In this document: positions 1 to 64,000 of the stretch, piece after piece
How the letters are laid out: every line of letters begins with the position of its first letter
How positions within the stretch are numbered: the stretch's first letter is position 1
Notes under the pieces: generated by a model
What the model was told of the DNA's origin: nothing
The model's input: only the letters and a program-made list of their open reading frames with translations
The model's database searches: none
Assembly (NCBI RefSeq): GCF_028198165.1
Contig: NZ_CP116339.1
Location: 1,743,001-1,807,000, forward strand
Reading direction: 5' to 3'
DNA length: 64,000 nt
Source of the DNA: Pseudoxanthomonas sp. JBR18
GTDB lineage: Bacteria; Pseudomonadota; Gammaproteobacteria; Xanthomonadales; Xanthomonadaceae
Program-made: the position numbers and the translations under genes

Positions 1-673
1 CTGGCAGCCCGGCGATGCCGCACCCGCCGACGAGCGCCGCACCATCGAGACCGCACTGAAGGGCGGCGGTTATGCCACCGACGAACTGGACGACGGTGTC
101 GCCGTGCTCACCACGCTGATCGGCCAGACGCTCACCGTGGCCCTGCCCGAAGGCGTGCGCCTGTGCGATGTGCCGGCCGAGGCCCGCCGCGCGGAAATCG
201 AATTCCAGTTCGCCCTGCAGCCCACCGCCATCGAGGCCCTGCTGGCGTTGCTGCATGCGCACGGCGTGGTGCGCGATCGCCACGGCTTCGGCCTGCGCCG
301 CACGCTGGAAGGCCTGATGACCGGCCTGATCGATCTCACCTACACCCATGCCGGCCGCTGGTACGTGCTGGATTACAAGTCCAACCGCCTGCCGGCCTAC
401 GACGCCGCGGCGATGCAGCGGGCCATGGCACACAGCGAGTACGACCTGCAGGCGTTGATCTACACCCTGGCGCTGCACCGCTGGCTGCGCTTCCGCCTGG
501 GCGACGGGTACGACTATGACCGCGACTTCGGTGGCATCCGCTACCTGTTCTGCCGCGGGCTGGACGCGACGCGTGCCGATTCGCCTGGCGTGCATGCGCA
601 GCGCTTCGCACCGGAACTGATCCATGCACTGGACGCGCTGTTTGCCGGTGCGGCGGTGGAGAAGGCGGCATGA
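1..673 (+). CDS. recB: RecB, exonuclease V beta subunit (C-terminal part, truncated by window edge)
   Basis: This reading frame is open from base 2 and is the 3' end of a gene that begins before the window. The product would be the C-terminal nuclease domain of RecB, the helicase-nuclease subunit of RecBCD that resects double-strand breaks and loads RecA at Chi. The visible signature is the RecB-family nuclease motif LDYKSNRLP (bases about 367-393), followed by a QALIYTLALHRWL helix and a GGIRYLFCRG strand, which are typical of the RecB C-terminus. Its last bases overlap the recD start (ATGA), so the two are translationally coupled. The identification rests on this motif and on the recD neighbour. 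Confidence 0.93.
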   Translation, partial: WQPGDAAPADERRTIETALKGGGYATDELDDGVAVLTTLIGQTLTVALPEGVRLCDVPAEARRAEIEFQFALQPTAIEALLALLHAHGVVRDRHGFGLRRTLEGLMTGLIDLTYTHAGRWYVLDYKSNRLPAYDAAAMQRAMAHSEYDLQALIYTLALHRWLRFRLGDGYDYDRDFGGIRYLFCRGLDATRADSPGVHAQRFAPELIHALDALFAGAAVEKAA

Positions 674-2586
674 GCCTCCTCAACGCCCTCTTCGCCGGCG
701 GCCACCTGCGCACGCTCGACCACGCCTTTGCGCAGAGCCTGCGCCGGCTTCGCCCGGACACACCGGACGAGGTGCTGGCCGCCGCCGCGCTGGCTTCGCT
801 GGCGGTCGCCAACGGCCACGCCGGCTTCGATCCGGCGCGTCCGCGCCTGCTGGTCGATGTGGACATGGCCTGGCCGCAGGCCGAGGCATGGGCCGACCAG
901 CTTCGCGCCTCGCCATGGATCGCCCAGCCAGCCGATCCGCTCATGCCGTCGGCCACTGATGCGCCGCTCGCCTTCGAGCGTGGCCTGCTCTACCTGCGCC
1001 GCTACCGCGAGTACGAGTCGCGCCTGGCCGCCGGCCTGCAGCGCATCGCCGACCAGCCTGCGCACACCGATGACCTCAACGCCGTGCGCGAGGTCTTCAA
1101 CGCCTTGTTCCCCAACGCGGCGCAGGGCGAAGACCGCCAGGCGCGCGCCGCCGCCCTGGCCCTGCGCCGCACGCTGCTGCTGGTCACCGGCGGCCCCGGC
1201 ACCGGCAAGACCACCACCATCACCCGGCTGCTGGTGCTGCGCATCGCGCTGGCGGCGGCATTCGGTCGGCCGCCGCCGCGCATCGCCCTGGCCGCGCCCA
1301 CCGGTCGGGCCGCCGAGCGCATGGCCGAAAGCCTGCGCCGTGCGGTGACGGCCATCGTCGCCAGCGGCGTGGACGCCGGCCTCTGCGCCGCGCTGCCGGA
1401 GTCCGCCAGCACCTTGCATCGCCTGCTCGGCGTCATCCCCGACAGTCCCAGCTTCCGCCACACGCCGGACAACCCGTTGCCGCTGGATGTGTTGGTGGTG
1501 GACGAGGCCTCCATGGTCGACCTGCCGCTGATGTGCAAGCTGGTCGAAGCCGTGGCCGCCGGCACCCAGCTCATCCTGTTGGGCGACGCCGACCAGCTGC
1601 CCTCGGTCGAGGCCGGCGACGTGCTGGCCGCCATCCTCAGCGCCGCAGGCCCTGGCCATGCCCTGCGCGCCGATGACGCCGCCGCGCTGCAGCCGCTGCT
1701 CGGCGACGCCACGCCCGTCGATGGCGACACCGGCGGCCTGCGCGGCCACCGCGTGCAGCTGCTGCGCGGCTATCGCCAGGATGCGGACTTCGATCTGTCC
1801 CCGTTGGCCGACGCCGTGCGCGGAGGCGATGCCGACACCGCTTTATCACTGCTGCGAGGCGGCACCCTGCGTGGGGTGGAATTCCACGAGGACGTGCTGG
1901 ACCCGTTCGAGGTCCGTCGCGAGGCGCTGCTGGCGCACTGGCGCGCCTTGAGCGAGGCGCCCGAACCGGCCACCGCCCTGGCCATGGCCCAGCGCCTGCG
2001 CCTGCTCACCGCCGTGCGCGAAGGCCCGCAGGGTGCGCGCGGCCTCAACGCCCGTATCGAGGAATTGCTCTCCGGGCGTCGCACCGGCCCTGCGCCGGCC
2101 TACTTCCACGGCCGCCTGCTGCTGATCACCGAGAACAGCTACCGCCATCGCCTGTTCAACGGCGACATCGGCATCTGTCTGCGGGACGGCAGCGGCGCAC
2201 TGCTGGCCTGGTTTGCCGGCGAGGCCTCCGGCCAGGTGCGCGCCTTCCATCCGGCCGCGTTGCCCGCGCACGAAAGCGCCTTCGCCATGACCGTGCACAA
2301 GGCGCAAGGGTCCGAGTTCGATGAGGTCTGGCTGCAGCTGCCGCGCGGTGACAGCCGCGTACTCTCGCGCGAGCTGGTCTACACCGCCATCACCCGTGCC
2401 CGCACCCGCCTGCATGTGGCCGGCAGCGCCCAGGTGCTACGCGAGGCCCTGGCCCGCCACGCCGTGCGCATGTCCGGACTGGCGTGGCGCTTGGGCGTGG
2501 ACCACGTCAGCTTGCCAAGCAGCGCGCCTGCGGAAGCCCAGGCGCCAATCGTAGAGGCCACGCCGGTCCAGGGCGCGCTCTTCTAG
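670..2586 (+). CDS. recD: RecD, exonuclease V alpha subunit (5'-3' helicase)
   Basis: RecD is the fast 5'-3' SF1B helicase of RecBCD. The 638-residue length is normal. Walker A GGPGTGKTT lies near residues 174-182, Walker B VVDEASMVD near 275-283, the LGDADQLPSVEAGDV motif near 303-317, the TVHKAQGSEFDEV motif near 539-551 and YTAITRAR near 571. The N-terminal roughly 150 residues are the RecB-interacting region. The ATG overlaps the recB stop in an ATGA, which fixes the start and implies one operon (recC is presumably further upstream). Nothing is missing from the helicase motifs. Confidence 0.97.
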   Translation: MSLLNALFAGGHLRTLDHAFAQSLRRLRPDTPDEVLAAAALASLAVANGHAGFDPARPRLLVDVDMAWPQAEAWADQLRASPWIAQPADPLMPSATDAPLAFERGLLYLRRYREYESRLAAGLQRIADQPAHTDDLNAVREVFNALFPNAAQGEDRQARAAALALRRTLLLVTGGPGTGKTTTITRLLVLRIALAAAFGRPPPRIALAAPTGRAAERMAESLRRAVTAIVASGVDAGLCAALPESASTLHRLLGVIPDSPSFRHTPDNPLPLDVLVVDEASMVDLPLMCKLVEAVAAGTQLILLGDADQLPSVEAGDVLAAILSAAGPGHALRADDAAALQPLLGDATPVDGDTGGLRGHRVQLLRGYRQDADFDLSPLADAVRGGDADTALSLLRGGTLRGVEFHEDVLDPFEVRREALLAHWRALSEAPEPATALAMAQRLRLLTAVREGPQGARGLNARIEELLSGRRTGPAPAYFHGRLLLITENSYRHRLFNGDIGICLRDGSGALLAWFAGEASGQVRAFHPAALPAHESAFAMTVHKAQGSEFDEVWLQLPRGDSRVLSRELVYTAITRARTRLHVAGSAQVLREALARHAVRMSGLAWRLGVDHVSLPSSAPAEAQAPIVEATPVQGALF

Positions 2587-2893
2587 CGGGCGGCGTGCGG
2601 GTGCGTCATCGCCTCGGCGCGGCCGCAGCGCCCACGACGCAGGACGCCCGTCACGGCCGAACGTGTCTGACGCAGGCCAAACGCAAGCATGGCCGCGTGT
2701 CATGACGATCTGTGCGCCGCGCGGCCTCGCTTCTGGATCGCGCGACAGGCACACCGATTCCAGCGGCGCAGGTCGAGCGCACACGTGCGCTTTGCGTCCG
2801 CGGATCGCCGTCGCCCGATGATTTGGGTGAACGAGCGAGCGTGTGTAGAGTCCCCCCGTGTCGAAACACGCGGTCTGGGGAGGCCGACACTGC
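2587..2893. other. Intergenic region between recD and serine hydrolase
   Basis: About 300 bases with no ORF that shows recognisable protein features. No strong terminator with a T tract follows recD. The region presumably holds the promoter of the downstream hydrolase, but I see no clear -35/-10 pair. Confidence 0.5.
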
Positions 2894-3958
2894 ATGAAGC
2901 GCAAAGCAGGACCGGTGGTGCGCGTGCTGCGCGTGGTGATGCCGCTCGTCGCACTCGCCTGCCTGGTGGTGCTGCCGCCCTGGGCCGGCATCCTCGCCTG
3001 GCTCAAGCCGCTGCCGGATACCGTGCAGCAGCAGGTCGATGACGCTGGCGCCGCAGGCCTGGAAGGGTTGGTCGTCTACGTGGACCGGGCCGGCCAGCCG
3101 CCGCGCACCTATGTCGCGGCCGGCCAGCACACCGATCCGCATGCGCTGTTCAAGATCGCCAGCATCAGCAAGCTCTACATCGCCGCGGCAACGGTCAAGC
3201 TGGTCGACCAGGGCCGGATGTCGCTGGACGACACCGTGGCCCAGCGCCTGCCGCAGCTGGCCGGGCACATCGCCAACGCCGACCGCATCACCGTGCGCAT
3301 GCTGCTGCAGCATCGCAGCGGCATCCCCAATTTCGTCGACGCCAAAGGCTTCGACTGGGGCCAGCGCCAGCACGATCCCGACGACAACCTGGCCCTGGTG
3401 CTGGACCAGCCGGCCGACTTCGCGCCGGGTGCCGAGCAGCGCTACTCCAACACCAACTATCTGCTGCTCGGCAAGATCCTGGACCAGGCGCTGGGTCACA
3501 GCCACCGACGCTACATCCGCGAGCACCTGCTCGCCCCGCTGGGGCTGACCCATACCTACGGGCAGCTGGCCGACGTGGACCCGGCCGCGCTGGCCAGCGG
3601 GCACGACCGCAGCGTGCCGGACGACCTCAAGACCCTGGACTTCAACACGCCCGGCGGCGCGATGATCGCCACCGCGCAGGATGTCGGGGTGTTTGTGCGT
3701 GCGCTCAACGACGGCCGCCTGCTCACTCCGCGCCAGCAGGCGCGCTACGCCAGCGTCTCCGACACCAGCCACGACGGCTGGCTGCCCGGCTACCAGAGCA
3801 TCGCCCGTTACGACGCCGGCTTGGATGCGGTGGTGGTGCAGTTTGCCGGCGTCACCGGCGGGCGCGGCGAAACCGAGCTGCTGGCCAAGGTGAATGTCCA
3901 GCGCGTGCTGCGCCTCCTGCGCCGGCAGGCCCAGGCAAGTGCCCATCCGAAGCAGTGA
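2894..3958 (+). CDS. Serine hydrolase, beta-lactamase class C / D-Ala-D-Ala carboxypeptidase family
   Basis: A 354-residue protein of the serine beta-lactamase-like family, probably a periplasmic or membrane-anchored peptidase or esterase. An N-terminal hydrophobic stretch (residues about 10-35) follows a basic segment and would act as a signal or anchor. The catalytic SxxK is SISK (about residues 90-93) and the second-box YxN is YSNTN (about 184). A GGRGE segment near residue 320 may supply the third box. An in-frame start 36 bases upstream is possible, but the chosen ATG puts the basic MKRK directly before the membrane segment. Members of this family range from esterases to peptidoglycan or D-peptide hydrolases, so the substrate is not assignable. 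Confidence 0.85.
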   Translation: MKRKAGPVVRVLRVVMPLVALACLVVLPPWAGILAWLKPLPDTVQQQVDDAGAAGLEGLVVYVDRAGQPPRTYVAAGQHTDPHALFKIASISKLYIAAATVKLVDQGRMSLDDTVAQRLPQLAGHIANADRITVRMLLQHRSGIPNFVDAKGFDWGQRQHDPDDNLALVLDQPADFAPGAEQRYSNTNYLLLGKILDQALGHSHRRYIREHLLAPLGLTHTYGQLADVDPAALASGHDRSVPDDLKTLDFNTPGGAMIATAQDVGVFVRALNDGRLLTPRQQARYASVSDTSHDGWLPGYQSIARYDAGLDAVVVQFAGVTGGRGETELLAKVNVQRVLRLLRRQAQASAHPKQ

Positions 3959-4023
3959 TGCGCAGCGGTGCGTCGCGCCGATCGCGTAGGGTGTCCGCCC
4001 CAGTCCATCGTCTCGAGGCACCG

Positions 4024-4656
4024 ATGATTCCAGACCAGGCCATCGCCCGCGCCAACGCGCTGCTGGCCCAAGGCGGCCGCCGCATCCTGGGTATCGCGGG
4101 GCTTCCAGGGGCGGGCAAGTCCACGTTGGCCGCGCAACTGGCCGAACAGTTGGGCGCATCGGCGATGGTGGTGCCGATGGATGGCTTCCACCTGGCCAAC
4201 GCCGAGCTGCAGCGCCTGGGCCGTGCCGCGCGCAAGGGCGCACCGGACACTTTCGATGCCGCGGGCTACGTGGCCCTGCTGGGCCGCATCCGCCAGCAGC
4301 GGCCCGGCGAGGTGATCTACGCGCCTGCGTTCCATCGGGAGATCGAGGAGCCCATCGCCAGCGAGATCCCCATCCCTCATGACGTCCCGCTGATCATCAC
4401 TGAGGGCAACTACCTGCTGATGGAAGACGGCGCGTGGGCCGGCGTGCGCGCCCAGCTGGACGAGGCCTGGTTCGTCGATGTCGATGCCCAGCAGCAATAT
4501 GGCCAGCTGCTGGCGCGGCACATGCGCTACGGGCGCAGCCAGGCCCAGGCCGAGGCGTGGATCGCGCAGACCGATGCGCCCAACGCACAGCGCATCGCCG
4601 CCACCGCGCATCGCGCCGACTACCGCGTGCCCTGGGCCAGCCAGGCGATGGCCTGA
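4024..4656 (+). CDS. P-loop kinase of the uridine kinase / phosphoribulokinase-like superfamily
   Basis: A 210-residue protein with Walker A GLPGAGKST at residues 26-34, then VVPMDGFHLAN, which is typical of the nucleoside/pantothenate/phosphoribulokinase-like fold where the Asp binds substrate and metal. IITEGNYLLMED is the second conserved stretch of the family (compare FrcK/YggC-like kinases). It likely phosphorylates a small sugar or nucleoside-type substrate in the cytoplasm, and the substrate is unknown. I chose the internal ATG at 4024 because similarity begins there. The longer frame from 3955 would overlap the upstream gene. Confidence 0.85.
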   Translation: MIPDQAIARANALLAQGGRRILGIAGLPGAGKSTLAAQLAEQLGASAMVVPMDGFHLANAELQRLGRAARKGAPDTFDAAGYVALLGRIRQQRPGEVIYAPAFHREIEEPIASEIPIPHDVPLIITEGNYLLMEDGAWAGVRAQLDEAWFVDVDAQQQYGQLLARHMRYGRSQAQAEAWIAQTDAPNAQRIAATAHRADYRVPWASQAMA

Positions 4657-4731
4657 TTCCATCCGCCCGGCTGTGTAGACGGCGCGCGCGTCACGCGGCA
4701 TTCCACGCGGGCTTCCACGCAAGGCGCGCAC

Positions 4732-4755
4732 AAAAAGGCCCGCAGCGCGGGCCTT
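4732..4755 (-). terminator. Rho-independent terminator for lipoprotein copy 1
   Basis: A perfect 9-bp stem (AAGGCCCGC / GCGGGCCTT) with a 3-base loop lies just after the lipoprotein stop. On the minus strand it is followed by a run of five T. Confidence 0.85.
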
Positions 4756-4775
4756 GTCGTGCCAGCGTCAGGCGC

Positions 4776-5108
4776 CTACTTGGTCTCCACGCGCCGGTAC
4801 TGGTCGCTGCCGGTATTGAGCTGGCCGTTGGCCTCGTCGATGGCGAAGGTCACCGTCTCGCCGTCGTTGTTCACCTGTAGCGCGCCGTCCTTGTAGATGG
4901 CCGGGTAGCTGTCGGTCTTGGGCTTGCGGCTGAAGAACTTCGGCGTGGTGCTGCGGACCATGAAGGCCTCGCCGCTGCGCTCGATGTCCATCGTCTCGTC
5001 CTGCGTCTGCACGTTGACCCAGTGGCCCACGAACTTCTCGCCTTCCACCTTGGCGCAGCCGGACACCAGCAACGCCGTGGCCAGTGCGGCCCCCATCCAC
5101 TTCATCAT
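4776..5108 (-). CDS. Small lipoprotein, copy 1 of a duplicated gene
   Basis: A 110-residue lipoprotein. A short basic N-terminus and hydrophobic core end in the lipobox LVSGC (Cys 18), so it should be lipidated and exported. The mature part (EGEKFVGHWVN... and a C-terminal DQYRR segment) is a small beta-rich-looking domain of unknown function. A second gene at 10033-10365 encodes a protein differing at only three residues (positions 5, 11 and 110), and the DNA is also nearly identical. A start one codon later (MKW) is equally possible. The function is unknown. Confidence 0.85.
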   Translation of the reverse strand: MMKWMGAALATALLVSGCAKVEGEKFVGHWVNVQTQDETMDIERSGEAFMVRSTTPKFFSRKPKTDSYPAIYKDGALQVNNDGETVTFAIDEANGQLNTGSDQYRRVETK

Positions 5109-5230
5109 CGTATGTACTCCGTCAGTTGTGCTGGCGGCGAGGATGCGCGGCGGGGGATGTAGGGAAGGTCAAGGTGTGGCGTGGGTCAGGCGCGCCTTGC
5201 AAAGGAGCTGCACTCTGAGCGTTGTCCCCG
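4783..5230. repeat. Direct repeat copy A (lipoprotein gene plus upstream DNA)
   Basis: This stretch, covering the lipoprotein gene and about 120 bases upstream, recurs at about 10040-10495 in the same orientation. The coding part is almost identical. The upstream part (from GTCAGTTG through GGCGGCGAGGATGCGCG to the CTGCACTCTG motif) is similar but more diverged. Confidence 0.85.
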
Positions 5231-5334
5231 GTGGCCATCGCGTGACTTCTGGGCCTTCCAAGGATTGCGCCGGGCGGCAATGATGCAAACGCGGTGATGG
5301 ACGTCCATCTGCCGCCACGATCAGGGGAACCACT

Positions 5335-6405
5335 TTGAAGAACGTCTTTGCCGTGCTGCTGCTGGCGCTGGCCTTTTCCGGCTGTGCGTGGGCCAATGAC
5401 CTGCGACCGTCAGCGCAGGAAGCCGGCGCGTCCGCGTGCACCTCGCCCCGGCAGCCGGTGAACGAGCAGGGCTTTGTCCAGATCGGTGGCATTCCGCAAT
5501 GGATCACCATCAAGGGCGATGACTGCGCCAACCCGATCGTACTCCTTGTGCATGGCGGTCCCGGCAATCCGATGAGCCCGTATGCCGACACCATCTACGC
5601 CGGCTGGCAGAAGCATGTCACCCTGGTGCAATGGGATCAGCGCGGCGCTGGCATGACCTACGGCAAGAACAAGCCTTCGGAAGAAACGCCGCTGACCTTG
5701 CAGCAGATCCGCGATGACGGGATCGAAGTGGCCACCTACCTCACCCGGCATCTGGGCCAGCGCAAGGTCATCGTGATGGGCGGCTCGTGGAGTTCGATTA
5801 TCGCCATCCACATGATCAAGGCACGGCCGGACCTGTTCACTGCGTATCTGGGCTGGTCGCAGATAGTCAGCTACAGGACCAATCCGCCCGACACCTATCA
5901 ACGGCTGCTCACCCTGGCACGGGCCGCTGGCGATGCCGAAAGCGTAGCCAAGCTTGAGCGGCTGGGCGCGCCGCCGTGGAAGGACCCGCACAACTTCGGC
6001 ATCATGCGCCGTATCGACCGCAAGTACGAAGCGATGAACACGGAAGACGCGCCCAAGGCGTGGTGGACGCCGGCGCCGCTGTACGCGACCGCGCAGGCGC
6101 AGGCCGACGCCGTCGCAGGCGACGACTATTCTTACCTGCAGTTTGTCGGGCTGCACGGCGACGGCATGTTCGCCACCGTGGACCTGCCCGCCCTGGGCAC
6201 CGACTTCGATGTGCCGATCTTTCTGCTGCAGGGAGAGGAAGACCTGCTGACCTCGCCCGCCATTGCAAAGCCCTACTTCGACAGCCTGTCGGCGCCGAAG
6301 AAGGCCTTCGTGCTATTGCCCCGCACCGGCCACGACCCCAACCCGATCATGGTCGATGCGCAATATCGCCTGCTGACCGAACAGATCCTGCCGTTGGCGC
6401 AGTAG
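5335..6405 (+). CDS. Secreted alpha/beta hydrolase (proline iminopeptidase-like)
   Basis: A 356-residue alpha/beta-hydrolase. A signal sequence with a possible lipobox (FSGC) occupies the first 20 residues, so it is exported or lipid-anchored. The oxyanion-hole motif HGGPGNP is near residue 71, QWDQRGAG near 100 and the nucleophile elbow GGSWSS near 149. A late GHDPN supplies the His. The HGGPG/DQRGAG pair is typical of S33 prolyl aminopeptidase-like enzymes, but whether it cleaves peptides or esters cannot be told. The start is a TTG at 5335 behind an AGGGG ribosome binding site. It is convergent with the following SDR gene. Confidence 0.85.
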   Translation: MKNVFAVLLLALAFSGCAWANDLRPSAQEAGASACTSPRQPVNEQGFVQIGGIPQWITIKGDDCANPIVLLVHGGPGNPMSPYADTIYAGWQKHVTLVQWDQRGAGMTYGKNKPSEETPLTLQQIRDDGIEVATYLTRHLGQRKVIVMGGSWSSIIAIHMIKARPDLFTAYLGWSQIVSYRTNPPDTYQRLLTLARAAGDAESVAKLERLGAPPWKDPHNFGIMRRIDRKYEAMNTEDAPKAWWTPAPLYATAQAQADAVAGDDYSYLQFVGLHGDGMFATVDLPALGTDFDVPIFLLQGEEDLLTSPAIAKPYFDSLSAPKKAFVLLPRTGHDPNPIMVDAQYRLLTEQILPLAQ

Positions 6406-6442
6406 CGGCCACCGCCTGCGCGATAGGGGTATCCGTATCGTG

Positions 6443-6466
6443 CGGCCGTCCCTGATGGGACGGCCG
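6443..6466. terminator. Hairpin between convergent genes (likely bidirectional terminator)
   Basis: A perfect 10-bp inverted repeat (CGGCCGTCCC/GGGACGGCCG) with a 4-base loop sits between the stop codons of the convergent hydrolase and SDR genes. There is no T tract on either side. Confidence 0.55.
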
Positions 6467-6467
6467 G

Positions 6468-7208
6468 CTACCAGGCGTGCCGATGCTGGGTGGCGTGACC
6501 ATCGTGGAAAAAGCCGCCGGTGGGCCCCAGCGGGTTGGCCTGGGCCAGCTCGACGACGACCCTGGCGGCCTCCTCGACCGAGCGAAAGCCGTCGTGTCCA
6601 TTGAGATCGGTCGCGGTGTAGCCCGGATTGACCGCGTTGACCTTGATGCCTTCGGCCAGCAGTTCCTTGGCCAGCTTCACGGTCAGCATGTTCAGGGCGC
6701 TCTTGGACGCACTGTAGCCGGCGTAGCCCACGTCCCAGAACAGGCCGGCCGGGTCGTTGGTTTCCGCGATCGATCCAAGGGAGCTGCTCACCATCACGAT
6801 GCGCGCGCCCTTGGCCTGGCGCAGGCAGGGCAGAAAGGCCTGGGTCATGCGCATGGGGCCAAGGGTATTGACCTCGAACATAGTGCGCATGTCATCCAGC
6901 GACTCCTGGCTGGCCTGCACCGGCGAGCCCAGGCTGATGCCGGCATTATTGACCAGCACATCCAGCGCGCCAGCCTCCTGCTGGAAGCGCGCGCTGGCGG
7001 CTTGCACGCTGTGGGCATCGGTGACGTCCAATACCAGCGCATGCGCGTCGAGCCCCTCGCCGCTCAGGTCGGCGGCGGCCGCCTGGCCGCGCTGGTGATC
7101 ACGACAGCCCAGCCACACGGTGTAGCCCAGGGCGCCCAGCTGACGCGCAACGGCCAGGCCGATGCCCTTGTTGGCGCCGGTGATCAGGGCGGTTTGTTGA
7201 CGGGACAT
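6468..7208 (-). CDS. Short-chain dehydrogenase/reductase (SDR)
   Basis: A 246-residue classical SDR, a cytosolic NAD(P)-dependent oxidoreductase. The cofactor motif GANKGIG is at residues 11-17, NNAG at 87-90, and the catalytic Tyr-Lys is YSASK (Tyr 165, Lys 169) with SSS upstream. The WLGCRD turn after beta-2 suggests NADP(H). I start it at ATG 7208 (MSRQQTALITG), since the upstream part of the long frame has no family similarity. It is divergent from an AraC-type regulator 260 bases away, a common arrangement in which the regulator controls the SDR. The substrate is unknown. Confidence 0.88.
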   Translation of the reverse strand: MSRQQTALITGANKGIGLAVARQLGALGYTVWLGCRDHQRGQAAAADLSGEGLDAHALVLDVTDAHSVQAASARFQQEAGALDVLVNNAGISLGSPVQASQESLDDMRTMFEVNTLGPMRMTQAFLPCLRQAKGARIVMVSSSLGSIAETNDPAGLFWDVGYAGYSASKSALNMLTVKLAKELLAEGIKVNAVNPGYTATDLNGHDGFRSVEEAARVVVELAQANPLGPTGGFFHDGHATQHRHAW

Positions 7209-7468
7209 GCAAGACCTCACGGACAAGGAAGACAGGCATCCACTATCCCCGGCCGCCGCGCGGACGGCCGCCCTCCAAGACCCATTGTCTTGCCTGATCC
7301 TTCCAATCCGGTTAGCGTCGCCGCGGTCGGTGCGACGGCCTGCCATGGATCCGGCGTGAGGCGGCCCAGGCCATCGGCGCTTGCCGCCCGCGGCCCGTGC
7401 ATTCAGCCCGCTTGCGTCGATGCAAGGGTCCCACCACCCCGCCAGACGCGTGTCGCCGACATGATCCG

Positions 7469-8371
7469 ATGTTCCGCCCGCATGGACACCCGCCCTTGAG
7501 CGACCCCGCCGCACTGCTTGAACCCCTGATTGCCATCGCGTCCCGGCATGCCAGCACGCGCGACGCGCGCACCGCCGTGCCCGGTCTTTCGATCTGGTCG
7601 GCGCACGCGCGCAGCAAGCCGATCCCAGGCCTGTTCGAACCGGCGTTCTACCTGCTCGCCCAGGGCGCCAAGCGGCTGAGCTTCGCCGACCGGGAATACG
7701 CGTTTGGTCCGGGCATGTGTGCGGTCGCGCTGGTCGGCCTGCCGTTTTCCAGTCGCGTGGTCGACGCTTCGACCAGCAAGCCGTACCTGGGCCTGGCGGT
7801 CAGGCTCGATGCCAGCGTCATTGCCGGCTTGCTGATCGACATGTCCGATCCGCCCGCCAAGCGGCCGGACACCATCACCATCATGCAGGCCGACCAGCGG
7901 GTGCTGGAGCCCCTCGGCCGCCTGCTGGGGCTGCTGGATTCACCCGCGGATATCGCCATCCTGGCGCCGCAGTTCGAGCGGGAGTTCTGCTATCGCCTGC
8001 TGCAAGGCCCGATGGGCAGCCAGCTACGCGAGATGGGCGGCTATGGCCCGCGCTTCTGGCAGATCAGAAAGGCCGCAGAGTGGATCGCGACCCACGCCGA
8101 CCAGCCCATGCACATTGCGCAGCTGGCCGAGGAGATCGGCATGAGCGTCACCTCGTTCCATCGCCATTTCAAGGCCATCACCGGCCATGCGCCCCTGGCC
8201 TACCAGCGCTACATCCGCCTGCTGCATGCGCGCCAACAGCTGGCTGCCGGCACCGGCAACGTCACCTCGATCGCCTTCGCGGCCGGCTACGCCAGCGCCT
8301 CGCAGTTCAGTCGCGAATACAAGAAGTGCTTTGGCGTGTCGCCTGTCAGCGATTTGTTGAAGTCGGCTTGA
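7469..8371 (+). CDS. AraC family transcriptional regulator (AraC_N type)
   Basis: A 300-residue regulator. The N-terminal half (PGLSIWSAHARSKPIPGLFEP..., then the YAFGPGMCAVALVGLP region) matches the AraC-type N-terminal ligand-binding domain often found beside SDR genes. The C-terminal half (about residues 210-295) has the two AraC helix-turn-helix units: IAQLAEEIGMS-TSFHRHFK and VTSIAFAAGYASASQFSREYKKCFG. It is likely an activator of the divergent SDR at 6468-7208. The start at 7469 is a guess, since an in-frame start at 7397 is also open. Confidence 0.87.
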   Translation: MFRPHGHPPLSDPAALLEPLIAIASRHASTRDARTAVPGLSIWSAHARSKPIPGLFEPAFYLLAQGAKRLSFADREYAFGPGMCAVALVGLPFSSRVVDASTSKPYLGLAVRLDASVIAGLLIDMSDPPAKRPDTITIMQADQRVLEPLGRLLGLLDSPADIAILAPQFEREFCYRLLQGPMGSQLREMGGYGPRFWQIRKAAEWIATHADQPMHIAQLAEEIGMSVTSFHRHFKAITGHAPLAYQRYIRLLHARQQLAAGTGNVTSIAFAAGYASASQFSREYKKCFGVSPVSDLLKSA

Positions 8372-8487
8372 TTCAAGTGGGCCAGCCAACAACGGGGCCG
8401 GGCGCGCCTTTAGGTGGCGAAGGTGCCAGCCAGGTTTTGTTGCAAGCAGTGGAAACTGCACGCTGACCCGCTTCTCTGGAAAGGAAC

Positions 8488-9411
8488 TTACCGAGCGAGC
8501 GCGCCGTGTTGGGGCTGCTCCATCGAGCGCGAGGTCTCCTGGGTGGGCGCCTGCACGGCTTGCTGGTTGGCGATCTCAAGCCTGTGCAGATTGTCGGCCA
8601 GGGGCTGCTTGATCGCATCGCCCTTGTCGACGTGGACGCGCATGACGTCCTGACCATTCCCCGGATTCTTCCAGACCGCAAACAGGTTGCCATTGGCCGG
8701 ATTGGCGACCACGTCCTGGATCCCCGGCAGACGGCCCTGTTTGGCTTCTACCGCAAGCGCACCCGCCATCCGTTCCTTGTCCTGCTGGTTCGTGTAGACG
8801 CCTGCTTCGGGGCCAAGCCTGTCCAGTCCTGCCAGGGCCTGCCTGAAATACGGGTCGTTGCGCTGCTGGGCCTCGCGCTCGGCATCCTGGGCGGGGCGCC
8901 CTGCGCTGGAGACGCGGCCAGAATTGCTGAGTCCAGGCAAGACCGGTCTGATCGACTCATCCAGCTGCCGACCCGATGCGGGCGCCCAATGACCAGTGAA
9001 TCCATCCTGCCTGGGCTCCGGAAGCTTTGCGTCCCGCAGCACGCTGTCTGCCAGCGTGTTGGAGTTCTGCTCCAGGGGGTCGTAAGGGTATCTGTCGTCC
9101 TTGCTCCTGGCGTTGGCGATCATCTGCTGCCAGGTCTTGGACAAGTCCGGACCATGCGCGATGCCTTCCCGATATTGCTTCTGGCCCACCGCGTTGGGAT
9201 TGGCGGGATGGTCGGGATTTGTCCTGTCGTAAGGAAGGTTGGTTTCGACGTGCATCCTTCCATAGGGCAGGCCGGGCTGAGGATCCCCTGTCCATCCGCT
9301 AATGGTGTGCTGGTGACCCTGCTTATCCGTATAGAGCAGGAACTTATGGTGATAGTCCTTGCCCAGCTGTGACCCGATATTGCGGTACCCAACCTCGATC
9401 TTCTCTTCCAT
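8488..9411 (-). CDS. Candidate Xanthomonas-type T4SS toxic effector (X-Tfe) with XVIPCD-like C-terminus
   Basis: A 307-residue protein. The last 120 or so residues follow the pattern of the XVIPCD secretion domain of Xanthomonas T4SS effectors: a YFRQALAGLDRLG lead, then ERMAGALAVEAKQGRLPGIQ, a VV...GNLFAVW segment, a HVDKGDAIKQPL stretch and a Gln-rich tail. The N-terminal toxin domain (HHKFLLYTDKQG, HTISGWTG, QNSNTLADSVL) recalls domains in polymorphic toxins but I cannot name its activity. It lies 17 bases downstream of a lipoprotein gene in the same orientation, the standard immunity-effector order. It should be injected into rival bacteria by a VirD4-dependent T4SS encoded elsewhere. Family assignment is from motif pattern only. 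Confidence 0.8.
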   Translation of the reverse strand: MEEKIEVGYRNIGSQLGKDYHHKFLLYTDKQGHQHTISGWTGDPQPGLPYGRMHVETNLPYDRTNPDHPANPNAVGQKQYREGIAHGPDLSKTWQQMIANARSKDDRYPYDPLEQNSNTLADSVLRDAKLPEPRQDGFTGHWAPASGRQLDESIRPVLPGLSNSGRVSSAGRPAQDAEREAQQRNDPYFRQALAGLDRLGPEAGVYTNQQDKERMAGALAVEAKQGRLPGIQDVVANPANGNLFAVWKNPGNGQDVMRVHVDKGDAIKQPLADNLHRLEIANQQAVQAPTQETSRSMEQPQHGALAR

Positions 9412-9428
9412 GAGGCGCTCCGTGATCC

Positions 9429-9866
9429 CTACTGGTTTTTGAGGTGCAGTGCTTCGATTCCGGACACCTTGCCGTTCGTATCCAGATTGAAGGTGATCAC
9501 GACAGATCGCGCATCCGGGTCCAGCATGGCCTGACCATGGTTGTCGCGTACCACCAGCTTGTCCGCCGTGTCCTCGACCACCTTTGAGGTGGAGGATTTT
9601 GCGAACGCATCAATGACGGCGGCCTTGTCGGTGCCGACGGGAAAGTGCCTGCGCACGATGTCGCTGACATCCAGCTGCTCGAACCGGACAGGCTTCTGGG
9701 ACGCGTAAATCTCTTCCAGCATGGGACCAACTCCTGATTTCATGGATGCTTCCTGTGTCGGCGCGCGACGCGCCGTGCCCGCATTGGTGCAGGATGCAAG
9801 CGGCAGTGTGGCGATGGCGATCAAAGCGATCGATGCAGTCCAGCCGCAAGGCGTGAAGCGTGGCAT
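9429..9866 (-). CDS. Lipoprotein, probable cognate immunity protein (X-Tfi)
   Basis: A 145-residue lipoprotein with a signal sequence ending in lipobox LASC (about residue 27). The mature part ends in a beta-rich segment (VVITFNLDTNGKVSGIEAL) like small periplasmic domains. It directly precedes the candidate effector at 8488-9411 with a 17-base gap. In the known Xanthomonas and Stenotrophomonas systems, effectors are paired with an upstream periplasmic lipoprotein that neutralises toxin reaching the periplasm. The immunity role is inferred from this layout. The lipoprotein nature is read from the sequence. Confidence 0.75.
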   Translation of the reverse strand: MPRFTPCGWTASIALIAIATLPLASCTNAGTARRAPTQEASMKSGVGPMLEEIYASQKPVRFEQLDVSDIVRRHFPVGTDKAAVIDAFAKSSTSKVVEDTADKLVVRDNHGQAMLDPDARSVVITFNLDTNGKVSGIEALHLKNQ

Positions 9867-10000
9867 GGCGATCTTCCTTCTCCTTAAGGTCTACGGCATG
9901 GCGCGTACGCCATGGCGTCTGACGGTCCCTGACCGCGCCGGCGGAGCACGTCCGCATTCCAGGCGAGGGCCATAGCGTACCCCTTATCCGGTCGGCCGGC

Positions 10001-10022
10001 TGCGCCCGCCTTTGTGGGCGCA
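10001..10022 (-). terminator. Hairpin downstream of lipoprotein copy 2
   Basis: A 7-bp inverted repeat TGCGCCC/GGGCGCA lies 10 bases beyond the lipoprotein stop on the minus strand. There is no T tract, so termination is uncertain. Confidence 0.4.
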
Positions 10023-10032
10023 GCTTGGCACG

Positions 10033-10365
10033 TCACCTGGTCTCGACGCGCCGGTACTGGTCGCTGCCGGTATTGAGCTGGCCGTTGGCCTCGTCGATGG
10101 CGAAGGTCACCGTCTCGCCGTCGTTGTTCACCTGCAGCGCGCCGTCCTTGTAGATGGCCGGGTAGCTGTCGGTCTTGGGCTTGCGGCTGAAGAACTTCGG
10201 CGTGGTGCTGCGGACCATGAAGGCCTCGCCGCTGCGCTCGATGTCCATCGTCTCGTCCTGCGTCTGCACGTTGACCCAGTGGCCCACGAACTTCTCGCCT
10301 TCCACCTTGGCGCAGCCGGACACCAGCAACGCCGCGGCCAGTGCGGCCCCCCTCCACTTCATCAT
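10033..10365 (-). CDS. Small lipoprotein, copy 2 of a duplicated gene
   Basis: A 110-residue lipoprotein with lipobox LVSGC, differing from the product of 4776-5108 at only three positions. The DNA is nearly identical through the gene, so the duplication is recent or maintained by gene conversion. It lies upstream of, and in the same direction as, the immunity/effector pair at 9866-8488, with about 165 bases and a hairpin between. On its other side it abuts the end of the integron cassette array. The function is unknown. Confidence 0.85.
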   Translation of the reverse strand: MMKWRGAALAAALLVSGCAKVEGEKFVGHWVNVQTQDETMDIERSGEAFMVRSTTPKFFSRKPKTDSYPAIYKDGALQVNNDGETVTFAIDEANGQLNTGSDQYRRVETR

Positions 10366-10495
10366 CGTGTGGTCTCGGTCAGTTGAGCTGGCGGCGAGGA
10401 TGCGCGCGGGGGGGCGTAATGGAGATCAAGGATGTAGATCTAGATTGTGGCAGGGGCCAGTGTGCCTTGCGAAGAAACTGCACTCTGGCCCTTGT
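10040..10495. repeat. Direct repeat copy B (lipoprotein gene plus upstream DNA)
   Basis: Second copy of the stretch at 4783-5230, same orientation, about 5.25 kb apart. Similarity runs through the gene and into the upstream palindrome at 10454-10491, then stops near the last cassette gene. Confidence 0.85.
10454..10491. repeat. REP-like palindrome
   Basis: Inverted repeat GGGCCAGTGTGC / GCACTCTGGCCC with one mismatch and a 14-base loop. The same GGYCAGAGYGC-type arm recurs near 5200, 37298-37340 and 37519, suggesting a dispersed extragenic palindrome family. Confidence 0.6.
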
Positions 10496-10510
10496 TCTTG
10501 TCTGTTTTCG

Positions 10511-11137
10511 TTAGACCTTAACCGGCTGGGCCACGGCCTCTTTCTTTGCAGCGCGATCATTCTTGCGCTTCTGGAACTGTTCGAACTTCTGCGCGAGCAG
10601 GAAGACATAGTCAATGATGGCATACGTGAACGTCATGACGTCGTTGGCATCTTGGGCACTGATTTCTGTGTCTGTTGCGTGCGCAGCATTGTTGCGTTGA
10701 TCTCTAAGTTCCTCGCTCCATTGATACAGTCGTGAGTCAATGACTCCGCTGTCACGAAGCTCCTTGAGCCCACCCCCCAGGTAATTGTCTTTCGTGTTGT
10801 AGTAACGACATATGGCTTCAAGAGATCGGCCACACATAGCAGTCGCGGCGAGATACGCACCAGACTGCATGCATTTCTCGGCTTCGTCGATTGAGTTGCG
10901 CACGATGGGTGGAATGTCTGAACCCAAGGCGCGCTTGGGGCGCGGGTAAACTCTGATTGGGCGAGACCAAACAGTTTTGCTGTCTACAAAATCCTCCTGA
11001 GACTCAGCAACGATGGCCGAGTCGCAGGATGGGCACTTAAGGAAGAAAGTCTTTGTCGCAAGGAACTCAAGGTCGCTGTGCTCACACAGCAACTCAGCGT
11101 CAACTCTTGCTGCGCAGACATGGCAATCAATCAGCAC
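10511..11137 (-). CDS. DUF4145-type protein with zinc ribbon (integron cassette gene)
   Basis: A 208-residue protein. Its N-terminus has two Cys pairs (CHVC near residue 5 and CPSC about 30 residues on), consistent with a zinc ribbon. The rest (SIDEAEKCMQSGAYLAATAMCGRSLEAI, then the LRDQRNNAAHATD segment) matches the helical DUF4145 domain, which is also found in restriction-type proteins. I set the start at GTG 11137 because a perfect AGGAGG lies 6 bases upstream, directly after the attC site. The longer frame would translate through the attC. Last cassette of the array. The function is unknown, with a nucleic-acid or defence role possible. Confidence 0.75.
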   Translation of the reverse strand: MLIDCHVCAARVDAELLCEHSDLEFLATKTFFLKCPSCDSAIVAESQEDFVDSKTVWSRPIRVYPRPKRALGSDIPPIVRNSIDEAEKCMQSGAYLAATAMCGRSLEAICRYYNTKDNYLGGGLKELRDSGVIDSRLYQWSEELRDQRNNAAHATDTEISAQDANDVMTFTYAIIDYVFLLAQKFEQFQKRKNDRAAKKEAVAQPVKV

Positions 11138-11146
11138 CCGTGGCCT

Positions 11147-11205
11147 CCTAACGCCTGATTTAAGTCGAACCACGAAGCGGCTTCGGCTTGCATGAATTGT
11201 TAGAT
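11147..11205 (-). repeat. attC recombination site (between cassettes 3 and 4)
   Basis: About 59 bases bounded by CCTAAC (11147-11152) and GTTAGA (11199-11204). The inner arms are TTAAGTCG and CGGCTTGCA, and the hairpin tip is CCACGAAGCGG. It closely resembles the two other sites in the array. Confidence 0.88.
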
Positions 11206-11867
11206 TATTCGTCAGAGTCACCGCGAACGTTCAGCTTGCCAGCCGCTTGCTGCTCTGCCAGCGGCTCAACGCGCCGATACACTGAGAGCAAAATCTTGAG
11301 TTTCATCACGGGGTGGCCTTGAGTGCGCTGATCTAACAGCGCTACTTCCCGCTCGGACAAACCCAGCAAATTTTCCAGCTGCTTTGCGGAGGACTCGCAA
11401 AATTCGATCTGCTTTTTTCGCAGGTCGAGCTCTTGGCTCTTCAAGTTTATCTTTGAAAGTTTATGTTCCACGGAACCCTTTTGGATGTTCCGGTATGTAT
11501 CGTGCGCGGCATTAATCGAGGAGCAAACAGACTTAACTATGTGGGCTACCGTTGCTGCAGCAGCCAACAGCAATGTTAGCTCGATGAAACCCGGTGAAGC
11601 GTACTGAATGCTTTTCACCTGTGGACGAAGCCGCGGAGGGATCTTGTGGAAAAGCTGATTGAAAAAATTGACGGTGCTGTAGCCGCCCTGCCAAGGGAAC
11701 TTCCCGTAGATGTATTCAATCTCTTCCCGGCGGGCTAACGGTAGATCAGTCATGAGCGAGTAGGCGAAGCCGTAAAGCTGAACGTACTCGCGGGTCGCCT
11801 CGGAAAGATCCTCCAAATTCCAGCGGCCATCCAGCTCAAGCTTCACGTCTTCTGCAGTCAGTGCCAT
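11205..11867 (-). CDS. Hypothetical membrane/coiled-coil protein (integron cassette gene)
   Basis: A 220-residue protein of unknown function. One hydrophobic segment (FIELTLLLAAAATVAHIV, about residues 93-110) could span the membrane. It is followed by a charged helical region rich in Lys, Glu and Leu (about 130-170) that looks like a coiled coil. The ATG at 11867 follows a GGGGGAG ribosome binding site. The gene lies between attC2 and attC3, and its TAA stop touches attC3, as expected for a cassette. No enzymatic motif is visible. Confidence 0.72.
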   Translation of the reverse strand: MALTAEDVKLELDGRWNLEDLSEATREYVQLYGFAYSLMTDLPLARREEIEYIYGKFPWQGGYSTVNFFNQLFHKIPPRLRPQVKSIQYASPGFIELTLLLAAAATVAHIVKSVCSSINAAHDTYRNIQKGSVEHKLSKINLKSQELDLRKKQIEFCESSAKQLENLLGLSEREVALLDQRTQGHPVMKLKILLSVYRRVEPLAEQQAAGKLNVRGDSDE

Positions 11868-11885
11868 GAACTCCCCCCTACGAGA

Positions 11886-11945
11886 ATCTAACGCTGGATT
11901 TAAGTCGCGCCGCGAAGCGGCGTCGGCTTGGACGAGTTGTTAGGC
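11886..11945 (-). repeat. attC recombination site (between cassettes 2 and 3)
   Basis: About 60 bases bounded by TCTAAC (11887-11892) and GTTAGG (11939-11944), with TTAAGTCG and CGGCTTGGA arms and a GCCGCGAAGCGGC tip. Confidence 0.88.
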
Positions 11946-11950
11946 GGCGC

Positions 11951-12316
11951 TCAGGTGGCGAGTGCGACGACCAGGGCGAAGACCGCCAGGACTGAAGATC
12001 CCACCGCGAGCTTGAGAGTCACAGCTTGCTGCGCAGCAGTCTCCTTTAACCCCAAAGCAATTCCCTCAAGTTGCTCAGCAATGCGGACCACCACTTCCGA
12101 TTCATTCTCTTGGTGGGTTTCTAATGCTTGAATGCGCTCAGCAATGGACTTTATCTGGGCTGAAGCAGATGCATGCGGATCAATAGGGGCGGGCTTCGGC
12201 TTCGAATCGAAAGTTTTCCAAATGCCTTTGGCTGCTTTAGCCACATCCGGCAGATAGACAAGAATTTGCCTCCACGGAATCTTCGTCGCGGCAGTGACGG
12301 CTACTGATGCAGGCAT
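11951..12316 (-). CDS. Hypothetical tail-anchored membrane protein (integron cassette gene)
   Basis: A 121-residue protein with a predicted helical middle (SAQIKSIAERIQALETHQEN, about residues 52-71) and a C-terminal hydrophobic segment (about residues 101-120, LKLAVGSSVLAVFALVVALA) that would anchor it in the membrane with the N-terminus inside. The ATG at 12316 has a GGGGGG stretch upstream as a possible ribosome binding site. It lies between attC1 and attC2. Both this protein and its neighbour at 11205 combine a membrane segment with a helical coil, but nothing shows they interact. Confidence 0.7.
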   Translation of the reverse strand: MPASVAVTAATKIPWRQILVYLPDVAKAAKGIWKTFDSKPKPAPIDPHASASAQIKSIAERIQALETHQENESEVVVRIAEQLEGIALGLKETAAQQAVTLKLAVGSSVLAVFALVVALAT

Positions 12317-12360
12317 GTGCCCCCCTTCGGGCGTTGAAATAGCAATGATTCTGGTGTGCG

Positions 12361-12420
12361 GCCTAACGCCTAAATCAAGTCGGCCCGCGAGGCCGGTTTG
12401 GCCTGAATAATTTGTTAGAG
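12361..12420 (-). repeat. attC recombination site (between cassettes 1 and 2)
   Basis: About 60 bases bounded by CCTAAC (12362-12367) and GTTAGAG (12414-12420), with TCAAGTCGG and TTTGGCCTGA arms and a GGCCCGCGAGGCC tip. Confidence 0.88.
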
Positions 12421-12421
12421 C

Positions 12422-12631
12422 CTACCTTTGCTTGAGAATGTTCTCGAGCGAGTTGCTGCGACCTGCCAATGCACACTGATGAAAGAGGGTTAGCCAGTAC
12501 TCCCTTGTCCTCTTCTTGCTCTCTTCAGCATTTTCCCAATTGGAAATCTGAATCATCAGATCGTATGCGACTCGAGCGGCTGAGTCGGGTTGTACCGTGA
12601 TTGGGCCACTGACCGAAATTTGATCCGCCAT
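12422..12631 (-). CDS. Hypothetical small protein (integron cassette gene)
   Basis: A 69-residue protein with no recognisable domain. It has a polar N-terminus (MADQISVSGPITV) and a helical, charged remainder. The start at ATG 12631 is supported by AGGAGA five bases upstream. A longer frame from 12670 would run into the integration core at 12658-12664. First visible cassette of the array in the direction of transcription. The function is unknown. Confidence 0.65.
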   Translation of the reverse strand: MADQISVSGPITVQPDSAARVAYDLMIQISNWENAEESKKRTREYWLTLFHQCALAGRSNSLENILKQR

Positions 12632-12654
12632 AACTATCTCCTGATGTTGGGTGT

Positions 12655-12713
12655 GAGCTCTAACGCTCATTGGACCCCGGGTCCGGGGTGCTGCTCGAAC
12701 TGTTCATGTGTGA
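12655..12713 (-). repeat. Possible degenerate attC or array boundary
   Basis: A CTCTAAC core (12658-12664) lies upstream of the first cassette, followed by an ACCCCGG/CCGGGGT hairpin. The opposite core is not clear (GTTCATG at best), so this is either a decayed attC or the junction where the array was cut off from its integrase end. Confidence 0.4.
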
Positions 12714-12836
12714 AGTGTTTGACGTCAAGGAATTTTCTAAATAAAAGCCGGGAGCTACATGATCGTGGGCGGTGTCGAAACCAGTCCAGACTAGCGTGGA
12801 ATCCGACAGAAGCATGGGGTGTAACAGACGGAAATC

Positions 12837-12992
12837 TCACTGGGCGTCTGTCGCACTGACGCGCGAGCACGTCAACGGCTTCCATTGCTTGCACTGCACC
12901 AGGGGGCGGCATCCTTGGTCTGCGGTGATACCCATCGGCCACGGCAAGGCGGCGATTACTTCGATTCCGTTCTGCTTGCGCCTGCGTCCCAT
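12837..12992 (-). pseudogene. Internally deleted remnant of the Mrr-like nuclease gene
   Basis: A 51-codon frame starts MGRRRKQNGIEVIAALPWP and then jumps to LVQCKQWK before ending. Both parts match the intact gene at 40962-41819: its residues 1-19 (MGRRRKQHGIEVVSALPWP) and its catalytic-region TLVQCKQWK. The two pieces are fused in frame after loss of most of the membrane and nuclease regions, so only the QxK strand is left. The upstream DNA (CATGCAAGAA...CCATAG) is also similar. It is very unlikely to be functional. Confidence 0.75.
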
Positions 12993-13158
12993 GCAAGAAC
13001 TCCCCAGTCCCTGCGCGAACCATAGACCTCGGCCGGTCTCCTGTCAGCGGTGAGCGAAATTGTCCCGGTGAGTAAAGGGAGCGGCTAGACGTCGTGGCTA
13101 CGCAGATGTTGCCGTGAGCGATCAATTGAGGCGCCGCGCCAACAGACGCCACCCGTGA

Positions 13159-13407
13159 TCAGCTGGCCAAAGCCCGCTCGAACTTTGAAACAAACACTTT
13201 GAGAGAGCTTCCACAAGCGGCGCAAAAATCACGCAGTTGCAGCAAATCCATCCGCCGCCCGCCGCGTTCAACATCGCTGACGTAGGACTGGGGACGGCCC
13301 AGCGCAGCGCTCAGGCCCGCCTGCGTCAGCCCTGCAGCCAATCGGAGATCGCGCAGCTGCTGCAGCAGGATTGCGTACTCCGCTTTATGGATCGACTTGG
13401 TGGACAT
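13159..13407 (-). CDS. XRE-family HTH transcriptional regulator
   Basis: An 82-residue single-domain Cro/CI-type regulator. The helix-turn-helix runs from LRDLRLAAGLTQAGLSAALGRPQSYVSDVERGGRRMD (residues about 18-54), with the typical Gln and Ser-Tyr recognition positions. The C-terminal CAACGSSLKVFVSKFE resembles HipB/antitoxin-like regulators. No toxin gene adjoins it on the same strand. The ATG is followed by in-frame coding without interruption. It may regulate the divergent small gene at 13501. Confidence 0.85.
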   Translation of the reverse strand: MSTKSIHKAEYAILLQQLRDLRLAAGLTQAGLSAALGRPQSYVSDVERGGRRMDLLQLRDFCAACGSSLKVFVSKFERALAS

Positions 13408-13500
13408 GGGGGGGAACGTCGCGCGGGAGCAACGACGCTATATCCCCTTTTCAAATATCCGAAAAACAGATAAATTCGAACTGCGGGCACCCCGTCCGCC

Positions 13501-13824
13501 ATGTCGAGGAAGGACGCCGTGACGACTTCGAAAGCCTTGAGAAAAGCCGCCAAAGCCCAGGCCACTGCCACTGCCACTGCACCGCCGAGCGCGGTCTACC
13601 CGTTCGGCGCGACGCTGGTGCAGATCGACCGGTTCCATCAGCTGCTGCGCACGATCAGCGCGCATAGCGACATGGTGACCGTTTGCAGTGGCGCGCAGAT
13701 GGACGACGCCAGCCTGAGCACGCTGGGCGAAAGCATCTTCAACGCGGCGCACGAGGTGCGTGTGCTGGTCGATACGATCTACACGCAGCGGCTGTGCGAG
13801 GGCAGCCCATTGGGCAATGGTTAG
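13501..13824 (+). CDS. Hypothetical protein with an XAC0095-gene-like C-terminal domain
   Basis: A 107-residue protein of unknown function. The first 30 residues are Lys/Ala/Thr-rich. Residues about 35-97 (LVQIDRFHQLLRTIS..., ending in the VLVDTIY segment) line up with the C-terminal part of the protein at 34979-35659 (LRQIDEINLLLESLR... to DIVEEIY), sharing a L-QID spacing, a middle LG-SI/MGDAI and a terminal IY. Small proteins of this kind are common and uncharacterised in xanthomonads. It is divergent from the XRE regulator. Confidence 0.6.
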   Translation: MSRKDAVTTSKALRKAAKAQATATATAPPSAVYPFGATLVQIDRFHQLLRTISAHSDMVTVCSGAQMDDASLSTLGESIFNAAHEVRVLVDTIYTQRLCEGSPLGNG

Positions 13825-14119
13825 CGGTCGCGTCGGGCTGGTCGCTCAGGGTTGTTCGCGGGTGGCGGTTTCGCTCCATGCCGGCTCGTTCCATCGCTGG
13901 CGCCTGGCATGGGGCCGCCACGCCTGCGCTGGTGCCAGTTGCCTGTTGCGTCCCCGTTTCCGCCCGCATGCCAGCGGCCGTCCGCCTGCTTGTCAGCGGT
14001 AAACCGCGCTGCGGATGCGCTTGGGCACCCATCGCCGGAAGCTCGCACGCCCGGGCGTGGCGGAGTGGCGGTGGTGCGCGCTGCCGGATCGAGATTGCGC
14101 GTCTGCACTGATCGACCGA

Positions 14120-15052
14120 TCAGTCGCGCAGCCGCGTCTCCTTGCAGACGGTCAGGACGGTGTCGCGCAGCCAGCGATGGGCGGGGTCTGCATGCAGGCG
14201 CGGGTGCCAGATGGCCGAGACCTTGATCGCCGGGGTGCGCACCGGCAGCTCGAAGTACTGCAGGCCCGCGTCGGTGGCGATCTCCTCAGGCGATCCGCTG
14301 CCCAGGCTCGAACGCGGAACCAGCCCGATCAGGTCCGCATTGCGCACGATCCGCATGGCGTTGGTGTAGCTGGGCACGACCATGACGACCGTCCTGCGCA
14401 GGCCCAGCCGATCCAGCGCATCGTCCACCGGACCTGAAAACTTGCGCTTGCGCGATACGACCACATGCGGATGGCTGGCGTAGCGCTTCGCCGTGATGCC
14501 AGGCCTTGCCAGGAGCGGATGTCCGGTCCGGCAGATCCCGACGAATCGGTCCTGCAGCAGCAGCCGCGTCTTCAACTCCGGCGCCTTGGTGCCGATCACC
14601 CCGATCTCCAGGTCGATCATGCCGTCGCGCAACGGCTGTGCGTCCTTGTCGAGTTTGGGAACGAAGCGCAGGCGCACGCGCGGCGCGGCCTGGGCGATCG
14701 CTGCCATCAGCGAGGCGCCGATGAGGTCGATGAACCCGTCATTCGCCCGCAGGGTGAAGGTCCGCTCCAGGGTCTTCAGGTCGAGGTCGTTGTTCGCCGG
14801 CTGGAGCACGGCGCGTGCACTGTGCGCGAGTTCATGCACCTGCGCGGTCAGTTGTTCGGCGTAGGGCGTTGGCACCAGGGTCCTGCCGGCCTGGACGAGC
14901 AGTTGATCGCCGGTAGCGAGCCGCAGCCTGGACAGCGTCCTGCTCATGGCCGAGGGGCTCAGGCCCAAACGACGCGCGGCGCGTGTCACGTTGCGCTCGG
15001 TCAGCAACATGTCCAACGCGGTGAGGAGGTTCAGGTCGACGTGCTGGCTCAT
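14120..15052 (-). CDS. LysR family transcriptional regulator
   Basis: A 310-residue LysR regulator. The N-terminal winged HTH (LNLLTALDMLLTERNVTRAARRLGLSPSAMSRTLSRLR, residues about 7-44) is of the NodD-like subtype with an LL-ER-VT-AA signature. The remainder is the periplasmic-binding-protein-like effector domain. It is divergent from an SDR gene at 15171, and the 118-base gap holds a 12-bp inverted repeat suitable as its operator. It probably activates the SDR and represses itself. Confidence 0.9.
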   Translation of the reverse strand: MSQHVDLNLLTALDMLLTERNVTRAARRLGLSPSAMSRTLSRLRLATGDQLLVQAGRTLVPTPYAEQLTAQVHELAHSARAVLQPANNDLDLKTLERTFTLRANDGFIDLIGASLMAAIAQAAPRVRLRFVPKLDKDAQPLRDGMIDLEIGVIGTKAPELKTRLLLQDRFVGICRTGHPLLARPGITAKRYASHPHVVVSRKRKFSGPVDDALDRLGLRRTVVMVVPSYTNAMRIVRNADLIGLVPRSSLGSGSPEEIATDAGLQYFELPVRTPAIKVSAIWHPRLHADPAHRWLRDTVLTVCKETRLRD

Positions 15053-15071
15053 GAAGGTCCGGGATCAACTG

Positions 15072-15115
15072 TGCATCAGACGCATTCGATTATTGCATCT
15101 CACGCGTCTGGTGCA
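15072..15115. promoter_or_regulatory. Inverted repeat, probable LysR operator
   Basis: TGCATCAGACGC (15072-15083) and GCGTCTGGTGCA (15104-15115) form a 12-bp inverted repeat with one mismatch around an AT-rich 20-base centre, midway between the divergent LysR and SDR genes. Confidence 0.65.
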
Positions 15116-15170
15116 TGCCCTGATCCACCCGCAGAATCGATGGCAGACCTATCGTTGAGAGGTGTACGTC

Positions 15171-15887
15171 ATGAACAACGCGAATCAGCTTGAACCCCGC
15201 CCGCGCGTCCTGCTCGTCGGGGCGTCGCGTGGCCTGGGTGCGGCGATGTCGGCCGAACTTCTCCGCAGGGGTTGGGACGTCACCGGCACCGTCCGCGGGC
15301 ATGGCAGGACCGAACTGCATGACCTGGCCGATGCCCACGCCGGCCGCGTGGAGATCGAACAGCTCGACGTCACCGATCAGGCGCAGATCGCCGCACTGCG
15401 CGAGCGCTTGTCCGGTCGCAGCTTCGACATCCTGTTCGTCAACGCCGGTACCGCGAACACCCACCAGGAAGAAACCATCGCCGAGGTCTCCACCGAGGAA
15501 TTCACGCGTGTGATGGTCACCAACGCGCTCTCCCCGATGCGCGTCATCGAGGCGTTGCAGGACCTGGTGCCCACGCACGGGCTGATCGGGATCATGTCGT
15601 CGGGGCAGGGCAGCATTGCCGATAACGAGAAGGGTGGTCATGAGGTCTATCGCGGCAGCAAGTCCGCCCTGAACCAATACATGCGCAGCTACGCGGCCCG
15701 CCACGCAGGGGAATCGCGTGCCCTGTTGCTGCTGGCGCCCGGCTGGATCCGGACGTCCCTGGGCGGGCCGGAGGCACCATTCAGCCTGGAGGAGACCGTC
15801 CCCGACATCGTCGACACCCTGCTCTCCAAGCAGGGTAAACCAGGGCTGGAATATCTCGACCGCGTGGGCCGCGCCGTGCGTTGGTGA
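15171..15887 (+). CDS. Short-chain dehydrogenase/reductase
   Basis: A 238-residue SDR with cofactor motif GASRGLG (residues about 18-24), NAG in LFVNAG, and the catalytic YRGSK (Tyr-x-x-x-Lys). It is closely related to the SDR at 23969-24658: both share LRERLSGRS-D-LFVNAG, APGWIRT and a C-terminal VDTL...GKPGL-Y segment. I start it at ATG 15171 because GAGAGG lies 8 bases upstream. It is divergent from the LysR gene at 14120. The substrate is unknown. An amidohydrolase follows 160 bases downstream and may be co-regulated. Confidence 0.87.
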   Translation: MNNANQLEPRPRVLLVGASRGLGAAMSAELLRRGWDVTGTVRGHGRTELHDLADAHAGRVEIEQLDVTDQAQIAALRERLSGRSFDILFVNAGTANTHQEETIAEVSTEEFTRVMVTNALSPMRVIEALQDLVPTHGLIGIMSSGQGSIADNEKGGHEVYRGSKSALNQYMRSYAARHAGESRALLLLAPGWIRTSLGGPEAPFSLEETVPDIVDTLLSKQGKPGLEYLDRVGRAVRW

Positions 15888-16050
15888 CACGGGCAGATGC
15901 CGCGCATGTCAGCGCCGAACGACGGACGGTCGCTGGAGCCGCGGTGGCGGACCGTGATGCGCTGCACCGGGGCCGGGCGCTAGCCAAGGCGCCCGGCGCG
16001 ACCTGCCGCGGCAGAGACCAGGGTGGACTGAGTAAACGCCAGGAGGTTGC

Positions 16051-17022
16051 ATGAAATTGATCGGCATCGAAGAACACGTGCTGACCCACGACGTCCTCAA
16101 GGCCTGGAGCGCGGCAGGCCTGGAGGCCACCGATCCAAGCGTGGCGTTCCATTCCGGCGTGATCGAGGGCCGCCTGCTGGACCTGGGCAAAGGCCGGATC
16201 GAATTGATGGATGAAACCGGGCTGGACGTGCAGGTGCTGTCCCTGACCACGCCGGCGCTGCACGATCTCGGAGCGGACAGTGTGGAGCTGGCAAGACGCA
16301 CCAATGACGCGCTGGCGGCGGCTGTTGCCCGTCATCCGACCCGTTTCCAGGCGATGGCGACGCTGCCGATGGCCGTCCCCGAGGCCGCGGCCCGCGAACT
16401 GGAGCGCTGCGTCAGGACGCTGGGCTTCAAGGGCGTGCTGTTGTGTGGAAAGGTCGGCGAGCGCCACCTGGACGCTCCTGCCTTCTTTCCGGTCTTCCAG
16501 ACGGCGGCGGCGCTGGGCGTGCCGGTGTTCCTGCACCCCCGCGTGCCCGCCCCGTCGGTGCGGGATGCTTACTACTCGGGCTTCTCGCCGGAGGTCGATG
16601 CGGCGTTGGCCACCTACGGCCTTGGCTGGCATTACGACGCCGGCCTCCAGTTCATCCGCCTGGTCCTTGCCGGGCTGTTCGACCGCTTGCCGAGCCTGCA
16701 GGTGATCCTCGGTCATTGGGGCGAACTGGTGCTGTTCTACGCCGAACGCCTGGCCGCGATGGATCGTGTGTCCGGTCTTGAACATCCGATCGCCACGTAC
16801 CTGCGCAGGAACCTCTATGTCACCGCAAGCGGCATGTTCCTCCCGCACTTCTTGGAGCGTGCCGTGGCCATCGTCGGGGCCGAGCGGCTGCTGTTCTCGA
16901 CCGACTTTCCCTACCAGTACCGTCCAGGCCATGAGGCGAGGGCCTTTCTGGAGCGCTGCGGGCTCTCCGATCAATGCAAGGCCGGGTTCGCCCACGCCAA
17001 TTGGACGCGGTTGACCGGCTGA
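16051..17022 (+). CDS. Amidohydrolase 2 / ACMSD-like decarboxylase family enzyme
   Basis: A 323-residue metal-dependent TIM-barrel protein related to ACMSD and gamma-resorcylate/2,3-dihydroxybenzoate decarboxylases. The visible metal and active-site positions are IEEH at residues 6-9 (the E-x-H form of this subgroup), HP in VFLHPRVPAP (about 166), GHWGE (about 227) and STDFPY (about 286). The family carries out non-oxidative decarboxylation or hydrolysis of aromatic and related acids, and which one applies here is unknown. The ATG has a GGAGG ribosome binding site 5 bases upstream. It probably belongs with the SDR just upstream. Confidence 0.87.
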   Translation: MKLIGIEEHVLTHDVLKAWSAAGLEATDPSVAFHSGVIEGRLLDLGKGRIELMDETGLDVQVLSLTTPALHDLGADSVELARRTNDALAAAVARHPTRFQAMATLPMAVPEAAARELERCVRTLGFKGVLLCGKVGERHLDAPAFFPVFQTAAALGVPVFLHPRVPAPSVRDAYYSGFSPEVDAALATYGLGWHYDAGLQFIRLVLAGLFDRLPSLQVILGHWGELVLFYAERLAAMDRVSGLEHPIATYLRRNLYVTASGMFLPHFLERAVAIVGAERLLFSTDFPYQYRPGHEARAFLERCGLSDQCKAGFAHANWTRLTG

Positions 17023-17599
17023 AGCGTCACGCGCACGACAAGGAAGCGGACGCGCTCTTGGCCGCGGGTTGGCTTTACGCAGTGGCGCATGACCAGGCAC
17101 GGAAGCGTCGCGTCCATCAAGCGACGCAGGGCAATGGTCTTGCGGTCGCTTCCCGTTTTCCGGGTGCTTTGAGCGCTTGCATCTCGGCGGGAGCAGCCGG
17201 GGCGCGGCCCGAGCGGGCTAACTGGGGAGCGCGCATCGGGAGGCGATCCGGTGATCAGTCCCTTTCGCGCTTTCCCTCAGCCCCGGGGGATGGACGTCGT
17301 AATGGCCGTACGCCGAGCATGGGGCGCATGCGAGGGGACAACTGGAGACTTCAGCGCGCCATGACGATGCGTGCCCGTGGGGGCGACCGGTCGCCCCCGC
17401 GCTGTGACAGGTTGCGCTTTATGGTCGATCAGGCCCTCTTTTTGTCGGTTTAACGTTTCGTTACATTGCGTGATGTTTCGTTTTCGCTCTATGTTCGCTG
17501 CGCGCGGGCCGGTCGGCCGGCGCGCGTGGACAGGATGCAGGCGCCTTGGGTGGGCCCTGTCCGCCACGCCCTTCGCACATCCCCGGACGGAGCAGGCTG
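17023..17599. other. Long intergenic region with a 20-bp palindrome
   Basis: Nearly 580 bases with no convincing gene. At 17379-17398 there is a perfect loop-free palindrome, GGGGGCGACC/GGTCGCCCCC, which could be a protein-binding site or part of a terminator for the amidohydrolase unit. The AT-richer stretch at about 17445-17490 may hold the promoter of the glycosidase gene. Confidence 0.45.
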
Positions 17600-18442
17600 A
17601 TGAAAAGACATGGCGCGGTACGCAGTTCGTTGGCAACGATGGTGGGCACGGTGGCGTTGTTCACTGCGGGCGTGGGCTTGGCGGTGACGCTGCCGCCGGC
17701 CAATGGCAAGTTCGATTACCAGCTGGGCGGGGCGTACACGCCCAAGGCCGACGTGGCCATCGTGGACCGGGACCGCACCGATGCGCCGGCCACGGGCAAG
17801 TACAACATCTGCTACATCAACGGCTTCCAGACCCAGCCTGGCGAGACCGCGTGGTGGAAAAAGAACCATCCGGACCTGCTGGTCAAGAAGAACGGCAAGT
17901 ACCTGGAAGACCCCAACTGGCCGGGCGAGCTGCTGTTCGACACCTCCACGGCGGCCAAGCGCACCGCGCTGATGCAGGTGGTGGGCCCGTGGATCGACGG
18001 CTGCGCGGCGGCAGGCTTCAACGCGGTGGAGCCGGATAACCTGGATTCGTGGACGCGCTCGTCGGGTCTGTTGAAGCGGGCCAACAATGTGGCCTTCGCC
18101 ACGCTGATCGCCGCACGCGCGCACCAGGCCGGCCTGGCGGTGGCGCAGAAGAACGCGCCGGAACTGTCGCTGCAGGGCTATACCAAGATCGGCTTCGACT
18201 TCGCCATCGCCGAGGAATGCCAGGTGTGGTCCGAGTGCGAGGACTACACCGATGTCTACGGCAAGCAGGTCTACGAGATCGAATACAACGACGTGACCGA
18301 GGACGCCGACGGCAACCCGGTCGATCCGATCAGCTTCTACAACGCGGCTTGCAAGGCGCGCGGCCAGAACATCTCCGTGATCTACCGCGACCGCGCGGTG
18401 ACCACGGACACCGGCGCCGGCTACGTCTACAAATCCTGCTGA
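17600..18442 (+). CDS. Secreted glycoside hydrolase, GH114 (endo-alpha-1,4-polygalactosaminidase family)
   Basis: A 280-residue secreted protein. A signal sequence with a long hydrophobic core (residues about 10-30) is followed by a (beta/alpha)8-type domain. KYNICYINGF near the N-terminus, the ELLFDTS segment, GFNAVEPDNLD (the conserved acidic segment) and IGFDFAIAEECQVWSEC with YGKQVYEIEYND match GH114, the family of Pel-type polygalactosaminidases. It probably degrades a galactosamine-containing exopolysaccharide outside the cell. The start at ATG 17600 gives the proper basic N-terminus. No pel genes are adjacent. Confidence 0.82.
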   Translation: MKRHGAVRSSLATMVGTVALFTAGVGLAVTLPPANGKFDYQLGGAYTPKADVAIVDRDRTDAPATGKYNICYINGFQTQPGETAWWKKNHPDLLVKKNGKYLEDPNWPGELLFDTSTAAKRTALMQVVGPWIDGCAAAGFNAVEPDNLDSWTRSSGLLKRANNVAFATLIAARAHQAGLAVAQKNAPELSLQGYTKIGFDFAIAEECQVWSECEDYTDVYGKQVYEIEYNDVTEDADGNPVDPISFYNAACKARGQNISVIYRDRAVTTDTGAGYVYKSC

Positions 18443-18448
18443 GCGACG

Positions 18449-18470
18449 CCGGGCGCGGGGAGGCGCCCGG
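18449..18470 (+). terminator. Hairpin after the GH114 gene
   Basis: A perfect 8-bp stem CCGGGCGC/GCGCCCGG with a 6-base loop lies 6 bases after the stop codon. There is no T tract, so it is a probable but unproven terminator. Confidence 0.5.
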
Positions 18471-18801
18471 CCGACCGCCGCCCAGACCTGTGCGGCGGCG
18501 GCCGCGCATGCGGTTGGCTGCGCGTCCAAGAGGCAAAGGCCCAGCGCGCCATGTAACAGTTGTAAACGTCTGTGTCGGGCGCGACACCAGCGCCCCGCGC
18601 GCCGGCGCCATACTCGCCCGGCCGCCCGCGGCTGGCTGCAATGGCGCTCGGCGGTGCGTGACACCACGACCTTGTGGTGATGCGCGCGCGACCTCTGCAG
18701 CTGTGGCCAGCGGGCCGGATCGATGACCCGGTGCCACCGGGTGCGGATCCGCACGCGCCGGACCGTCGGCGCCATCCCCTTGCATGCACAGGAAAACCAA
18801 C
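18471..18801. other. Intergenic region upstream of the MBL-fold gene
   Basis: About 330 bases without a supported gene. It must contain the promoter of the following metallo-hydrolase. No operator-like repeat was recognised. Confidence 0.4.
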
Positions 18802-19683
18802 ATGGACCTGAGGACCGAATCCAGGGTGTACACGGTGGGCGAGGCGAGCGTCACCCGCATCACCGACCGCGTGCTGGACACGTTGCGCGGCCCGGACATC
18901 TTTCCCGACTGGACGCACGAGGCGGTGCGGGACCACGCCCAGCCCATGCGGCCCGAGCACCTGGGCGAAGACGGCGAGCGCCTGCTGATGAGCGTGCACA
19001 GCTGGCTGGTGCGCGTGGGCGGCAAGACCGTGCTGGTCGACACGGGGATCGGCAATGGCAAGTCGCGACCGTTCAACCCGATCTTCCACCAGCTCAACAC
19101 CGACTACCTGCGCAGGCTGGCGCACGCCGGTGTGACGCCCGAGGCGGTGGACATGGTGCTGCTGACCCACCTGCACGTGGACCACGTGGGCTGGAACACC
19201 ATCAATGTCGATGGTGCGTGGGTGCCGACTTTTCCCAACGCACGCTACGTCTATGCGCAGGCCGAAGAGGATTTCTACGCCAGCGACGAAGGCGCGTCGC
19301 GCCGAATGGTGTTTGACGACAGCGTGCTGCCGCTGATCGAGGCAGGCCTGGTCCAGCGCATCGGCGATGGCGGCGGCGCGGTCGATGCGCACTTCCACTT
19401 CCATCCCACGCCCGGGCACTGCGTGGGCCACATGTCGATCGGGCTGGCGTCGGCGGGTGCGTCGGCGCTGTTCGGCGGCGATGTCATGCACCATCCGCTG
19501 CAATTACGGCATCCGGCGTGGAACGCGGTCTTCTGCGCGGAGGCGGAGCAGGCGCGGCGCTCGCGCGCCTGGGCGCTGGCGTACGTGGCCGACACGCGTG
19601 GGCTGTATTTCAGCTCGCACTTCGCAGGGACCTCGGTGGTGCAAGCCAAGGGGCCGGACCCAGCGCAGTGGGCTTTTGTTTGA
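18802..19683 (+). CDS. Metallo-beta-lactamase-fold hydrolase
   Basis: A 293-residue MBL-fold protein without a signal sequence, so cytoplasmic. The metal motif THLHVDHVGW is at about residues 121-130, with further ligands in PTPGHCVGHMSIGL, GGDVMHHPLQL and the late SSHFAGT. The arrangement resembles quorum-quenching lactonases and other MBL hydrolases that act on lactones or esters, so a lactonase role is possible but not shown. I use ATG 18802 because AGGAAA precedes it. A start 18 bases earlier is also open. Confidence 0.86.
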   Translation: MDLRTESRVYTVGEASVTRITDRVLDTLRGPDIFPDWTHEAVRDHAQPMRPEHLGEDGERLLMSVHSWLVRVGGKTVLVDTGIGNGKSRPFNPIFHQLNTDYLRRLAHAGVTPEAVDMVLLTHLHVDHVGWNTINVDGAWVPTFPNARYVYAQAEEDFYASDEGASRRMVFDDSVLPLIEAGLVQRIGDGGGAVDAHFHFHPTPGHCVGHMSIGLASAGASALFGGDVMHHPLQLRHPAWNAVFCAEAEQARRSRAWALAYVADTRGLYFSSHFAGTSVVQAKGPDPAQWAFV

Positions 19684-19825
19684 GCGGTTCGCCGGCTGCG
19701 TGGCGGCGCTGCCCCGGCCGGCAAGGCGCCAATGACCTGCATGGTCGTCCGCCATCGGCAGCACCAGCGGCGTGCATGTGCCAGGCACTGACGCCCGGAC
19801 GCGTATGGCCGGCTGGCCCCGTGAT

Positions 19826-20629
19826 TCAGGCATTGGTATCGCGATACCGGGCATTGACGAAACAGTACACGCCATAGGCCACCAGCCCCAGCGCGACCAC
19901 CAGCAGCAGCCAAGGCCCAAAGGGTTGCTGGGCCAGCGTCGTGAGCGCCCCGCCCAGGCCCTTGGCCTCACTGGGGTCGGTCTGCAGCGCCGCCAGGCAC
20001 AGGAATCCGCCAATCATCAGGAAGACCAGCCCACGCGCCGAGAGCCCCCAGCGGGCGATGCCCTCGGCCCACTTGAGTTGATGGGCCGGCATGTCCTCGG
20101 TATGCCAATGCGCGCGATAGCTGCGTTTGATGGCGCGGCGGAACTGGGCCACGCCCACCAGCGCGATGATGATCCCCACCAGGCCGATGGCGATCAGCCC
20201 GCCCTCATGCTGCATGACCATGGCGGTGCGCTGCGGAGTGCTGGAGGAATCGCTGCTGCTGTGCATCAGCAGGCTGATGCAGCGCCAGGCCAGCGCCGCA
20301 TAGCTCAGGCCGCTGATGACGAACCCGGCGCGCATCAGCAGGCCCTTGGCACCGTTGCCCTTGTTTTCCGAATCGAGCACGGCCTGGATCAGCCGCCAGG
20401 CGGTGTAGCAGATCAGGCCCACCGCCAGGAACACCAGCAGCGTGGTGCCCATGGGCTGGGCGGCCATGTGGGTGATGGCCTCCGAGGCACCGCCGCGTTG
20501 ACCGCCCAGGCCGAACGCCGCCATCGCCGCCAGCCCGCCGATGAGCAGGTAGACCACGCCCTTGGCGGTGTAGCCGATCCGGGCAGCCACGGTGACACCG
20601 CGCTGCGTGTTCCCACTGGGGTGTTCCAT
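19826..20629 (-). CDS. DUF1206 integral membrane protein
   Basis: A 267-residue protein made of three similar units of two transmembrane helices each. Each unit carries a GYTAKGVVYLLIGG / GLSYAALAW / GLSARGLVFLMIGG type start and a LL-VAVGL-CYTAWRL / LVALGLVAYGVY type second helix. The triplicated pattern is the hallmark of DUF1206. The function is unknown. It sits in the inner membrane, transcribed alone on the minus strand. Confidence 0.87.
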   Translation of the reverse strand: MEHPSGNTQRGVTVAARIGYTAKGVVYLLIGGLAAMAAFGLGGQRGGASEAITHMAAQPMGTTLLVFLAVGLICYTAWRLIQAVLDSENKGNGAKGLLMRAGFVISGLSYAALAWRCISLLMHSSSDSSSTPQRTAMVMQHEGGLIAIGLVGIIIALVGVAQFRRAIKRSYRAHWHTEDMPAHQLKWAEGIARWGLSARGLVFLMIGGFLCLAALQTDPSEAKGLGGALTTLAQQPFGPWLLLVVALGLVAYGVYCFVNARYRDTNA

Positions 20630-20838
20630 GCCGAGTCCTCTGCGTTGGGGCAGGCGATTGCGCCACTGGCCGTGCCAACGCGCATCACGCTACCGCCCGG
20701 CTCGGAAGGTGACGTGATGTGCGGGCCTCGGCACCCCGCGCCGTGCTGAAGGGGCGACATGGACTGCGTGTCCGCGTGGACCGCAGACGCGCGTTGCCGG
20801 CTCGATCCAGCCACGCGCGCCACCAGCGATGCGCGCAG

Positions 20839-21597
20839 TTACACCTGCGCCTGGCCCCCATCGACGAACAGCTCCGCACCGTTGACGAAGCTGGCATCGT
20901 CGGAGGCGAGGAACACGGCCGCACGCGCGATCTCGATCGGCTCGCCCACGCGTCCCAACGGCACCTGGGTGGCCAGGAAGTCCAGCAGGCCCTGCTGCTG
21001 GCCGGCGTCCGGACCGGCCAGTTCCACCAGCCCGGGCGTGCGCGTCGGGCCAGGCGCCAGGATGTTGAAGCGCAGCTTGCGTGCCTTGTCGACTTCGAGA
21101 ATCCAGTTGCGGACCAAGGCGCGCACCGCCGCCTTGGACGCGCCATAGACGCTGAAGCCCGGCGAGCCGGTGGAACCGGCGGTCGAGCCGGTGAGCATGA
21201 CCGAGGCGCCCTCGGCCAGGACCGGCAGCAGCGCCTGCACCGTAAACAAGGTGCCCTTGACGTTGCGATCGAAGGTGTCATCGAAGTGCGCTTCGGTGAT
21301 TTCCCCCAAGGGGACCAGGCTGCCGCCGCCTGCGTTCACGAACAGCACGTCGAGGCGGCCGTGGTCGGCCTTGATGGTCTGCGCCAGATGCGCGAGTTCG
21401 CCGAGTTTGGCCGAATCGACCTGGATACCTTTCGCATTGGCGCCGATCGAGGCCACCGCAGCATCGAGCTGTTCCTTGCGGCGACCGGTGACGTACACCG
21501 TGGCCCCTTCGAGGGCGAACTGGCGCGCGGTTTCCAGGCCGATGCCGGTAGTGCCGCCGGTGACCAGGGCGATCTTGTTGTTGAGCTTGAGTGACAT
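20839..21597 (-). CDS. Short-chain dehydrogenase/reductase
   Basis: A 252-residue classical SDR: TGGTTGIG near residues 14-21, VNAGGG near 90, the catalytic YGASK (Tyr-x-x-x-Lys) near 150, and the usual C-terminal FVNGAELFVDGG. It belongs to the group annotated as oxidoreductase or 3-oxoacyl-ACP-reductase-like. The start is ATG 21597 (MSLKLNNKIALVTGG). It is divergent from a LysR gene 97 bases away, which probably controls it. The substrate is unknown. Confidence 0.88.
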   Translation of the reverse strand: MSLKLNNKIALVTGGTTGIGLETARQFALEGATVYVTGRRKEQLDAAVASIGANAKGIQVDSAKLGELAHLAQTIKADHGRLDVLFVNAGGGSLVPLGEITEAHFDDTFDRNVKGTLFTVQALLPVLAEGASVMLTGSTAGSTGSPGFSVYGASKAAVRALVRNWILEVDKARKLRFNILAPGPTRTPGLVELAGPDAGQQQGLLDFLATQVPLGRVGEPIEIARAAVFLASDDASFVNGAELFVDGGQAQV

Positions 21598-21668
21598 GAG
21601 GAAAACCTCGACAAGTGGTAGGTGACCAACAAGGTATCGACCCCACATCCGCAACAAAATAGAATCAT

Positions 21669-21687
21669 CTGAAAGCCATCGTTTCAG
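21669..21687. promoter_or_regulatory. Inverted repeat in the LysR/SDR divergent gap
   Basis: CTGAAA and TTTCAG separated by 7 bases lie just before the LysR ribosome binding site. The spacing fits a LysR-type T-N11-A box, with autoregulation the likeliest use. Confidence 0.45.
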
Positions 21688-21694
21688 GAATGTC

Positions 21695-22603
21695 ATGTCC
21701 AAGCTTCCCGACTTCGAAGGCCTCGCGCTGTTTGCCAAGGTCGCCGAATGCCGCTCCTTCGCCGCCGCGGCGCGGGAACTGGACCTCTCGGTGCCCACGG
21801 TGTCGCGCGGCATCGCCAGGCTCGAGACGCGTCTGGGCGCACGCGTGTTCAATCGAACCTCGAGGCAACTCGCACTGACCGGGTTCGGCCAGGATCTGTT
21901 GGGGCGGGCGACCCAGCTGTATCGCGATGCAGAAGAAGCCGAGGCCGTCGCACGCGACCAGTCCGCGTCCCCGCGTGGCACCGTCCGCCTCGCCGTGCCC
22001 ATGAGTTTCGGCGTGCGCTGGATCGCGCCCCTGCTGCCCGGCCTGTTCGAGCGCTACCCGGAGCTGTCGCTGGACCTGCACCTGTCCGACGCGGTCGTGG
22101 ATCTGGTCGGGGACGGCTTCGACGCAGGCCTGCGCATTGCCTCCCTGCCTGATTCGACGCTGGCCGCGCGGCGCCTGTGTCAGGTCTCGCGCTACACGGT
22201 GGCCGCACCGAGCTATGTCGCCCGCTACGGCCAGCCCGGTCACCCGCGCGATCTGGATCCGGCGCACTGCCTTGCCTTCGCGCTGCGCGCCGGGGGCGAT
22301 GTCTGGCGCCTCAGCAACGGGCGCAGGAAGGAAACCGTGCACCCCCTGGGCCGCCTGCGTGTGACCAATTCGGAAGCGTTGCTGCCCGTGTTGCTGGCGG
22401 GCCATGCCGTCGCCGCGCTCCCCGAGTTCATCGCCGCCGAGTACCTGCGCGACGGGCGGCTCGTGCCACTGTTGACCCAGTGGAAGCAGTCGGACGGCGG
22501 TCTGTACTTCGTCACCCCCACCACACAGAACCGGCCCGCGAAGGTGGAAGCGGTGGCCCGCTATTTCATCGAGATGTTCGCCGCGCCGCCGTGGCGGCAG
22601 TGA
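21695..22603 (+). CDS. LysR family transcriptional regulator
   Basis: A 302-residue LysR regulator. The HTH is in FEGLALFAKVAECRSFAAAARELDLSVPTVSRGIARLETRLGARVFNRTSR (residues about 7-57). The effector domain has VRLAVPMSFG and LDLHLSDAVVDLVGDGFDAGLRI, as in the CrgA/DmlR-like branch. It is divergent from the SDR at 20839-21597, which is the likely target. The ATG follows an AGGA. Confidence 0.9.
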   Translation: MSKLPDFEGLALFAKVAECRSFAAAARELDLSVPTVSRGIARLETRLGARVFNRTSRQLALTGFGQDLLGRATQLYRDAEEAEAVARDQSASPRGTVRLAVPMSFGVRWIAPLLPGLFERYPELSLDLHLSDAVVDLVGDGFDAGLRIASLPDSTLAARRLCQVSRYTVAAPSYVARYGQPGHPRDLDPAHCLAFALRAGGDVWRLSNGRRKETVHPLGRLRVTNSEALLPVLLAGHAVAALPEFIAAEYLRDGRLVPLLTQWKQSDGGLYFVTPTTQNRPAKVEAVARYFIEMFAAPPWRQ

Positions 22604-22693
22604 GGACAGCGCCAGCAGGGCCCTCGCGGTGCTGATCAGGCAGCTGGTCTACAGCGTTCGCAGATCCGGAGCAGCAGACGCGCGCTGATCGGG

Positions 22694-23620
22694 CTACATC
22701 AGCCTGACTCCGCTTCCCGAATCGCGCGTGATCTGCAGGCAGAAGTCCAGGAATGCGCGCACCTTGGCTGGCGGATGCCGACGCGAGGGATAGATCGCGT
22801 AGAGCGGGAACACCTCATCCGGCCAGTCAGGGAACAACTCCACCAACGCACCGGACGCCAGGAGCGGCTGCAGGCCGAGCGACATCAATTGGGCAATCCC
22901 TGCCCCTGCCACGCACGCATTGATCATCGTCCCCACGTCCGTAAGCAGCAGCGTTCCGCGCGTTGCCACCGGCAGGGTCACCCGGCCTTTCTGAAATTCC
23001 CAGTCAAAGGGATGGCCGGTCTGCGGATCGCGAAATTGCAGGCAATCATGGGCTTCCAGTTCCTGCGGCGTGGCGGGCCTCCCGCAGCGCTCCAGGTAGG
23101 ACGGTGCGGCGACGGTGAGGATGCGGGTTTCCAGCAGGCGTCGCGCGACCAGCGATGAACTCGGCTGGGGACCGAACCGGACCGCCACGTCCACGCCATC
23201 GGACACCAGATCGCCGATCACCTCGCGGGTCAACACCTCGATGTGCAGGTCCGGATAGCGTTGGCAGAACGCGGGCAGATGCGGCGCCATGACCAATGCC
23301 GAGAAGAACGGATCGACCTGCACGCGCAACCGCCCTTCGACACGGTGGGCGGCTCCCGAGGCACGCCCGGCGGCCATCCCGATCGCCTCCAGGTGCGGCA
23401 TCACCTCCTCATAGAACCGCTGGCCTTCGGAGGTCAGCCGGAGCGAGCGCGTATTGCGGTCGAACAGGCGAATCCCCACGCTCGCCTCCAGGCGGGCGAT
23501 CGCACGGCTTACACCAGAAGGCGACATCTCCAGGCGCTCGGCCGTCCTGGCAAAACTCCCCGCTTCGACCACCGCCGCCAGCAGACTCACGCCACCCAGC
23601 AATCGACCATCGAACTGCAT
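22694..23620 (-). CDS. LysR family transcriptional regulator
   Basis: A 308-residue LysR regulator of the DmlR/CrgA-like branch. The HTH has LLAAVVEAGSFARTAERLEMSPSGVSRAIARLEASVGIRLFDRNTRS (about residues 10-57) and the effector domain has LRVQVDPFFSALVMAPHLPAF and HIEVLTREVIGDLVSDGVDVAVRFG. The start at ATG 23620 sits behind AGGAG. It is divergent from the SDR at 23969 across about 350 bases and is its probable regulator. Confidence 0.9.
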   Translation of the reverse strand: MQFDGRLLGGVSLLAAVVEAGSFARTAERLEMSPSGVSRAIARLEASVGIRLFDRNTRSLRLTSEGQRFYEEVMPHLEAIGMAAGRASGAAHRVEGRLRVQVDPFFSALVMAPHLPAFCQRYPDLHIEVLTREVIGDLVSDGVDVAVRFGPQPSSSLVARRLLETRILTVAAPSYLERCGRPATPQELEAHDCLQFRDPQTGHPFDWEFQKGRVTLPVATRGTLLLTDVGTMINACVAGAGIAQLMSLGLQPLLASGALVELFPDWPDEVFPLYAIYPSRRHPPAKVRAFLDFCLQITRDSGSGVRLM

Positions 23621-23968
23621 CACCTCTCCTGGCCAAGACACGCCCGCAGGCGCAACTCACGACTTCAGCGCGCTGGCCATACGGCCGACTCGTGCATTCA
23701 AGTCAAGAGTCTACTTCCCTGGATTCGCTTCAGTCCCAGGCCAGCGCCTTGCATGATGGCTGCGTCCTGTGACCCCACTGCTCGGGGTAGCGCACCGCCC
23801 CGGTGAGCCCCGTGCCGCCGGCCGCCCCTGGAGTCCGTCCCGCTCCGCGCGGGAGGTCACGCATGACACCACGCGTGCCGCGCACGGCGTCTCGGCCGTC
23901 CACCCTGAAATCCAGACGGCCCTGCCTGATCGGCGGTCCAACCGGCCGCCCAACCCCGGAGACCTTCC
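23621..23968. other. Divergent regulatory region between LysR and SDR genes
   Basis: About 350 bases with no supported gene. It should contain both promoters. No clear inverted repeat of operator type was found by eye. Confidence 0.4.
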
Positions 23969-24658
23969 ATGCCCCCCAAGAACACCATCCTCATCATCGG
24001 CGCCTCGCGTGGCCTGGGCCTGGCCCTGACTGAAGCCTTCTGCCAGCGCGGCTGGCACGTCATCGCCACCACCCGGGCCCCGTCCGCGGCGCTGGATGAA
24101 GTCGCCCAGCGCTTCCCCGCCAGCCTGGAAGCCGAGCGCGTCGACCTTGCAGAGGCCACCAGCGTCCAGGCCCTGCGCGAACGCCTCTCCGGCCGTTCCC
24201 TGGACATGCTCTTCGTCAACGCCGGCATCGCCAAGTCGATCACCGCCACCGCGAGCACGGCGCCCCAGCAGGACTTCCTGGACATGATGCTCGTCAACGC
24301 CTTGGGACCCATGCGCCTGATCGAGCTGTTCGAACCCGTGGTCGCGCCCCACGGGACGATTGCGGCGATGTCCTCCGAGCTTGGCAGCATCACCCAAAAC
24401 AGCGGTGCCTGGGATCTCTATGCCTCGACCAAGGCCGCGCTCAACATGCTGATGAAGTGCTTCGCTGCGCGGCGTCCCCACGATGGCCGCGCGATGCTCG
24501 TGGTGGCCCCGGGCTGGATCAGGACGGACATGGGCGGTGACGAGGCGACCTATTCGATCGAGGAGGCCATCCCGCGCGTGGTCGACACGCTGGAAAAGAA
24601 CCACGGCCGCCCAGGCCTGCGTTACGTCGATCGCTTCGACGCCACGCTGCCCTGGTAG
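23969..24658 (+). CDS. Short-chain dehydrogenase/reductase
   Basis: A 229-residue SDR with GASRGLG (about residues 11-17), LFVNAGIA, a catalytic YASTK (Tyr-x-x-x-Lys), and a C-terminus lacking the usual GG-V-DGG ending. It is a paralogue of the SDR at 15171-15887, sharing LRERLSGRS-D-LFVNAG, the PMR-IE segment, APGWIRT and G-PGL-Y-DR. Both resemble the cell-to-cell-signalling CsgA-like short SDRs. The substrate is unknown. Confidence 0.87.
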   Translation: MPPKNTILIIGASRGLGLALTEAFCQRGWHVIATTRAPSAALDEVAQRFPASLEAERVDLAEATSVQALRERLSGRSLDMLFVNAGIAKSITATASTAPQQDFLDMMLVNALGPMRLIELFEPVVAPHGTIAAMSSELGSITQNSGAWDLYASTKAALNMLMKCFAARRPHDGRAMLVVAPGWIRTDMGGDEATYSIEEAIPRVVDTLEKNHGRPGLRYVDRFDATLPW

Positions 24659-24861
24659 CGATCGACGGGCATCGGGATCGTCGCCGGACGAGCACCTGGA
24701 TCCGCTGGTGACGCCCGGCGTGGACCGACGCCATCTCCAGGATGATGCAAGCGCTCGGACGGGGCGACGTGAGACGGTTCAGTGCGCGCCACCGTCGTAC
24801 CGGCACGTCGTGCGGATTCGCGCCAACCTGCCCTCGTGATCCAGATCCCCAGCCCGGGCAA

Positions 24862-24896
24862 ATAAAAACGGCGCCAGGGTGTTGCCACCCGGCGCC
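24862..24896 (-). terminator. Rho-independent terminator for the small basic protein gene
   Basis: On the minus strand a strong GC stem (GGCGCCGGGTG ... CACCCTGGCGCC, one bulged base) is followed by GTTTTTATTT. It ends the transcript of the 24940-25038 gene. Confidence 0.88.
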
Positions 24897-24939
24897 GCCG
24901 CTGTCCCGCAAGCCGATCAAGCCGGCCGGGGAAAGCCGC

Positions 24940-25038
24940 TTACTTGTTCTTCTTTTCAGCCTTGGCCGCGCGCTTTTCCTTCAGCGTCTTGGTCGGCTCT
25001 TTCTTCTGGGTCTTCTTCTGGTCCATTCCCTTGCTCAT
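24940..25038 (-). CDS. Small lysine-rich protein (32 residues)
   Basis: A 32-residue, very basic protein (begins MSKGMDQKKTQKKEPTK and ends EKKNK), about 40 percent lysine by count. It has an ATG behind a GAGG ribosome binding site and a strong terminator 45-80 bases downstream, so it is a self-contained transcription unit. Similar tiny Lys-rich proteins occur in many Gammaproteobacteria and are uncharacterised. The charge suggests binding to nucleic acid or the ribosome, but that is inference. Confidence 0.78.
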   Translation of the reverse strand: MSKGMDQKKTQKKEPTKTLKEKRAAKAEKKNK

Positions 25039-25383
25039 GACACCCTCACGTTCAGCGGTTGGATCGGTCTGGCATCGCCAGGGGCCTGGCGTGCGCGGCT
25101 AATGTACGCCTGGTGCGGTGCGTGGTGTCAGGGCCAACGCGGGCGCTGGATTTTCGTTGGCCATCCAGTCATGCATGGCCTGCGCGGGGTCGCATCCCAC
25201 GGTCAGAACAACGGGCTGGTACGCCTGGGTCGCCGTCCTCCGCGCGCCGCCTGAGGTCCGGGCGTGGACCATCGCGGCCGCCTTTGAACGATCTGCAAGC
25301 AAGGGCGGCAGGTTGAGCTGGCCCCCTGCAAGGGTGCTAGCGTTGCGCCGGGCCGGCCGCGCGATGGGGTGGGGGAGCGAGCA
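25039..25383. other. Divergent intergenic region
   Basis: About 345 bases between the small basic protein gene and the DUF2306 gene. No gene, repeat or operator was recognised. Confidence 0.4.
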
Positions 25384-26061
25384 ATGACACACCGAGTCGA
25401 AGCGCAGGCGCGCCGCGCACGTGGCGGGGCGAGCGTCACCGGCATGGCCGGCGTTCTGCTCTGGCTGGGCCTGGCCGTTGTCGGCGGCAGCTTCCTGCAT
25501 GCGGCATATGGGAAATACGCCTCGCTGGCGTCGCCGGCGTATGCGATGTTCGTGGCGCGGCATGGATGGCTGTGGTGCCACCTGGCCGGGGGGAGCGTGG
25601 GCGTGGTGCTGGGACTGGTGCAGCTGCTGACCCAGCGCTGGCCGCGGCTGTGGCGTGTGCACCGCGTGTCGGGTCGCGTGTACTTCGCCGCGATGCTGGT
25701 GGCCATGGTCGGCGCGATCGGCCTGATTGCGACCTCGCCGGCACCGATGGGCATCCGCGTGGCTTTCAGCGCGACCTTGCTGGCGTGGCTGGTCACCGGC
25801 GGTGCGGGCCTGGTGGCCATCCTGCGTCGCGACGTGGCGGCGCACCGGCGCTGGATGCTGCGCGCGTATCTGGTGACGCTGGCCCCGGCCGTGTTCCGGC
25901 TGGCGCTTGCGGGCGTGGTGGCGCAGGGTATCGCGCCATCGCCGAGCCTGATCGCGTGGATGCTGTGGGGCAGCTGGGCCGTGCCGTTGCTGGTCTATCA
26001 GGCCGGAAAGTGGGCGACCGGCAGCACTGTCCGGCGGGACGCGCGCACCGCTGCCGCCTGA
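25384..26061 (+). CDS. DUF2306-type membrane protein
   Basis: A 225-residue inner-membrane protein with about six hydrophobic segments. The order (AGVLLWLGLAVVGGSFLHAAYG, then RHGWLWCHLAGGSVGVVLGLVQL, then WRVHRVSGRVYFAAMLV, then HRRWMLRAYLVTLAPAVFRL) matches DUF2306, a family with conserved His and Arg in helices that resembles heme-b membrane proteins. The H-x-x-x-G and HRxSGRxY and HRRWM motifs are typical. The ATG at 25384 follows GGGGAG. The function is unknown. Confidence 0.8.
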   Translation: MTHRVEAQARRARGGASVTGMAGVLLWLGLAVVGGSFLHAAYGKYASLASPAYAMFVARHGWLWCHLAGGSVGVVLGLVQLLTQRWPRLWRVHRVSGRVYFAAMLVAMVGAIGLIATSPAPMGIRVAFSATLLAWLVTGGAGLVAILRRDVAAHRRWMLRAYLVTLAPAVFRLALAGVVAQGIAPSPSLIAWMLWGSWAVPLLVYQAGKWATGSTVRRDARTAAA

Positions 26062-26136
26062 GGCCGTCCGGAGCGCAGGGCGCGGCAAGTGCCGAGGCTG
26101 TAGTGTCCAGACAGCGCGACTAGGTTGCCGAATCGA

Positions 26137-27072
26137 TCATCGGGAAGCGCCTGGCTTCGCGGGCGCTTCATTCCCGATATCCCGATCGAGCAGGCAGTCG
26201 ATAAAGGCACGCAGCGCCGGCCGCATGTAGTGCCGGCTCGAGTAGTAGAGGAACAGGCCGGGGACCGTCGGCGACCAGTCGGCCAGGACGCGCCTGAGGC
26301 GTCCGTCCTGCAGTGCTTCGGCGATGTCCGCGTCGTTGTACGCATACAGGATGCCCAGTCCCTGCAGCGCGGCGGGCACGATGATGTCCTGATGGTTGGA
26401 GATCACCTGTCCCTCGCCGAAGAACTCGATGGCCTTGTCCTTTTTCTTGAAGGTCCAGCCGGCGACCTTGCCGCTGCCGGGGAAGCGCCAGTTGATGCAG
26501 GCATGGCGGCTCAGGTCCGCTGGCGTCCTGGGCTCGCCATGCCGGGCCAGGTAGTCGGGCGAAGCGACAGCGAGCAGTTCGAAGTCCGGCGTCAGCCGGA
26601 CCGCCACCATGTCCTTCTGCAGTCGGCCGCCGACGCGGATGCCGGCATCGAAGCCTTCTCCGGCGATGTCGCTCAGGCCATCGTCGATGACGATGTCGAG
26701 CACGACATCGGGGTTGGCCTGCGCGAAACGCCCCAGCCGCGGCGCGAGCACGCGCTTTGCCGCCATGCTCAGCGTGTTGATGCGCAGGGTGCCTGCCACG
26801 CGTGCGCGCGTGCCCACCGCCTGCGCCACGGCCTGGTCCATGTCACGAAGCAGGGGGGCCATGCGCTCATGCAGCCGTCGGCCGGGCTCGGTCGGTGAAA
26901 CGCTGCGGGTGGTGCGATTCAACAGGCGCACGCCGAGCCGGGCTTCCAGCTGACGGATGATCTGGCTGAGCGCGGAGCGCGACAGCCCCAGGTGATCGGC
27001 GGCACGGGCGAAGCTGGCCCGGTCGACGACGGCCACGAAGGCCTTGAGTTCCGCAAACTCCGAGCCGCGCAT
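26137..27072 (-). CDS. LysR family transcriptional regulator
   Basis: A 311-residue LysR regulator of the DmlR-like branch. The HTH is FAELKAFVAVVDRASFARAADHLGLSRSALSQIIRQLEARLGVRLLNRTTRS (about residues 5-56). The effector domain has LRINTLSMAA and LDIVIDDGLSDIAGEGFDAGIRVGG. It is divergent from the SnoaL-SDR operon at 27173, and a textbook LysR box lies between. Confidence 0.9.
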   Translation of the reverse strand: MRGSEFAELKAFVAVVDRASFARAADHLGLSRSALSQIIRQLEARLGVRLLNRTTRSVSPTEPGRRLHERMAPLLRDMDQAVAQAVGTRARVAGTLRINTLSMAAKRVLAPRLGRFAQANPDVVLDIVIDDGLSDIAGEGFDAGIRVGGRLQKDMVAVRLTPDFELLAVASPDYLARHGEPRTPADLSRHACINWRFPGSGKVAGWTFKKKDKAIEFFGEGQVISNHQDIIVPAALQGLGILYAYNDADIAEALQDGRLRRVLADWSPTVPGLFLYYSSRHYMRPALRAFIDCLLDRDIGNEAPAKPGASR

Positions 27073-27092
27073 TGTGCACTGATTCCTACATA

Positions 27093-27111
27093 GCCTGATC
27101 AGATCATAGGC
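27093..27111. promoter_or_regulatory. LysR-type T-N11-A operator
   Basis: GCCT (27093-27096), 11 bases, AGGC (27108-27111): an exact T-N11-A dyad in the middle of the 100-base gap between the divergent LysR and SnoaL-like genes. Confidence 0.7.
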
Positions 27112-27172
27112 GATTCTCTAACCTCGCCAAGCGGATCAATCTTGCGTTGCACACCCAAACTGGAGCATCGCA

Positions 27173-27499
27173 ATGAAAGATCTGGAGCTGCCCGAGCCGA
27201 TCTCGGCCTACTTCGAAGCCGACCGCCAAGATGGCCAGGCGGTGGCCCGCTGCTTCACCAAGACCGGCGTCGTCCTCGACGAGGGCAGCACGCACGCCGG
27301 CGCGGCCGCGATCGAGACCTGGAAGAACGCGGCGTCCGCCAAGTACACCTACACCGCCAGGCCCCACACGCTGGAGGTCCAGGCGGGGCGCTACATCGTC
27401 ACCAGCCAGGTGTCGGGAAACTTCCCGGGCAGCCCGCTGGACCTGCGCTACTCCTTCGTCCTGGAGCGCGGCAAGATCGCCTCGCTGGAGGTGGCGTGA
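27173..27499 (+). CDS. SnoaL-like / NTF2-fold protein
   Basis: A 108-residue protein of the NTF2-like superfamily. The order matches the SnoaL-like polyketide-cyclase/ketosteroid-isomerase-like fold: PISAYFEADRQDGQAVARCFTKTGVVLDEGSTHAG near the start, an AIETWKNA helix, and beta strands through YIVTSQVSGNFPGSPLDLRYSFVLERGKIASLEVA. These proteins are isomerases, dehydratases or binding proteins. Its TGA overlaps the ATG of the next SDR (TGATG), so they are translationally coupled and probably act on the same compound. Confidence 0.82.
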   Translation: MKDLELPEPISAYFEADRQDGQAVARCFTKTGVVLDEGSTHAGAAAIETWKNAASAKYTYTARPHTLEVQAGRYIVTSQVSGNFPGSPLDLRYSFVLERGKIASLEVA

Positions 27500-28281
27500 T
27501 GCACTTCGACCTCCAACTGGCAGGCAAGCGCATCGTCGTCACCGGCGGCACGCGCGGCGTCGGGGCGGCAGTGGTTGAACTGCTGTCCCAGCTCGATGCA
27601 CGGGTCGTGGCGATGGCGCGCTCGATGCCGAAGACGCCTGTCGAAGGCGTCCACTACGTGGCCGCCAACCTGGCGTCGGCCGACGGCGTCCATCAAGCGG
27701 TCGAGGCGGCGCGGGAACGGCTCGGCGGCGTCGACATCCTGATCAACGTGGTGGGCGGTTCTTCGGCGCCCGCGGGAGGCTTCGCCAGGCTGGACGATGC
27801 GCAATGGGCCACGGCGCTCGACTTGAACCTGATGTCGGCCGTGCGGATGGACCGCGCCTTGCTTCCGGCGATGCTGGCGCAGGGATCCGGCGTGATCCTG
27901 CATGTGACCTCGATCCAACGCATGCTGCCGCTGCATGACGCCACGATCGCCTATGCCGCGGCGAAGGCGGCGCTGTCCACCTACAGCAAGGCGCTGTCCA
28001 AGGAAGTGACCTCCCAGGGTGTGCGCGTGGTCCGCGTCTCGCCGGGCTGGGTGGAGACGGAAGCGGCGGTCGATTTCCTCGGCGCCATCGCGGCCAATGC
28101 GGGCACCGATTACGAAGGCGCCAAGCAGAAGGTCATGGAGGCGCTGGGTGGGATTCCGTTGGGGCGTCCGGCCAAGCCGAGCGAAGTGGCCGATCTCATC
28201 GCCTTCCTGGTGTCGCCCCGCGCCGAGTCCATCTCCGGCGCCGAATACACGATCGATGGCGGGACCGTGCCGACGACGTAA
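27499..28281 (+). CDS. Short-chain dehydrogenase/reductase
   Basis: A 260-residue SDR: TGGTRGVG (residues about 15-22), INVVGGSS in place of the usual NNAG, the catalytic YAAAK (Tyr-x-x-x-Lys), VSPGWVETEA, and the typical end ISGAEYTIDGGTVPTT. It is cotranscribed with the SnoaL-like gene (TGATG overlap) and probably under the divergent LysR. The sequence VVGG at the NNAG position is a feature of one SDR subgroup. The substrate is unknown. Confidence 0.88.
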   Translation: MHFDLQLAGKRIVVTGGTRGVGAAVVELLSQLDARVVAMARSMPKTPVEGVHYVAANLASADGVHQAVEAARERLGGVDILINVVGGSSAPAGGFARLDDAQWATALDLNLMSAVRMDRALLPAMLAQGSGVILHVTSIQRMLPLHDATIAYAAAKAALSTYSKALSKEVTSQGVRVVRVSPGWVETEAAVDFLGAIAANAGTDYEGAKQKVMEALGGIPLGRPAKPSEVADLIAFLVSPRAESISGAEYTIDGGTVPTT

Positions 28282-28394
28282 ACGCCCGATCGGCACTCGC
28301 GGCACCGTGGCGTCGCGCGCCTCGCGGGCAGGCGCCTTGCTGCACCGCCCACCGACGTTGGGCGGCTTTCCGTTCGCAGTCGATCAGTCCGGGG

Positions 28395-29006
28395 TCACCG
28401 CTGATCGTCCTCGCGCACCGGCCTGTCCGAGGCATCGATGCCGGCGATCAGGAGGTCGACCATGGCCCTTGCCGCCTGCTGACCGTTCGGCCCGGCATTG
28501 ACGTTGGCCACGCCGGCCAGCGCGCGAAGCAGATCCAGTGGCTCCAGGCCGAGCCGGATCGGACGGTGCTCGGCGAGTCCGTCGACCAAGCGGCGCACGG
28601 CCTGCTTGAGCTTCAGGCTCGACGAGGCGTAGACCTCGGAGGCCTGGCCGTCCATGGAACTCAGCACTTCACGCATCCCTTGCTTGGCGGCGAGGTAATC
28701 CACGAACAGCAGCAACCATTCGCGCAGCGCCGTGATCGGTGGGTGGGCTGCGGCCAGGCGCTCGGCCGCGGCAAGGAGATGCTCCAACTCGTTCTGGTAG
28801 ACCGCCAGCACGAGCGCGTCGCGATTGGGAAAGTGGCGGTACAGCGTTCCCGGACCGACCCCGGCGCTGCGGGCGATTTCGTCCAGGCTCGCGTCCGACC
28901 CCTTCTCGGCAAACGCCGCCTTGGCTGTCTCCAGCAGGCGGAGACGATTGCGTTCCGCGTCGGCCCGCGGCTTGCGTCCGGGGGGCTTCGCGCCGGCTTT
29001 GGTCAT
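28395..29006 (-). CDS. TetR family transcriptional regulator
   Basis: A 203-residue TetR repressor. The N-terminal HTH is ERNRLRLLETAKAAFAEKGSDASLDEIARSAGVGPGTLYRHFPNRDALVLAVYQNE (residues about 16-71), followed by an all-helical ligand domain of the AefR/SMU-like kind. The start is ATG 29006. A perfect 7-bp inverted repeat at 29029-29045 directly upstream is the likely operator shared with the divergent SDR at 29138. Confidence 0.92.
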   Translation of the reverse strand: MTKAGAKPPGRKPRADAERNRLRLLETAKAAFAEKGSDASLDEIARSAGVGPGTLYRHFPNRDALVLAVYQNELEHLLAAAERLAAAHPPITALREWLLLFVDYLAAKQGMREVLSSMDGQASEVYASSSLKLKQAVRRLVDGLAEHRPIRLGLEPLDLLRALAGVANVNAGPNGQQAARAMVDLLIAGIDASDRPVREDDQR

Positions 29007-29028
29007 TCCAGTCGTTACCTCTTGATAA

Positions 29029-29045
29029 GCGGAGAGCGTCTCCGC
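29029..29045. promoter_or_regulatory. TetR operator candidate
   Basis: A perfect inverted repeat GCGGAGA-GCG-TCTCCGC lies 22 bases upstream of the tetR start. A second half-site pair, CTCCG...CGGAG, follows within 20 bases, in an AT-rich gap containing ATAATAAA. Confidence 0.75.
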
Positions 29046-29137
29046 ATAATAAACGGAGAGCACTTCCTTTTAATTCCAGCGTCGGGCTCATGGTAGCCGC
29101 TGGCGCGCTCGCCCCGTCACCCACCGAGGAACCCACC

Positions 29138-30106
29138 ATGTCCAATGCATTCGGATCCAAATCCACCACGGACGATGTCCTGGCCGGAATGGATCTCAGC
29201 GGCAAGCGCGTCCTGGTCACAGGCGTGTCGGCCGGCCTGGGCGTCGAAACCGCCCGCGCCCTGGTCGCCCACGGTGCCCACGTGGTTGGCGCGGCGAGGA
29301 ATCTCGCCAAGGCGAAAGAAGCCACGGCCGGCATCCACGCCCAGGCGGCGAATGGCGGGCAATTGGACCTGATCGAGCTTGACCTGGCTTCGCTGCAGAG
29401 CGTGCGGAGCTGCGCCGATGCGCTGCTGGCCGATGGCCGCCCCTTCGATGTCGTCATCGCCAACGCCGGGGTGATGCGCACGCCATTCGGTCACACCGCC
29501 GATGGTTTCGAAACGCAGTTCGGCACCAACCACCTGGGCCACTTCGTGCTGGTCAACCGGATCGCCTCGCTGATCGCGCCAGGTGGGCGCCTGATCTGCC
29601 TGTCGTCCGCCGGGCATCGCTACTCGGACGTGGATCTGGACGATCCGAACTTCGAACGGACCCCCTACGATCCGAGCGCGGCCTACGGCCGCTCCAAGAC
29701 CGCCAACATCCTGTTTGCCGTCGAGTTCGATCGCCGTCACAACGCACAAGGCGTCCGCGCAGCCGCCGTGCACCCGGGCGGCATCATGACCGAGCTCGGT
29801 CGCCACCTGGCACCCGGCGAACTTGAAGCGACGGTGGAGAAGATCAACGCGCAGTCCGCGGCCGAAGGCCATCCCCCGTTCGAGTTCAAGTCCATCCCGC
29901 AGGGGGCCGCCACCTCGGTCTGGGCCGCTTTCGTTGCCAACGCGGACGACATCGGCGGGCGATACACCGAGGACTGCCAGGTGTCGTCGGTCACCGACGG
30001 ACTGATCACGCCCGGCACCCCTGGCGTCCGCTCCTACGCACTGGACCCGGAGCGGGCACAGGCACTGTGGGCACTGAGCGAAAAGCTGGTGGGCGAACGT
30101 TTCTGA
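29138..30106 (+). CDS. SDR oxidoreductase of the retinol-dehydrogenase-like type
   Basis: A 322-residue SDR, longer than the others here. TGVSAGLG lies near residues 28-35, NAGVMRTPFGHT near 110 and the FGTNHLGHFVLVN segment near 130. SSAGHRYS and the catalytic YGRSK follow, then AVHPGGIMTELGRHL. These are marks of the WW-oxidoreductase/retinol-dehydrogenase-like branch. The C-terminal YTEDCQV...GV-SYALDPERAQALWALSEKLVGERF is typical. It is divergent from tetR with an operator between, so inducible expression is likely. The ATG at 29138 follows GAGGAA. Confidence 0.9.
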   Translation: MSNAFGSKSTTDDVLAGMDLSGKRVLVTGVSAGLGVETARALVAHGAHVVGAARNLAKAKEATAGIHAQAANGGQLDLIELDLASLQSVRSCADALLADGRPFDVVIANAGVMRTPFGHTADGFETQFGTNHLGHFVLVNRIASLIAPGGRLICLSSAGHRYSDVDLDDPNFERTPYDPSAAYGRSKTANILFAVEFDRRHNAQGVRAAAVHPGGIMTELGRHLAPGELEATVEKINAQSAAEGHPPFEFKSIPQGAATSVWAAFVANADDIGGRYTEDCQVSSVTDGLITPGTPGVRSYALDPERAQALWALSEKLVGERF

Positions 30107-30454
30107 CGGCCCCAATGCGACGCAAGCACACGGATTCATCGGCCTCGGAGCCGTCGATGACTCCAGGTCGCGGGGGCGGGCGCCATGCCCCAGCGCCCGC
30201 GCGCCTGGGAAACTGACGGTATCCCGGGAAGTCCTTTCTCATTGCCGCGAAGCGATCCGCTCCCTTGAAAGTCGTTGCGCGTGGGTGTGCTGAATTCACG
30301 GCTACCATGTCGCGCGTGGCCGCGATGCCCGCCGCAGCCCGGTGCGCCCTTGGCGTCCGCGTCGGCAGGTCGAGGGGGATGCCGGCATCGGCATGACCTG
30401 CGGTTTAGGCCTCATGTCGTCGTGTTTGCATCGATGTTCGTCTTTCAGGGGTAG
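30107..30454. other. Intergenic region before the M61 peptidase gene
   Basis: About 350 bases with no supported gene. No repeat or terminator was recognised. Confidence 0.4.
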
Positions 30455-32389
30455 GTGGTGGATCCAAGAATTTGCCGGCTGTTGCGCCGGTCGATGTTGC
30501 TAAGCGGGTGCTGGTTGGTCACCGTGTGCGCCGCGCACGCGCAGCTGCCGCAACCACTGCCTGGTCCGCCTGCAATTCCCAGCCCGCGCGAGCAGCCGTT
30601 CGACGGCGTGATCACGCTGCAGGTCGATGCGACAGACACCGCGCACGCGCTGTTCAAGGTGCGCGAATCGATCCCGGTCTCCGCGTCCGGCCCGGCGGTG
30701 CTGCTGTATCCCCAGTGGGAGCCATCGAGCCACGCGCCGAGTATCTCCGCCGCGCAGCTGGCCGGCCTGGTCGTCCGCGCCGGCCAGCAGCGGCTGGAAT
30801 GGCGCCGCGATCCGCTGGATCCGCACGCGTTCCATGTGGCGGTACCGGACCACGTCGACCGGCTGGACCTGGAGTTTGCCTACGTCACGCGCGTCAGCGA
30901 TGGCCTCCTGCGCCCCGACTTCGTCAACGTGCAGTGGCAGCACATGCTGCTGTATCCGGCCGGGTGGTTTGCGCGGGACCTCCCGGTACGCGCCGGCATC
31001 ACCTTGCCGCCGGGGCTGCAGGTGGTCTCCTCACTGCAGGTCGAGGGACGCAGCGGCAACGCCTACACACTGGCGCAGACCACGCTGGAGCGGCTGACCG
31101 ACGCGCCCCTGTTCGGCAGCCGCCAGCTGCGCACGCTCGACCTGTCCACGCCGGATTCGCCCGGGCTGCACCTGGATCTGGTGTCGCGGGACCCGGCCGC
31201 GCTGCAGGTGTCCGATGAGCAGATCGCCGCACTGCATCGCCTGGTGGCGCAAACCTCGGCGGTGTTCGGCCGCGCGCCGTACCGGCACTTCGATGCGATC
31301 ACCCTCCTCGACGACGATGCCAGTTTCGGCGGAATCGAGCACGCCACGTCGGCGGAGATCTACCTGCCGGCCCACTACTTTTCCGACCCGGACGCGCAGC
31401 TGGGCCTGGCCGACATGTTCGGGCATGAGCACGTGCATGCGTGGAACGGCCGTGCCCACCAGCCGGCGGACCTGTGGACGCCCACGCCCAACACGCCGAT
31501 CCGCAACAGCCTGCTGTGGGTCTACGAGGGCCAGACCGAGTTCTGGGGCCGGGTCCTGGCCGCCAGAAGCGGCATGCGCAGCCGTCAGCAGGCGATCGAC
31601 AACCTCGCCCTCGTGGCCGCCGAGGTCGCCGCCAGCGACGGACGGGCCTGGAAGACGCTGCGCGATACCGTCAACGATCCGCTGTATGTCACCGGCGCAT
31701 CGACGGTGTGGCCGGAGTGGCAGCGCCGCAAGGACTACTACGGCGAGGGCGTGCTGCTGTGGCTCGATGTCGAGATGACGCTGCGCGCGCGCTCGCATGG
31801 CCGCTACGGCCTCGACGACTTCGCCAGGCGCTTCTTCGCCGCTCCCCAACCCGGAAGCGGCCCGGCGACCTACACCTTCGAGGATGTCTGCGCCGCGCTC
31901 GCCGCGCTGGTGCCGATGGACTGGGCCGGCTACCTCAACGCCCGCCTGGACGCGCATGACGCCATCGTGCTGCAGGGCCTGGCGCGCGGCGGCTGGGCGC
32001 TGGTCTACGAGGCCACGCCCACTGCGGCCTTCGCGCAGAGCGAGCGCGACCTGGGCGGCACCGACCTGCGCTATTCGATCGGCCTGGTCGTCGCCGATTC
32101 CGGCAAGCTGCGCTCGGTGGCGATGGACAGCCCCGGCTACAACGCCGGACTGGCCCCCGGCGCCGTGCTGACTTCGGTCAATGGCGCGACGTTCTCGCCT
32201 GCCGCACTGCGCGCGGCGGTGGCCAATTCCGCCCGACAGCCGGTTTCACTGGGCTACACCGTCGACGGTAAGGCCCTGCAGACCAGGCTCGACTATCACC
32301 AGGGCGCCCGCTATCCGCGCCTGGTGCGCATTCCCGGTAGCGAGGACCGGTTGTCCGCACTGCTCGCCCCGCGCCCGGCCGGCGGCTGA
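30455..32389 (+). CDS. Secreted M61 family metallopeptidase with PDZ domain
   Basis: A 644-residue exported peptidase of the glycyl-aminopeptidase family M61. A signal sequence (MLLSGCWLVTVCAAHAQ) is followed by an N-terminal beta domain and a gluzincin catalytic domain. The zinc site is HEHVHAWN (residues about 324-331), with the third ligand in WVYEGQTEFWG (about 357-367). A C-terminal PDZ domain carries the motif SPGYNAGLAPGAVLTSVNG (about 555-573). M61 proteases remove N-terminal Gly/Ala from peptides. The start is a GTG at 30455 or 30458, and ATG 30494 is possible. It is expressed alone. Confidence 0.88.
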   Translation: MVDPRICRLLRRSMLLSGCWLVTVCAAHAQLPQPLPGPPAIPSPREQPFDGVITLQVDATDTAHALFKVRESIPVSASGPAVLLYPQWEPSSHAPSISAAQLAGLVVRAGQQRLEWRRDPLDPHAFHVAVPDHVDRLDLEFAYVTRVSDGLLRPDFVNVQWQHMLLYPAGWFARDLPVRAGITLPPGLQVVSSLQVEGRSGNAYTLAQTTLERLTDAPLFGSRQLRTLDLSTPDSPGLHLDLVSRDPAALQVSDEQIAALHRLVAQTSAVFGRAPYRHFDAITLLDDDASFGGIEHATSAEIYLPAHYFSDPDAQLGLADMFGHEHVHAWNGRAHQPADLWTPTPNTPIRNSLLWVYEGQTEFWGRVLAARSGMRSRQQAIDNLALVAAEVAASDGRAWKTLRDTVNDPLYVTGASTVWPEWQRRKDYYGEGVLLWLDVEMTLRARSHGRYGLDDFARRFFAAPQPGSGPATYTFEDVCAALAALVPMDWAGYLNARLDAHDAIVLQGLARGGWALVYEATPTAAFAQSERDLGGTDLRYSIGLVVADSGKLRSVAMDSPGYNAGLAPGAVLTSVNGATFSPAALRAAVANSARQPVSLGYTVDGKALQTRLDYHQGARYPRLVRIPGSEDRLSALLAPRPAGG

Positions 32390-32602
32390 TGCATCAAGCC
32401 TGCGTGTTCGCCAGTGGAGCGACTGTGTGTGCTCACTGTCGCTGTGGCGCGCAGGGGATTTAATTTCCTCCGTACTTTATTGCACGTCCCTTTTATTGCA
32501 CGCAGATTGCCTGGCATTCGCCCCGCGCCCCGCTTTCAGGAAGCACGCAGGCGCACGCTGGCGGATTCAATCCAGCCTGGCCCCGTTTCCGGCGGTCACC
32601 CG

Positions 32603-33823
32603 CTAAGGCCGCCGTGCGTCCAAGGGTGGTGCGTATTGGGGGAAAGCAAAGTCGTTGACGATGGCTTGCTCGCGCCGTGCGGGGCTCGGTTTCAACAAGC
32701 GCTGCACCGGGCGGCTGGCCATCACCCGCAGGACAAGACGTGCCAACGCGCTGCCGAACGCGGTCCGCGGATGCATCCAGCGGATGCTCCGGGGGCTGAT
32801 GGCGCGTTGCGAGGCCTCCACATACGGGCGCAACAGCGCCTCATAGGACGTGAAGGCACGCGCGTGATCCGCGCCAGATCCGATCTCGCCCGCCAGAAGA
32901 TAGGCGCCCACCAGCGCCAGCGCGGTGCCCTCGCCGGTGAACGGGGTCGGACAATAGGCGGCATCGCCGAGCAGCACCACGCGTCCGCGGGACCAGTGCG
33001 ACGCCTGCACCTGACTCATCGGGCCAAAGTAGAAATCCCTTACGTCATCGAGTGCGGCGACGATGCGCTCGGCAAGCACGCCGCGGCCGTTCAGGGCCTC
33101 GGTCAGCAGCGCTCTCGCCGCGGACGTCCTGTCGCCCACGATATCGCTGCGTTCCCGTCGGAAGGTGACCAGCACGGTGGTCTCCTGCGCGTCACCGGGG
33201 CGCAGGAAGATCATCGTGCCCTTGCCCAACGTCGCGCAGGCCCAGTCATCGTCGTCCGGATGCCGCGGGATTTTGAAGAACGCCATGCAAGCGCCGAGAT
33301 AGCGGAACCGGGTCTCCTCGGCGAGGACCAGGCCGCGGGTGGATGAGCCGATCCCCTCGGCACAGATCACCAGCTCGAATTCCTCGACCTGGCCCCCGTC
33401 GAAGGTGACGCGCACGCCGTTCTCATGCTCGGACAGCGCACTGACACGCGTTCCGAACCGGTAGTCGCACCGCTCCCGCACCGCCTCGTATAACAGGTGC
33501 GCGAAATCGCCTCGCAGAATCTCGAAATCCGCGGTCAGTCCCGCGAAGGCGCCGCGGGGAAACGCCGCGAAGCGCCGGCCGGCCGCGTCGACAAAACGGA
33601 CCCCGCGCTCGCCGGTATTCCGGGCTTCGATCGCTTCGGCCAGGCCCATCCACTTCACCACCTGCTGGCCGGCGCCCTTGATGTCGACGTTCTGCCCGCC
33701 GTCGCGCAAGGCCAGCGCCTTCTCGGCGATCACGACGTGATGGCCGTACCGTTGAAGCCAGTACGCACATGCGGGCCCGGCGATGCCCCCGCCGCAGATC
33801 AGGATCTTCTTCGCGTTATTCAT
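32603..33823 (-). CDS. FAD-dependent monooxygenase
   Basis: A 406-residue class A flavoprotein monooxygenase. The N-terminal Rossmann motif GGGIAGPACAYWLQRYGHHVVIAEKA (about residues 9-34) binds the ADP part of FAD. GD in VVLLGDAAYCPTPFTGEGTALALVGAYLLA (about residue 290) is the second FAD motif. A DG-like segment (LVICAEGIGSSTRGLV) lies between. It probably hydroxylates an aromatic or polyketide-like substrate with NAD(P)H and O2. Its nearest relatives include TetX-like enzymes, but substrate cannot be inferred. The start is ATG 33823. An AraC regulator gene lies 107 bases upstream, in the same orientation, and may control it. Confidence 0.88.
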   Translation of the reverse strand: MNNAKKILICGGGIAGPACAYWLQRYGHHVVIAEKALALRDGGQNVDIKGAGQQVVKWMGLAEAIEARNTGERGVRFVDAAGRRFAAFPRGAFAGLTADFEILRGDFAHLLYEAVRERCDYRFGTRVSALSEHENGVRVTFDGGQVEEFELVICAEGIGSSTRGLVLAEETRFRYLGACMAFFKIPRHPDDDDWACATLGKGTMIFLRPGDAQETTVLVTFRRERSDIVGDRTSAARALLTEALNGRGVLAERIVAALDDVRDFYFGPMSQVQASHWSRGRVVLLGDAAYCPTPFTGEGTALALVGAYLLAGEIGSGADHARAFTSYEALLRPYVEASQRAISPRSIRWMHPRTAFGSALARLVLRVMASRPVQRLLKPSPARREQAIVNDFAFPQYAPPLDARRP

Positions 33824-33929
33824 GCCTACCCAGGCCCGCCGTGTGGGAGCACAGAGCCTAGGCCGGCGCGGCGGAAGAGGCATGGGGCCGGCCTGCCAAT
33901 CGGTATTGCGATCCCGCCACCCCGTCGCG

Positions 33930-34739
33930 TCAATCGTCCGTGCGAACGGACGCGTGGCGCCCTGCGCGGAGCGCGAGGTACCGTGCCGGGGGCTGGCCGA
34001 GCACCTTCTTGAACATGGTGATGAAGGCGCTGGCGTTCTCGTATCCCAACGCGAAGGCCACCGCCTGCACGGCCTCGCCTTCAGCCAGACGTTTCAACGC
34101 GAACACGATGTGACATTGCTGGCGCCACCGCACGAAGCTCATGCCGATGTCGCGGTGAACGAGGCGGAAAAGGCTGCGCTCGCTCATTGCGAGCCGGTGC
34201 GCCCATTCGCCGATCGACGTGCGATCGGCAGGATCGGCAGCGAAGGCATCGGCGATCCGGCGCAGGCGCGGGTCGCTCGGCAAGGGCAGATGCAGGCGTT
34301 CGACCGGCGCTTTCACCAGCTGGTCCAGCATCGTCTGCGCCAGGCGGCCGTCCGCGCCCTCGGTTTCGTACAGCGGCGGCAGGTGCGACACGCCGATGAT
34401 CAGTTCGCGCAGCAGTGGCGACAGGGAAAGCGTGCAGCACTCGGTGAACATCGCCGGAACCGCTTCGGGTTCGACGAAAAGCATGTAGACCGCGACGTCG
34501 CCCACGCCACGCACGCCGTGTTCCATGCCTCCTGGAATCCACAACGCACACTGCGCAGGCACCATCCACAGGCCCTTGGCGACCTCGCATGTCACCAGGC
34601 CACGAACCGCCATGATGAGCTGCGCTTTCCGGTGCCGGTGCGGCGGCTGCTCGAATCCGTCGGTGACCAGCTCCGCCCCGATCGCATAGACGGGACGTGG
34701 GACCTCCTGCGGATAGTGGTAGTTGTCCGTGGACGACAC
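33930..34739 (-). CDS. AraC family transcriptional regulator (cupin N-terminus)
   Basis: A 269-residue regulator. The N-terminal cupin sensor domain has PPHRHRKAQLIMAVRGLVTCEV and WMVPAQCALWIPGGMEHGV, the typical small-molecule-binding barrel. The C-terminal AraC HTH region has TSIGEWAHRLAMSERSLFRLVHRDIGMSF (about residue 175 on) and AVAFALGYENASAFITMFKKVLGQPPARY. It lies directly upstream of the flavin monooxygenase gene, in the same direction, and probably regulates it. Confidence 0.9.
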   Translation of the reverse strand: MSSTDNYHYPQEVPRPVYAIGAELVTDGFEQPPHRHRKAQLIMAVRGLVTCEVAKGLWMVPAQCALWIPGGMEHGVRGVGDVAVYMLFVEPEAVPAMFTECCTLSLSPLLRELIIGVSHLPPLYETEGADGRLAQTMLDQLVKAPVERLHLPLPSDPRLRRIADAFAADPADRTSIGEWAHRLAMSERSLFRLVHRDIGMSFVRWRQQCHIVFALKRLAEGEAVQAVAFALGYENASAFITMFKKVLGQPPARYLALRAGRHASVRTDD

Positions 34740-34874
34740 TCGCCCTCACGCGTGCTCGGTACCTGGGGTCGCGCAGGTTAGCGCAGCTGTGCCCGACCGC
34801 GAGCAAGGGCCGCAAGCGGGCAGGCCATCGCAAGGGTGTGGCCGGCGGTGGCGGCGGCCCGTCCCCTGATCCAG

Positions 34875-34910
34875 GCCCCGACACCTCGGAACTGGCAGAG
34901 GTGTCGGGGC
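34875..34910 (-). terminator. Strong hairpin after the XAC0095-like gene
   Basis: A perfect 13-bp stem (GCCCCGACACCTC / GAGGTGTCGGGGC) with a 10-base loop lies about 70 bases past the stop. It lacks a T tract but is the obvious candidate terminator on the minus strand. Confidence 0.55.
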
Positions 34911-34978
34911 GGATTGAGCTGGCCTCGTGTGTTGCCCGGATCCAGTCAACCCGGCCCCGCTACCCATGCCTTGACTGG

Positions 34979-35659
34979 CTACTGATACGTCGGATGCGAT
35001 TGCGAGAGGCGCGGTGCGATGCCAGCAGGCACAGGCGCCGGTGGCACCAGGTAGCTGGCAGGCGCTTCACGCACGCTGCCCAGCGTGCGCTTGGGACTGA
35101 AGCGCTGCGACGCGTAGATCTCCTCGACGATGTCATGGATCCGACCCACATCCCGGGAGATGGCATCGCCCATCACCGCCAGCGTGGCTTCTGCGTACTC
35201 GGCATGATCGGCGCAGCCGACGACGTTGCCGATGGCGCGCAGGCTTTCGAGCAGCAGATTGATCTCGTCGATCTGGCGCAGGGTGATGCCGGAGAGGTAG
35301 CGCTTGCCCGTCGCCGGATGGATCGCGCCTCCCGCCTCGATGCCTGCTTCCGATGCCTCATCCGGCGCCCCGTGCGCGTCGCGCTCCATCCCGGACGCGA
35401 CTGCGTCCTTCCCACGCCTGGCCGGCCAGGCAAGTGTCTCCATGACCTGGGCCATCTGTTGCTTCATCTGCCTCAGGCGCCTCGCCACCTCGCCCAGGCG
35501 ACGCGCCGCGTCTCCCTCCGCGGTGTCGACCCTTTTTTGCGGCCGGGCCAGATTGGCCAACTCGGCCACGTCGGTGTGCAGCTGCTTCAGCCGTCGCTGG
35601 CTGTCCTCCGGCAGGAAATAGCCGGTCGTTTCCTGATCGTGCGTATCGTGCGTCGACAT
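34979..35659 (-). CDS. XAC0095-like family protein
   Basis: A 226-residue protein. The N-terminal TTGYFLPEDSQRRLKQLHTDVAELANLA (residues about 11-38) matches the small XAC0095-type domain common in xanthomonads. A coiled region follows, and a C-terminal domain (SGITLRQIDEINLLLESLRAI..., then RIHDIVEEIYASQRF) resembles the product at 13501-13824. The start at ATG 35659 has AGGAGG 5 bases upstream. Earlier in-frame codons run through the structured leader and are unlikely to be translated. A small structured RNA and complementary leader lie upstream (see 35711-35920). The function is unknown. Confidence 0.72.
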   Translation of the reverse strand: MSTHDTHDQETTGYFLPEDSQRRLKQLHTDVAELANLARPQKRVDTAEGDAARRLGEVARRLRQMKQQMAQVMETLAWPARRGKDAVASGMERDAHGAPDEASEAGIEAGGAIHPATGKRYLSGITLRQIDEINLLLESLRAIGNVVGCADHAEYAEATLAVMGDAISRDVGRIHDIVEEIYASQRFSPKRTLGSVREAPASYLVPPAPVPAGIAPRLSQSHPTYQ

Positions 35660-35710
35660 GCTTGCCTCCTCGTTCCATGAAGTACCCGCACGCCGGGATG
35701 GCGACGGGAA

Positions 35711-35785
35711 GTCGGGAGGTTCGAAACCGCTAAGAGCCGGCGGGCGTATTCCCCCGAAGGGTGTTGTATTAGCCGCCCTCCCGAC
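35711..35785 (-). promoter_or_regulatory. Structured mRNA leader with antisense-target sequence
   Basis: GTCGGGAGG and CCTCCCGAC arms (35777-35785 and 35711-35719) enclose a CCC-TTCG-GGG hairpin. They also enclose the segment at about 35719-35740 (GGCTCTTAGCGGTTTCGAAC on the minus strand), which is nearly complementary to the small RNA at 35856-35877. It lies about 60 bases before the AGGAGG and ATG of the XAC0095-like gene. Confidence 0.6.
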
Positions 35786-35824
35786 GCAGGCATCGCATCG
35801 GTTTGCACCCAGAGATCCAGGCAC

Positions 35825-35890
35825 AAAAAACCCACCGGTTTGACGGAGGTGGGTACCGCTCTTAGAGGAGTTTCGACGCTCCTTGGTAGG
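35825..35890 (-). ncRNA. Probable C4-type antisense RNA
   Basis: A short non-coding unit on the minus strand. A perfect -35 box lies upstream. The body has a GGAG...CTCC hairpin, and the segment GTCGAAACTCCTCTAAGAGC is near-complementary to the leader at 35719-35740. It ends in a rho-independent terminator: stem ACCCACC/GGTGGGT followed by six T. A promoter, a complementary target downstream in the same direction, and an internal terminator are the architecture of phage P1/P7 C4 antisense RNA. The match to C4 is by layout and by eye, not by a covariance search. Confidence 0.6.
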
Positions 35891-35891
35891 A

Positions 35892-35920
35892 AGACTGCTA
35901 CCGGTAAACGCGCGTGTCAA
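35892..35920 (-). promoter_or_regulatory. Promoter of the antisense RNA
   Basis: A perfect TTGACA (35915-35920) with, 17 bases on, a weak -10 (CAGTCT). The expected transcript would start near 35885 and end at the 35825 terminator. Confidence 0.5.
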
Positions 35921-36158
35921 CAGGCTTCCAGCCAATCACGGTGCGCAATGTTTGAGAGGCGCGCTCGATGTAAGGGAGGCGATGCCTACGGCCCCAGCAG
36001 GCTGACTGTGGTGAGCGAAACGGCTCGCACATCAACGCATCGGCTGCTCATCTCTTTGGGTGCTGGTGCCGAGGCAGACGGCCTGCCATTCGCACCGCAC
36101 CTCGCCTGCGGGAGGGATGCAGGCGCGCGCTGCGTAAATTCAGGGCAACCCGGCCGCG

Positions 36159-36557
36159 TTACTTCCGATCCGCTGGATGATTAATGCCGTCACTGGTGGG
36201 GACATCCGGGATGGCGAAGGGATCGATGCCCTCAAGACACCCCACGTTGTACCCGTACAGGCCTGGGTTGGAGCGACGCTGGTGGTGGGTGTAGATGCCG
36301 CAGTTCGAGCAGAAATAGTGCTTGGCGGTATGCGTATTGAACTCGTAGAGCTTCAGGTGCTCAGCGCCCTTGAGGATGCGGATGCCGCTCAGCGGGACCG
36401 AGGCAACAACGGCCCCTTTGCGCCTGCAAATGGAGCAATTGCAGCGGCGTGGGTCGACGATGCCGTCCGGCAGATCGAGTTCCAGCTCCACCAAGCCGCA
36501 ATGACAAGAAGCCCGATGCTTGGGCTGTACTTGGACACCACCAACTTCCTTCAACAC
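36159..36557 (-). CDS. GFA-domain (DUF636) zinc-binding protein
   Basis: A 132-residue protein of the glutathione-dependent formaldehyde-activating (Gfa) fold, a CENP-V-like zinc protein. The ligand pattern is clear: CHCG near residue 19, CNCSICRRKG near 41 and the later YFCSNCGIYTHH near 80. True Gfa enzymes condense formaldehyde with glutathione, but most family members have unknown roles. I place the start at GTG 36557 with AGGAG 9 bases upstream. The upstream DNA is a decayed attC, so this was probably an integron cassette once. Confidence 0.82.
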   Translation of the reverse strand: MLKEVGGVQVQPKHRASCHCGLVELELDLPDGIVDPRRCNCSICRRKGAVVASVPLSGIRILKGAEHLKLYEFNTHTAKHYFCSNCGIYTHHQRRSNPGLYGYNVGCLEGIDPFAIPDVPTSDGINHPADRK

Positions 36558-36577
36558 TGAGGGTCTCTCCTGTAAGG

Positions 36578-36634
36578 GCAATCGCCTGGATCAAGTCACG
36601 CTGCGAGGCGGATTCGGCTTGAATGGGTCATGAG
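36578..36634 (-). repeat. Degenerate attC site between kptA and the GFA gene
   Basis: The interior matches the attC sites at 11-12 kb (minus strand: CAAGCCGAA...CCGC, then TCGC, then GTGACTTGATCCAGGCG). The flanking cores have decayed to GATTGCC and TCATGAC, so it is probably no longer recombinable. The 3' end of kptA reads through it. Confidence 0.65.
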
Positions 36635-37211
36635 AACCGCCGCACCCTGACTCCTGTTCCTCGACTCCTGTCCTATCAATGAATGTCGGCGGCACATCCC
36701 CGGTGAGCCACACACCGTTGTCCGCCTGAAAGAACGCGAAGCCCTGCGAGTGCATCCGTAGGGCTTCGATTTTCAGGACCACGGGTTTGCCGTAGCGCTG
36801 TCCGACAGTGGTCGCTGTGGCGATATCTTGCGACAGGTGCACGTGATGACGTGCGCCAGGGCGCAGGCCCTCGGCCAAAATCGAATCGAGGAAGCGTGTA
36901 GCGGTGCCGTGATAGAGGAACTCCGGTGGCATTTTGGCTTCGTGCTGGATGGCCACGGTGTCGGTTGAGTGGCCCTGTACGGCGCGAATGCGAAAGCCGT
37001 CCTCGGAGATCGCAAAGCGCTTCTTGTCGCTGCCGGCGACCACGGCGCGGATCAGCTCTACATCAAGTTCCTTGCCGGCCGTCTTGGCTCCTGTAATCAG
37101 CGTCTCAATCTCAGCCCAGCCCTCACGGTCCAGCGTCAATCCGATGGCGTGCGGCTCATGCCGCAGCACGTAGCTCAGGAACTTGCTCGTCTCGTTGAGT
37201 TGCTTGCTCAT
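36591..37211 (-). CDS. kptA: RNA 2'-phosphotransferase (Tpt1/KptA family)
   Basis: A 206-residue protein. KptA/Tpt1 transfers the 2'-phosphate of spliced RNA to NAD+. The family signatures are all visible: SKFLSYVLRHEP (residues about 9-20), DKKRFAIS, RAVQGHS, the LYHGT segment, and RHHVHLSQD. Bacterial copies work in vitro and in yeast, but their natural target in bacteria is unknown. The start is ATG 37211 (a longer in-frame start at 37223 is possible). The last dozen or so codons are made of a decayed attC, so the gene probably arrived as an integron cassette. Confidence 0.9.
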   Translation of the reverse strand: MSKQLNETSKFLSYVLRHEPHAIGLTLDREGWAEIETLITGAKTAGKELDVELIRAVVAGSDKKRFAISEDGFRIRAVQGHSTDTVAIQHEAKMPPEFLYHGTATRFLDSILAEGLRPGARHHVHLSQDIATATTVGQRYGKPVVLKIEALRMHSQGFAFFQADNGVWLTGDVPPTFIDRTGVEEQESGCGGSHDPFKPNPPRSVT

Positions 37212-37229
37212 GTCGCTGTTCAATCGCTG

Positions 37230-37457
37230 CTAGAAAGCTAATCCACCGCCCTGACCTGCTCTTTGCAGCAGGGCCAGTTCCTGCCCAAATAAAACAAGGT
37301 CAGAGCGAATATTCTGAGATGCTAAAACTCGCTCCGGCCCCTTTTTCTGGGTCGGCGGTACCTGCAGCTCGGCGGCGCACAGCGGCGCCACCGCCAGCAG
37401 GCTGCACAGACCAAGCAGCGCCCGTTGTGCGAGGAACGTCAGGGGATTTCGGGGCAT
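37230..37457 (-). CDS. Small secreted ORF, probably a gene fragment
   Basis: A 75-residue frame with a good signal peptide (residues about 10-28, ending CAAELQ) but a mature part that is short and composed largely of a repeat. The DNA from about 37285 to 37345 is a REP-like palindrome read as codons. This suggests the 5' end of a secreted-protein gene truncated by insertion of repeats. No family is recognised. Confidence 0.45.
   Translation of the reverse strand: MPRNPLTFLAQRALLGLCSLLAVAPLCAAELQVPPTQKKGPERVLASQNIRSDLVLFGQELALLQRAGQGGGLAF
37298..37340. repeat. REP-like palindrome
   Basis: Arms GGTCAGAGCGA (37298-37308) and TCGCTCCGGCC (37329-37339) are inverted with one mismatch. They are related to the palindrome at 10454-10491. 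Confidence 0.55.
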
Positions 37458-37529
37458 CGCGGTGGTTCCTTTGGAAAATTAAGGCTGAAGATTGAGTGCA
37501 GGTACTGATTTATGAAAGTGCACTCTGAC

Positions 37530-38879
37530 TCTGAGGTATCCCCACGTTTTCCCGAGATGGATCAGGTAGTTGCGTCCTGATCGAGTGGAAAGCAGTGCGC
37601 GCATGGCGCAGTCTTCGAGGTGACTAAACCAAAAGAAGGACTGCGAGCCATGCGCGCCAGTGAAGTATTGCAGAGGTGCTTGGGTGATGCACTGGGCCCC
37701 ATGCACGCCTTGCGTGCGCGGGCGCTGTTGAAGGCGGTGGAAGCGCTGACCGCGGGATGGCGATTGACCCTGATCGATCTTGCCCGGCGTTGGCCGCGCC
37801 GAGCGCGTGCGCGCCCCGCTCAAGGCGGCAGACCGCTTGCTGGGCAATCGGTATCTGCAGGCCGAGTGTCTGTCGCTGCATAGCGCTATGGCGCGCTGGT
37901 TGCTTCGAGGCGAGCGCCCGCTGATCGTGATTGACTGGAGCGACTTGAAGGCCGACAAGTCCTGGTGCCTGCTGCGTGCGGCCGTTCCTGTGGGTGGCAG
38001 GACATTGACCTTGCTGGATCGGGTTTACCCGGGCGATGAGCAAGGATCTCCGGGTGCCGAACGACGGTTCCTGCAACAGCTGCAGACGCTGATTCCCGCT
38101 GGGCTACGCCCGATTCTGATCACTGATGCAGGCTTTCGCACACCCTGGTTCAGGGCAGTGGAGGCACAGGGCTGGAGCTGGGTCGGTCGCCTGCGCGGCA
38201 CAACGCTGGTCAAGCCAGCCGAGGTGGAGAACCGACCGGACCAGTGGGTGTCATGCCGATGTCTCTGGCAACTGGTGCAAGCCAGGCCGCGCGAGCTGGA
38301 CCTGATGCACATCAACCGAAGTGATCCACTGGCTTGCCGATTGGTGGTTCATGGCAAAACCCCGCGCGGACGCAAGCACTACAGCCGACGTCATCGGACT
38401 GCGGTGGCGCGCAACTCGCATAGCCGCAAAGCAGCCGCAGGCGTACGCGAGCCATGGCTGATCATTGCTTCACCGGATCTGGTCGACGCCAGCGCCCATC
38501 AGCTGGTCGGACTGTATGCGCGGCGCATGCAGATCGAGGGCAGCTTCCGCGACCTGAAATCGCATCGCTACGGTGCCGCCTTCGAAGACAGTCTGACCCG
38601 CCAGGGCCCACGCCTGAGCATCCTGTTGATGCTCAACACACTGGCCTGTTTCGCATGCTGGCTGGCGGGCCTAGCCAGCGAGCGCAACGGCCAAGCCAGC
38701 TGGCTGGCGCCGCGCAAGACCAAGCGCAAGCTCTATTCGACCCTACGCCTTGGACGCGAAGCCCTGCTCAGACATTGGCCAATGGAACCCATCGGCCAAT
38801 GGTTGGCCTGCCTGCGCACGTTGCCAGACCACGTTCACCAACAGATGGTGTTGGGCTAGAAACGTGGGGATACCTCAGA
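37530..38879 (+). mobile_element. IS4-family insertion sequence (about 1.35 kb)
   Basis: Perfect 20-bp terminal inverted repeats start TCTGAGGTATCCCCACG at the left and end ...CGTGGGGATACCTCAGA at the right. They enclose one DDE transposase reading frame interrupted by a frameshift. The flanks are CTCTGAC on both sides, a possible 7-bp target duplication (8 of 9 bases match if the ends are taken one base in). The target is a GTGCACTCTGAC motif that recurs elsewhere in the window. Confidence 0.85.
37650..38859 (+). pseudogene. IS4-family transposase, frameshifted
   Basis: The product matches an IS4-type DDE transposase. The N-terminal part (MRASEVLQRCLGDALGP, to about residue 49) lies in one frame and the rest (from about 37797) in another, so there is a +1 or -2 shift near TGGCCGCGCC. 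The catalytic region is intact in the second frame: IDWSDLKADKSW (first Asp), LITDAGF (second Asp), and YARRMQIEGSFRDLKSHRYG (Y-x-I-E-x-F-x-D-x-K box with the Glu). Without frameshifting during translation it cannot be made full length, and whether such a shift occurs is unknown. Confidence 0.82.
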
Positions 38880-38917
38880 CTCTGACCTCTGATATTCGAA
38901 GATAAAAAATTAAGAAA

Positions 38918-40255
38918 CTACGGAATATCTTCCTCGCCTTGTGCCCCAGAACGGCTCACTGACGAGTAGGACTCAGATACCGCCAGTTCGAAGTCCGCAC
39001 CTAGTTCTGATGAGAGATGGCTGCGCAACATCATCAGCTTGAGCTTTACTCGCTCCCGGAATTTAAATTCGTCGCTTAAGTCCAATCCATCCACAGACGT
39101 ATAAACAGTGTCTTTAGCAATTACTAATAAGCGGGCAAGTGCCAAGCGTTGTTCATTTATCCGCATAATCTTTCTTATAAACAAGTCGCCTAGGCGCCAG
39201 GCCAGCCCGACCACGCCGGCAATCGTCGCGGCGAAGGGTAGCCTTTGTAGCATCAAAGCCATCACTTCGGTGTAAGTACTAACGTCCGAACGCAGAATCC
39301 TATCAGCTCCAAAATATAGAAGAAGGACGCAGGTGGCGATGATTGAAATCGAAAAATATAAGAACCAAGAGTAGAGCGACGACTGCTTCTTACCTTCGAG
39401 AACATAGTCGCTGTATTCGTCGGATATTAAGCTTCTATCATTGTTAAGACGTTGAAGTTCGGCTCTTTGTTCGACTAAATTTGAATTAAGGCGTTGCGCT
39501 TCTTGCCTCAATTGCTGTACGGAATTTTCATCCGCAGATAATGTAGACTTTTGAGTTTCGATAGAAGTTTTGAGCGTTGCAGCTTGGCTGATAAGAGTCG
39601 ATTGCTCCTTTTTAAGAGCATCTATGGACGATTTAATGTCATCTTTTTCTTCAGAAAGTGTTGATATCTCCAGCTGGGTCTCGCGAGTAATTTTATCTAG
39701 TTCCCCCAGCTTTGATTCAGCAGCATCGACGGAAGTATTTTTTGCGGCCACGTACTCTTCCGCTTCCGCCCTAATTTCTTCAACAAAGGACGCCCGTTCC
39801 GCGATTTTTTCAAGCTGAGAGTAGGTATGTCCGTTAATCTTCAGATTAGAAGCAAAAAGTGCTCTAGATCCCGATGGTGAACTAGCTATAAAGCCCGAGC
39901 ATACTTTCCTAACTCTAAATCTAGTGAAGGGGGTCTTTTGAGTTCCTTGCGTCAAAATCATTGAAGTTGCAGTCAATACGGAATCCGAGCCGGCAATATC
40001 GATCGCCTTTAATGAAAGAGAAGATATCGCCTTGTTATCGCTTGAGAAAATATCGATGCTACTGACGTAGCAGGGTTCTGTAAATTCAAATGCTCGGCCG
40101 CCTTTAGGTATCTGCGCATTAGCAATATTTTTCGGTTTTAGAAGCCTTTTCGAAGACCCGGTAGTCTTGACGCTACTGTTGATCAATGAGACGCCTGGCG
40201 GGTGCTCGCCTCGGAGCAGCTGCAGTACGCTCAAAAATTTTTCCGGCGAGACCAT
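38918..40255 (-). CDS. Coiled-coil membrane protein of unknown function (AT-rich module, gene B)
   Basis: A 445-residue protein. Residues 1-145 are a soluble domain with beta-like segments (FEFTEPCYVSSIDIFSS) of no recognised family. Residues about 150-275 form a long coiled coil rich in Glu, Lys, Gln and Leu heptads. Two transmembrane helices follow, at about 296-318 and 338-360, then a polar 85-residue tail. Base composition is visibly AT-richer than the flanking chromosome, so it was probably acquired. It lies 87 bases behind the membrane protein gene at 40343-40906, as one probable operon. A sensor or anti-phage role is a guess only. Confidence 0.65.
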   Translation of the reverse strand: MVSPEKFLSVLQLLRGEHPPGVSLINSSVKTTGSSKRLLKPKNIANAQIPKGGRAFEFTEPCYVSSIDIFSSDNKAISSLSLKAIDIAGSDSVLTATSMILTQGTQKTPFTRFRVRKVCSGFIASSPSGSRALFASNLKINGHTYSQLEKIAERASFVEEIRAEAEEYVAAKNTSVDAAESKLGELDKITRETQLEISTLSEEKDDIKSSIDALKKEQSTLISQAATLKTSIETQKSTLSADENSVQQLRQEAQRLNSNLVEQRAELQRLNNDRSLISDEYSDYVLEGKKQSSLYSWFLYFSISIIATCVLLLYFGADRILRSDVSTYTEVMALMLQRLPFAATIAGVVGLAWRLGDLFIRKIMRINEQRLALARLLVIAKDTVYTSVDGLDLSDEFKFRERVKLKLMMLRSHLSSELGADFELAVSESYSSVSRSGAQGEEDIP

Positions 40256-40342
40256 TTGATTTCCTTTTCTTTGTTAATTAAAAAATGGCGGGCGCTGAAA
40301 TTTTGGTGGCTGATTGAGCAGGGCGTACTGCCGGAGCTCTGA

Positions 40343-40906
40343 TTACTTCAAGGGCACCCAGTATGAGTAAGCGGCAAAAACGAGACCAATAATACCTAGC
40401 GCAAACCCACCAACGGTGTAGTACTTCTGCATGCGGTGCTCTCGACTCTTTAGAGCGACAAGTTCCCTAATTTGTATGGCCAAGGGTTCGAGTGCATCTG
40501 GTGTTTGCGACATTCCCTCCCTGAGTCTTTCTAGGTGTATGCGAACCTCGTTGGGTAGACCATCAAATGGCTCACGGTCCCTCATTTCTTTAAGTAGAGA
40601 CTCAATAAGGGATTGGTGCTCTTGGAGGCTCAAATTCCGCTGTGCGAGAATTTCACGCAGCAAGATTTTAAGGTTATTCTGTATATCGTGTTGAGTGGCT
40701 CCTCGTGTTTCAGCAATTTCTTGAATTTGGCGGAGACTAAGGTTTTTGCCTTTGTGAATTATAGACAGGGCTAGATCTTCAGAAAACTTTTTCTTGTTTT
40801 TTTGTTTGATTATTTCTTCTGTCAGACTAACTCCTAGCCAGAAGGAGAAAATAACTCCCGCGAATAAAGATGAAAATATTGCAATGGCCGGCGCGTAATT
40901 TGTCAT
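40343..40906 (-). CDS. Bitopic-type membrane protein of unknown function (AT-rich module, gene A)
   Basis: A 187-residue protein with a transmembrane helix at each end (residues about 5-28 and 162-184) and a charged, helical middle section between, rich in Lys, Glu and Leu (for example LREILAQRNLSLQEHQSL). Depending on topology the middle is cytoplasmic. It is first in a two-gene AT-rich unit with 38918-40255. No domain is recognised. The AT-rich composition and a direct repeat just beyond its 5' end suggest horizontal origin. Confidence 0.62.
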   Translation of the reverse strand: MTNYAPAIAIFSSLFAGVIFSFWLGVSLTEEIIKQKNKKKFSEDLALSIIHKGKNLSLRQIQEIAETRGATQHDIQNNLKILLREILAQRNLSLQEHQSLIESLLKEMRDREPFDGLPNEVRIHLERLREGMSQTPDALEPLAIQIRELVALKSREHRMQKYYTVGGFALGIIGLVFAAYSYWVPLK

Positions 40907-40926
40907 GGCAATTGTGTTGCAAGCGG

Positions 40927-40963
40927 GGTCAGGTTCACTCGGCTAACGAGGTCAGGTTCACTC
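40927..40963. repeat. Tandem direct repeat at the edge of the AT-rich module
   Basis: GGTCAGGTTCACTC occurs twice (40927-40940 and 40950-40963). It resembles the GGTCAGAGTGCACT-type motif that flanks the IS on the other side of the module, and its second copy overlaps the stop of the Mrr-like gene. Confidence 0.6.
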
Positions 40964-41819
40964 ATGCGGTTCCTCTGCACTTGGGGAAATGGCTGCAGCC
41001 GAGGAAGGGCTCGCCGGTGCGGCGGTTCGTTCGCTGCACCAGCGTGCTGCCGCAGCGCGGGCAGTGGGGTTCGGCGGTGGCGATGGGTGGCGTGGCCACC
41101 AGCACCGGTTCGATGCGCAAGGAAGGCGCCGGCGGGACCGCCGCGTCTCGCTGTGCGGCGCGGATCATCTGCAACAGCTGCGTGCCGCTGATCAGTTCAA
41201 TCGGCTTGCCCTGGGCAAAGCGCTCGGCGTCTTGCGTGTAGGTGCCAATGCAGACGATCTTCACCGCATCGGCGCGGTGATGCGCTAGCAGCCCGGCCAT
41301 TTCGCGCACGATGCTGACGCCGACTTGCTGGCGCTTCCACTGCTTGCATTGCACCAAGGTGCGGCGGCCGTCCTTGCGCAGGATCAGGTCGATGCCGCCA
41401 TCGGCGCCGCCCAGGCCGGTTTCCTCCACGGCATAGCCCTGGCGGCGGAAAGCTTCGCCCACCAACAGCTCGAACTGGCGCCAGCCGCCTTGGCTGAGAC
41501 TTTCAAGATCACTGCGTGTATCGAGGAGGCGTTGTCGCTCCTCGCGCTGCTTCCGCACTTTGCTGCGGTGTTCCTGGCGATTGCCGAAGGAGACCAGCGC
41601 GCCCACGCAGCACATGACGAGCCAGAGCCACGCCAGCGGCGCGAGCATGGCACCCATGCCTTGATTGAAGCCCTGCGCCAGCATCCCGCCGTGGTGACCC
41701 ATCCACCAGACGAAGCCGTCGCGCACAGCGAAGAAGCCGATCAGGCCGAGGGCGATGCCCACCGGCCACGGCAACGCGCTGACCACCTCGATGCCGTGCT
41801 GTTTGCGTCTGCGTCCCAT
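40962..41819 (-). CDS. Mrr-like restriction endonuclease fold protein with membrane segments and zinc finger
   Basis: A 285-residue protein. An N-terminal basic tail is followed by two hydrophobic segments (about residues 18-35 and 50-75, VGIALGLIGFFAVRD and LAPLAWLWLVMCCVGALVSFG), then an Mrr/PD-(D/E)XK nuclease domain (GGWRQFELLVGEAFRRQGYAVEE, GGADGGIDLILRKDGRRTLVQCKQWK with D...QxK catalytic residues). The C-terminus has a topoisomerase-type zinc finger (CPRC...FLGCSHFPKC). This is the usual layout of membrane-linked Mrr-like nucleases thought to cut foreign or modified DNA. The start is ATG 41819. A decayed paralogue lies at 12837-12992. Confidence 0.85.
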   Translation of the reverse strand: MGRRRKQHGIEVVSALPWPVGIALGLIGFFAVRDGFVWWMGHHGGMLAQGFNQGMGAMLAPLAWLWLVMCCVGALVSFGNRQEHRSKVRKQREERQRLLDTRSDLESLSQGGWRQFELLVGEAFRRQGYAVEETGLGGADGGIDLILRKDGRRTLVQCKQWKRQQVGVSIVREMAGLLAHHRADAVKIVCIGTYTQDAERFAQGKPIELISGTQLLQMIRAAQRDAAVPPAPSLRIEPVLVATPPIATAEPHCPRCGSTLVQRTNRRTGEPFLGCSHFPKCRGTA

Positions 41820-41948
41820 GCAAGAAACCCCCGTTCCCGACCGCACCATAGCCGCCGGTGACCATGTTGTCAGCGTGCAGCACGGCACGGTGTGCCGGGG
41901 GCACGTGCGTTTGCGGTGGCCTCGCCACCGGGGGTGACGCGTGCTGCG

Positions 41949-42456
41949 CTAGCGCCCGGCGTTGTCGTCCGGCATCAGCAGCACCAGCGGGGCGCAGGCG
42001 CGGTCCGAACAGCCGAACGTGCGCACACGTTCGCCGTGGATCCACGTGGCGGTCGCGGCCGCGTTGATCCGGTAATTCCCGATCTGACCATCGGCGGTGA
42101 GCTGGCCGCTGATGGTGCAGGGCAGTGCATAGAACGCGCCCTGGGTGCCATCCGAATATTCGCGGCTGGCGGCGAAGAAGCGCGCCACATCGTCGCGGTC
42201 CAATGTCCAGGCCTGGCATGCACGTTGCAGCCCGGCATCGGCCGCGCGGCCGGGCTCGGGCGCGTAGACCGGTGCGCCGACGCTGCGTACCACGACGCTG
42301 GATCGGTTCGCGCCCGGGGGCTGCAGGTGCGTCAGCGGATCGGGCCGCTGGGTTGCTGCACGCCGCCAGCGGCAGCGCCAGGCTGGCACTGCCGGCCTTC
42401 GCGTTCGCCTGCCGTGGCTTGGCAAAGCGTGTCGTCGCTGTCGAGGTGGTGGGCAT
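41949..42456 (-). pseudogene. Frameshifted lipoprotein gene
   Basis: The lipobox region LALPLAAC lies in the frame starting at ATG 42456, with its Cys codon at 42358-42360. The rest of a plausible secreted domain (DPLTHLQPPG..., WTLDRDDVARFF, TISGQLTADGQIGNYRI, FGCSDRACAPLVLLMPDD) is in the neighbouring frame and ends at 41949. A single-base indel within the 60 or so bases after the lipobox would join them. It is therefore a recent pseudogene or a sequencing error. The protein, if intact, would be about 170 residues with a pair of Cys near the C-terminus. Confidence 0.6.
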
Positions 42457-42934
42457 TCCTGCGGTCCTGTTGTGGTGGCGCGCGGCTCCGGTGATGCGGT
42501 GGGGCGGATTGCCCTGCGAACGCGCATCGCTGTGGGCGGTGTTTCATCTTCGCTCAGCGCGGCTTCCCATCGCCGCGCAAAGCCTTCAACCACAGGCCTT
42601 TTGCCGCACTGCGGAAAGTCGCCGATCCCGCTGGAAACGCCTTGAAATGCCGCTTATTTCGCAATGTCGGCTTGGGTGAACAGGGCAATTCTGTTAGACT
42701 GCGTCGTCTTCGGATTCAGCCCGCGACCTTCGCTCCCATCGCCGAGCGGGTGTTCGGATCCCCACAACCAGGCGCGCGATTGAGCCTGCTCTCGCGCCGC
42801 ACTGCGCTGCTGATCTGCTTCTCCCTTCTGCCGATCGTGTGCGTACCGGGTCATCGCCCGGACACCGCAGGCCGGCCTGCGCCCGCACGTTGGGCGCGCG
42901 CATCTTTATCTTCGCAACAAAGAGGAATTGCTCG
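42457..42934. other. Region upstream of proB
   Basis: About 480 bases without a supported gene. At 42672-42677 TTGGGT and, 16 bases on, TTAGAC at 42694-42699 could be a promoter for proBA. It is AT-richer around there, but the match is weak. Confidence 0.35.
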
Positions 42935-44089
42935 ATGTCTGGTTCTGCTGTCTCCCCCCTGCCGCACCCCTTCCCCGCGCAGACCCTGGCGCCCTGGCGT
43001 CGCGCGGTGATCAAGGTGGGCAGCAGCCTGCTGACCGATGGCCGTGGCGCGCTGGGCACGCATAACGCCGCGGTGCTGGCGGCGCTGATCGCGCGCTTCC
43101 GCGCGCAGGGCCGCGAGGTGCTGCTGGTGTCCTCTGGCGCGGTGGCCGCCGGCCGCGGGCTGGTGGCACGGCGTCGCGGCAGCCTGGTGCAGCGCCAGGC
43201 GCTGGCTTCGCTGGGGCAGACCCCGATGCTGGCGCTGTGGCAGGGCCTGGTCGACCAGCCGGTGGCGCAGGTGCTGCTGAGCCACGACGACCTGCGCAAT
43301 CGCCGCCGCTACCTCAACGCGCAGGCCACGCTGCAGGAACTGCTGCGCAGCGGCGCGCTGCCCATCGTCAACGAGAACGACACCGTCGCGGTGGACGAGC
43401 TGAAGCTGGGCGACAACGACAACCTCGGCGCGGCCGTGGCCACGTTGGTGGATGCGGACGTGCTGTTCATCGCCACCGACACCCAGGGCCTGTACACCGG
43501 TCACCCCACGCGCGATCCCAACGCGCGTCCGCTGACCCGGGTCGAGGCCATCACCCCGGAGATCATGCGCATGACCGCCGGCGGTGCCGGCGCGCTGGGC
43601 ACCGGCGGCATGGCCACCAAGCTGGAAGCCGCCAGCAAGGCCGCCGCGGCCGGCATCGACACCGCGCTGTTCTGCGGCCGCGATGCCGGTGCGCTCGACG
43701 CCCTGGGCCAGGACGTGCTGCACGGCACGCTGATCCCCGCGCACGGCCCGCGCCTGCTGGCGCGCAAGCTGTGGCTGCATCATCAGCCGGCCTGTCGCGG
43801 CCGCCTGCAGATCGACGCCGGCGCCTGCCGTGCCCTGGCCGAGCGCGGCGCCTCGCTGCTGCCCGGCGGCGTGGTGAACGTGGAAGGCGACTTCAGCAGC
43901 CGCGCCGTGGTGGACCTGATCGACCTGGACAACCGCCGCATCGGTCGTGGCCTGGTGCAGTACCACGCCAGCGACCTGCAGCGCATCGCCGGACGCCACA
44001 GCCAGGAGATCGAGGACGTGCTGGGCTTCCACAACGGCCGCGCCGTGGTCCGCCGCGACGACCTGGTCCTGATGGACCGCATGCACTGA
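42935..44089 (+). CDS. proB: Glutamate 5-kinase
   Basis: A 384-residue protein, the first step of proline biosynthesis: ATP + L-glutamate to gamma-glutamyl phosphate. The amino-acid kinase domain is clear ([13 protein letters not shown] near residue 25, [13 protein letters not shown] near 67, [36 protein letters not shown], and [12 protein letters not shown]). The C-terminal PUA domain (about residues 290-375) has [23 protein letters not shown] and [16 protein letters not shown]. The ATG at 42935 follows AGAGGA. It is in an operon with proA, 13 bases apart. Confidence 0.97.
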
Positions 44090-44102
44090 ACACGGAGACC
44101 CC

Positions 44103-45386
44103 ATGACCGCACAGAACGACCGCTATATCCGCACGCTGGCCACCCGCGCCCGCGCCGCTTCCCACGCCATTGCCGCGCTGGACGCCGACCGCCGCGCCGC
44201 GCTGCTGCAGGCCATGGCCCAGGCCGTGGACGCCGGCCGCGCCGACATCCTGGCCGCCAACGCCGATGACCTGCAGCGCGCCCGCGCCGCCGGCACCACC
44301 GGTGCCATGCTCGACCGCCTGGCGCTGGACGATGCGCGCCTGGACGGCATCGTGCAGGCCATCGCCGAAGTGGCCGCGCTGCCCGATCCGGTCGGGCAGG
44401 TGACCCAGCGCCAGACCCATCCCAACGGCATGACCGTGGAAAAGGTGCGCATCCCGCTGGGGCTGATCGCGATGATCTACGAGGCCCGCCCCAACGTGAC
44501 TGCCGATGCCGCCGCGCTGTGCCTGCGCGCGGGCAACGCGGTGCTGCTGCGCGGTGGCTCGGAGGCGCGCGGCAGCAACATCGCCATCGCCCGCTGCCTG
44601 CATGCGGCACTGGCCCGGTTCGACCTGCCGGCCGAGGCCGTGGCGCTGGTGGAAGACACCGCGCGCGAGCACGTGCTGGAACTGCTGCAGCTCACCGACC
44701 TGGTGGACCTGGCCATCCCGCGCGGCGGCGAGCGGCTGATCCGCTTCGTCGCCGAAAACGCGCGCGTGCCGGTCATCAAGCACTACAAGGGCGTGTGCCA
44801 CCTGTACGTGGATGCCGCCGCCGACCCGGTGCTGGCCACGCGCCTGGCCATGGACGGCAAGCTCTCGCGCCCGGGCGTGTGCAACGCGCTGGAGACCCTG
44901 CTGGTGCATGCTGACATCGCGCAGAGCTGGCTGCCCGGCGCGCTGCAGGCCCTGGCCGCGCGCGGCGCGGAGATCCGCGGCTGCGCGCGCACCCAGGCGC
45001 TGTTCCCCGAGGCGAAGGCGGCCACCGAAGAGGACTACGATGCCGAGTACCTGGCGCCGATCCTGACGGTGCGCGTGGTCGACACGCTGGACGACGCCAT
45101 CGCCCACATCCAGCGCCACACCTCCGACCACACCGAGGTGATCTGCACGCGTGACGAGGCGGCGGCCACGCGCTTCATCGGCGCCATCCGCAGCTCGGCG
45201 GTGATGGTCAACGCGTCCTCGCGCTTCAACGACGGCGGCCAGCTGGGCTTGGGCGCGGAGATCGGCATCTCCACCACCCGCCTGCACGCCTACGGCCCGA
45301 TGGGCCTGGAATCGCTGACCATCGAGCGCTGGGTCGTGCGCGGGCAAGGCCACGTGCGCCACGCGGAATCCGCCGAGGCGGCGTGA
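44103..45386 (+). CDS. proA: Gamma-glutamyl phosphate reductase
   Basis: A 427-residue NADPH-dependent enzyme that reduces gamma-glutamyl phosphate to glutamate semialdehyde, the second step to proline. The ALDH-like fold shows [64 protein letters not shown] and the catalytic Cys in [15 protein letters not shown] (about residue 260). The C-terminal [38 protein letters not shown] is a signature of ProA. Coupled to proB. Normal length. Confidence 0.97.
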
Positions 45387-45444
45387 TCCGCAGGTCCGGT
45401 TACCGCGGTGCCTGGCGCTGAGGGTGACCGGCGGCCGCCATGGC

Positions 45445-46749
45445 TCAGGCCGTGGCGGCGATCTTGCGCAGGGCCTCGGCCAGGGCGTGCAGGTGCGTGA
45501 CCGGGGTGAAGGTCTGCGGGGTCACGCGTACGTTGCAGCCGCTGGCCAGCTCCTTGCGCACCACGGTGAAGATGCCGAATTCATCTTGCAGCCGGCGCTG
45601 CAGTGCGCCCACCTGCGCCTCGCTGCTGCGCCCGCGCAGGCGCACGCCGCCCATGCCCGAGGCGTTGGCCATGCTGGCCGGGCCGAGGAGTTCGATGTCG
45701 GCGTGGTCGTGGAACTCGTCCGTCCACGCCTGGCGCAGGTACTGCAGGCGCACCTGCTTGTTGGCCCCGCCCAGCGCGTGGTGGAAGGCCAGCGCATCGG
45801 GCACGGTGAGGAAGGCGGCGAAGTTGGAGGTCGCCAGGTGCACGCGGTTGGACACGTCCTCGTCACCCGCATGCTCGCCGGGGAACGGTGCCACTGCCGC
45901 GCGCGTACCCGCTCGCATGTACAGCGCGCCCACGCCCACCGGCGAGCCGATCCACTTGTGCAGGTTGAACACCGCCCAGTCCACGTCCAGGTCCGGCAGG
46001 GTGAAGTCCATCAGCCCCCAGGACTGGGCGCAGTCGCAGATCACATGGATGCCACGCTGCCGCGCCAGCGCGGCGATGCGCTTCACCGGCAGCACCAACC
46101 CATGCTGGTTGCTGACGTGGGTCAGCACCATCAGCTTGAGGTTGGGGTGCGCGTCGAAGGCGTCGGCATAGGCCTTGAGGTAGTCGGCATCGGTGCCGGT
46201 GGCCGGCAGCGCCAGGCGGTGGCCTTGCGCGCCGCGGGTGTCGGCCAGCCAGCCCATCATCTTCTGGAACTCGGGGTAGTCCACGTCAGCCCACAGCACC
46301 GCGTCGCCCTGGCCCAGGCCCTGGTACTGGGTGACCAGGTTGACGAAGGATTCGGTAGCGTTGCGGGTCAGCATCAGGTCGCTGGCGTCCACGCCCAGCG
46401 CCTCGGCGGTGCGCTTGCGCGCGCTGTGGAAATCGGCCGGGTAGTCGCGGCGTGCGTACCAGGACAGCTCGTGATTGACCCGATGCGTATGGCGCCCGTA
46501 CGCGGCCTCCACCGCGTTGGACATCTTGCCCCAGTAGCCTTGTTCGAGATTGATGATGTCCTCCTGCGCCGGATAGAGCGCGCGCACCTGCTGCCAGTGC
46601 GCCTCGTCGCGGGCCAGCACCTCGGGAGTGGCTGTGGAGGAAGGCACCTGGGCCGGCGTCGGATCGGCGCAGGTGGACAAAGCCGGGCCGGCCAGCGCGG
46701 TGCCGGCGAGCGAGGCGGAGGCCTTGAGGAAGGTCCTGCGATGGGTCAT
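45445..46749 (-). CDS. Tat-exported aminotransferase class V-fold PLP enzyme
   Basis: A 434-residue PLP enzyme of the class V / isopenicillin-N-epimerase-like group. A twin-arginine signal, HRRTFLKASASLAGTALAGPALSTC, occupies the first 27 residues, so it is folded with its cofactor and exported. PLP-site features include LTRNATESFVNLV, ADVDYPEF, ICDCAQSWGLMDF (the Asp/Gln that holds the PLP ring) and NLHKWIGSP with the Schiff-base Lys (about residue 264). Such exported enzymes are typical of xanthomonads and related bacteria. The substrate is unknown. It may act on a periplasmic amino acid or D/L-amino-acid compound. Confidence 0.88.
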   Translation of the reverse strand: MTHRRTFLKASASLAGTALAGPALSTCADPTPAQVPSSTATPEVLARDEAHWQQVRALYPAQEDIINLEQGYWGKMSNAVEAAYGRHTHRVNHELSWYARRDYPADFHSARKRTAEALGVDASDLMLTRNATESFVNLVTQYQGLGQGDAVLWADVDYPEFQKMMGWLADTRGAQGHRLALPATGTDADYLKAYADAFDAHPNLKLMVLTHVSNQHGLVLPVKRIAALARQRGIHVICDCAQSWGLMDFTLPDLDVDWAVFNLHKWIGSPVGVGALYMRAGTRAAVAPFPGEHAGDEDVSNRVHLATSNFAAFLTVPDALAFHHALGGANKQVRLQYLRQAWTDEFHDHADIELLGPASMANASGMGGVRLRGRSSEAQVGALQRRLQDEFGIFTVVRKELASGCNVRVTPQTFTPVTHLHALAEALRKIAATA

Positions 46750-47083
46750 GTCGGGGCGGCGCTGCGGGGGTTCTCGAACGTAGCAGCCGGTGGTGACCGC
46801 CGCCAGCGCGTCCGCGCCTGACGGCGCGGGGCATCGCGCATCGATGGCGCCAACGCGGGCATCACCGACGCGAGTGCGTGGAGAAGATCGGGTGCGACAG
46901 CGGCCTTTCGCACGCTGGGACCTTCGTCATCCCTGGCGTGGGTAGCGCGATCGGAGGGGCACGCCAGGTCCGCGCGGCGGCGCGGTATCGATGTTTCGCC
47001 GCGCTTCGTGATCGCGCCCGAACGGTGGCAGGCGCGTGGACGACTGGGCGCCGGTGACGAACTCCGCGCGCGCCGGCGTGCCG
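46750..47083. other. Intergenic region between PLP enzyme and proline-rich protein
   Basis: About 330 bases with no supported gene. No terminator or operator was recognised. Confidence 0.4.
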
Positions 47084-47977
47084 TCAGCGATACGGGCCCG
47101 GACCCTTCCAGACCAGATCGCCATGGTGGTAGACGCGCAGCATGTTGATGATCTGCCGCGACTCGCCGATGTCCGCCAGCTCGGGGGAATCCGGCGGCAG
47201 CGCCCGGCACGCGCCCGAGCCGTGCTTGAGCACGATGTCCAGCGGGCAGACCATCAGATATTCGGTGCCGGGCAGGGGGATGGCGAACTCCTTCATGCCC
47301 TGCGCCATCCAGGCGCGCACGCGATCCTCGCTGCGGGTCTCGTAGATGGCGTGATAGCCACCGACCTGCAGGCTGGGTCCGCTGTCGCCCGTGTCGCGCC
47401 CGCTGCCCTGGCGCACCGCCGGGCTGTCGTCCCAGCCGGCGTTGACCGGCGCGCTGTCCTGGGCGATGTAGCCCGGCGGGTGACCCCAGGTGGGCGAGCG
47501 GCGCCCGGTCGGCGGCGGATTGGAAGGCGGGGTCTGCGAGGGCTGCGGCGCCTCACGCGGCTGCTCGGGCGTGGGGGCCTGCTCGCTGGTCGCGGTGCTG
47601 GGCGGTGCGTCCTGCTGGACCAGCAGGGGATTGTCGGAGCGGTCGGTGCGCGTGGTCTGCAGGCGCGAGGCGGCCGGCGGCGTGCGTGCCACGCGCGGCT
47701 TGGCCGGGCGCGGCGTGGGGGGCGTCTTGGCGCGCGAGGGCGGTGGGCTGGGCGGGGCGGTGTCCGCCGGCGCGGTCGAGTCACCGATGAAGTCCACGCG
47801 CATGCGTCCGCCGGCCGGTGCGCCCTGGCTGGTCTCCACGGTCGGCGGGTTGGAGTGCAGCAGCACCAGCAGCATCAGCAGATGCAGCAGCAGGCTCAGC
47901 AGCGCGCCGATCCACGACTGCAGGCGTTCACTCCAGGGCTGGGCCCGCTGTTCCGCGGGGATCGACGCGTCGCTCAT
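47084..47977 (-). CDS. Proline-rich, membrane-anchored hypothetical protein
   Basis: A 297-residue protein with a single N-terminal transmembrane helix (residues about 23-43, IGALLSLLLHLLMLLVLLHS). A long Pro/Thr/Ser/Arg-rich linker (about 55-185) follows, and then a folded C-terminal domain (QVGGYHAIYETRSEDRVRAWMAQGMKEF...YLMVCPLDIVLK...). The layout resembles TonB-type periplasmic spanning proteins, but no TonB C-terminal motif is visible, so I do not call it tonB. The start at ATG 47977 was chosen because earlier codons lack the membrane segment. Confidence 0.7.
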   Translation of the reverse strand: MSDASIPAEQRAQPWSERLQSWIGALLSLLLHLLMLLVLLHSNPPTVETSQGAPAGGRMRVDFIGDSTAPADTAPPSPPPSRAKTPPTPRPAKPRVARTPPAASRLQTTRTDRSDNPLLVQQDAPPSTATSEQAPTPEQPREAPQPSQTPPSNPPPTGRRSPTWGHPPGYIAQDSAPVNAGWDDSPAVRQGSGRDTGDSGPSLQVGGYHAIYETRSEDRVRAWMAQGMKEFAIPLPGTEYLMVCPLDIVLKHGSGACRALPPDSPELADIGESRQIINMLRVYHHGDLVWKGPGPYR

Positions 47978-48178
47978 GCCGTCGGGGCGTCGATGGTGCG
48001 GGACTTCATGCGGGCTCTGCGGGGGTGAAGCCGGTGGGGTGTGCGCATCGTAACGCGCCCGCGGGCCGGTTCCGTTTGCAGGCGATGACAAGGCGAACCG
48101 CGCCGGCGGGGACATTCAGCCGGGACGCAGGTGGGCCGGGCAATCGTCCGGTGCTCAGGATCGCGCGAACCTCCGCGG

Positions 48179-49126
48179 TTACCTGGCCAGCGCGGATGGG
48201 GTCTGAAGCGCCTGCGTGGGGGCCTGTGCTTCGGTCGCCAGTGCCTGGCTGCGTGCCAGTGATTCGGGCAGCGTCGGGGGTGGCTGGGTCAGGTCCGCCC
48301 TGATCCGCAGGCCAGGGTCTTGCGAGGAGTAGACCCAGGCGATGTCCTGGTGCACCGCGGCCTGTGCGTGTTCGGGCCTGAGGCCCTCGCGCTGTGCCTT
48401 CACTGCGCTGTCCAGGACATGCGCATCGGACACCGAATCAGGCAACTGTTCGCGCAGGGTCTTGAACATCGGCGCGGCCGGGTGGTCGCGGTCCAGCGCT
48501 TGGGCCGGCGCGACGGGCGCGGGAATCTGCCCGGTGCTGCGCAGCCAGGGCACCACCGCCGTGTCGTAATGGCTTCCGTAGTAGTCCCGGTAGTCGCCGG
48601 CCGGGGCGACCGAAGGGTGCTCGTTGCCAAAGGCGGTGGCGATGCGCGAAAGCGCGGTCTCGCGGTCGATCGTGCCTGCGGCATGCTCCCCGGCGATGGT
48701 GGCGTAGGTGGCCGCGTTGGCGCCGGCGATGCCGATGTCGGGCCCGCCGGCGGCCCGGATCTCGTCGCGCACCACCGCGTTGCTCAGCGTGGCGGTGGCC
48801 TCGTCGCGCAGCGACCGGGTGATGTAGGCATCGCGCGAGCTGTAATCCTCCGGCTCGTTGAAGCGGTGATGCCCGCACTCATGGGACAGGGACTGGGCAA
48901 TGCTGTCGCCGTGCCCCATCTGCCCGCGGTCGATGACGATGCGGGTATTGGGCGCATCGTAGTAGGTGCCGCCGCCGGCGGCGCCCCACTCCACGGTGAA
49001 GCCGTCATGCCGCAGCTGCTGCAGTTCCTGTTGCAGCGTGGCCGACTGCTGCACGAGGGCAACCAGGCTCGGGTCCTGCAGCGGGGTCGCCGGTGCGGGC
49101 GGATTGGGAGGGGTCGGGTCGGCCAT
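48179..49126 (-). CDS. Candidate Xanthomonas-type T4SS effector with zinc-protease motif
   Basis: A 315-residue protein. The N-terminal domain (residues about 1-200) carries a zinc-peptidase motif HECGHHRF in SLSHECGHHRFNEPED (about residues 87-95). A further acidic DEAT segment, about 25 residues on, could be the third ligand, as in gluzincins. The C-terminal 100 or so residues (DRDHPAAPMFKTLREQLP, SDAHVLDSAVKAQREGL, then LRIRADLTQPPPTLPESLARS and a Gln/Ala-rich tail) follow the second recognisable form of the XVIPCD-type secretion domain. It directly follows a lipoprotein gene (gap 36 bases), so this is a second effector/immunity pair. Confidence 0.75.
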   Translation of the reverse strand: MADPTPPNPPAPATPLQDPSLVALVQQSATLQQELQQLRHDGFTVEWGAAGGGTYYDAPNTRIVIDRGQMGHGDSIAQSLSHECGHHRFNEPEDYSSRDAYITRSLRDEATATLSNAVVRDEIRAAGGPDIGIAGANAATYATIAGEHAAGTIDRETALSRIATAFGNEHPSVAPAGDYRDYYGSHYDTAVVPWLRSTGQIPAPVAPAQALDRDHPAAPMFKTLREQLPDSVSDAHVLDSAVKAQREGLRPEHAQAAVHQDIAWVYSSQDPGLRIRADLTQPPPTLPESLARSQALATEAQAPTQALQTPSALAR

Positions 49127-49162
49127 GGTGCAGGTCCTTTGCAGCCTGGGAAGCGATCGGAA

Positions 49163-49702
49163 TCAGTGTTGGCGGATGGAGAGCTGGACCAAGTGCTGTT
49201 GCGCCGCATCCAGCCCCAGGATCACCGTGGCCTCGCCTTCATGGGCTTCCCAGTAGGCCGTGGAGCCCGGCGCGTTGGGGCGTGGCGGCTTGGGCATCGC
49301 GCCGGGCCACTGGGCTCCATCGAACGGCACCTCGCCCGCTTCGAAGGACAGCAGCAGGACGCGCGCGCCCTGGCCATCGGCGCTGGTCCGCACCGTGATG
49401 TCATGGACGGGCAGTCCCGCGAGCCGGCCCTGCGCGGCTTGTCGGATCCGCCAGCCATCCTGCTCGGAGGTGGGCCCCAGGGCGCTGCCCAGCAGGGCAT
49501 CCAGGCGCTGGGCGTCGTCGAAGGGGGTGGCGATCAAGCGATCCACATCCTGTTTGATGCGTTCGATCACGGCAGTGCTCCTGCTCGAAGTGGGGGTGGC
49601 CGGGGCGGCCGGCGGTTGAACGGGCGAAGTCGCACACGCGGACACCGTGCACGCGACGGCGAGTGTCAGGGCACGGGCGGCGACGGGGAAAGCGGGGTTC
49701 AT
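49163..49702 (-). CDS. Lipoprotein, probable immunity partner of the metalloprotease effector
   Basis: A 179-residue lipoprotein with signal and lipobox VSAC (Cys about residue 23). The mature domain (AVIERIKQDVDRLIATPFDDAQRLDALLG ... GLPVHDITVRTSADGQGARVLLLSFEAGE) has no named family. Order and spacing (lipoprotein first, effector next, same strand) match known X-Tfi/X-Tfe operons, so it likely protects the producer in the periplasm. This role is inferred. Confidence 0.72.
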   Translation of the reverse strand: MNPAFPVAARALTLAVACTVSACATSPVQPPAAPATPTSSRSTAVIERIKQDVDRLIATPFDDAQRLDALLGSALGPTSEQDGWRIRQAAQGRLAGLPVHDITVRTSADGQGARVLLLSFEAGEVPFDGAQWPGAMPKPPRPNAPGSTAYWEAHEGEATVILGLDAAQQHLVQLSIRQH

Positions 49703-50186
49703 CCTGGATCCGCAGTGCTTTCGAAGGGCCCGAATCTAGAAGATTGGCTGGCCCGTGTAAAAGCCCACGCGCGGAGCCGTGATGGAATGCGCAGGCGTGT
49801 CAGGCCTGGTTGCGGTGGTCGGTCGCCCAGGCGCTGCCGCACTCGGCCAGCAGCGGCGCGGGCGTCGGCGTATCGGCGCCGGCACCCTTGTAACGATGCG
49901 CTCCGGCCGGTCGGTTTGGCCAAAGAGGCAAGTGCGGCCACGTGGGTGGGCGCGCCAGCAGGGCCGGGTTGGACATGTCCCCGCGCGGCTTGGCCGCCCA
50001 CCACGCCCACCCGCGCGCTGCTGTTGATGGCGTCGGCTCGGTGATGGCCGACAGGGGCGGTCCAGGCGCGCGCCACATCAGCGAGGAAAGCACCCCCGGC
50101 TGGCCGACACCGCCCGCCCAATGTGGCCGCGCTGGCCTGCAGCATCTGGACTACCCGGGGCGTTTGTTGCCGTGGCGAAGCGCGGT
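49703..50186. other. Long intergenic region, no gene seen
   Basis: About 480 bases between the lipoprotein gene and the membrane protein gene. The longer frames here are overlapping shadows. No repeat or terminator is visible. Confidence 0.4.
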
Positions 50187-51593
50187 TCAGGCGTCTGCGA
50201 CCGCCGGGGCCGGCGGGGATTGTGCCGACGCGCCAACATCCGGGTCGTACCAGAAGGGGATGGCATAGTCGCGCCTGCGCAGCACGCCACGCTCGCTGCC
50301 CTCTGAATTCCATCGCAGGTGCAGGTCGTGTCGGCCGGGTACCTTGCCCTGCAGGTCGAGGTAACCCACCAAGCCGCGCATGCCCAGATCGCGACGCTCC
50401 ATCGGCACGAAGTCTGACAGCGCGACCGGTTGGCCATCGAGCGTCACGGTCCAGATGCTCGCCATGCAGGCAACGGCCGCATCGGCCGCTGCGCGGTCGG
50501 TTGCGATGTTGTCGCCATGGTCGACGCATACGGTCTGCGCCAGTGCATTGTCCAGACGCGGACGATGTGGAATGAACAGCCGCAGCCGCGCCTGCTCGAT
50601 CCGGTCGGAGGGAATCAACGGATAACGCAGCATCGCATCGTCCGGCGTGCGCATGGATTCGTAATGCGCGCTGAGCATGCCGTGGTCGACCGCTTCGCTG
50701 GTGACGACGCGATAGCGGCTGAGGAGCGAGAAGCTGGTCGAGGAGACGATCTGGAGGCCGCCGATCGTCATGGCCAAGAAGATCACCAGCAGATACACCG
50801 TATTGAAGCCGACACTGCCCATGTTGCTCTGCAGGGTGAACTGGACCGGTCCGCCCAGGCGCTGCAGGGTCACCGCTGAGAACACGCGCAGCAGGCGGTT
50901 CATCGCGAGCTCGAGCCCCTGGGCAGGTTGACGGCGCCGGGCGCGGCGCATCATCAGCTTGTCGAGCGCGAAGATCGCCATGCCGCCCACCAGGAAGGCG
51001 ACGTAAGGGACCGCGAAGGCGATGAAGGTCGCACGTTCGCTGTCTTCGAACAGCAGACCGATCAGCGATGCGGGGATCAGCAGCGACAGGCCGATCACCC
51101 CGATCCACGTCAGCGTCAAGGCCAGCAGGATGGTCATGGCGAACAGCACCGAGGCGGTGCGGTCCACGCGGTCGATCGTCTCGCCCAGCTCGCCAATCAT
51201 GCTGCGATAGAAGCGTTGGGAACCGGCGCCCATCGACGACAGCCGCTCCCAGCGGATGCCGGAGGGAAAGTGCGACTTCAACCCGACCAGGCCGACCCAG
51301 TAGCCGCGGATCGCCAGGTGCACCACGAAGGCCGAGCCCAGGGCATAGGACAGGCCGACGCCGATATTGAAAGCGAACTGCAGCACGTACCAGGTCGCGC
51401 CGTCGGCGTGCAGCTCGCTGCCGACCCAGGCCTGGAACAGGTGCGTCGGCAAAGTCAGCAGGGCGAAAGCGAGCAGACCGGAGATCAGTAGCTCCAATTC
51501 GTCAGTTCGCTCGCGCAGACGCTCGAAGCTGATACGGCGGCCCGCAGGCATGGCGTTTTCGCCCTGTGGCGCGGCCTGGTCGATGTCGTTCAT
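50187..51593 (-). CDS. Large membrane protein of unknown function
   Basis: A 468-residue inner-membrane protein. Hydrophobic segments lie at residues about 35-52, 70-90, 145-172, 180-200 and 265-285 (for example LLISGLLAFALLTLPTHLFQAW, LFAMTILLALTLTWIGVIGLSLLIPASLIGLLF, TVYLLVIFLAMTIGGLQIVSS). The C-terminal 170 residues are soluble and contain a CVDHGDNI and FVPMERRDLGMRGLVGYLDL region, with a short Pro/Ala tail. No family is recognised. It is transcribed alone. Confidence 0.68.
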   Translation of the reverse strand: MNDIDQAAPQGENAMPAGRRISFERLRERTDELELLISGLLAFALLTLPTHLFQAWVGSELHADGATWYVLQFAFNIGVGLSYALGSAFVVHLAIRGYWVGLVGLKSHFPSGIRWERLSSMGAGSQRFYRSMIGELGETIDRVDRTASVLFAMTILLALTLTWIGVIGLSLLIPASLIGLLFEDSERATFIAFAVPYVAFLVGGMAIFALDKLMMRRARRRQPAQGLELAMNRLLRVFSAVTLQRLGGPVQFTLQSNMGSVGFNTVYLLVIFLAMTIGGLQIVSSTSFSLLSRYRVVTSEAVDHGMLSAHYESMRTPDDAMLRYPLIPSDRIEQARLRLFIPHRPRLDNALAQTVCVDHGDNIATDRAAADAAVACMASIWTVTLDGQPVALSDFVPMERRDLGMRGLVGYLDLQGKVPGRHDLHLRWNSEGSERGVLRRRDYAIPFWYDPDVGASAQSPPAPAVADA

Positions 51594-51735
51594 CCCGAAT
51601 GCCCCTGTCTCCCCGCGCCGGAGTGTAGGGGCACCGCCACGTCATCGCCTAGATCGGGGCGGCGGGGGACCCACATTGGCGGACGCACGACGGGCGCTGC
51701 TAACGTGTGCGCCTGTCTTCCTCAACGGGCGTGTC

Positions 51736-52287
51736 ATGGGCCGGGCATCGGGCATGGTGAGCTTCAGGGCCAAGTTGCTGCGGCCGGCCGCACCGGACGG
51801 TGCAACGTGGTGCTTCCTCCTGGTGCCTGCGGCGGCCAGTGCGAAGCTGCCGGCGCGTGGGATGGTGACCGTAGACGGGACGCTGGCCGGTACGCCGTTT
51901 CAGGCCACGCTGCTGCCGGACGGACAGGGCAGCCATTGGCTCAAGGTCGAGGACGCGCTGGCGCAGGACGCCGGGGTGGCGGCGGGCCAGACCGTGGCGG
52001 TGGCGATGACGCCGGTCGCCGAGGAGCCCGAGCCGGCCGTGCCCTCGGATCTGCGTGAGGCGCTGGAAGACAACGTGGTCGCACGTGCGACCTGGGACGA
52101 CATCACCGCCGTGGCGCGGCGCGACTGGATCTTCTGGATCACCTCGGGCAAGAAGGTCGAAACCCGCGCCAAGCGCCTCGGCGTGGCGATCGACAAGCTG
52201 GCCAAGGGCAACCGCCGTGCGTGCTGCTTCGACCGCTCCGGGATGTACGACAAGAGCCAGCACGCGCCGAAGGCGGCGCTCGATTGA
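51736..52287 (+). CDS. DUF1905 / YdeI-OmpD-associated family protein
   Basis: A 183-residue protein. The N-terminal half (VSFRAKLLRPAAPDGATWCFLLVPAAASAKLPARGMVTVDGTL) matches DUF1905, a small beta domain. The C-terminal part (ALEDNVVARATWDDITAVARRDWIFWITSGKKVETRAKRLGVAIDKLAKGNRRACCFDRSGMY) matches the bacteriocin-resistance YdeI/OmpD-associated family. The two domains often occur together. The start is ATG 51736, with 51754 also possible. The function is unknown. Confidence 0.8.
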   Translation: MGRASGMVSFRAKLLRPAAPDGATWCFLLVPAAASAKLPARGMVTVDGTLAGTPFQATLLPDGQGSHWLKVEDALAQDAGVAAGQTVAVAMTPVAEEPEPAVPSDLREALEDNVVARATWDDITAVARRDWIFWITSGKKVETRAKRLGVAIDKLAKGNRRACCFDRSGMYDKSQHAPKAALD

Positions 52288-52338
52288 ACGGGCGCGTCGG
52301 CGTTGCGGGCAGCATCGGCTCGCGTCGCTCGGCAACCG

Positions 52339-52950
52339 CTACGCGCTGCGTGACGCGTCCCAGGCCGACATGATCGCGGTGACGGCAAGATCCATGACCG
52401 GATAACGGACGCCATCGCGGGCCAGGGTTGACAGGCCCAGCAGGAAGGCGTCGAACACGCTGGCCAGGGCGCGCGCGTCGGTCCCGGCACGCAACTCGCC
52501 GCTGTCGATACCCCGCTGGACGCAGGCGGTGATGCCAGCGCGTGTCCGCGCGCGCGAGCGCGTCAATGGCGCGGTGACCGATGCGTCCTCGCTGGGCGCA
52601 CTCATGACGCCCAGGCCGACCATGCAGCCCTTTGGGTGGCCGCGTTCGCACTGCATCCGGGCCGAGCTGCGCAATGCGGTCTCCAGCGCATCGCGCGGGT
52701 CCAGTCGCGTATCCCACAGGCATTCGGTGACCTGGGCGAAGGTGGCCAGGTAGCGCTGCACGCACTCCTGGAACAGCGCCTGCTTGGAGCCGAAGGCTGC
52801 GTAGAAGCTGGGCGCCGAGATACCCGCACCGATGGCGCCTTTCAGCTGGCTCAACGAGGTCGATTCGTACCCGTGCTGCCAGAAGATATGCATCGCCTGT
52901 TCGACCGCCTGGTCCCGATCGAAACCGCGCGGACGTCCCATCACTGCCAT
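52339..52950 (-). CDS. TetR family transcriptional regulator
   Basis: A 203-residue TetR repressor with a N-terminal HTH (FDRDQAVEQAMHIFWQHGYESTSLSQLKGAIGAGISAPSFYAAFGSKQALFQECVQRYLA, residues about 8-67). I use ATG 52950, which has GGAG upstream. A later start at 52941 is also fine. A 17-base inverted repeat lies upstream, and the gene is divergent from an MFS exporter at 53211, so it probably represses the exporter until the exporter's substrate appears. Confidence 0.9.
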   Translation of the reverse strand: MAVMGRPRGFDRDQAVEQAMHIFWQHGYESTSLSQLKGAIGAGISAPSFYAAFGSKQALFQECVQRYLATFAQVTECLWDTRLDPRDALETALRSSARMQCERGHPKGCMVGLGVMSAPSEDASVTAPLTRSRARTRAGITACVQRGIDSGELRAGTDARALASVFDAFLLGLSTLARDGVRYPVMDLAVTAIMSAWDASRSA

Positions 52951-52971
52951 GTCACGCTCCACGAAGGCCAC

Positions 52972-52988
52972 ATTAGTTAAATACTAAT
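52972..52988. promoter_or_regulatory. TetR operator candidate in the divergent tetR/MFS gap
   Basis: Perfect inverted repeat ATTAGT-N5-ACTAAT, AT-rich and 22 bases upstream of tetR, in the right place to overlap its promoter and to reach the MFS gene promoter. Confidence 0.72.
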
Positions 52989-53210
52989 CGGTACAGATAT
53001 CGTTGACAACGCGTCGCGCGCCGACTAATTTACCGTTCGATACATAAGTGCAGCTGGCCCAGTCAGTGCGCTCCCCTCAAGCGCCAACGCATGCCGCTTT
53101 CGACCGTCCGGCGATCTGCATTGGATTCGCCAAAATATGGATCGATCGATACAGACGTCGGCCAGATGGCATGGCATGTACGGCTCCAAGCCCTTACGAC
53201 CAGGATCTCC

Positions 53211-54425
53211 ATGAAGACATCGGCACCGCCCCCTCCTGAACGCGCGGACGCGCCCCTGCCCCTAGGCGCCCTGCTAGCGCTGGCGATGACCGGCTTCATC
53301 TGCATCGTCACCGAGACGCTGCCGGCCGGGCTGCTGCCCCAGATGGCGGCTGGGCTCGGGATCTCCCAATCGTTGGCGGGGCAGTCGGTGACCGCTTACG
53401 CGCTGGGCTCTCTGCTGGCGGCCATCCCGTTGACCATCGCCACGCAACGCTGGCGGCGACGCAACGTGCTGCTGCTGACGATCCTTGGATTCCTCGTCTT
53501 CAACTCGATCACGGCCTGGTCCACGCACTACGGAGCGACGCTGGTGGCGCGCTTTCTGGCCGGGGTCGCGGCAGGCCTGGCATGGAGCCTGCTGGCGGGT
53601 TATGCGCGCCGCATGGTGGCGGTGCGGCAACAGGGCAAGGCCATGGCGGTGGCCATGCTGGGCACGCCCATCGCGCTCTCGCTCGGCGTGCCGCTGGGCA
53701 CTTGGCTGGGCGCCGCGATTGGATGGCGATGGGCATTTGCGGCCATGTCGGGACTGACCGTGGTGCTGGTCGTCTGGGTGCTTGCCAAGGTGCCGGATTA
53801 TCCGGGCCAGGCTCGCGCCGAGCGCCTGTCCTTGGCCAAGGTCTTCGTCGGCCCGGGCGTGCGGCCCGTGCTCGCGGTGGTAGTGGCCTGGATGCTGGCG
53901 CACAACATCCTTTACACCTACGTGGCGCCTTTCGTCGCGCGGGCAGGGCTGGCGACGCAGGTGGACGTCATCTTGCTGATCTTCGGCCTGGCGGCGCTGG
54001 TGGCGATCGCCTTCACCGGGCGCCTGGTCGACCACCATCTGCGCACCCTGGTCCTGGGAAGCCTGGCGCTCTTCGCGGTGGTCTCCCTGCTGTTCGTCTG
54101 GCTGGGACGCGTGCCGGCGGCGATCTATATCGGCGTGGCGGTATGGGGGATCACTTTCGGGGGCGCGGCGACCTTGTTGCAGACGGCGCTGGCTGACACC
54201 GCGGGCGAGGGAGCCGACGTGGCGCTGTCAATGAATGTCGTCGCGTGGAACTCGGCCATCGCCGGCGGTGGCCTTCTGGGCGGCGTGCTGCTGAAGACCT
54301 GGGGTGCAGCCGCCTTCCCGCCGGCGATGCTGATGCTGCTTGTCGCCGGATGGTGCATTGCCTGGTCGGCGCGGGCGCACGGCTTCAGGGCAGGCGCGCG
54401 TGACGTACATGCGGCCGGGCATTGA
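53211..54425 (+). CDS. MFS efflux transporter (sugar-efflux / drug:H+ antiporter-like)
   Basis: A 404-residue major facilitator with 12 hydrophobic segments. The start of TM1 (ALAMTGFICIVTETLPAGLLPQMAAGLGIS) has the typical TETLPAGLLP of the DHA1 / sugar-efflux (AraJ-like) group. The inter-helix motif A region (RWRRRNVLLLTILGFLVFN) and the later YARRMVAVRQQGKAMAVAMLGTPIALSLGVPLGTWLG (motif C type) support an exporter. The ATG at 53211 follows an AGGA. It is divergent from tetR at 52950, which likely controls it. The substrate is unknown. Confidence 0.9.
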   Translation: MKTSAPPPPERADAPLPLGALLALAMTGFICIVTETLPAGLLPQMAAGLGISQSLAGQSVTAYALGSLLAAIPLTIATQRWRRRNVLLLTILGFLVFNSITAWSTHYGATLVARFLAGVAAGLAWSLLAGYARRMVAVRQQGKAMAVAMLGTPIALSLGVPLGTWLGAAIGWRWAFAAMSGLTVVLVVWVLAKVPDYPGQARAERLSLAKVFVGPGVRPVLAVVVAWMLAHNILYTYVAPFVARAGLATQVDVILLIFGLAALVAIAFTGRLVDHHLRTLVLGSLALFAVVSLLFVWLGRVPAAIYIGVAVWGITFGGAATLLQTALADTAGEGADVALSMNVVAWNSAIAGGGLLGGVLLKTWGAAAFPPAMLMLLVAGWCIAWSARAHGFRAGARDVHAAGH

Positions 54426-54529
54426 AGCCATCGCCGCACCTGGCGATCCGGCGGGTAACGCCAGGATCCCGCGCTGTGCGGCATCCGGTTCCGGTTCGCC
54501 CGACGCCGTGGTGAAACGGGCGGTGCGGC

Positions 54530-56590
54530 TCAGTTGGCGGTGTGCATTCGCAGGGTCATGCCCCGCGCCAGCGCGGCATGGTCGATCCACGGCAGGGGTG
54601 TCGGCTTTCCAGCCAGCGTGGCGCGGGTGATCGCCGCACCGTGGCCTTCGCGTTCGATGGTGATGGTGCGCCCCGGCTGCGGATGCAGCTGGATGCGGGC
54701 GAAGGCCGGCACGGCGCCGATGACATAACGTGGTTCGCCCAGGACCAGCGGGTACAGGCCCATCGAGGCCCACACATACCAGGCCGACATGCAGCCCGCG
54801 TCGTCGTCCATGCCGTCGGCAAAGCCGACGGGATCCAGCGCGAAGCTGCGCCCATGCCAGGGCGTGCGGCGCTTGCCCTCGTTGGCATACGGATGGTCGA
54901 TGGGCTGGGTGAGCAGGCGCTCGACCAGCGCCTGGCCGCGCTGCGGCGTGGCGGTCAGCGCATACAGGAACGGCGCCTGGATGTCCGGCTGATTGGTCAT
55001 GTTGTAGCGGTCCTCGTCAAAGAACCGCTGCAGCTGCGCGTCGAAATCCCGCGCGCCCAGCGCCGTGCCGCGCAGCCAGTCCAGGTCGAACACGCCCGCC
55101 CAGCGGTACTGCCACAAGGTGCCCTGGTACAGACCGCGCGCACGCACCGTGTCGAACTCCGGAGTGATGTCGTGGAAGACCTGCATCCACATCGGCCGGT
55201 AGGACAGCGCGCGCTGCTTGAAGTCGGCGGCCAGTGACTTGTTGCCAAGGTCGTCGGCCAGCTGCCACACCGCCCAGTCGTCGTAGGCGGCCTCGATCAC
55301 CTGGTCGGGCGTCTGCCGCTGCAGCGTGGCGCTGTCGGCGGCCATGCGCGGCAGCAGGGCCTTGGCGTCGATCCCGGTGATGCCCTTGCGCAGATAGTCC
55401 AGCAGCGCGATGCCGGCGTGCTCGGTGCGCACGGTGATGAAGGGTTCGGTGCGCGTGGACCACTGCGGCTTGCCGACCGCGTACAGCTCGGCCAGCGAGG
55501 CGCCGATGTCGCCGGCGCGCTGCGGGTCCAGCAAGGCCAGCAGCGGCAGCTGGGTGCGGTAGTTGTCCCACACCGCCCAGCCGGAATAACGATGATGTCC
55601 GGCGGCCACAGTGCGCACCACGCCATCGGCCGCGCGATAGCGGCCATCCACGTCGTCGATGCGCGACGGCGACTGCATCACATGAAACAGCGCGGTGTAG
55701 AACAGCGCCCGGCGCTCGGGCGCGCCGCCCTCCAGGGTGATCCGCGACAGCGCGACGTTCCAGGCATCGTGTGTCTGTTGCTGCACGGCCTCCAGCGTGC
55801 GGTCGCCCAGTTCGGTGGCCAGCACGCGCGCGGCCGAGTCAGCATCCACGGTGGAGAACGCGCTGCGCAGTTCCAGCGTGTCGCCAGCCTGCACATCCAA
55901 CGCCAGGCGCAGGCGGTTCTGGGCGTCGGGCTGCACCGTTTGCGTGACCGGATGGCCGTTGTGCAGCAGCGTGCTGGCGAACCACAGTCGGTACACGCCT
56001 TCGTCGCAGACGGTGCCGCCTTCCAGCGCGCCGCGCAGCGCGTCGAGCCGGGTCGATTCCCAGCGCGCGTCGATGCGCTTGGCATAGCTGTGCATCGGGT
56101 CCAGCGTCACCACCACGCGTCCGGCCTGCGGCACGGTGAACCGGGCGATGCCGGCGGCATTGGTCGCAGCCAGGTCGGCCACCAGGCCGGTGCGAGCGTA
56201 GCGCACGTGGTAGCGGCCGGGCGCGGCGGTCTCGGTGGTCTTGTCGATGGGTGCCGGGCGGTCCTGGTCGCCTTGCGCATCCACGCGCACCAGCAAGTCA
56301 CCCCCGGCGCCGCCGCAGCCCACGCCGACCGCGCGCGTATGCGAGAAGCCGCGCAACAGCCCATCGCTGTCGTCGTAGCCCATGTGGTTGCCCGGCGCGG
56401 TGTCCGGCCCCAGCAGCACCATGCCGAACGGCGCGCCCACCGCTGGCGTCAGCTGGCCATGGTCACCGCGTGTGCCGACGAACGGATCGACCGCATCCAC
56501 CGGTGCGGTGGCGGCGAAGGCAGGGCTGGCCAGCAACAGCAGGGCGGCCCACAGCAGGCGCAGCGGACGGAGCGCAGGGGACATCGGCAT
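54530..56590 (-). CDS. Secreted glycoside hydrolase, GH92 alpha-mannosidase family
   Basis: A 686-residue exported enzyme. A signal sequence (residues about 10-27) precedes the catalytic N-domain with VDPFVGTRGDHGQLTPAVGAPFGMVLLGPDT and GYDDSDGLLRGFSHTRAVGVGCGGAGGDLLV, classic GH92 N-terminal motifs. WDNYRTQLPLLALLDP near the middle and DGMDDDAGCMSAWYVWASMGLYPLVLGEPRYVIGAP near the end are the GH92 active-site segments. Family members cleave alpha-mannosides by an inverting, Ca2+-dependent mechanism. A glycan or exopolysaccharide role outside the cytoplasm is likely. Confidence 0.92.
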   Translation of the reverse strand: MPMSPALRPLRLLWAALLLLASPAFAATAPVDAVDPFVGTRGDHGQLTPAVGAPFGMVLLGPDTAPGNHMGYDDSDGLLRGFSHTRAVGVGCGGAGGDLLVRVDAQGDQDRPAPIDKTTETAAPGRYHVRYARTGLVADLAATNAAGIARFTVPQAGRVVVTLDPMHSYAKRIDARWESTRLDALRGALEGGTVCDEGVYRLWFASTLLHNGHPVTQTVQPDAQNRLRLALDVQAGDTLELRSAFSTVDADSAARVLATELGDRTLEAVQQQTHDAWNVALSRITLEGGAPERRALFYTALFHVMQSPSRIDDVDGRYRAADGVVRTVAAGHHRYSGWAVWDNYRTQLPLLALLDPQRAGDIGASLAELYAVGKPQWSTRTEPFITVRTEHAGIALLDYLRKGITGIDAKALLPRMAADSATLQRQTPDQVIEAAYDDWAVWQLADDLGNKSLAADFKQRALSYRPMWMQVFHDITPEFDTVRARGLYQGTLWQYRWAGVFDLDWLRGTALGARDFDAQLQRFFDEDRYNMTNQPDIQAPFLYALTATPQRGQALVERLLTQPIDHPYANEGKRRTPWHGRSFALDPVGFADGMDDDAGCMSAWYVWASMGLYPLVLGEPRYVIGAVPAFARIQLHPQPGRTITIEREGHGAAITRATLAGKPTPLPWIDHAALARGMTLRMHTAN

Positions 56591-56677
56591 TCGGCCTCGG
56601 AGCAGGGCGGAAACGCCACATGATTCCAGATGCGCATGGCAGACGACATCACGCGCCCTGCGGGGCCGGGCGTTGAC

Positions 56678-58816
56678 TCAGTAATGCTCGATGGATTCGA
56701 CGTGCGCGTCGACCTGCTCGCGCGTGGTCCACAGGGTGCGGTATTCGCCCTTGGCCAGCAGGCCGAGCTGGTCGTTGTTGTGCGGGGTCCCCGGCATGGT
56801 GGAGTTGCCGTAGCTCATCAGGCCGCGGGCTTTGAGCGGCGTGCTGAACTCGACCATCGACACCCAGGTCTCGCCGTGTTGCGGCAGGCGCTCGCCGTCC
56901 TTGATCGGATCCCAGGTGATCACGTCGAACACGCCCAGGTTGCCGAAGCCGCCGCGGCCGGGCAGGTCGACCTCGCCGATGTGGAAGCGCGAGACCTCGC
57001 CATACGCACGGTCGATGCTGCCGTAGCGCTGCTCGGTGATGCCCACGGCCTGCTTGAGCTGCTGCAGCGCCAGGGCCGGATGCTTCAGGCCGTTCGGCGT
57101 GGCCAGCGGATCGTCCAGCGTCCACGGCGTCCTGTAGCCCTGCTGCGAGGTGAACTTGTAGTCGCCGGTGAACAGGCGACCCCACTCCTCGAACAGCAGC
57201 GCCCCACGGCTGCCGGCCTCGAAGTTGCGGTCCCACCGGGACAGCACGTCGGCGGCGCGGGCGATCTCCGGATCGCTGCTGCCCTTGGCCTGCGCCAACA
57301 GCGCCGGCAGCAAGCGGTCGGCGGCTAGCGAATGCACCGAGCGCTTGCGTGCGATGAAGTCATCGAAGGACAGCTTTTTATCGCCGGCCATCGACAGGAC
57401 CGAGGTTTGCGAGCGCAGCGACATCGGGCCGACCGGGGCGATATAGGACGGGTAGTCCTTTGGGTCCAGCACGCGCGGCCAGGTCGAGACCCACGGCGTG
57501 TCGTTGGTGTTCTGCACGAAGCCGCCGGCCGGGTTGATGACCTTGGGCAGCTCCCTGAAGGTGTGGATGTCGGCCTCGTCCCACAGCGTGTCCGAGGTAT
57601 CGCCCGGCACCAGGCCCTCCCAGAACGCCAGGTCACCGGACTTGTGGCGCGGCAGAATGCCGTTGTCCAGGTACATGACGTTGCCTTCGCGATCGCCGTA
57701 GACGATGTTGAACTTCGGCACCTGGACCTGCTCCACCGCGGCCAGGAACTGTTTGAAGGTGTGCGCCATGCCCATGTCCCAGTACTGCTTGAGCATGCCG
57801 GGGCGGTCCAGCCCGGCCACGCGCAGCGCCACCAAGGTGCCGTCGTGCCGCTCGAACACCGGCCCGTGCACGGTGTGCTTGACCTGGAAGCGCACGGTCT
57901 TGAGCGACCCATCGGGCTGGCGCACTTGCATCTGCCTGTCGGTGACCTTGAACGGCAGCACCTTGCCGTCGAACACATAGCCATCGCCCTTGGCCGTGAG
58001 CTTGTAGGTGGTCGACCCCAGCAGGGTGTTGACCGTGTTGGTGAAGCCCAGGTCGTTGTTGAAGGCGAAGCGAATGATCGGCAGTCCGATCTGGGTGGCG
58101 CCGTAGAGGTCGATGCCCGGGCCGTTGAGGTGCGCCTCGTAGTAGGTGAAGAAGCCCGGTGCCCACGGCAGGTGCGGGTTGGCCAGCAGCATGGTGTGGC
58201 CGTCTTTGGTGCGCCTGGGCATCAGCGCCCAGGCGTTGGAGCCGTCACGGCCTTTGGTATCGGGCGGTGGGGCATCGCCCAGCACGTTTTTCTCGTTGGC
58301 GATGTAGATGTAGTTCATCAGGCGCTCGGCGTGGGCCACCACGTCCACGCCGGTGATCGGCAGCACCTGCATCAGGGAGGGATCGATGCCTTCGGGATGC
58401 GTGCGCGCGGCTTCGGTCATACCGCGCGCGAAGGCATCCAGGTCCTGCTTGAACTGCGGGGTCTGCTGGTCGTACCAGATCCGCGCGCGCGGGTAGACAT
58501 CGTTGCTGATCATCCAGCGATCCTGGTCGGCGTACTGCGCACCCCAGTATTCGGCGGCGCGGCCGCGGGCCTCGCCGTAGAGATGCAGGACGATGTTGGC
58601 GTGGCTGCGGACCTGCGACCAGCCAAAGCCATAGAACACGTCGGCTTCGGTCCTGCCGTAGATGTGCGGTACGCCGTAGGTGTCCCAGAGGATTTCGCCA
58701 TGTTCGCCCGCTCCGGCGGCCAGTGCGGGGGTGGCCAGGGCGAGCAGGCCGATTGCGAGCACATGGCGCAGCGCGAGCGCGCAGCGGCGCAGGCAGGACG
58801 GGCGGGCTGGATGCAT
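56678..58816 (-). CDS. Periplasmic acylase, penicillin amidase (Ntn hydrolase) family
   Basis: A 712-residue exported Ntn-hydrolase. A signal sequence covers residues about 1-35. The alpha-chain part is followed by the self-cleavage site, with catalytic Ser about residue 193 in GRDGSNAWALMP. Then come the conserved HTMLLANPHLPW and the RFAFNNDLGFTNTVN segment, and later FNIVYGDREGNVMYLDNGILP, PWV, DTLW and NDTPWVS. This family includes penicillin G acylase, cephalosporin acylase and N-acyl-homoserine-lactone acylases. Family membership is clear, but the substrate (quorum signals versus other amides) is not. The start is ATG 58816, and an upstream frame is open. Confidence 0.92.
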   Translation of the reverse strand: MHPARPSCLRRCALALRHVLAIGLLALATPALAAGAGEHGEILWDTYGVPHIYGRTEADVFYGFGWSQVRSHANIVLHLYGEARGRAAEYWGAQYADQDRWMISNDVYPRARIWYDQQTPQFKQDLDAFARGMTEAARTHPEGIDPSLMQVLPITGVDVVAHAERLMNYIYIANEKNVLGDAPPPDTKGRDGSNAWALMPRRTKDGHTMLLANPHLPWAPGFFTYYEAHLNGPGIDLYGATQIGLPIIRFAFNNDLGFTNTVNTLLGSTTYKLTAKGDGYVFDGKVLPFKVTDRQMQVRQPDGSLKTVRFQVKHTVHGPVFERHDGTLVALRVAGLDRPGMLKQYWDMGMAHTFKQFLAAVEQVQVPKFNIVYGDREGNVMYLDNGILPRHKSGDLAFWEGLVPGDTSDTLWDEADIHTFRELPKVINPAGGFVQNTNDTPWVSTWPRVLDPKDYPSYIAPVGPMSLRSQTSVLSMAGDKKLSFDDFIARKRSVHSLAADRLLPALLAQAKGSSDPEIARAADVLSRWDRNFEAGSRGALLFEEWGRLFTGDYKFTSQQGYRTPWTLDDPLATPNGLKHPALALQQLKQAVGITEQRYGSIDRAYGEVSRFHIGEVDLPGRGGFGNLGVFDVITWDPIKDGERLPQHGETWVSMVEFSTPLKARGLMSYGNSTMPGTPHNNDQLGLLAKGEYRTLWTTREQVDAHVESIEHY

Positions 58817-59179
58817 GCGAGGACACCTGTGGGGGAAGGACGCCACCGCCAAGCGCGATGCCGCGTGGGTGGGATTGCGGCGCGTCCCACCGTCCGCAGT
58901 CTAGGCAGGCGGCCATGGGCGCGGAAGCCGCCGCGCGGGTGGGTCGTGGCCGGGTGGGTAGGAGGTGTGCACCGTCGGGTCCGGGTGCGACGACGCGCCC
59001 GGGCCTGGCTGGAGATGGGGTGCGTGCGCCAGCTCCTGCAGGGCTGGCCGCGCGCTGGCGCAGAGCCGAGGCAAGAAGAGCGGGTCGGCGCCCGACCTCC
59101 AGAGCACGGACGAGGGCGGCGTGATGGGTGCAGGCAGAGGAAGCCCGTCAAGGCAGTCAGGCCATGCCGGGCGGGCCGA
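58817..59179. other. Intergenic region, acylase to MarR
   Basis: About 360 bases with no supported gene. The acylase promoter presumably lies here, since the acylase and MarR genes are in the same orientation. No clear operator was found. Confidence 0.4.
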
Positions 59180-59626
59180 TCAGGCGGGTTTGGCAGCTTC
59201 TTCCACGATCCGATAGAAACGCAGGATCACCTCAATCTCCTGCGCCGACAGTTGCCCGAAGGTGGCCTTGCGCAATGCGGTCAGCTGTCGCTCCAGCTGC
59301 TCGCGCAGGGCCTCGCCCTCGGCGGTGAGCCACAGCAGGTTGGCGCGCCGGTCGCTGGCATCGCACTGGCGCTCGACCAGTCCGGCGGCGGCCAGCTTGT
59401 CCAGGATCCGCACCAGCGAGGGGCCCTCCACCCCGATCAACTGGGCCAGTTCGACCTGGCGGAGGCCGCCCCCAGCGCGGCCGATCATCAGCAGCGGCGT
59501 GGTCATGGCATTGGAGATGCCCTGGCCGGCCAACGCGTTGTCCACCACCTTCTGCCACTGCCGCGCCACCGGGATCAGCCCGGCGGAAAGCTGGAAACGG
59601 AGCTGTTCGGCGCTGGAGATGGGCAT
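59180..59626 (-). CDS. MarR family transcriptional regulator
   Basis: A 148-residue winged-helix regulator. The HTH and wing are visible: GGLRQVELAQLIGVEGPSLVRILDKLAAAGLVERQCDASDRRANLLWLTAEGEALREQLE (about residues 53-112), including the conserved SDRR wing. MarR proteins repress nearby genes and are released by small phenolic or other ligands. Its target is probably itself or neighbouring genes, but no operator was identified. Confidence 0.92.
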   Translation of the reverse strand: MPISSAEQLRFQLSAGLIPVARQWQKVVDNALAGQGISNAMTTPLLMIGRAGGGLRQVELAQLIGVEGPSLVRILDKLAAAGLVERQCDASDRRANLLWLTAEGEALREQLERQLTALRKATFGQLSAQEIEVILRFYRIVEEAAKPA

Positions 59627-59909
59627 GGGACAACCGGTGGTTCGTGGGGCTCCTATCTAAACACCGAAGCGATTTGCCTGGGAAACGCCTTGGCCTTCAT
59701 GCGCTACGGAGCCTGCAGGCCTGGCGGTGTTCGCGATGTCCGGCGTGCTGGTGGCGGCGCGCCAGCGGGTGGATGCGGCCGGCGCGTGCGTTCTTGCCCT
59801 GGCCGCGCAGCCAGGCAATGCGGGAGGATGTGCCCCCGCCCCCACGTCATCGACGTGTCATCGCTCCGGCCTACCTTGCCCGGTTCACAGGGGCGGCAAG
59901 GGGAGCGGG

Positions 59910-60431
59910 TTGGGCGAGCCGGCGAAGCGGGGACTGGCGCGGATGTTCGCCGAGCAGCAACCGGTGCTGCGCGGCTTCTTCGTGCGCCGGGGTGCGCATG
60001 AGGACGCCGACGACCTGGTGCAGGAGACCTACCTGCGCCTGCTGCGCGCGCACCAGCAGCCCGGGGCGGCGATCGCCAACCCGGAGGCCTATCTGTTCAC
60101 CGTCGCGCTCAACCTGGCGCGCGAGCAGGCCGTGCGCCGGCGCCGGCCGCACGTGCCGATCGAGGAGTTCGAGCAGCTGTCCGGCGGACTGGAGGGAGGG
60201 GAGGCCGTGGAAGATGCCGCCGAGCGCGCGCAGCGTCACCAGCGCCTGCAGGAACTGCTTGGCACCTTGCCCGAACACACCCGTGCCGTGCTGGTCATGC
60301 AGTACCGCGACGGCCTGAGCTACAAGCAGATCGCCGAGCGGATGGGGGTGTCGGCGCACATGGTCAAGAAGCACGTGACCCGGGGGCTGTCGGTGTGTCG
60401 CCGGGCGTTGGCCGATCGGGTGCCGGCATGA
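59910..60431 (+). CDS. ECF sigma factor (FecI-like)
   Basis: A 173-residue ECF sigma factor. The region 2 motif DADDLVQETYLRLLRAHQQPG (about residues 31-51) and the region 4 HTH YRDGLSYKQIAERMGVSAHMVKKHVTRGL (about 130-158) are clear. I start it at TTG 59910 because GGGGAG lies a few bases upstream. The ATG at 59943 is the alternative. The stop overlaps the start of fecR (ATGA). It should direct transcription of a TonB-receptor operon when FecR receives a surface signal. Confidence 0.88.
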   Translation: MGEPAKRGLARMFAEQQPVLRGFFVRRGAHEDADDLVQETYLRLLRAHQQPGAAIANPEAYLFTVALNLAREQAVRRRRPHVPIEEFEQLSGGLEGGEAVEDAAERAQRHQRLQELLGTLPEHTRAVLVMQYRDGLSYKQIAERMGVSAHMVKKHVTRGLSVCRRALADRVPA

Positions 60432-61489
60432 GCGCGGTGCAGTCCCTGCCCGGCGCGGCCACCCGCGAAGCCGCGCACTGGCATGCCGTGCAGCGTGCCG
60501 GCGGCCTGGACCAGGCCCAGCAGGCGCGCTTCATGGACTGGCTGCTGGCCTCGCCCGTGCACCTGCGCGAATACTTGGCGGTCTCGCGCGTGGCCGGCGA
60601 ACTGGGCGAGGTGCTGCGCGACATGGAGCTCGACCTGGATGCCCTGCTGGCTGGCGGCAGCCCGTCCGCCGAGCCCGACAACGTGGTGACGTTGCCACAG
60701 CGAAACGGGTCAGCGCAGGCACGGCCTGCGCGTGGTGCGGCGCCACGCCGACGCTGGCCGCGCCTTGCCGCGGCGATGCTGGTGGTGGCATGCGCCGGCG
60801 CGGTGCTCTGGACCGCGATGCCGCGGACCACGCACTACGTCGCCGGCCATGGGGCGACACGGCGCTTCACCTTGCCCGATCACACGGTCGTGCACCTCAA
60901 TGCCAGCAGCGCGCTGTCCGCGCGCGTGGGCTGGTTCTCGCGTGAGGTGCGGCTCGAGCGAGGGCAGGCCAGCTTCGAAGTGGCCTCCGACCGGCGTCCG
61001 TTCGCGGTCCAGGTTGATGGCATGGAGGTGCGCGACATCGGCACCACCTTCGATGTGTCGGTCCTGCCCGGGCACACGCGGGTGGACGTGATCGAGGGAC
61101 GCGTGCGCGTGATCGACCATGCGGGTCATGGACGCATGCTGGCCGATTTGGGCATGGGGCAGCGCGCACGCATTGGATCGGGCGACCGCGTGGTGAGTGT
61201 GACCCAGGAGGATGTCGACACGATGACTGCCTGGTGGCAGCGCCGCGTCGTGTTCCGCGATACGCCGCTGCGTGAGGTCATCGCGCAGTTCAACCGCCTC
61301 AACACCACGCAGCTGCAGGTGGACGATGCGCGCGCCGGCGCGCTGCGCCTGACCGGCAACCTGCAGGGCGACGACCTGGCCTCGCTGCGTGCCTTCCTCA
61401 AGGACCAGCCGACGCTGCAACTGCGCCAGGCCACGGATGCCGTGCACATCGCCAGCCGCACGGCCGCACCGACGGTGACACGACGCTGA
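60428..61489 (+). CDS. FecR family anti-sigma/signal transducer
   Basis: A 353-residue FecR-type protein. The N-terminal cytoplasmic part (ATREAAHWHAVQRAGGLDQAQQARFMDWLLASPVHLREYL) is the sigma-binding region. One transmembrane helix (about residues 108-126) is followed by the periplasmic FecR domain (HYVAGHGATRRFTLPDHTVVHLNASSALSAR, ERGQASFEVASDRRPF, VEGRVRVIDH). The C-terminal SSTN-like domain ends ...FNRLNTTQLQVDDARAGALRLTGNLQGDDLASLRAFLKDQ. The ATG at 60428 overlaps the sigma stop. It would carry the signal from the STN domain of the receptor at 61638. Confidence 0.93.
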   Translation: MSAVQSLPGAATREAAHWHAVQRAGGLDQAQQARFMDWLLASPVHLREYLAVSRVAGELGEVLRDMELDLDALLAGGSPSAEPDNVVTLPQRNGSAQARPARGAAPRRRWPRLAAAMLVVACAGAVLWTAMPRTTHYVAGHGATRRFTLPDHTVVHLNASSALSARVGWFSREVRLERGQASFEVASDRRPFAVQVDGMEVRDIGTTFDVSVLPGHTRVDVIEGRVRVIDHAGHGRMLADLGMGQRARIGSGDRVVSVTQEDVDTMTAWWQRRVVFRDTPLREVIAQFNRLNTTQLQVDDARAGALRLTGNLQGDDLASLRAFLKDQPTLQLRQATDAVHIASRTAAPTVTRR

Positions 61490-61637
61490 GCATGCCCACG
61501 CGCGGGCGCGCGGCGCGTGTCAAAAAAAATTCATGGGCAAACCGGTACCCGATCCAGGTCGAAGGCCGTCGTAGTCGTGGCATGTGCGGACACGCGGTGT
61601 CACGCACGGCCACCTCCGACCCCACCACCGGATTCCC

Positions 61638-64000
61638 ATGATGCGTCGCACCCTGTTCCTCTCCATTGCCCTGGCCCTCAATCCCCTGGTCGCCACCGCG
61701 CAACAGGCCGCGCCTGCCACGCAGGCCATGCCCGCCCAGTCGCTGGACCATGCGCTCAATGCGCTGTCGCAGCAGACCGGGCTGCAGTTCGTCTACGACA
61801 GCGCCGCGGCGGGCAACCCACGCACCGCGGCGATCCCCGCCGGGCTCAGTGCCGAGGACGCGCTCAAGCGCCTGCTGCAGGGCACCGGGCTACGCTACCG
61901 CTATCTCAATGCCGGGACGGTGACCATCGAGGCCAATGCCGCCGCGGCGCCCGCCGCGCCGCAGGCCGCGACCGGGATCGGCGCGGCCACTGGCGGTCCC
62001 GGCCCGCAGGAGGCCTCGCTGGTCAGCGCCCGCCTGCAGGACCTGGACGGGGTGCAGGTCACCGGCAGCTACAGCCGCAGCCTGGAACAGGCGGTGGACC
62101 TCAAGCGCGCCAACATCGGCTTTTCCGATTCGATCGTGGCCACCGACGTGGCCGACTTTCCCGAGCAGAACCTGGCCGAGGCGCTGCAGCGCATGCCTGG
62201 CGTGGCGATCGAGCGCAACAAGGGCCTGGGCACCAAGGTCAGCGTGCGCGGCCTGCCAACCGAGTACACCCACGTGTCGATCAACAACCTGGCCACCGCC
62301 TCGGGTAGCGGCGGGCGCGACGTGGAGTTCGACATGTTCGCCTCGGAGATCATCCAGCAGGTCACGGTGAAGAAGTCCCCGACCGCCGCCGACGAGGAGG
62401 GCGGCATCGCCGGCTCGGTGGACATCAGTACCGCGCGCCCGTTCGACTATCCCGACCGCAAGCTGGTGGCCTCGGCCGAGGGCGCCTACAACTCGATCTC
62501 GGAAAAGACCGATCCCAAGTTCGCCTTTCTGGCCAGCGATACCTGGGGCGACTGGGGCGCGTTGGTGTCCTTCGCCTCGGCCAAGCGCACCAATCGCACC
62601 GACTCGACCTCGGGCATCAACTTCCGCCCGCTGACGCGCTTCCTGGGGGCGTCGGGGACACGCAGCAGCCAGGCCGTGGACGTGCTGGCGCGCGATGCCG
62701 GCATCGTGGTCAGCGACCCGAAGGACACCGACGTCACCGACCGCCTGGTGTTCCAGGACAAGGTCGGCGATCGGGTGTATCTCAACGAGCAGGACAAGTG
62801 GGGGGCCACCGCCTCGCTGCAGTACAAGCCCAGCCAGGACTTCAGCCTGACCTTCGACGCGATGCTGGGCAGCTACGACACCCACGAGGACGAATACGAC
62901 GCTGCGGCCTACTCGGCCTCCAGCAAGAGCACGCTGCAGCGGATCTACGATTACGACGCCGACACCCTGGCCGATGATGGGCTGGTGGTGCTGCGCGACG
63001 TGGCCTACACCGCCACCCAGCACGAGTTCCTGAGCAAGGAGCGGACCAACAAGACCGACTACAGCCAGTACAGCCTCAACCTGGACTGGAAGGGCGACAC
63101 CTGGCAGCTGGATGCCATGGCCGGCTACTCCGGCGCGGACAAGTCGCTGGACTACGCCAACCTCAAGCACGTGGCCTATGCGCCCTCGCGCACGCGCTGG
63201 ACCGGCCACAGCGGCGAGACCATTCCCAGCGACGACCCCAACACCATCGACATGTACAACGCGCCGGAGCGCTACCTGTTCGAGGCCTACGAGACCTCGC
63301 TGGAGAAGATCTCCGACGACAAGTACGCCGCGCAGCTGAACTTCCGCAAGTCGCTGGACCTGGGCTTCTTCCCCGCCCTGCGCGCGCTGCAGTTTGGCGG
63401 CCGCTATACCGACAAGTCCAAGGAACGCCGCTACGGCGAACTGAAGATCACCGGCCCCACGGCCGGCAGCAGCGCGTGGGTGGGCACGCGCACCCTGGCC
63501 GACAGTCCGTTGCAGCCCATCGGCGACATCGTCCCGGGCGGCGGCTACAGCCTCAAGGGGCTGGACTGGATGATGATCTCCAATGACGATGCGCGCGACC
63601 TGTTTCGCTACGACGGCTTCTATACGCCGTTCGACGCGGGCCAGTACTACCGCGTGGACGAGACCGCCAGCGCGCTGTACGCCATGGCCGACCTGGCCTT
63701 CGACGTGGGCACGGTGCCGGTCACGATCAACGCCGGCACGCGCTATGTCGATACCCAGGTGACCTCCTACGGCTATCACCCGATCCAGAACCCGGACGGC
63801 AGCACCGGCTATTCCGATGCCCCGGTCTCCCAGGATGGCGATTACCAGCGCTGGTTGCCGAGCTTGAACGCGACCGCCGAGCTGGTGCCCGACTTGCTGC
63901 TGCGCGCGGCAGCGTCCAAGACGATGATGCGCCCGGCGCTGTCGGACATCGCCTACAAGCGCACCGCCAGCTGGAGCTCCTATCGCTTCACCGACGGCAA
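61638..64000 (+). CDS. TonB-dependent receptor with STN domain (truncated by window edge)
   Basis: The first 787 residues or so of an outer-membrane receptor. A signal sequence (residues 1-21) is followed by an STN domain (about 30-95, SLDHALNALSQQTGLQFVYDSAAAGN ... LLQGTGLRYRYLNAGTVTIEA), the part that signals to FecR. Then comes a TonB-box-like LDGVQVTG (near 138) and the plug domain (about 160-260, DFPEQNLAEALQRMPGVAIERNKGLG and GGIAGSVDISTARPF). The start of the beta barrel runs to the window end. The start is ATG 61638 (or 61641). With the ECF sigma and FecR genes it forms a surface-signalling unit. The ligand is unknown. A glycan, iron chelate or peptide are all possible. Confidence 0.93.
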   Translation, partial: MMRRTLFLSIALALNPLVATAQQAAPATQAMPAQSLDHALNALSQQTGLQFVYDSAAAGNPRTAAIPAGLSAEDALKRLLQGTGLRYRYLNAGTVTIEANAAAAPAAPQAATGIGAATGGPGPQEASLVSARLQDLDGVQVTGSYSRSLEQAVDLKRANIGFSDSIVATDVADFPEQNLAEALQRMPGVAIERNKGLGTKVSVRGLPTEYTHVSINNLATASGSGGRDVEFDMFASEIIQQVTVKKSPTAADEEGGIAGSVDISTARPFDYPDRKLVASAEGAYNSISEKTDPKFAFLASDTWGDWGALVSFASAKRTNRTDSTSGINFRPLTRFLGASGTRSSQAVDVLARDAGIVVSDPKDTDVTDRLVFQDKVGDRVYLNEQDKWGATASLQYKPSQDFSLTFDAMLGSYDTHEDEYDAAAYSASSKSTLQRIYDYDADTLADDGLVVLRDVAYTATQHEFLSKERTNKTDYSQYSLNLDWKGDTWQLDAMAGYSGADKSLDYANLKHVAYAPSRTRWTGHSGETIPSDDPNTIDMYNAPERYLFEAYETSLEKISDDKYAAQLNFRKSLDLGFFPALRALQFGGRYTDKSKERRYGELKITGPTAGSSAWVGTRTLADSPLQPIGDIVPGGGYSLKGLDWMMISNDDARDLFRYDGFYTPFDAGQYYRVDETASALYAMADLAFDVGTVPVTINAGTRYVDTQVTSYGYHPIQNPDGSTGYSDAPVSQDGDYQRWLPSLNATAELVPDLLLRAAASKTMMRPALSDIAYKRTASWSSYRFTDG

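Follow-up and report, generated by a model that had tools for sequence, protein, structure and literature searches.

An integron cassette array without an integrase in Pseudoxanthomonas sp. JBR18 with candidate phage-defence cargo

The window, i.e. the stretch of 64,000 nucleotides from the chromosome of Pseudoxanthomonas sp. JBR18 analysed here, contains a compact cluster of four co-oriented genes and three attC sites, which all lie on the minus strand (10510..12664, the cassettes following one another as c4-c3-c2-c1 in reading order). c4 (12422..12631) codes for a protein of 69 aa, and its cassette starts with a GTTAGAG half-site (12658..12664; 7.3 bits, E 0.31 with the filters off). attC3 (12359..12420) separates c4 from c3 (11951..12316), the product of which has 121 aa and a C-terminal hydrophobic helix, attC2 (11884..11945) is located between c3 and c2 (11205..11867), which encodes a 220-aa relative of the toxin PD-T4-10B, and attC1 (11144..11205) lies between c2 and c1 (10511..11137), the gene for a 208-aa protein with a zinc ribbon and a HEPN (DUF4145) domain. 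The cassettes are arranged head to tail with an attC after each gene save c1. No attC of its own was found for c1 with the full covariance model in 10000-11130, and all that is left of it is an R'' box, GTCTAAC (10510..10516, minus strand), which contains the c1 stop codon and abuts the left flank. c2, c3, and c4 are intact frames, and for c1 and c4 a start downstream of that of the longest open frame is most likely, i.e. GTG at 11137 and ATG at 12631, respectively, because the longer frames traverse an attC or the flank. On the left the array is bordered by a putative lipoprotein gene (10033..10365, minus strand), which is conserved in relatives, and on the right by two short remnants (12879..12992, minus strand, detected by tblastn) of the gene for an Mrr-like nuclease, which adjoins the locus on this side in relatives. 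The initial annotation had described the four genes as AT-richer and as having no known function or only a DUF. The first part holds, as their GC content is 50-54% vs 66.5% for the window, with the array ranking 37th lowest in GC among 1237 sliding windows of 2150 bases, i.e. there are places that are still richer in AT; the second part has to be amended for c1 and c2, as discussed below.

In attC sites complementary R'' and R' boxes (CTAAC/GTTAG) enclose a folded core. The three sites of the array are apparent as 56-base direct repeats at 11148, 11888, and 12363, the second and third sharing 84% and 75% identity with the first, and each extends over about 60 bases with CTAAC/GTTAG outer arms and a GC-rich core, i.e. 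the uniform architecture that had been noted initially. The stop codons of the genes fall in or beside the R'' box. When each site is folded alone with DNA parameters, attC1 and attC2 adopt an arm-plus-hairpin structure, whereas the best fold of attC3, the weakest of the three, leaves the outer arms unpaired. A covariance-model search, which had been proposed as a check, recognises all three: our model R1, trained on 24 of the 27 attC sites of the array located 51-60 kb to the left and with the window sites excluded from training, scores attC2, attC1, and attC3 with 67.8, 65.9, and 40.3 bits (E 1.2e-15, 4.1e-15, and 5.6e-8; 13 sources, 208 kb), in each case best on the minus strand, i.e. the strand of the four genes. 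Beyond attC sites and their reverse strands nothing better than E 0.18 was found in these 208 kb, three weaker sites of a related genome (G034, see below) being counted as attC. Imperfect palindromes with GC-rich hairpins are common and attC3 also appears in a terminator-like scan, which might suggest that the sites are chance palindromes, terminators, or ordinary intergenic repeats. Yet the E-values, the strand preference, the position of the stop codons, the confinement of such sites to arrays in this genome, the similarity of attC2 to a known cassette, and the fact that relatives of c1, c2, c3, and c4 are all found beside attC sites in other genera leave this explanation with a negligible probability, and we regard a non-attC nature of the three sites as refuted in practice.

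The known cassette is aadB. A stretch of 63 bases over attC2 is 88.9% identical to the plasmid-borne aadB cassette (407 records matched, and the 20 matches listed are all aadB), and we read this stretch as the probable aadB attC. PMC8352920 counts aadB among the cassettes with an attC of the Xanthomonadales type. In PMC11089894 the attC sites of Pseudoxanthomonas are placed in a marine clade, which fits the Xanthomonadales label of the sites only awkwardly.

The genome has a size of 4.6 Mb and contains nine matches to the integrase family, none of which lies in the window (0/9), just as the initial annotation had stated. Elsewhere in the genome, where it had suggested to look for an intI gene, there is a single TIGR02249 match above the cut-off (484 bits, cut-off 265; G000:C1:1692089-1693030), an open frame of 336 aa starting from ATG, which is located about 61 kb from the array, there being no integron integrase within 60 kb. 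Genome-wide R1 yields 97 matches at E <= 0.001, 18 of which are reverse-strand doubles, resulting in at least 79 attC sites, a lower bound as 150 of 4261 candidates were scored. All of them are concentrated in five array regions, so that the repeats do not occur as spacers in unrelated loci, the finding that would have spoken against attC sites according to the initial annotation. One array of 27 sites lies beside intI (1.693-1.703 Mb), and further arrays comprise 27 (1.312-1.323 Mb), 12 (1.878-1.885 Mb), and 10 sites (4.180-4.186 Mb), all on the plus strand. The array of the window, with three sites, is the smallest of the four integrase-less arrays and the sole one on the minus strand.

A complete integron has intI and attI adjoining the array, and the window lacks an integrase. 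A CALIN, i.e. a cassette array without an integrase, is in turn characterised by at least two attC sites close together according to PMC12444791, and here three sites are found within 1.3 kb. Because the three attC sites are recognised by an independently trained model, the genes are co-oriented, and no integrase is present within 60 kb, we assign the array to the CALINs, in agreement with the initial annotation. Since the sites are of the same type as those of the other arrays of the genome (48 resident sites were compared, the nearest of which are identical to the window sites at 53, 53, and 49 positions out of 60), the IntI encoded at a distance of about 61 kb can most likely use them as substrates in trans. 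With a recognisable attC on either side, c2 and c3 should then remain excisable by IntI in trans, whereas c1, having lost its own attC, would be anchored. In summary, we consider the array a CALIN that forms a small satellite of the integron resident in this genome and that carries most likely defensive cargo, a reading to which we assign a probability of about 70%.

The surroundings of the array were compared with those in relatives using a 4.1-kb query against 38 genomes of the genus (own genome included), and the corresponding stretches of eight other genomes were inspected. 36 of the 38 genomes give some match, some of them dozens, and many among the matches listed are only attC-sized; large or scattered cassette arrays thus seem to be usual in the genus. 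Two genomes, G034 and G035, have a left flank that is 90-92% identical to that of the window. In G034 the locus contains the c1 gene with its upstream attC and two more weak attC sites, which enclose two genes. Additionally, it codes for an Mrr-like nuclease and for a 751-aa ATPase with a match (857 bits) to PDC-S46, a candidate defence family. In G035 two genes and an Mrr-like nuclease, but no recognisable attC, are found, and in a third genome, G031, the lipoprotein gene and the Mrr-like gene are about 2.4 kb apart with other genes between them and neither an attC nor the flank motif. The interval between the lipoprotein gene and the Mrr-like gene is hence variable in the four genomes, with attC sites in two of them. 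The initial annotation had proposed that the array was cut off at 10510 by a duplicated lipoprotein segment. The duplication is real, as 4778-5225 and 10035-10495 of the window are 90% identical, but the lipoprotein gene neighbours the same locus in G034, G035, and G031 and is therefore an old flank rather than the element that truncated the array.

The window, G034, and G035 have a flank in common that ends, as judged by eye, at TTCG in all three, and the R'' box of the lost attC of c1 adjoins it in the window. The resulting junction, TTTTCG/TTAGAC, is what may be expected if the resident IntI had recently inserted cassettes de novo at an attG-like chromosomal site, for which G/WT at the border between chromosome and cassette together with an empty site is characteristic. 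We found no empty site among the relatives' loci compared, however, and G031 does not contain the flank motif. Moreover, c1 and its upstream attC are present at the same locus in G034, and c1 differs between window and G034 to a similar extent as the flank, so that at least the c1 cassette predates the split of the two genomes. A recent insertion is thus an improbable origin of the array.

A further alternative is that the array is a dead fossil, i.e. an old cluster, the sites of which no longer recombine and which is kept for a useful c1 gene, with the other genes drifting or silent. The R1 scores of the window sites are below those of most resident sites, the three attC sites at the G034 locus have decayed to 30-36 bits, c1 has lost its attC, and a promoter scan of 10000-13500 yields one promoter-like match, which is within chance. 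On the other hand, attC1 and attC2 possess full arms and hairpins, the frames of c2, c3, and c4 are intact, and the genome has an open IntI frame, all of which speaks against a fossil. We therefore regard the fossil as rather unlikely and favour the reading of the array as a satellite of the resident integron.

The cargo is what distinguishes the array. The c1 protein matches PF13643 (DUF4145) and has an N-terminal zinc ribbon. Its RNxxxH motif, which corresponds to the Rx4-6H pattern of HEPN domains, is conserved without exception in the 30 sequences aligned (c1 and 29 of its 74 homologues), and the predicted structure shows the HEPN fold, with Foldseek matches no better than E 4.8e-3. The closest named relative is annotated as Pseudoxanthomonas winnipegensis (P0122), and relatives of c1 adjoin attC sites in other genera. 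c1 is under purifying selection, with a dN/dS of 0.117 relative to the G034 copy at 90.8% nucleotide identity over 207 codons. The match to PF13643, the RNxxxH motif, the HEPN fold, and the zinc ribbon are features that c1 has in common with the HEPN/DUF4145 proteins described in PMC3710099, a study in which HEPN proteins of integron cassettes have been proposed to be dormancy RNases. These integron HEPN proteins constitute, however, a separate family in the table of that study (PDB 3jrt), whereas c1 is DUF4145-like with an N-terminal zinc ribbon. c1 is hereby linked to the HEPN RNases, and it is probably an RNase of this kind that halts the cell.

c2 matches three PADLOC models of PD-T4-10_B, the best one with E 1.4e-39 over model positions 138-346 of 353, i.e. 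without the first 137 positions. In the PD-T4-10 system, as reported in PMC9519451, B is toxic, A neutralises B, and B is needed for the protection from T4. c2 shares the match to the B toxin with this system, but differs from it as A overlaps B there, whereas c2 has no recognised A partner, lacks the N-terminal part of the model, and is a gene cassette. None of the four window proteins matches PD-T4-10A, and the A model (PDLC04023) found nothing in the own genome or in ten genomes and records, no control genome being matched either. A single hydrophobic stretch is present in the protein (mean hydropathy 1.89 over 19 residues), and its fold model is weak (pLDDT 72.7), with no convincing structural match. 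c2 is probably a single-gene effector of the PD-T4-10B kind, possibly membrane-associated, which would be toxic and act by abortive infection.

At E <= 0.001 c2 has 303 homologues, and the 120 of them that are listed have 218-246 aa; c2 is thus a conserved cassette gene linked to a toxin for which protection of E. coli against T-even phages has been reported. Eight named relatives with 64-71% identity come from Marinobacter, Halomonas, Burkholderiales (four), Nitrospira, and Nitrosospira. Together with the own locus, a Vibrio record, a Salmonella record, and two further genomes they make up 13 c2-type loci. In eight of these an attC-like site begins at the stop codon, vs 868/12685 for random positions and 19/193 for the ends of other frames (binomial 4.5e-7 and 7.2e-6, respectively; 7/12 with the own locus left out, 4.1e-6 and 4.5e-5), a result that is supportive rather than a clean trial, as the rule for such sites was revised after a first version had given 3/13. 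Among the five loci lacking the site (L049, L054, L058, L061, and L062), L049 and L061 look cassette-like by eye, and R1 applied to eight c2-type loci finds matches at E <= 0.01 in five places in four loci. The Vibrio relative (38% identity) is flanked by long direct repeats. In the Salmonella record a 42% relative is located alone between ogrK and fieF, adjoining P2-like phage tail genes, and its gene is present in 159 of 5426 E. coli genomes; in three E. coli loci that we opened, ogrK lies upstream in two and an IS66 element in the third, and no neighbour is annotated as antitoxin. Judged from these sequences, c2 belongs to a widespread cassette family with a distant relative at the edges of P2-like prophages.

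For c3 at least eight homologues are known, including proteins from Xanthomonas sacchari and X. arboricola, and in 297 genomes of the family two matches were found besides the own one (84% and 26%), both between attC sites. In the same 297 genomes c4 has three matches besides the own one, two of which have an attC beside them, one after and one before the gene. The third (G877, another genus; L073 7717-8333) follows immediately on an Mrr-like gene that is shortened, just as c4 does in the window, with the remaining neighbours differing from those of the window.

CALINs are common and the element alone is ordinary, so that the importance of the array lies in its cargo; what is new here is the reading of this cargo, the CALIN kind itself being well known. 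According to PMC12444791, about half of the Xanthomonas genomes have CALINs, which are found at conserved loci. The present array belongs to another genus of the family, its position, with a lipoprotein gene on one side and the remnant of an Mrr-like gene on the other, differs from the loci named in that study, and it reads opposite to the other four arrays of its genome. For single integron cassettes a defence against phages has been proposed or demonstrated (Darracq 2025, Kieffer 2025, Getz 2025, as cited in PMC12444791), and the likeness to the present array consists in the single cassettes. c1 and c2 might be toxic effectors that are triggered by infection, and phage defence, which the initial annotation had brought up as an idea, is better supported than before as a candidate function.

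We tentatively extend this idea to the possibility that c2 represents the prototype of a PD-T4-10B cassette that consists of a single gene and has no antitoxin, and that it forms, together with c1, a cassette-built defence island stocking an ordinary hotspot. This reading covers c2 cassettes in Xanthomonadaceae, Halomonas, Marinobacter, Burkholderiales, Nitrospira, and Vibrio, with the distant relative being carried at P2-like prophage edges, and as part of it the locus, which is filled by non-cassette genes in relatives, would be a defence hotspot stocked by cassette trade. Its odds are slightly lowered because G031 has the same interval without attC. In the literature searched, we found no report of a cassette-borne PD-T4-10B, and the 2025 work on integron phage defence may bear on this point. 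If c2 protects alone, this would demonstrate that an abortive-infection toxin spreads without its antitoxin and that cassettes feed an ordinary chromosomal accessory locus.

Some further observations concern the surroundings of the array and the other arrays of the genome. Rfam detects sRNA-Xcc1 (RF02221) in the window at 35703-35785 on the minus strand with 73.8 bits. This RNA was first described as integron-borne, and R1 recognises no attC near its position. A cassette-sized unit of 235 bases is present in nine copies in the resident array (L016, G000:C1:1683001-1703000) and in three copies in a second array (L045, G000:C1:1308001-1327000). The copies are 87-92% identical (the query copy itself 100%) and have no Rfam match, and the unit is perhaps a proliferating, non-coding cassette. 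Finally, two genes near the CALIN (8488-9866 of the window) code for an X-Tfes XVIPCD domain and for DUF6393, respectively, and frames beside intI (L009 1-1300) resemble them by eye, pointing to a possible neighbourhood common to CALIN and intI.
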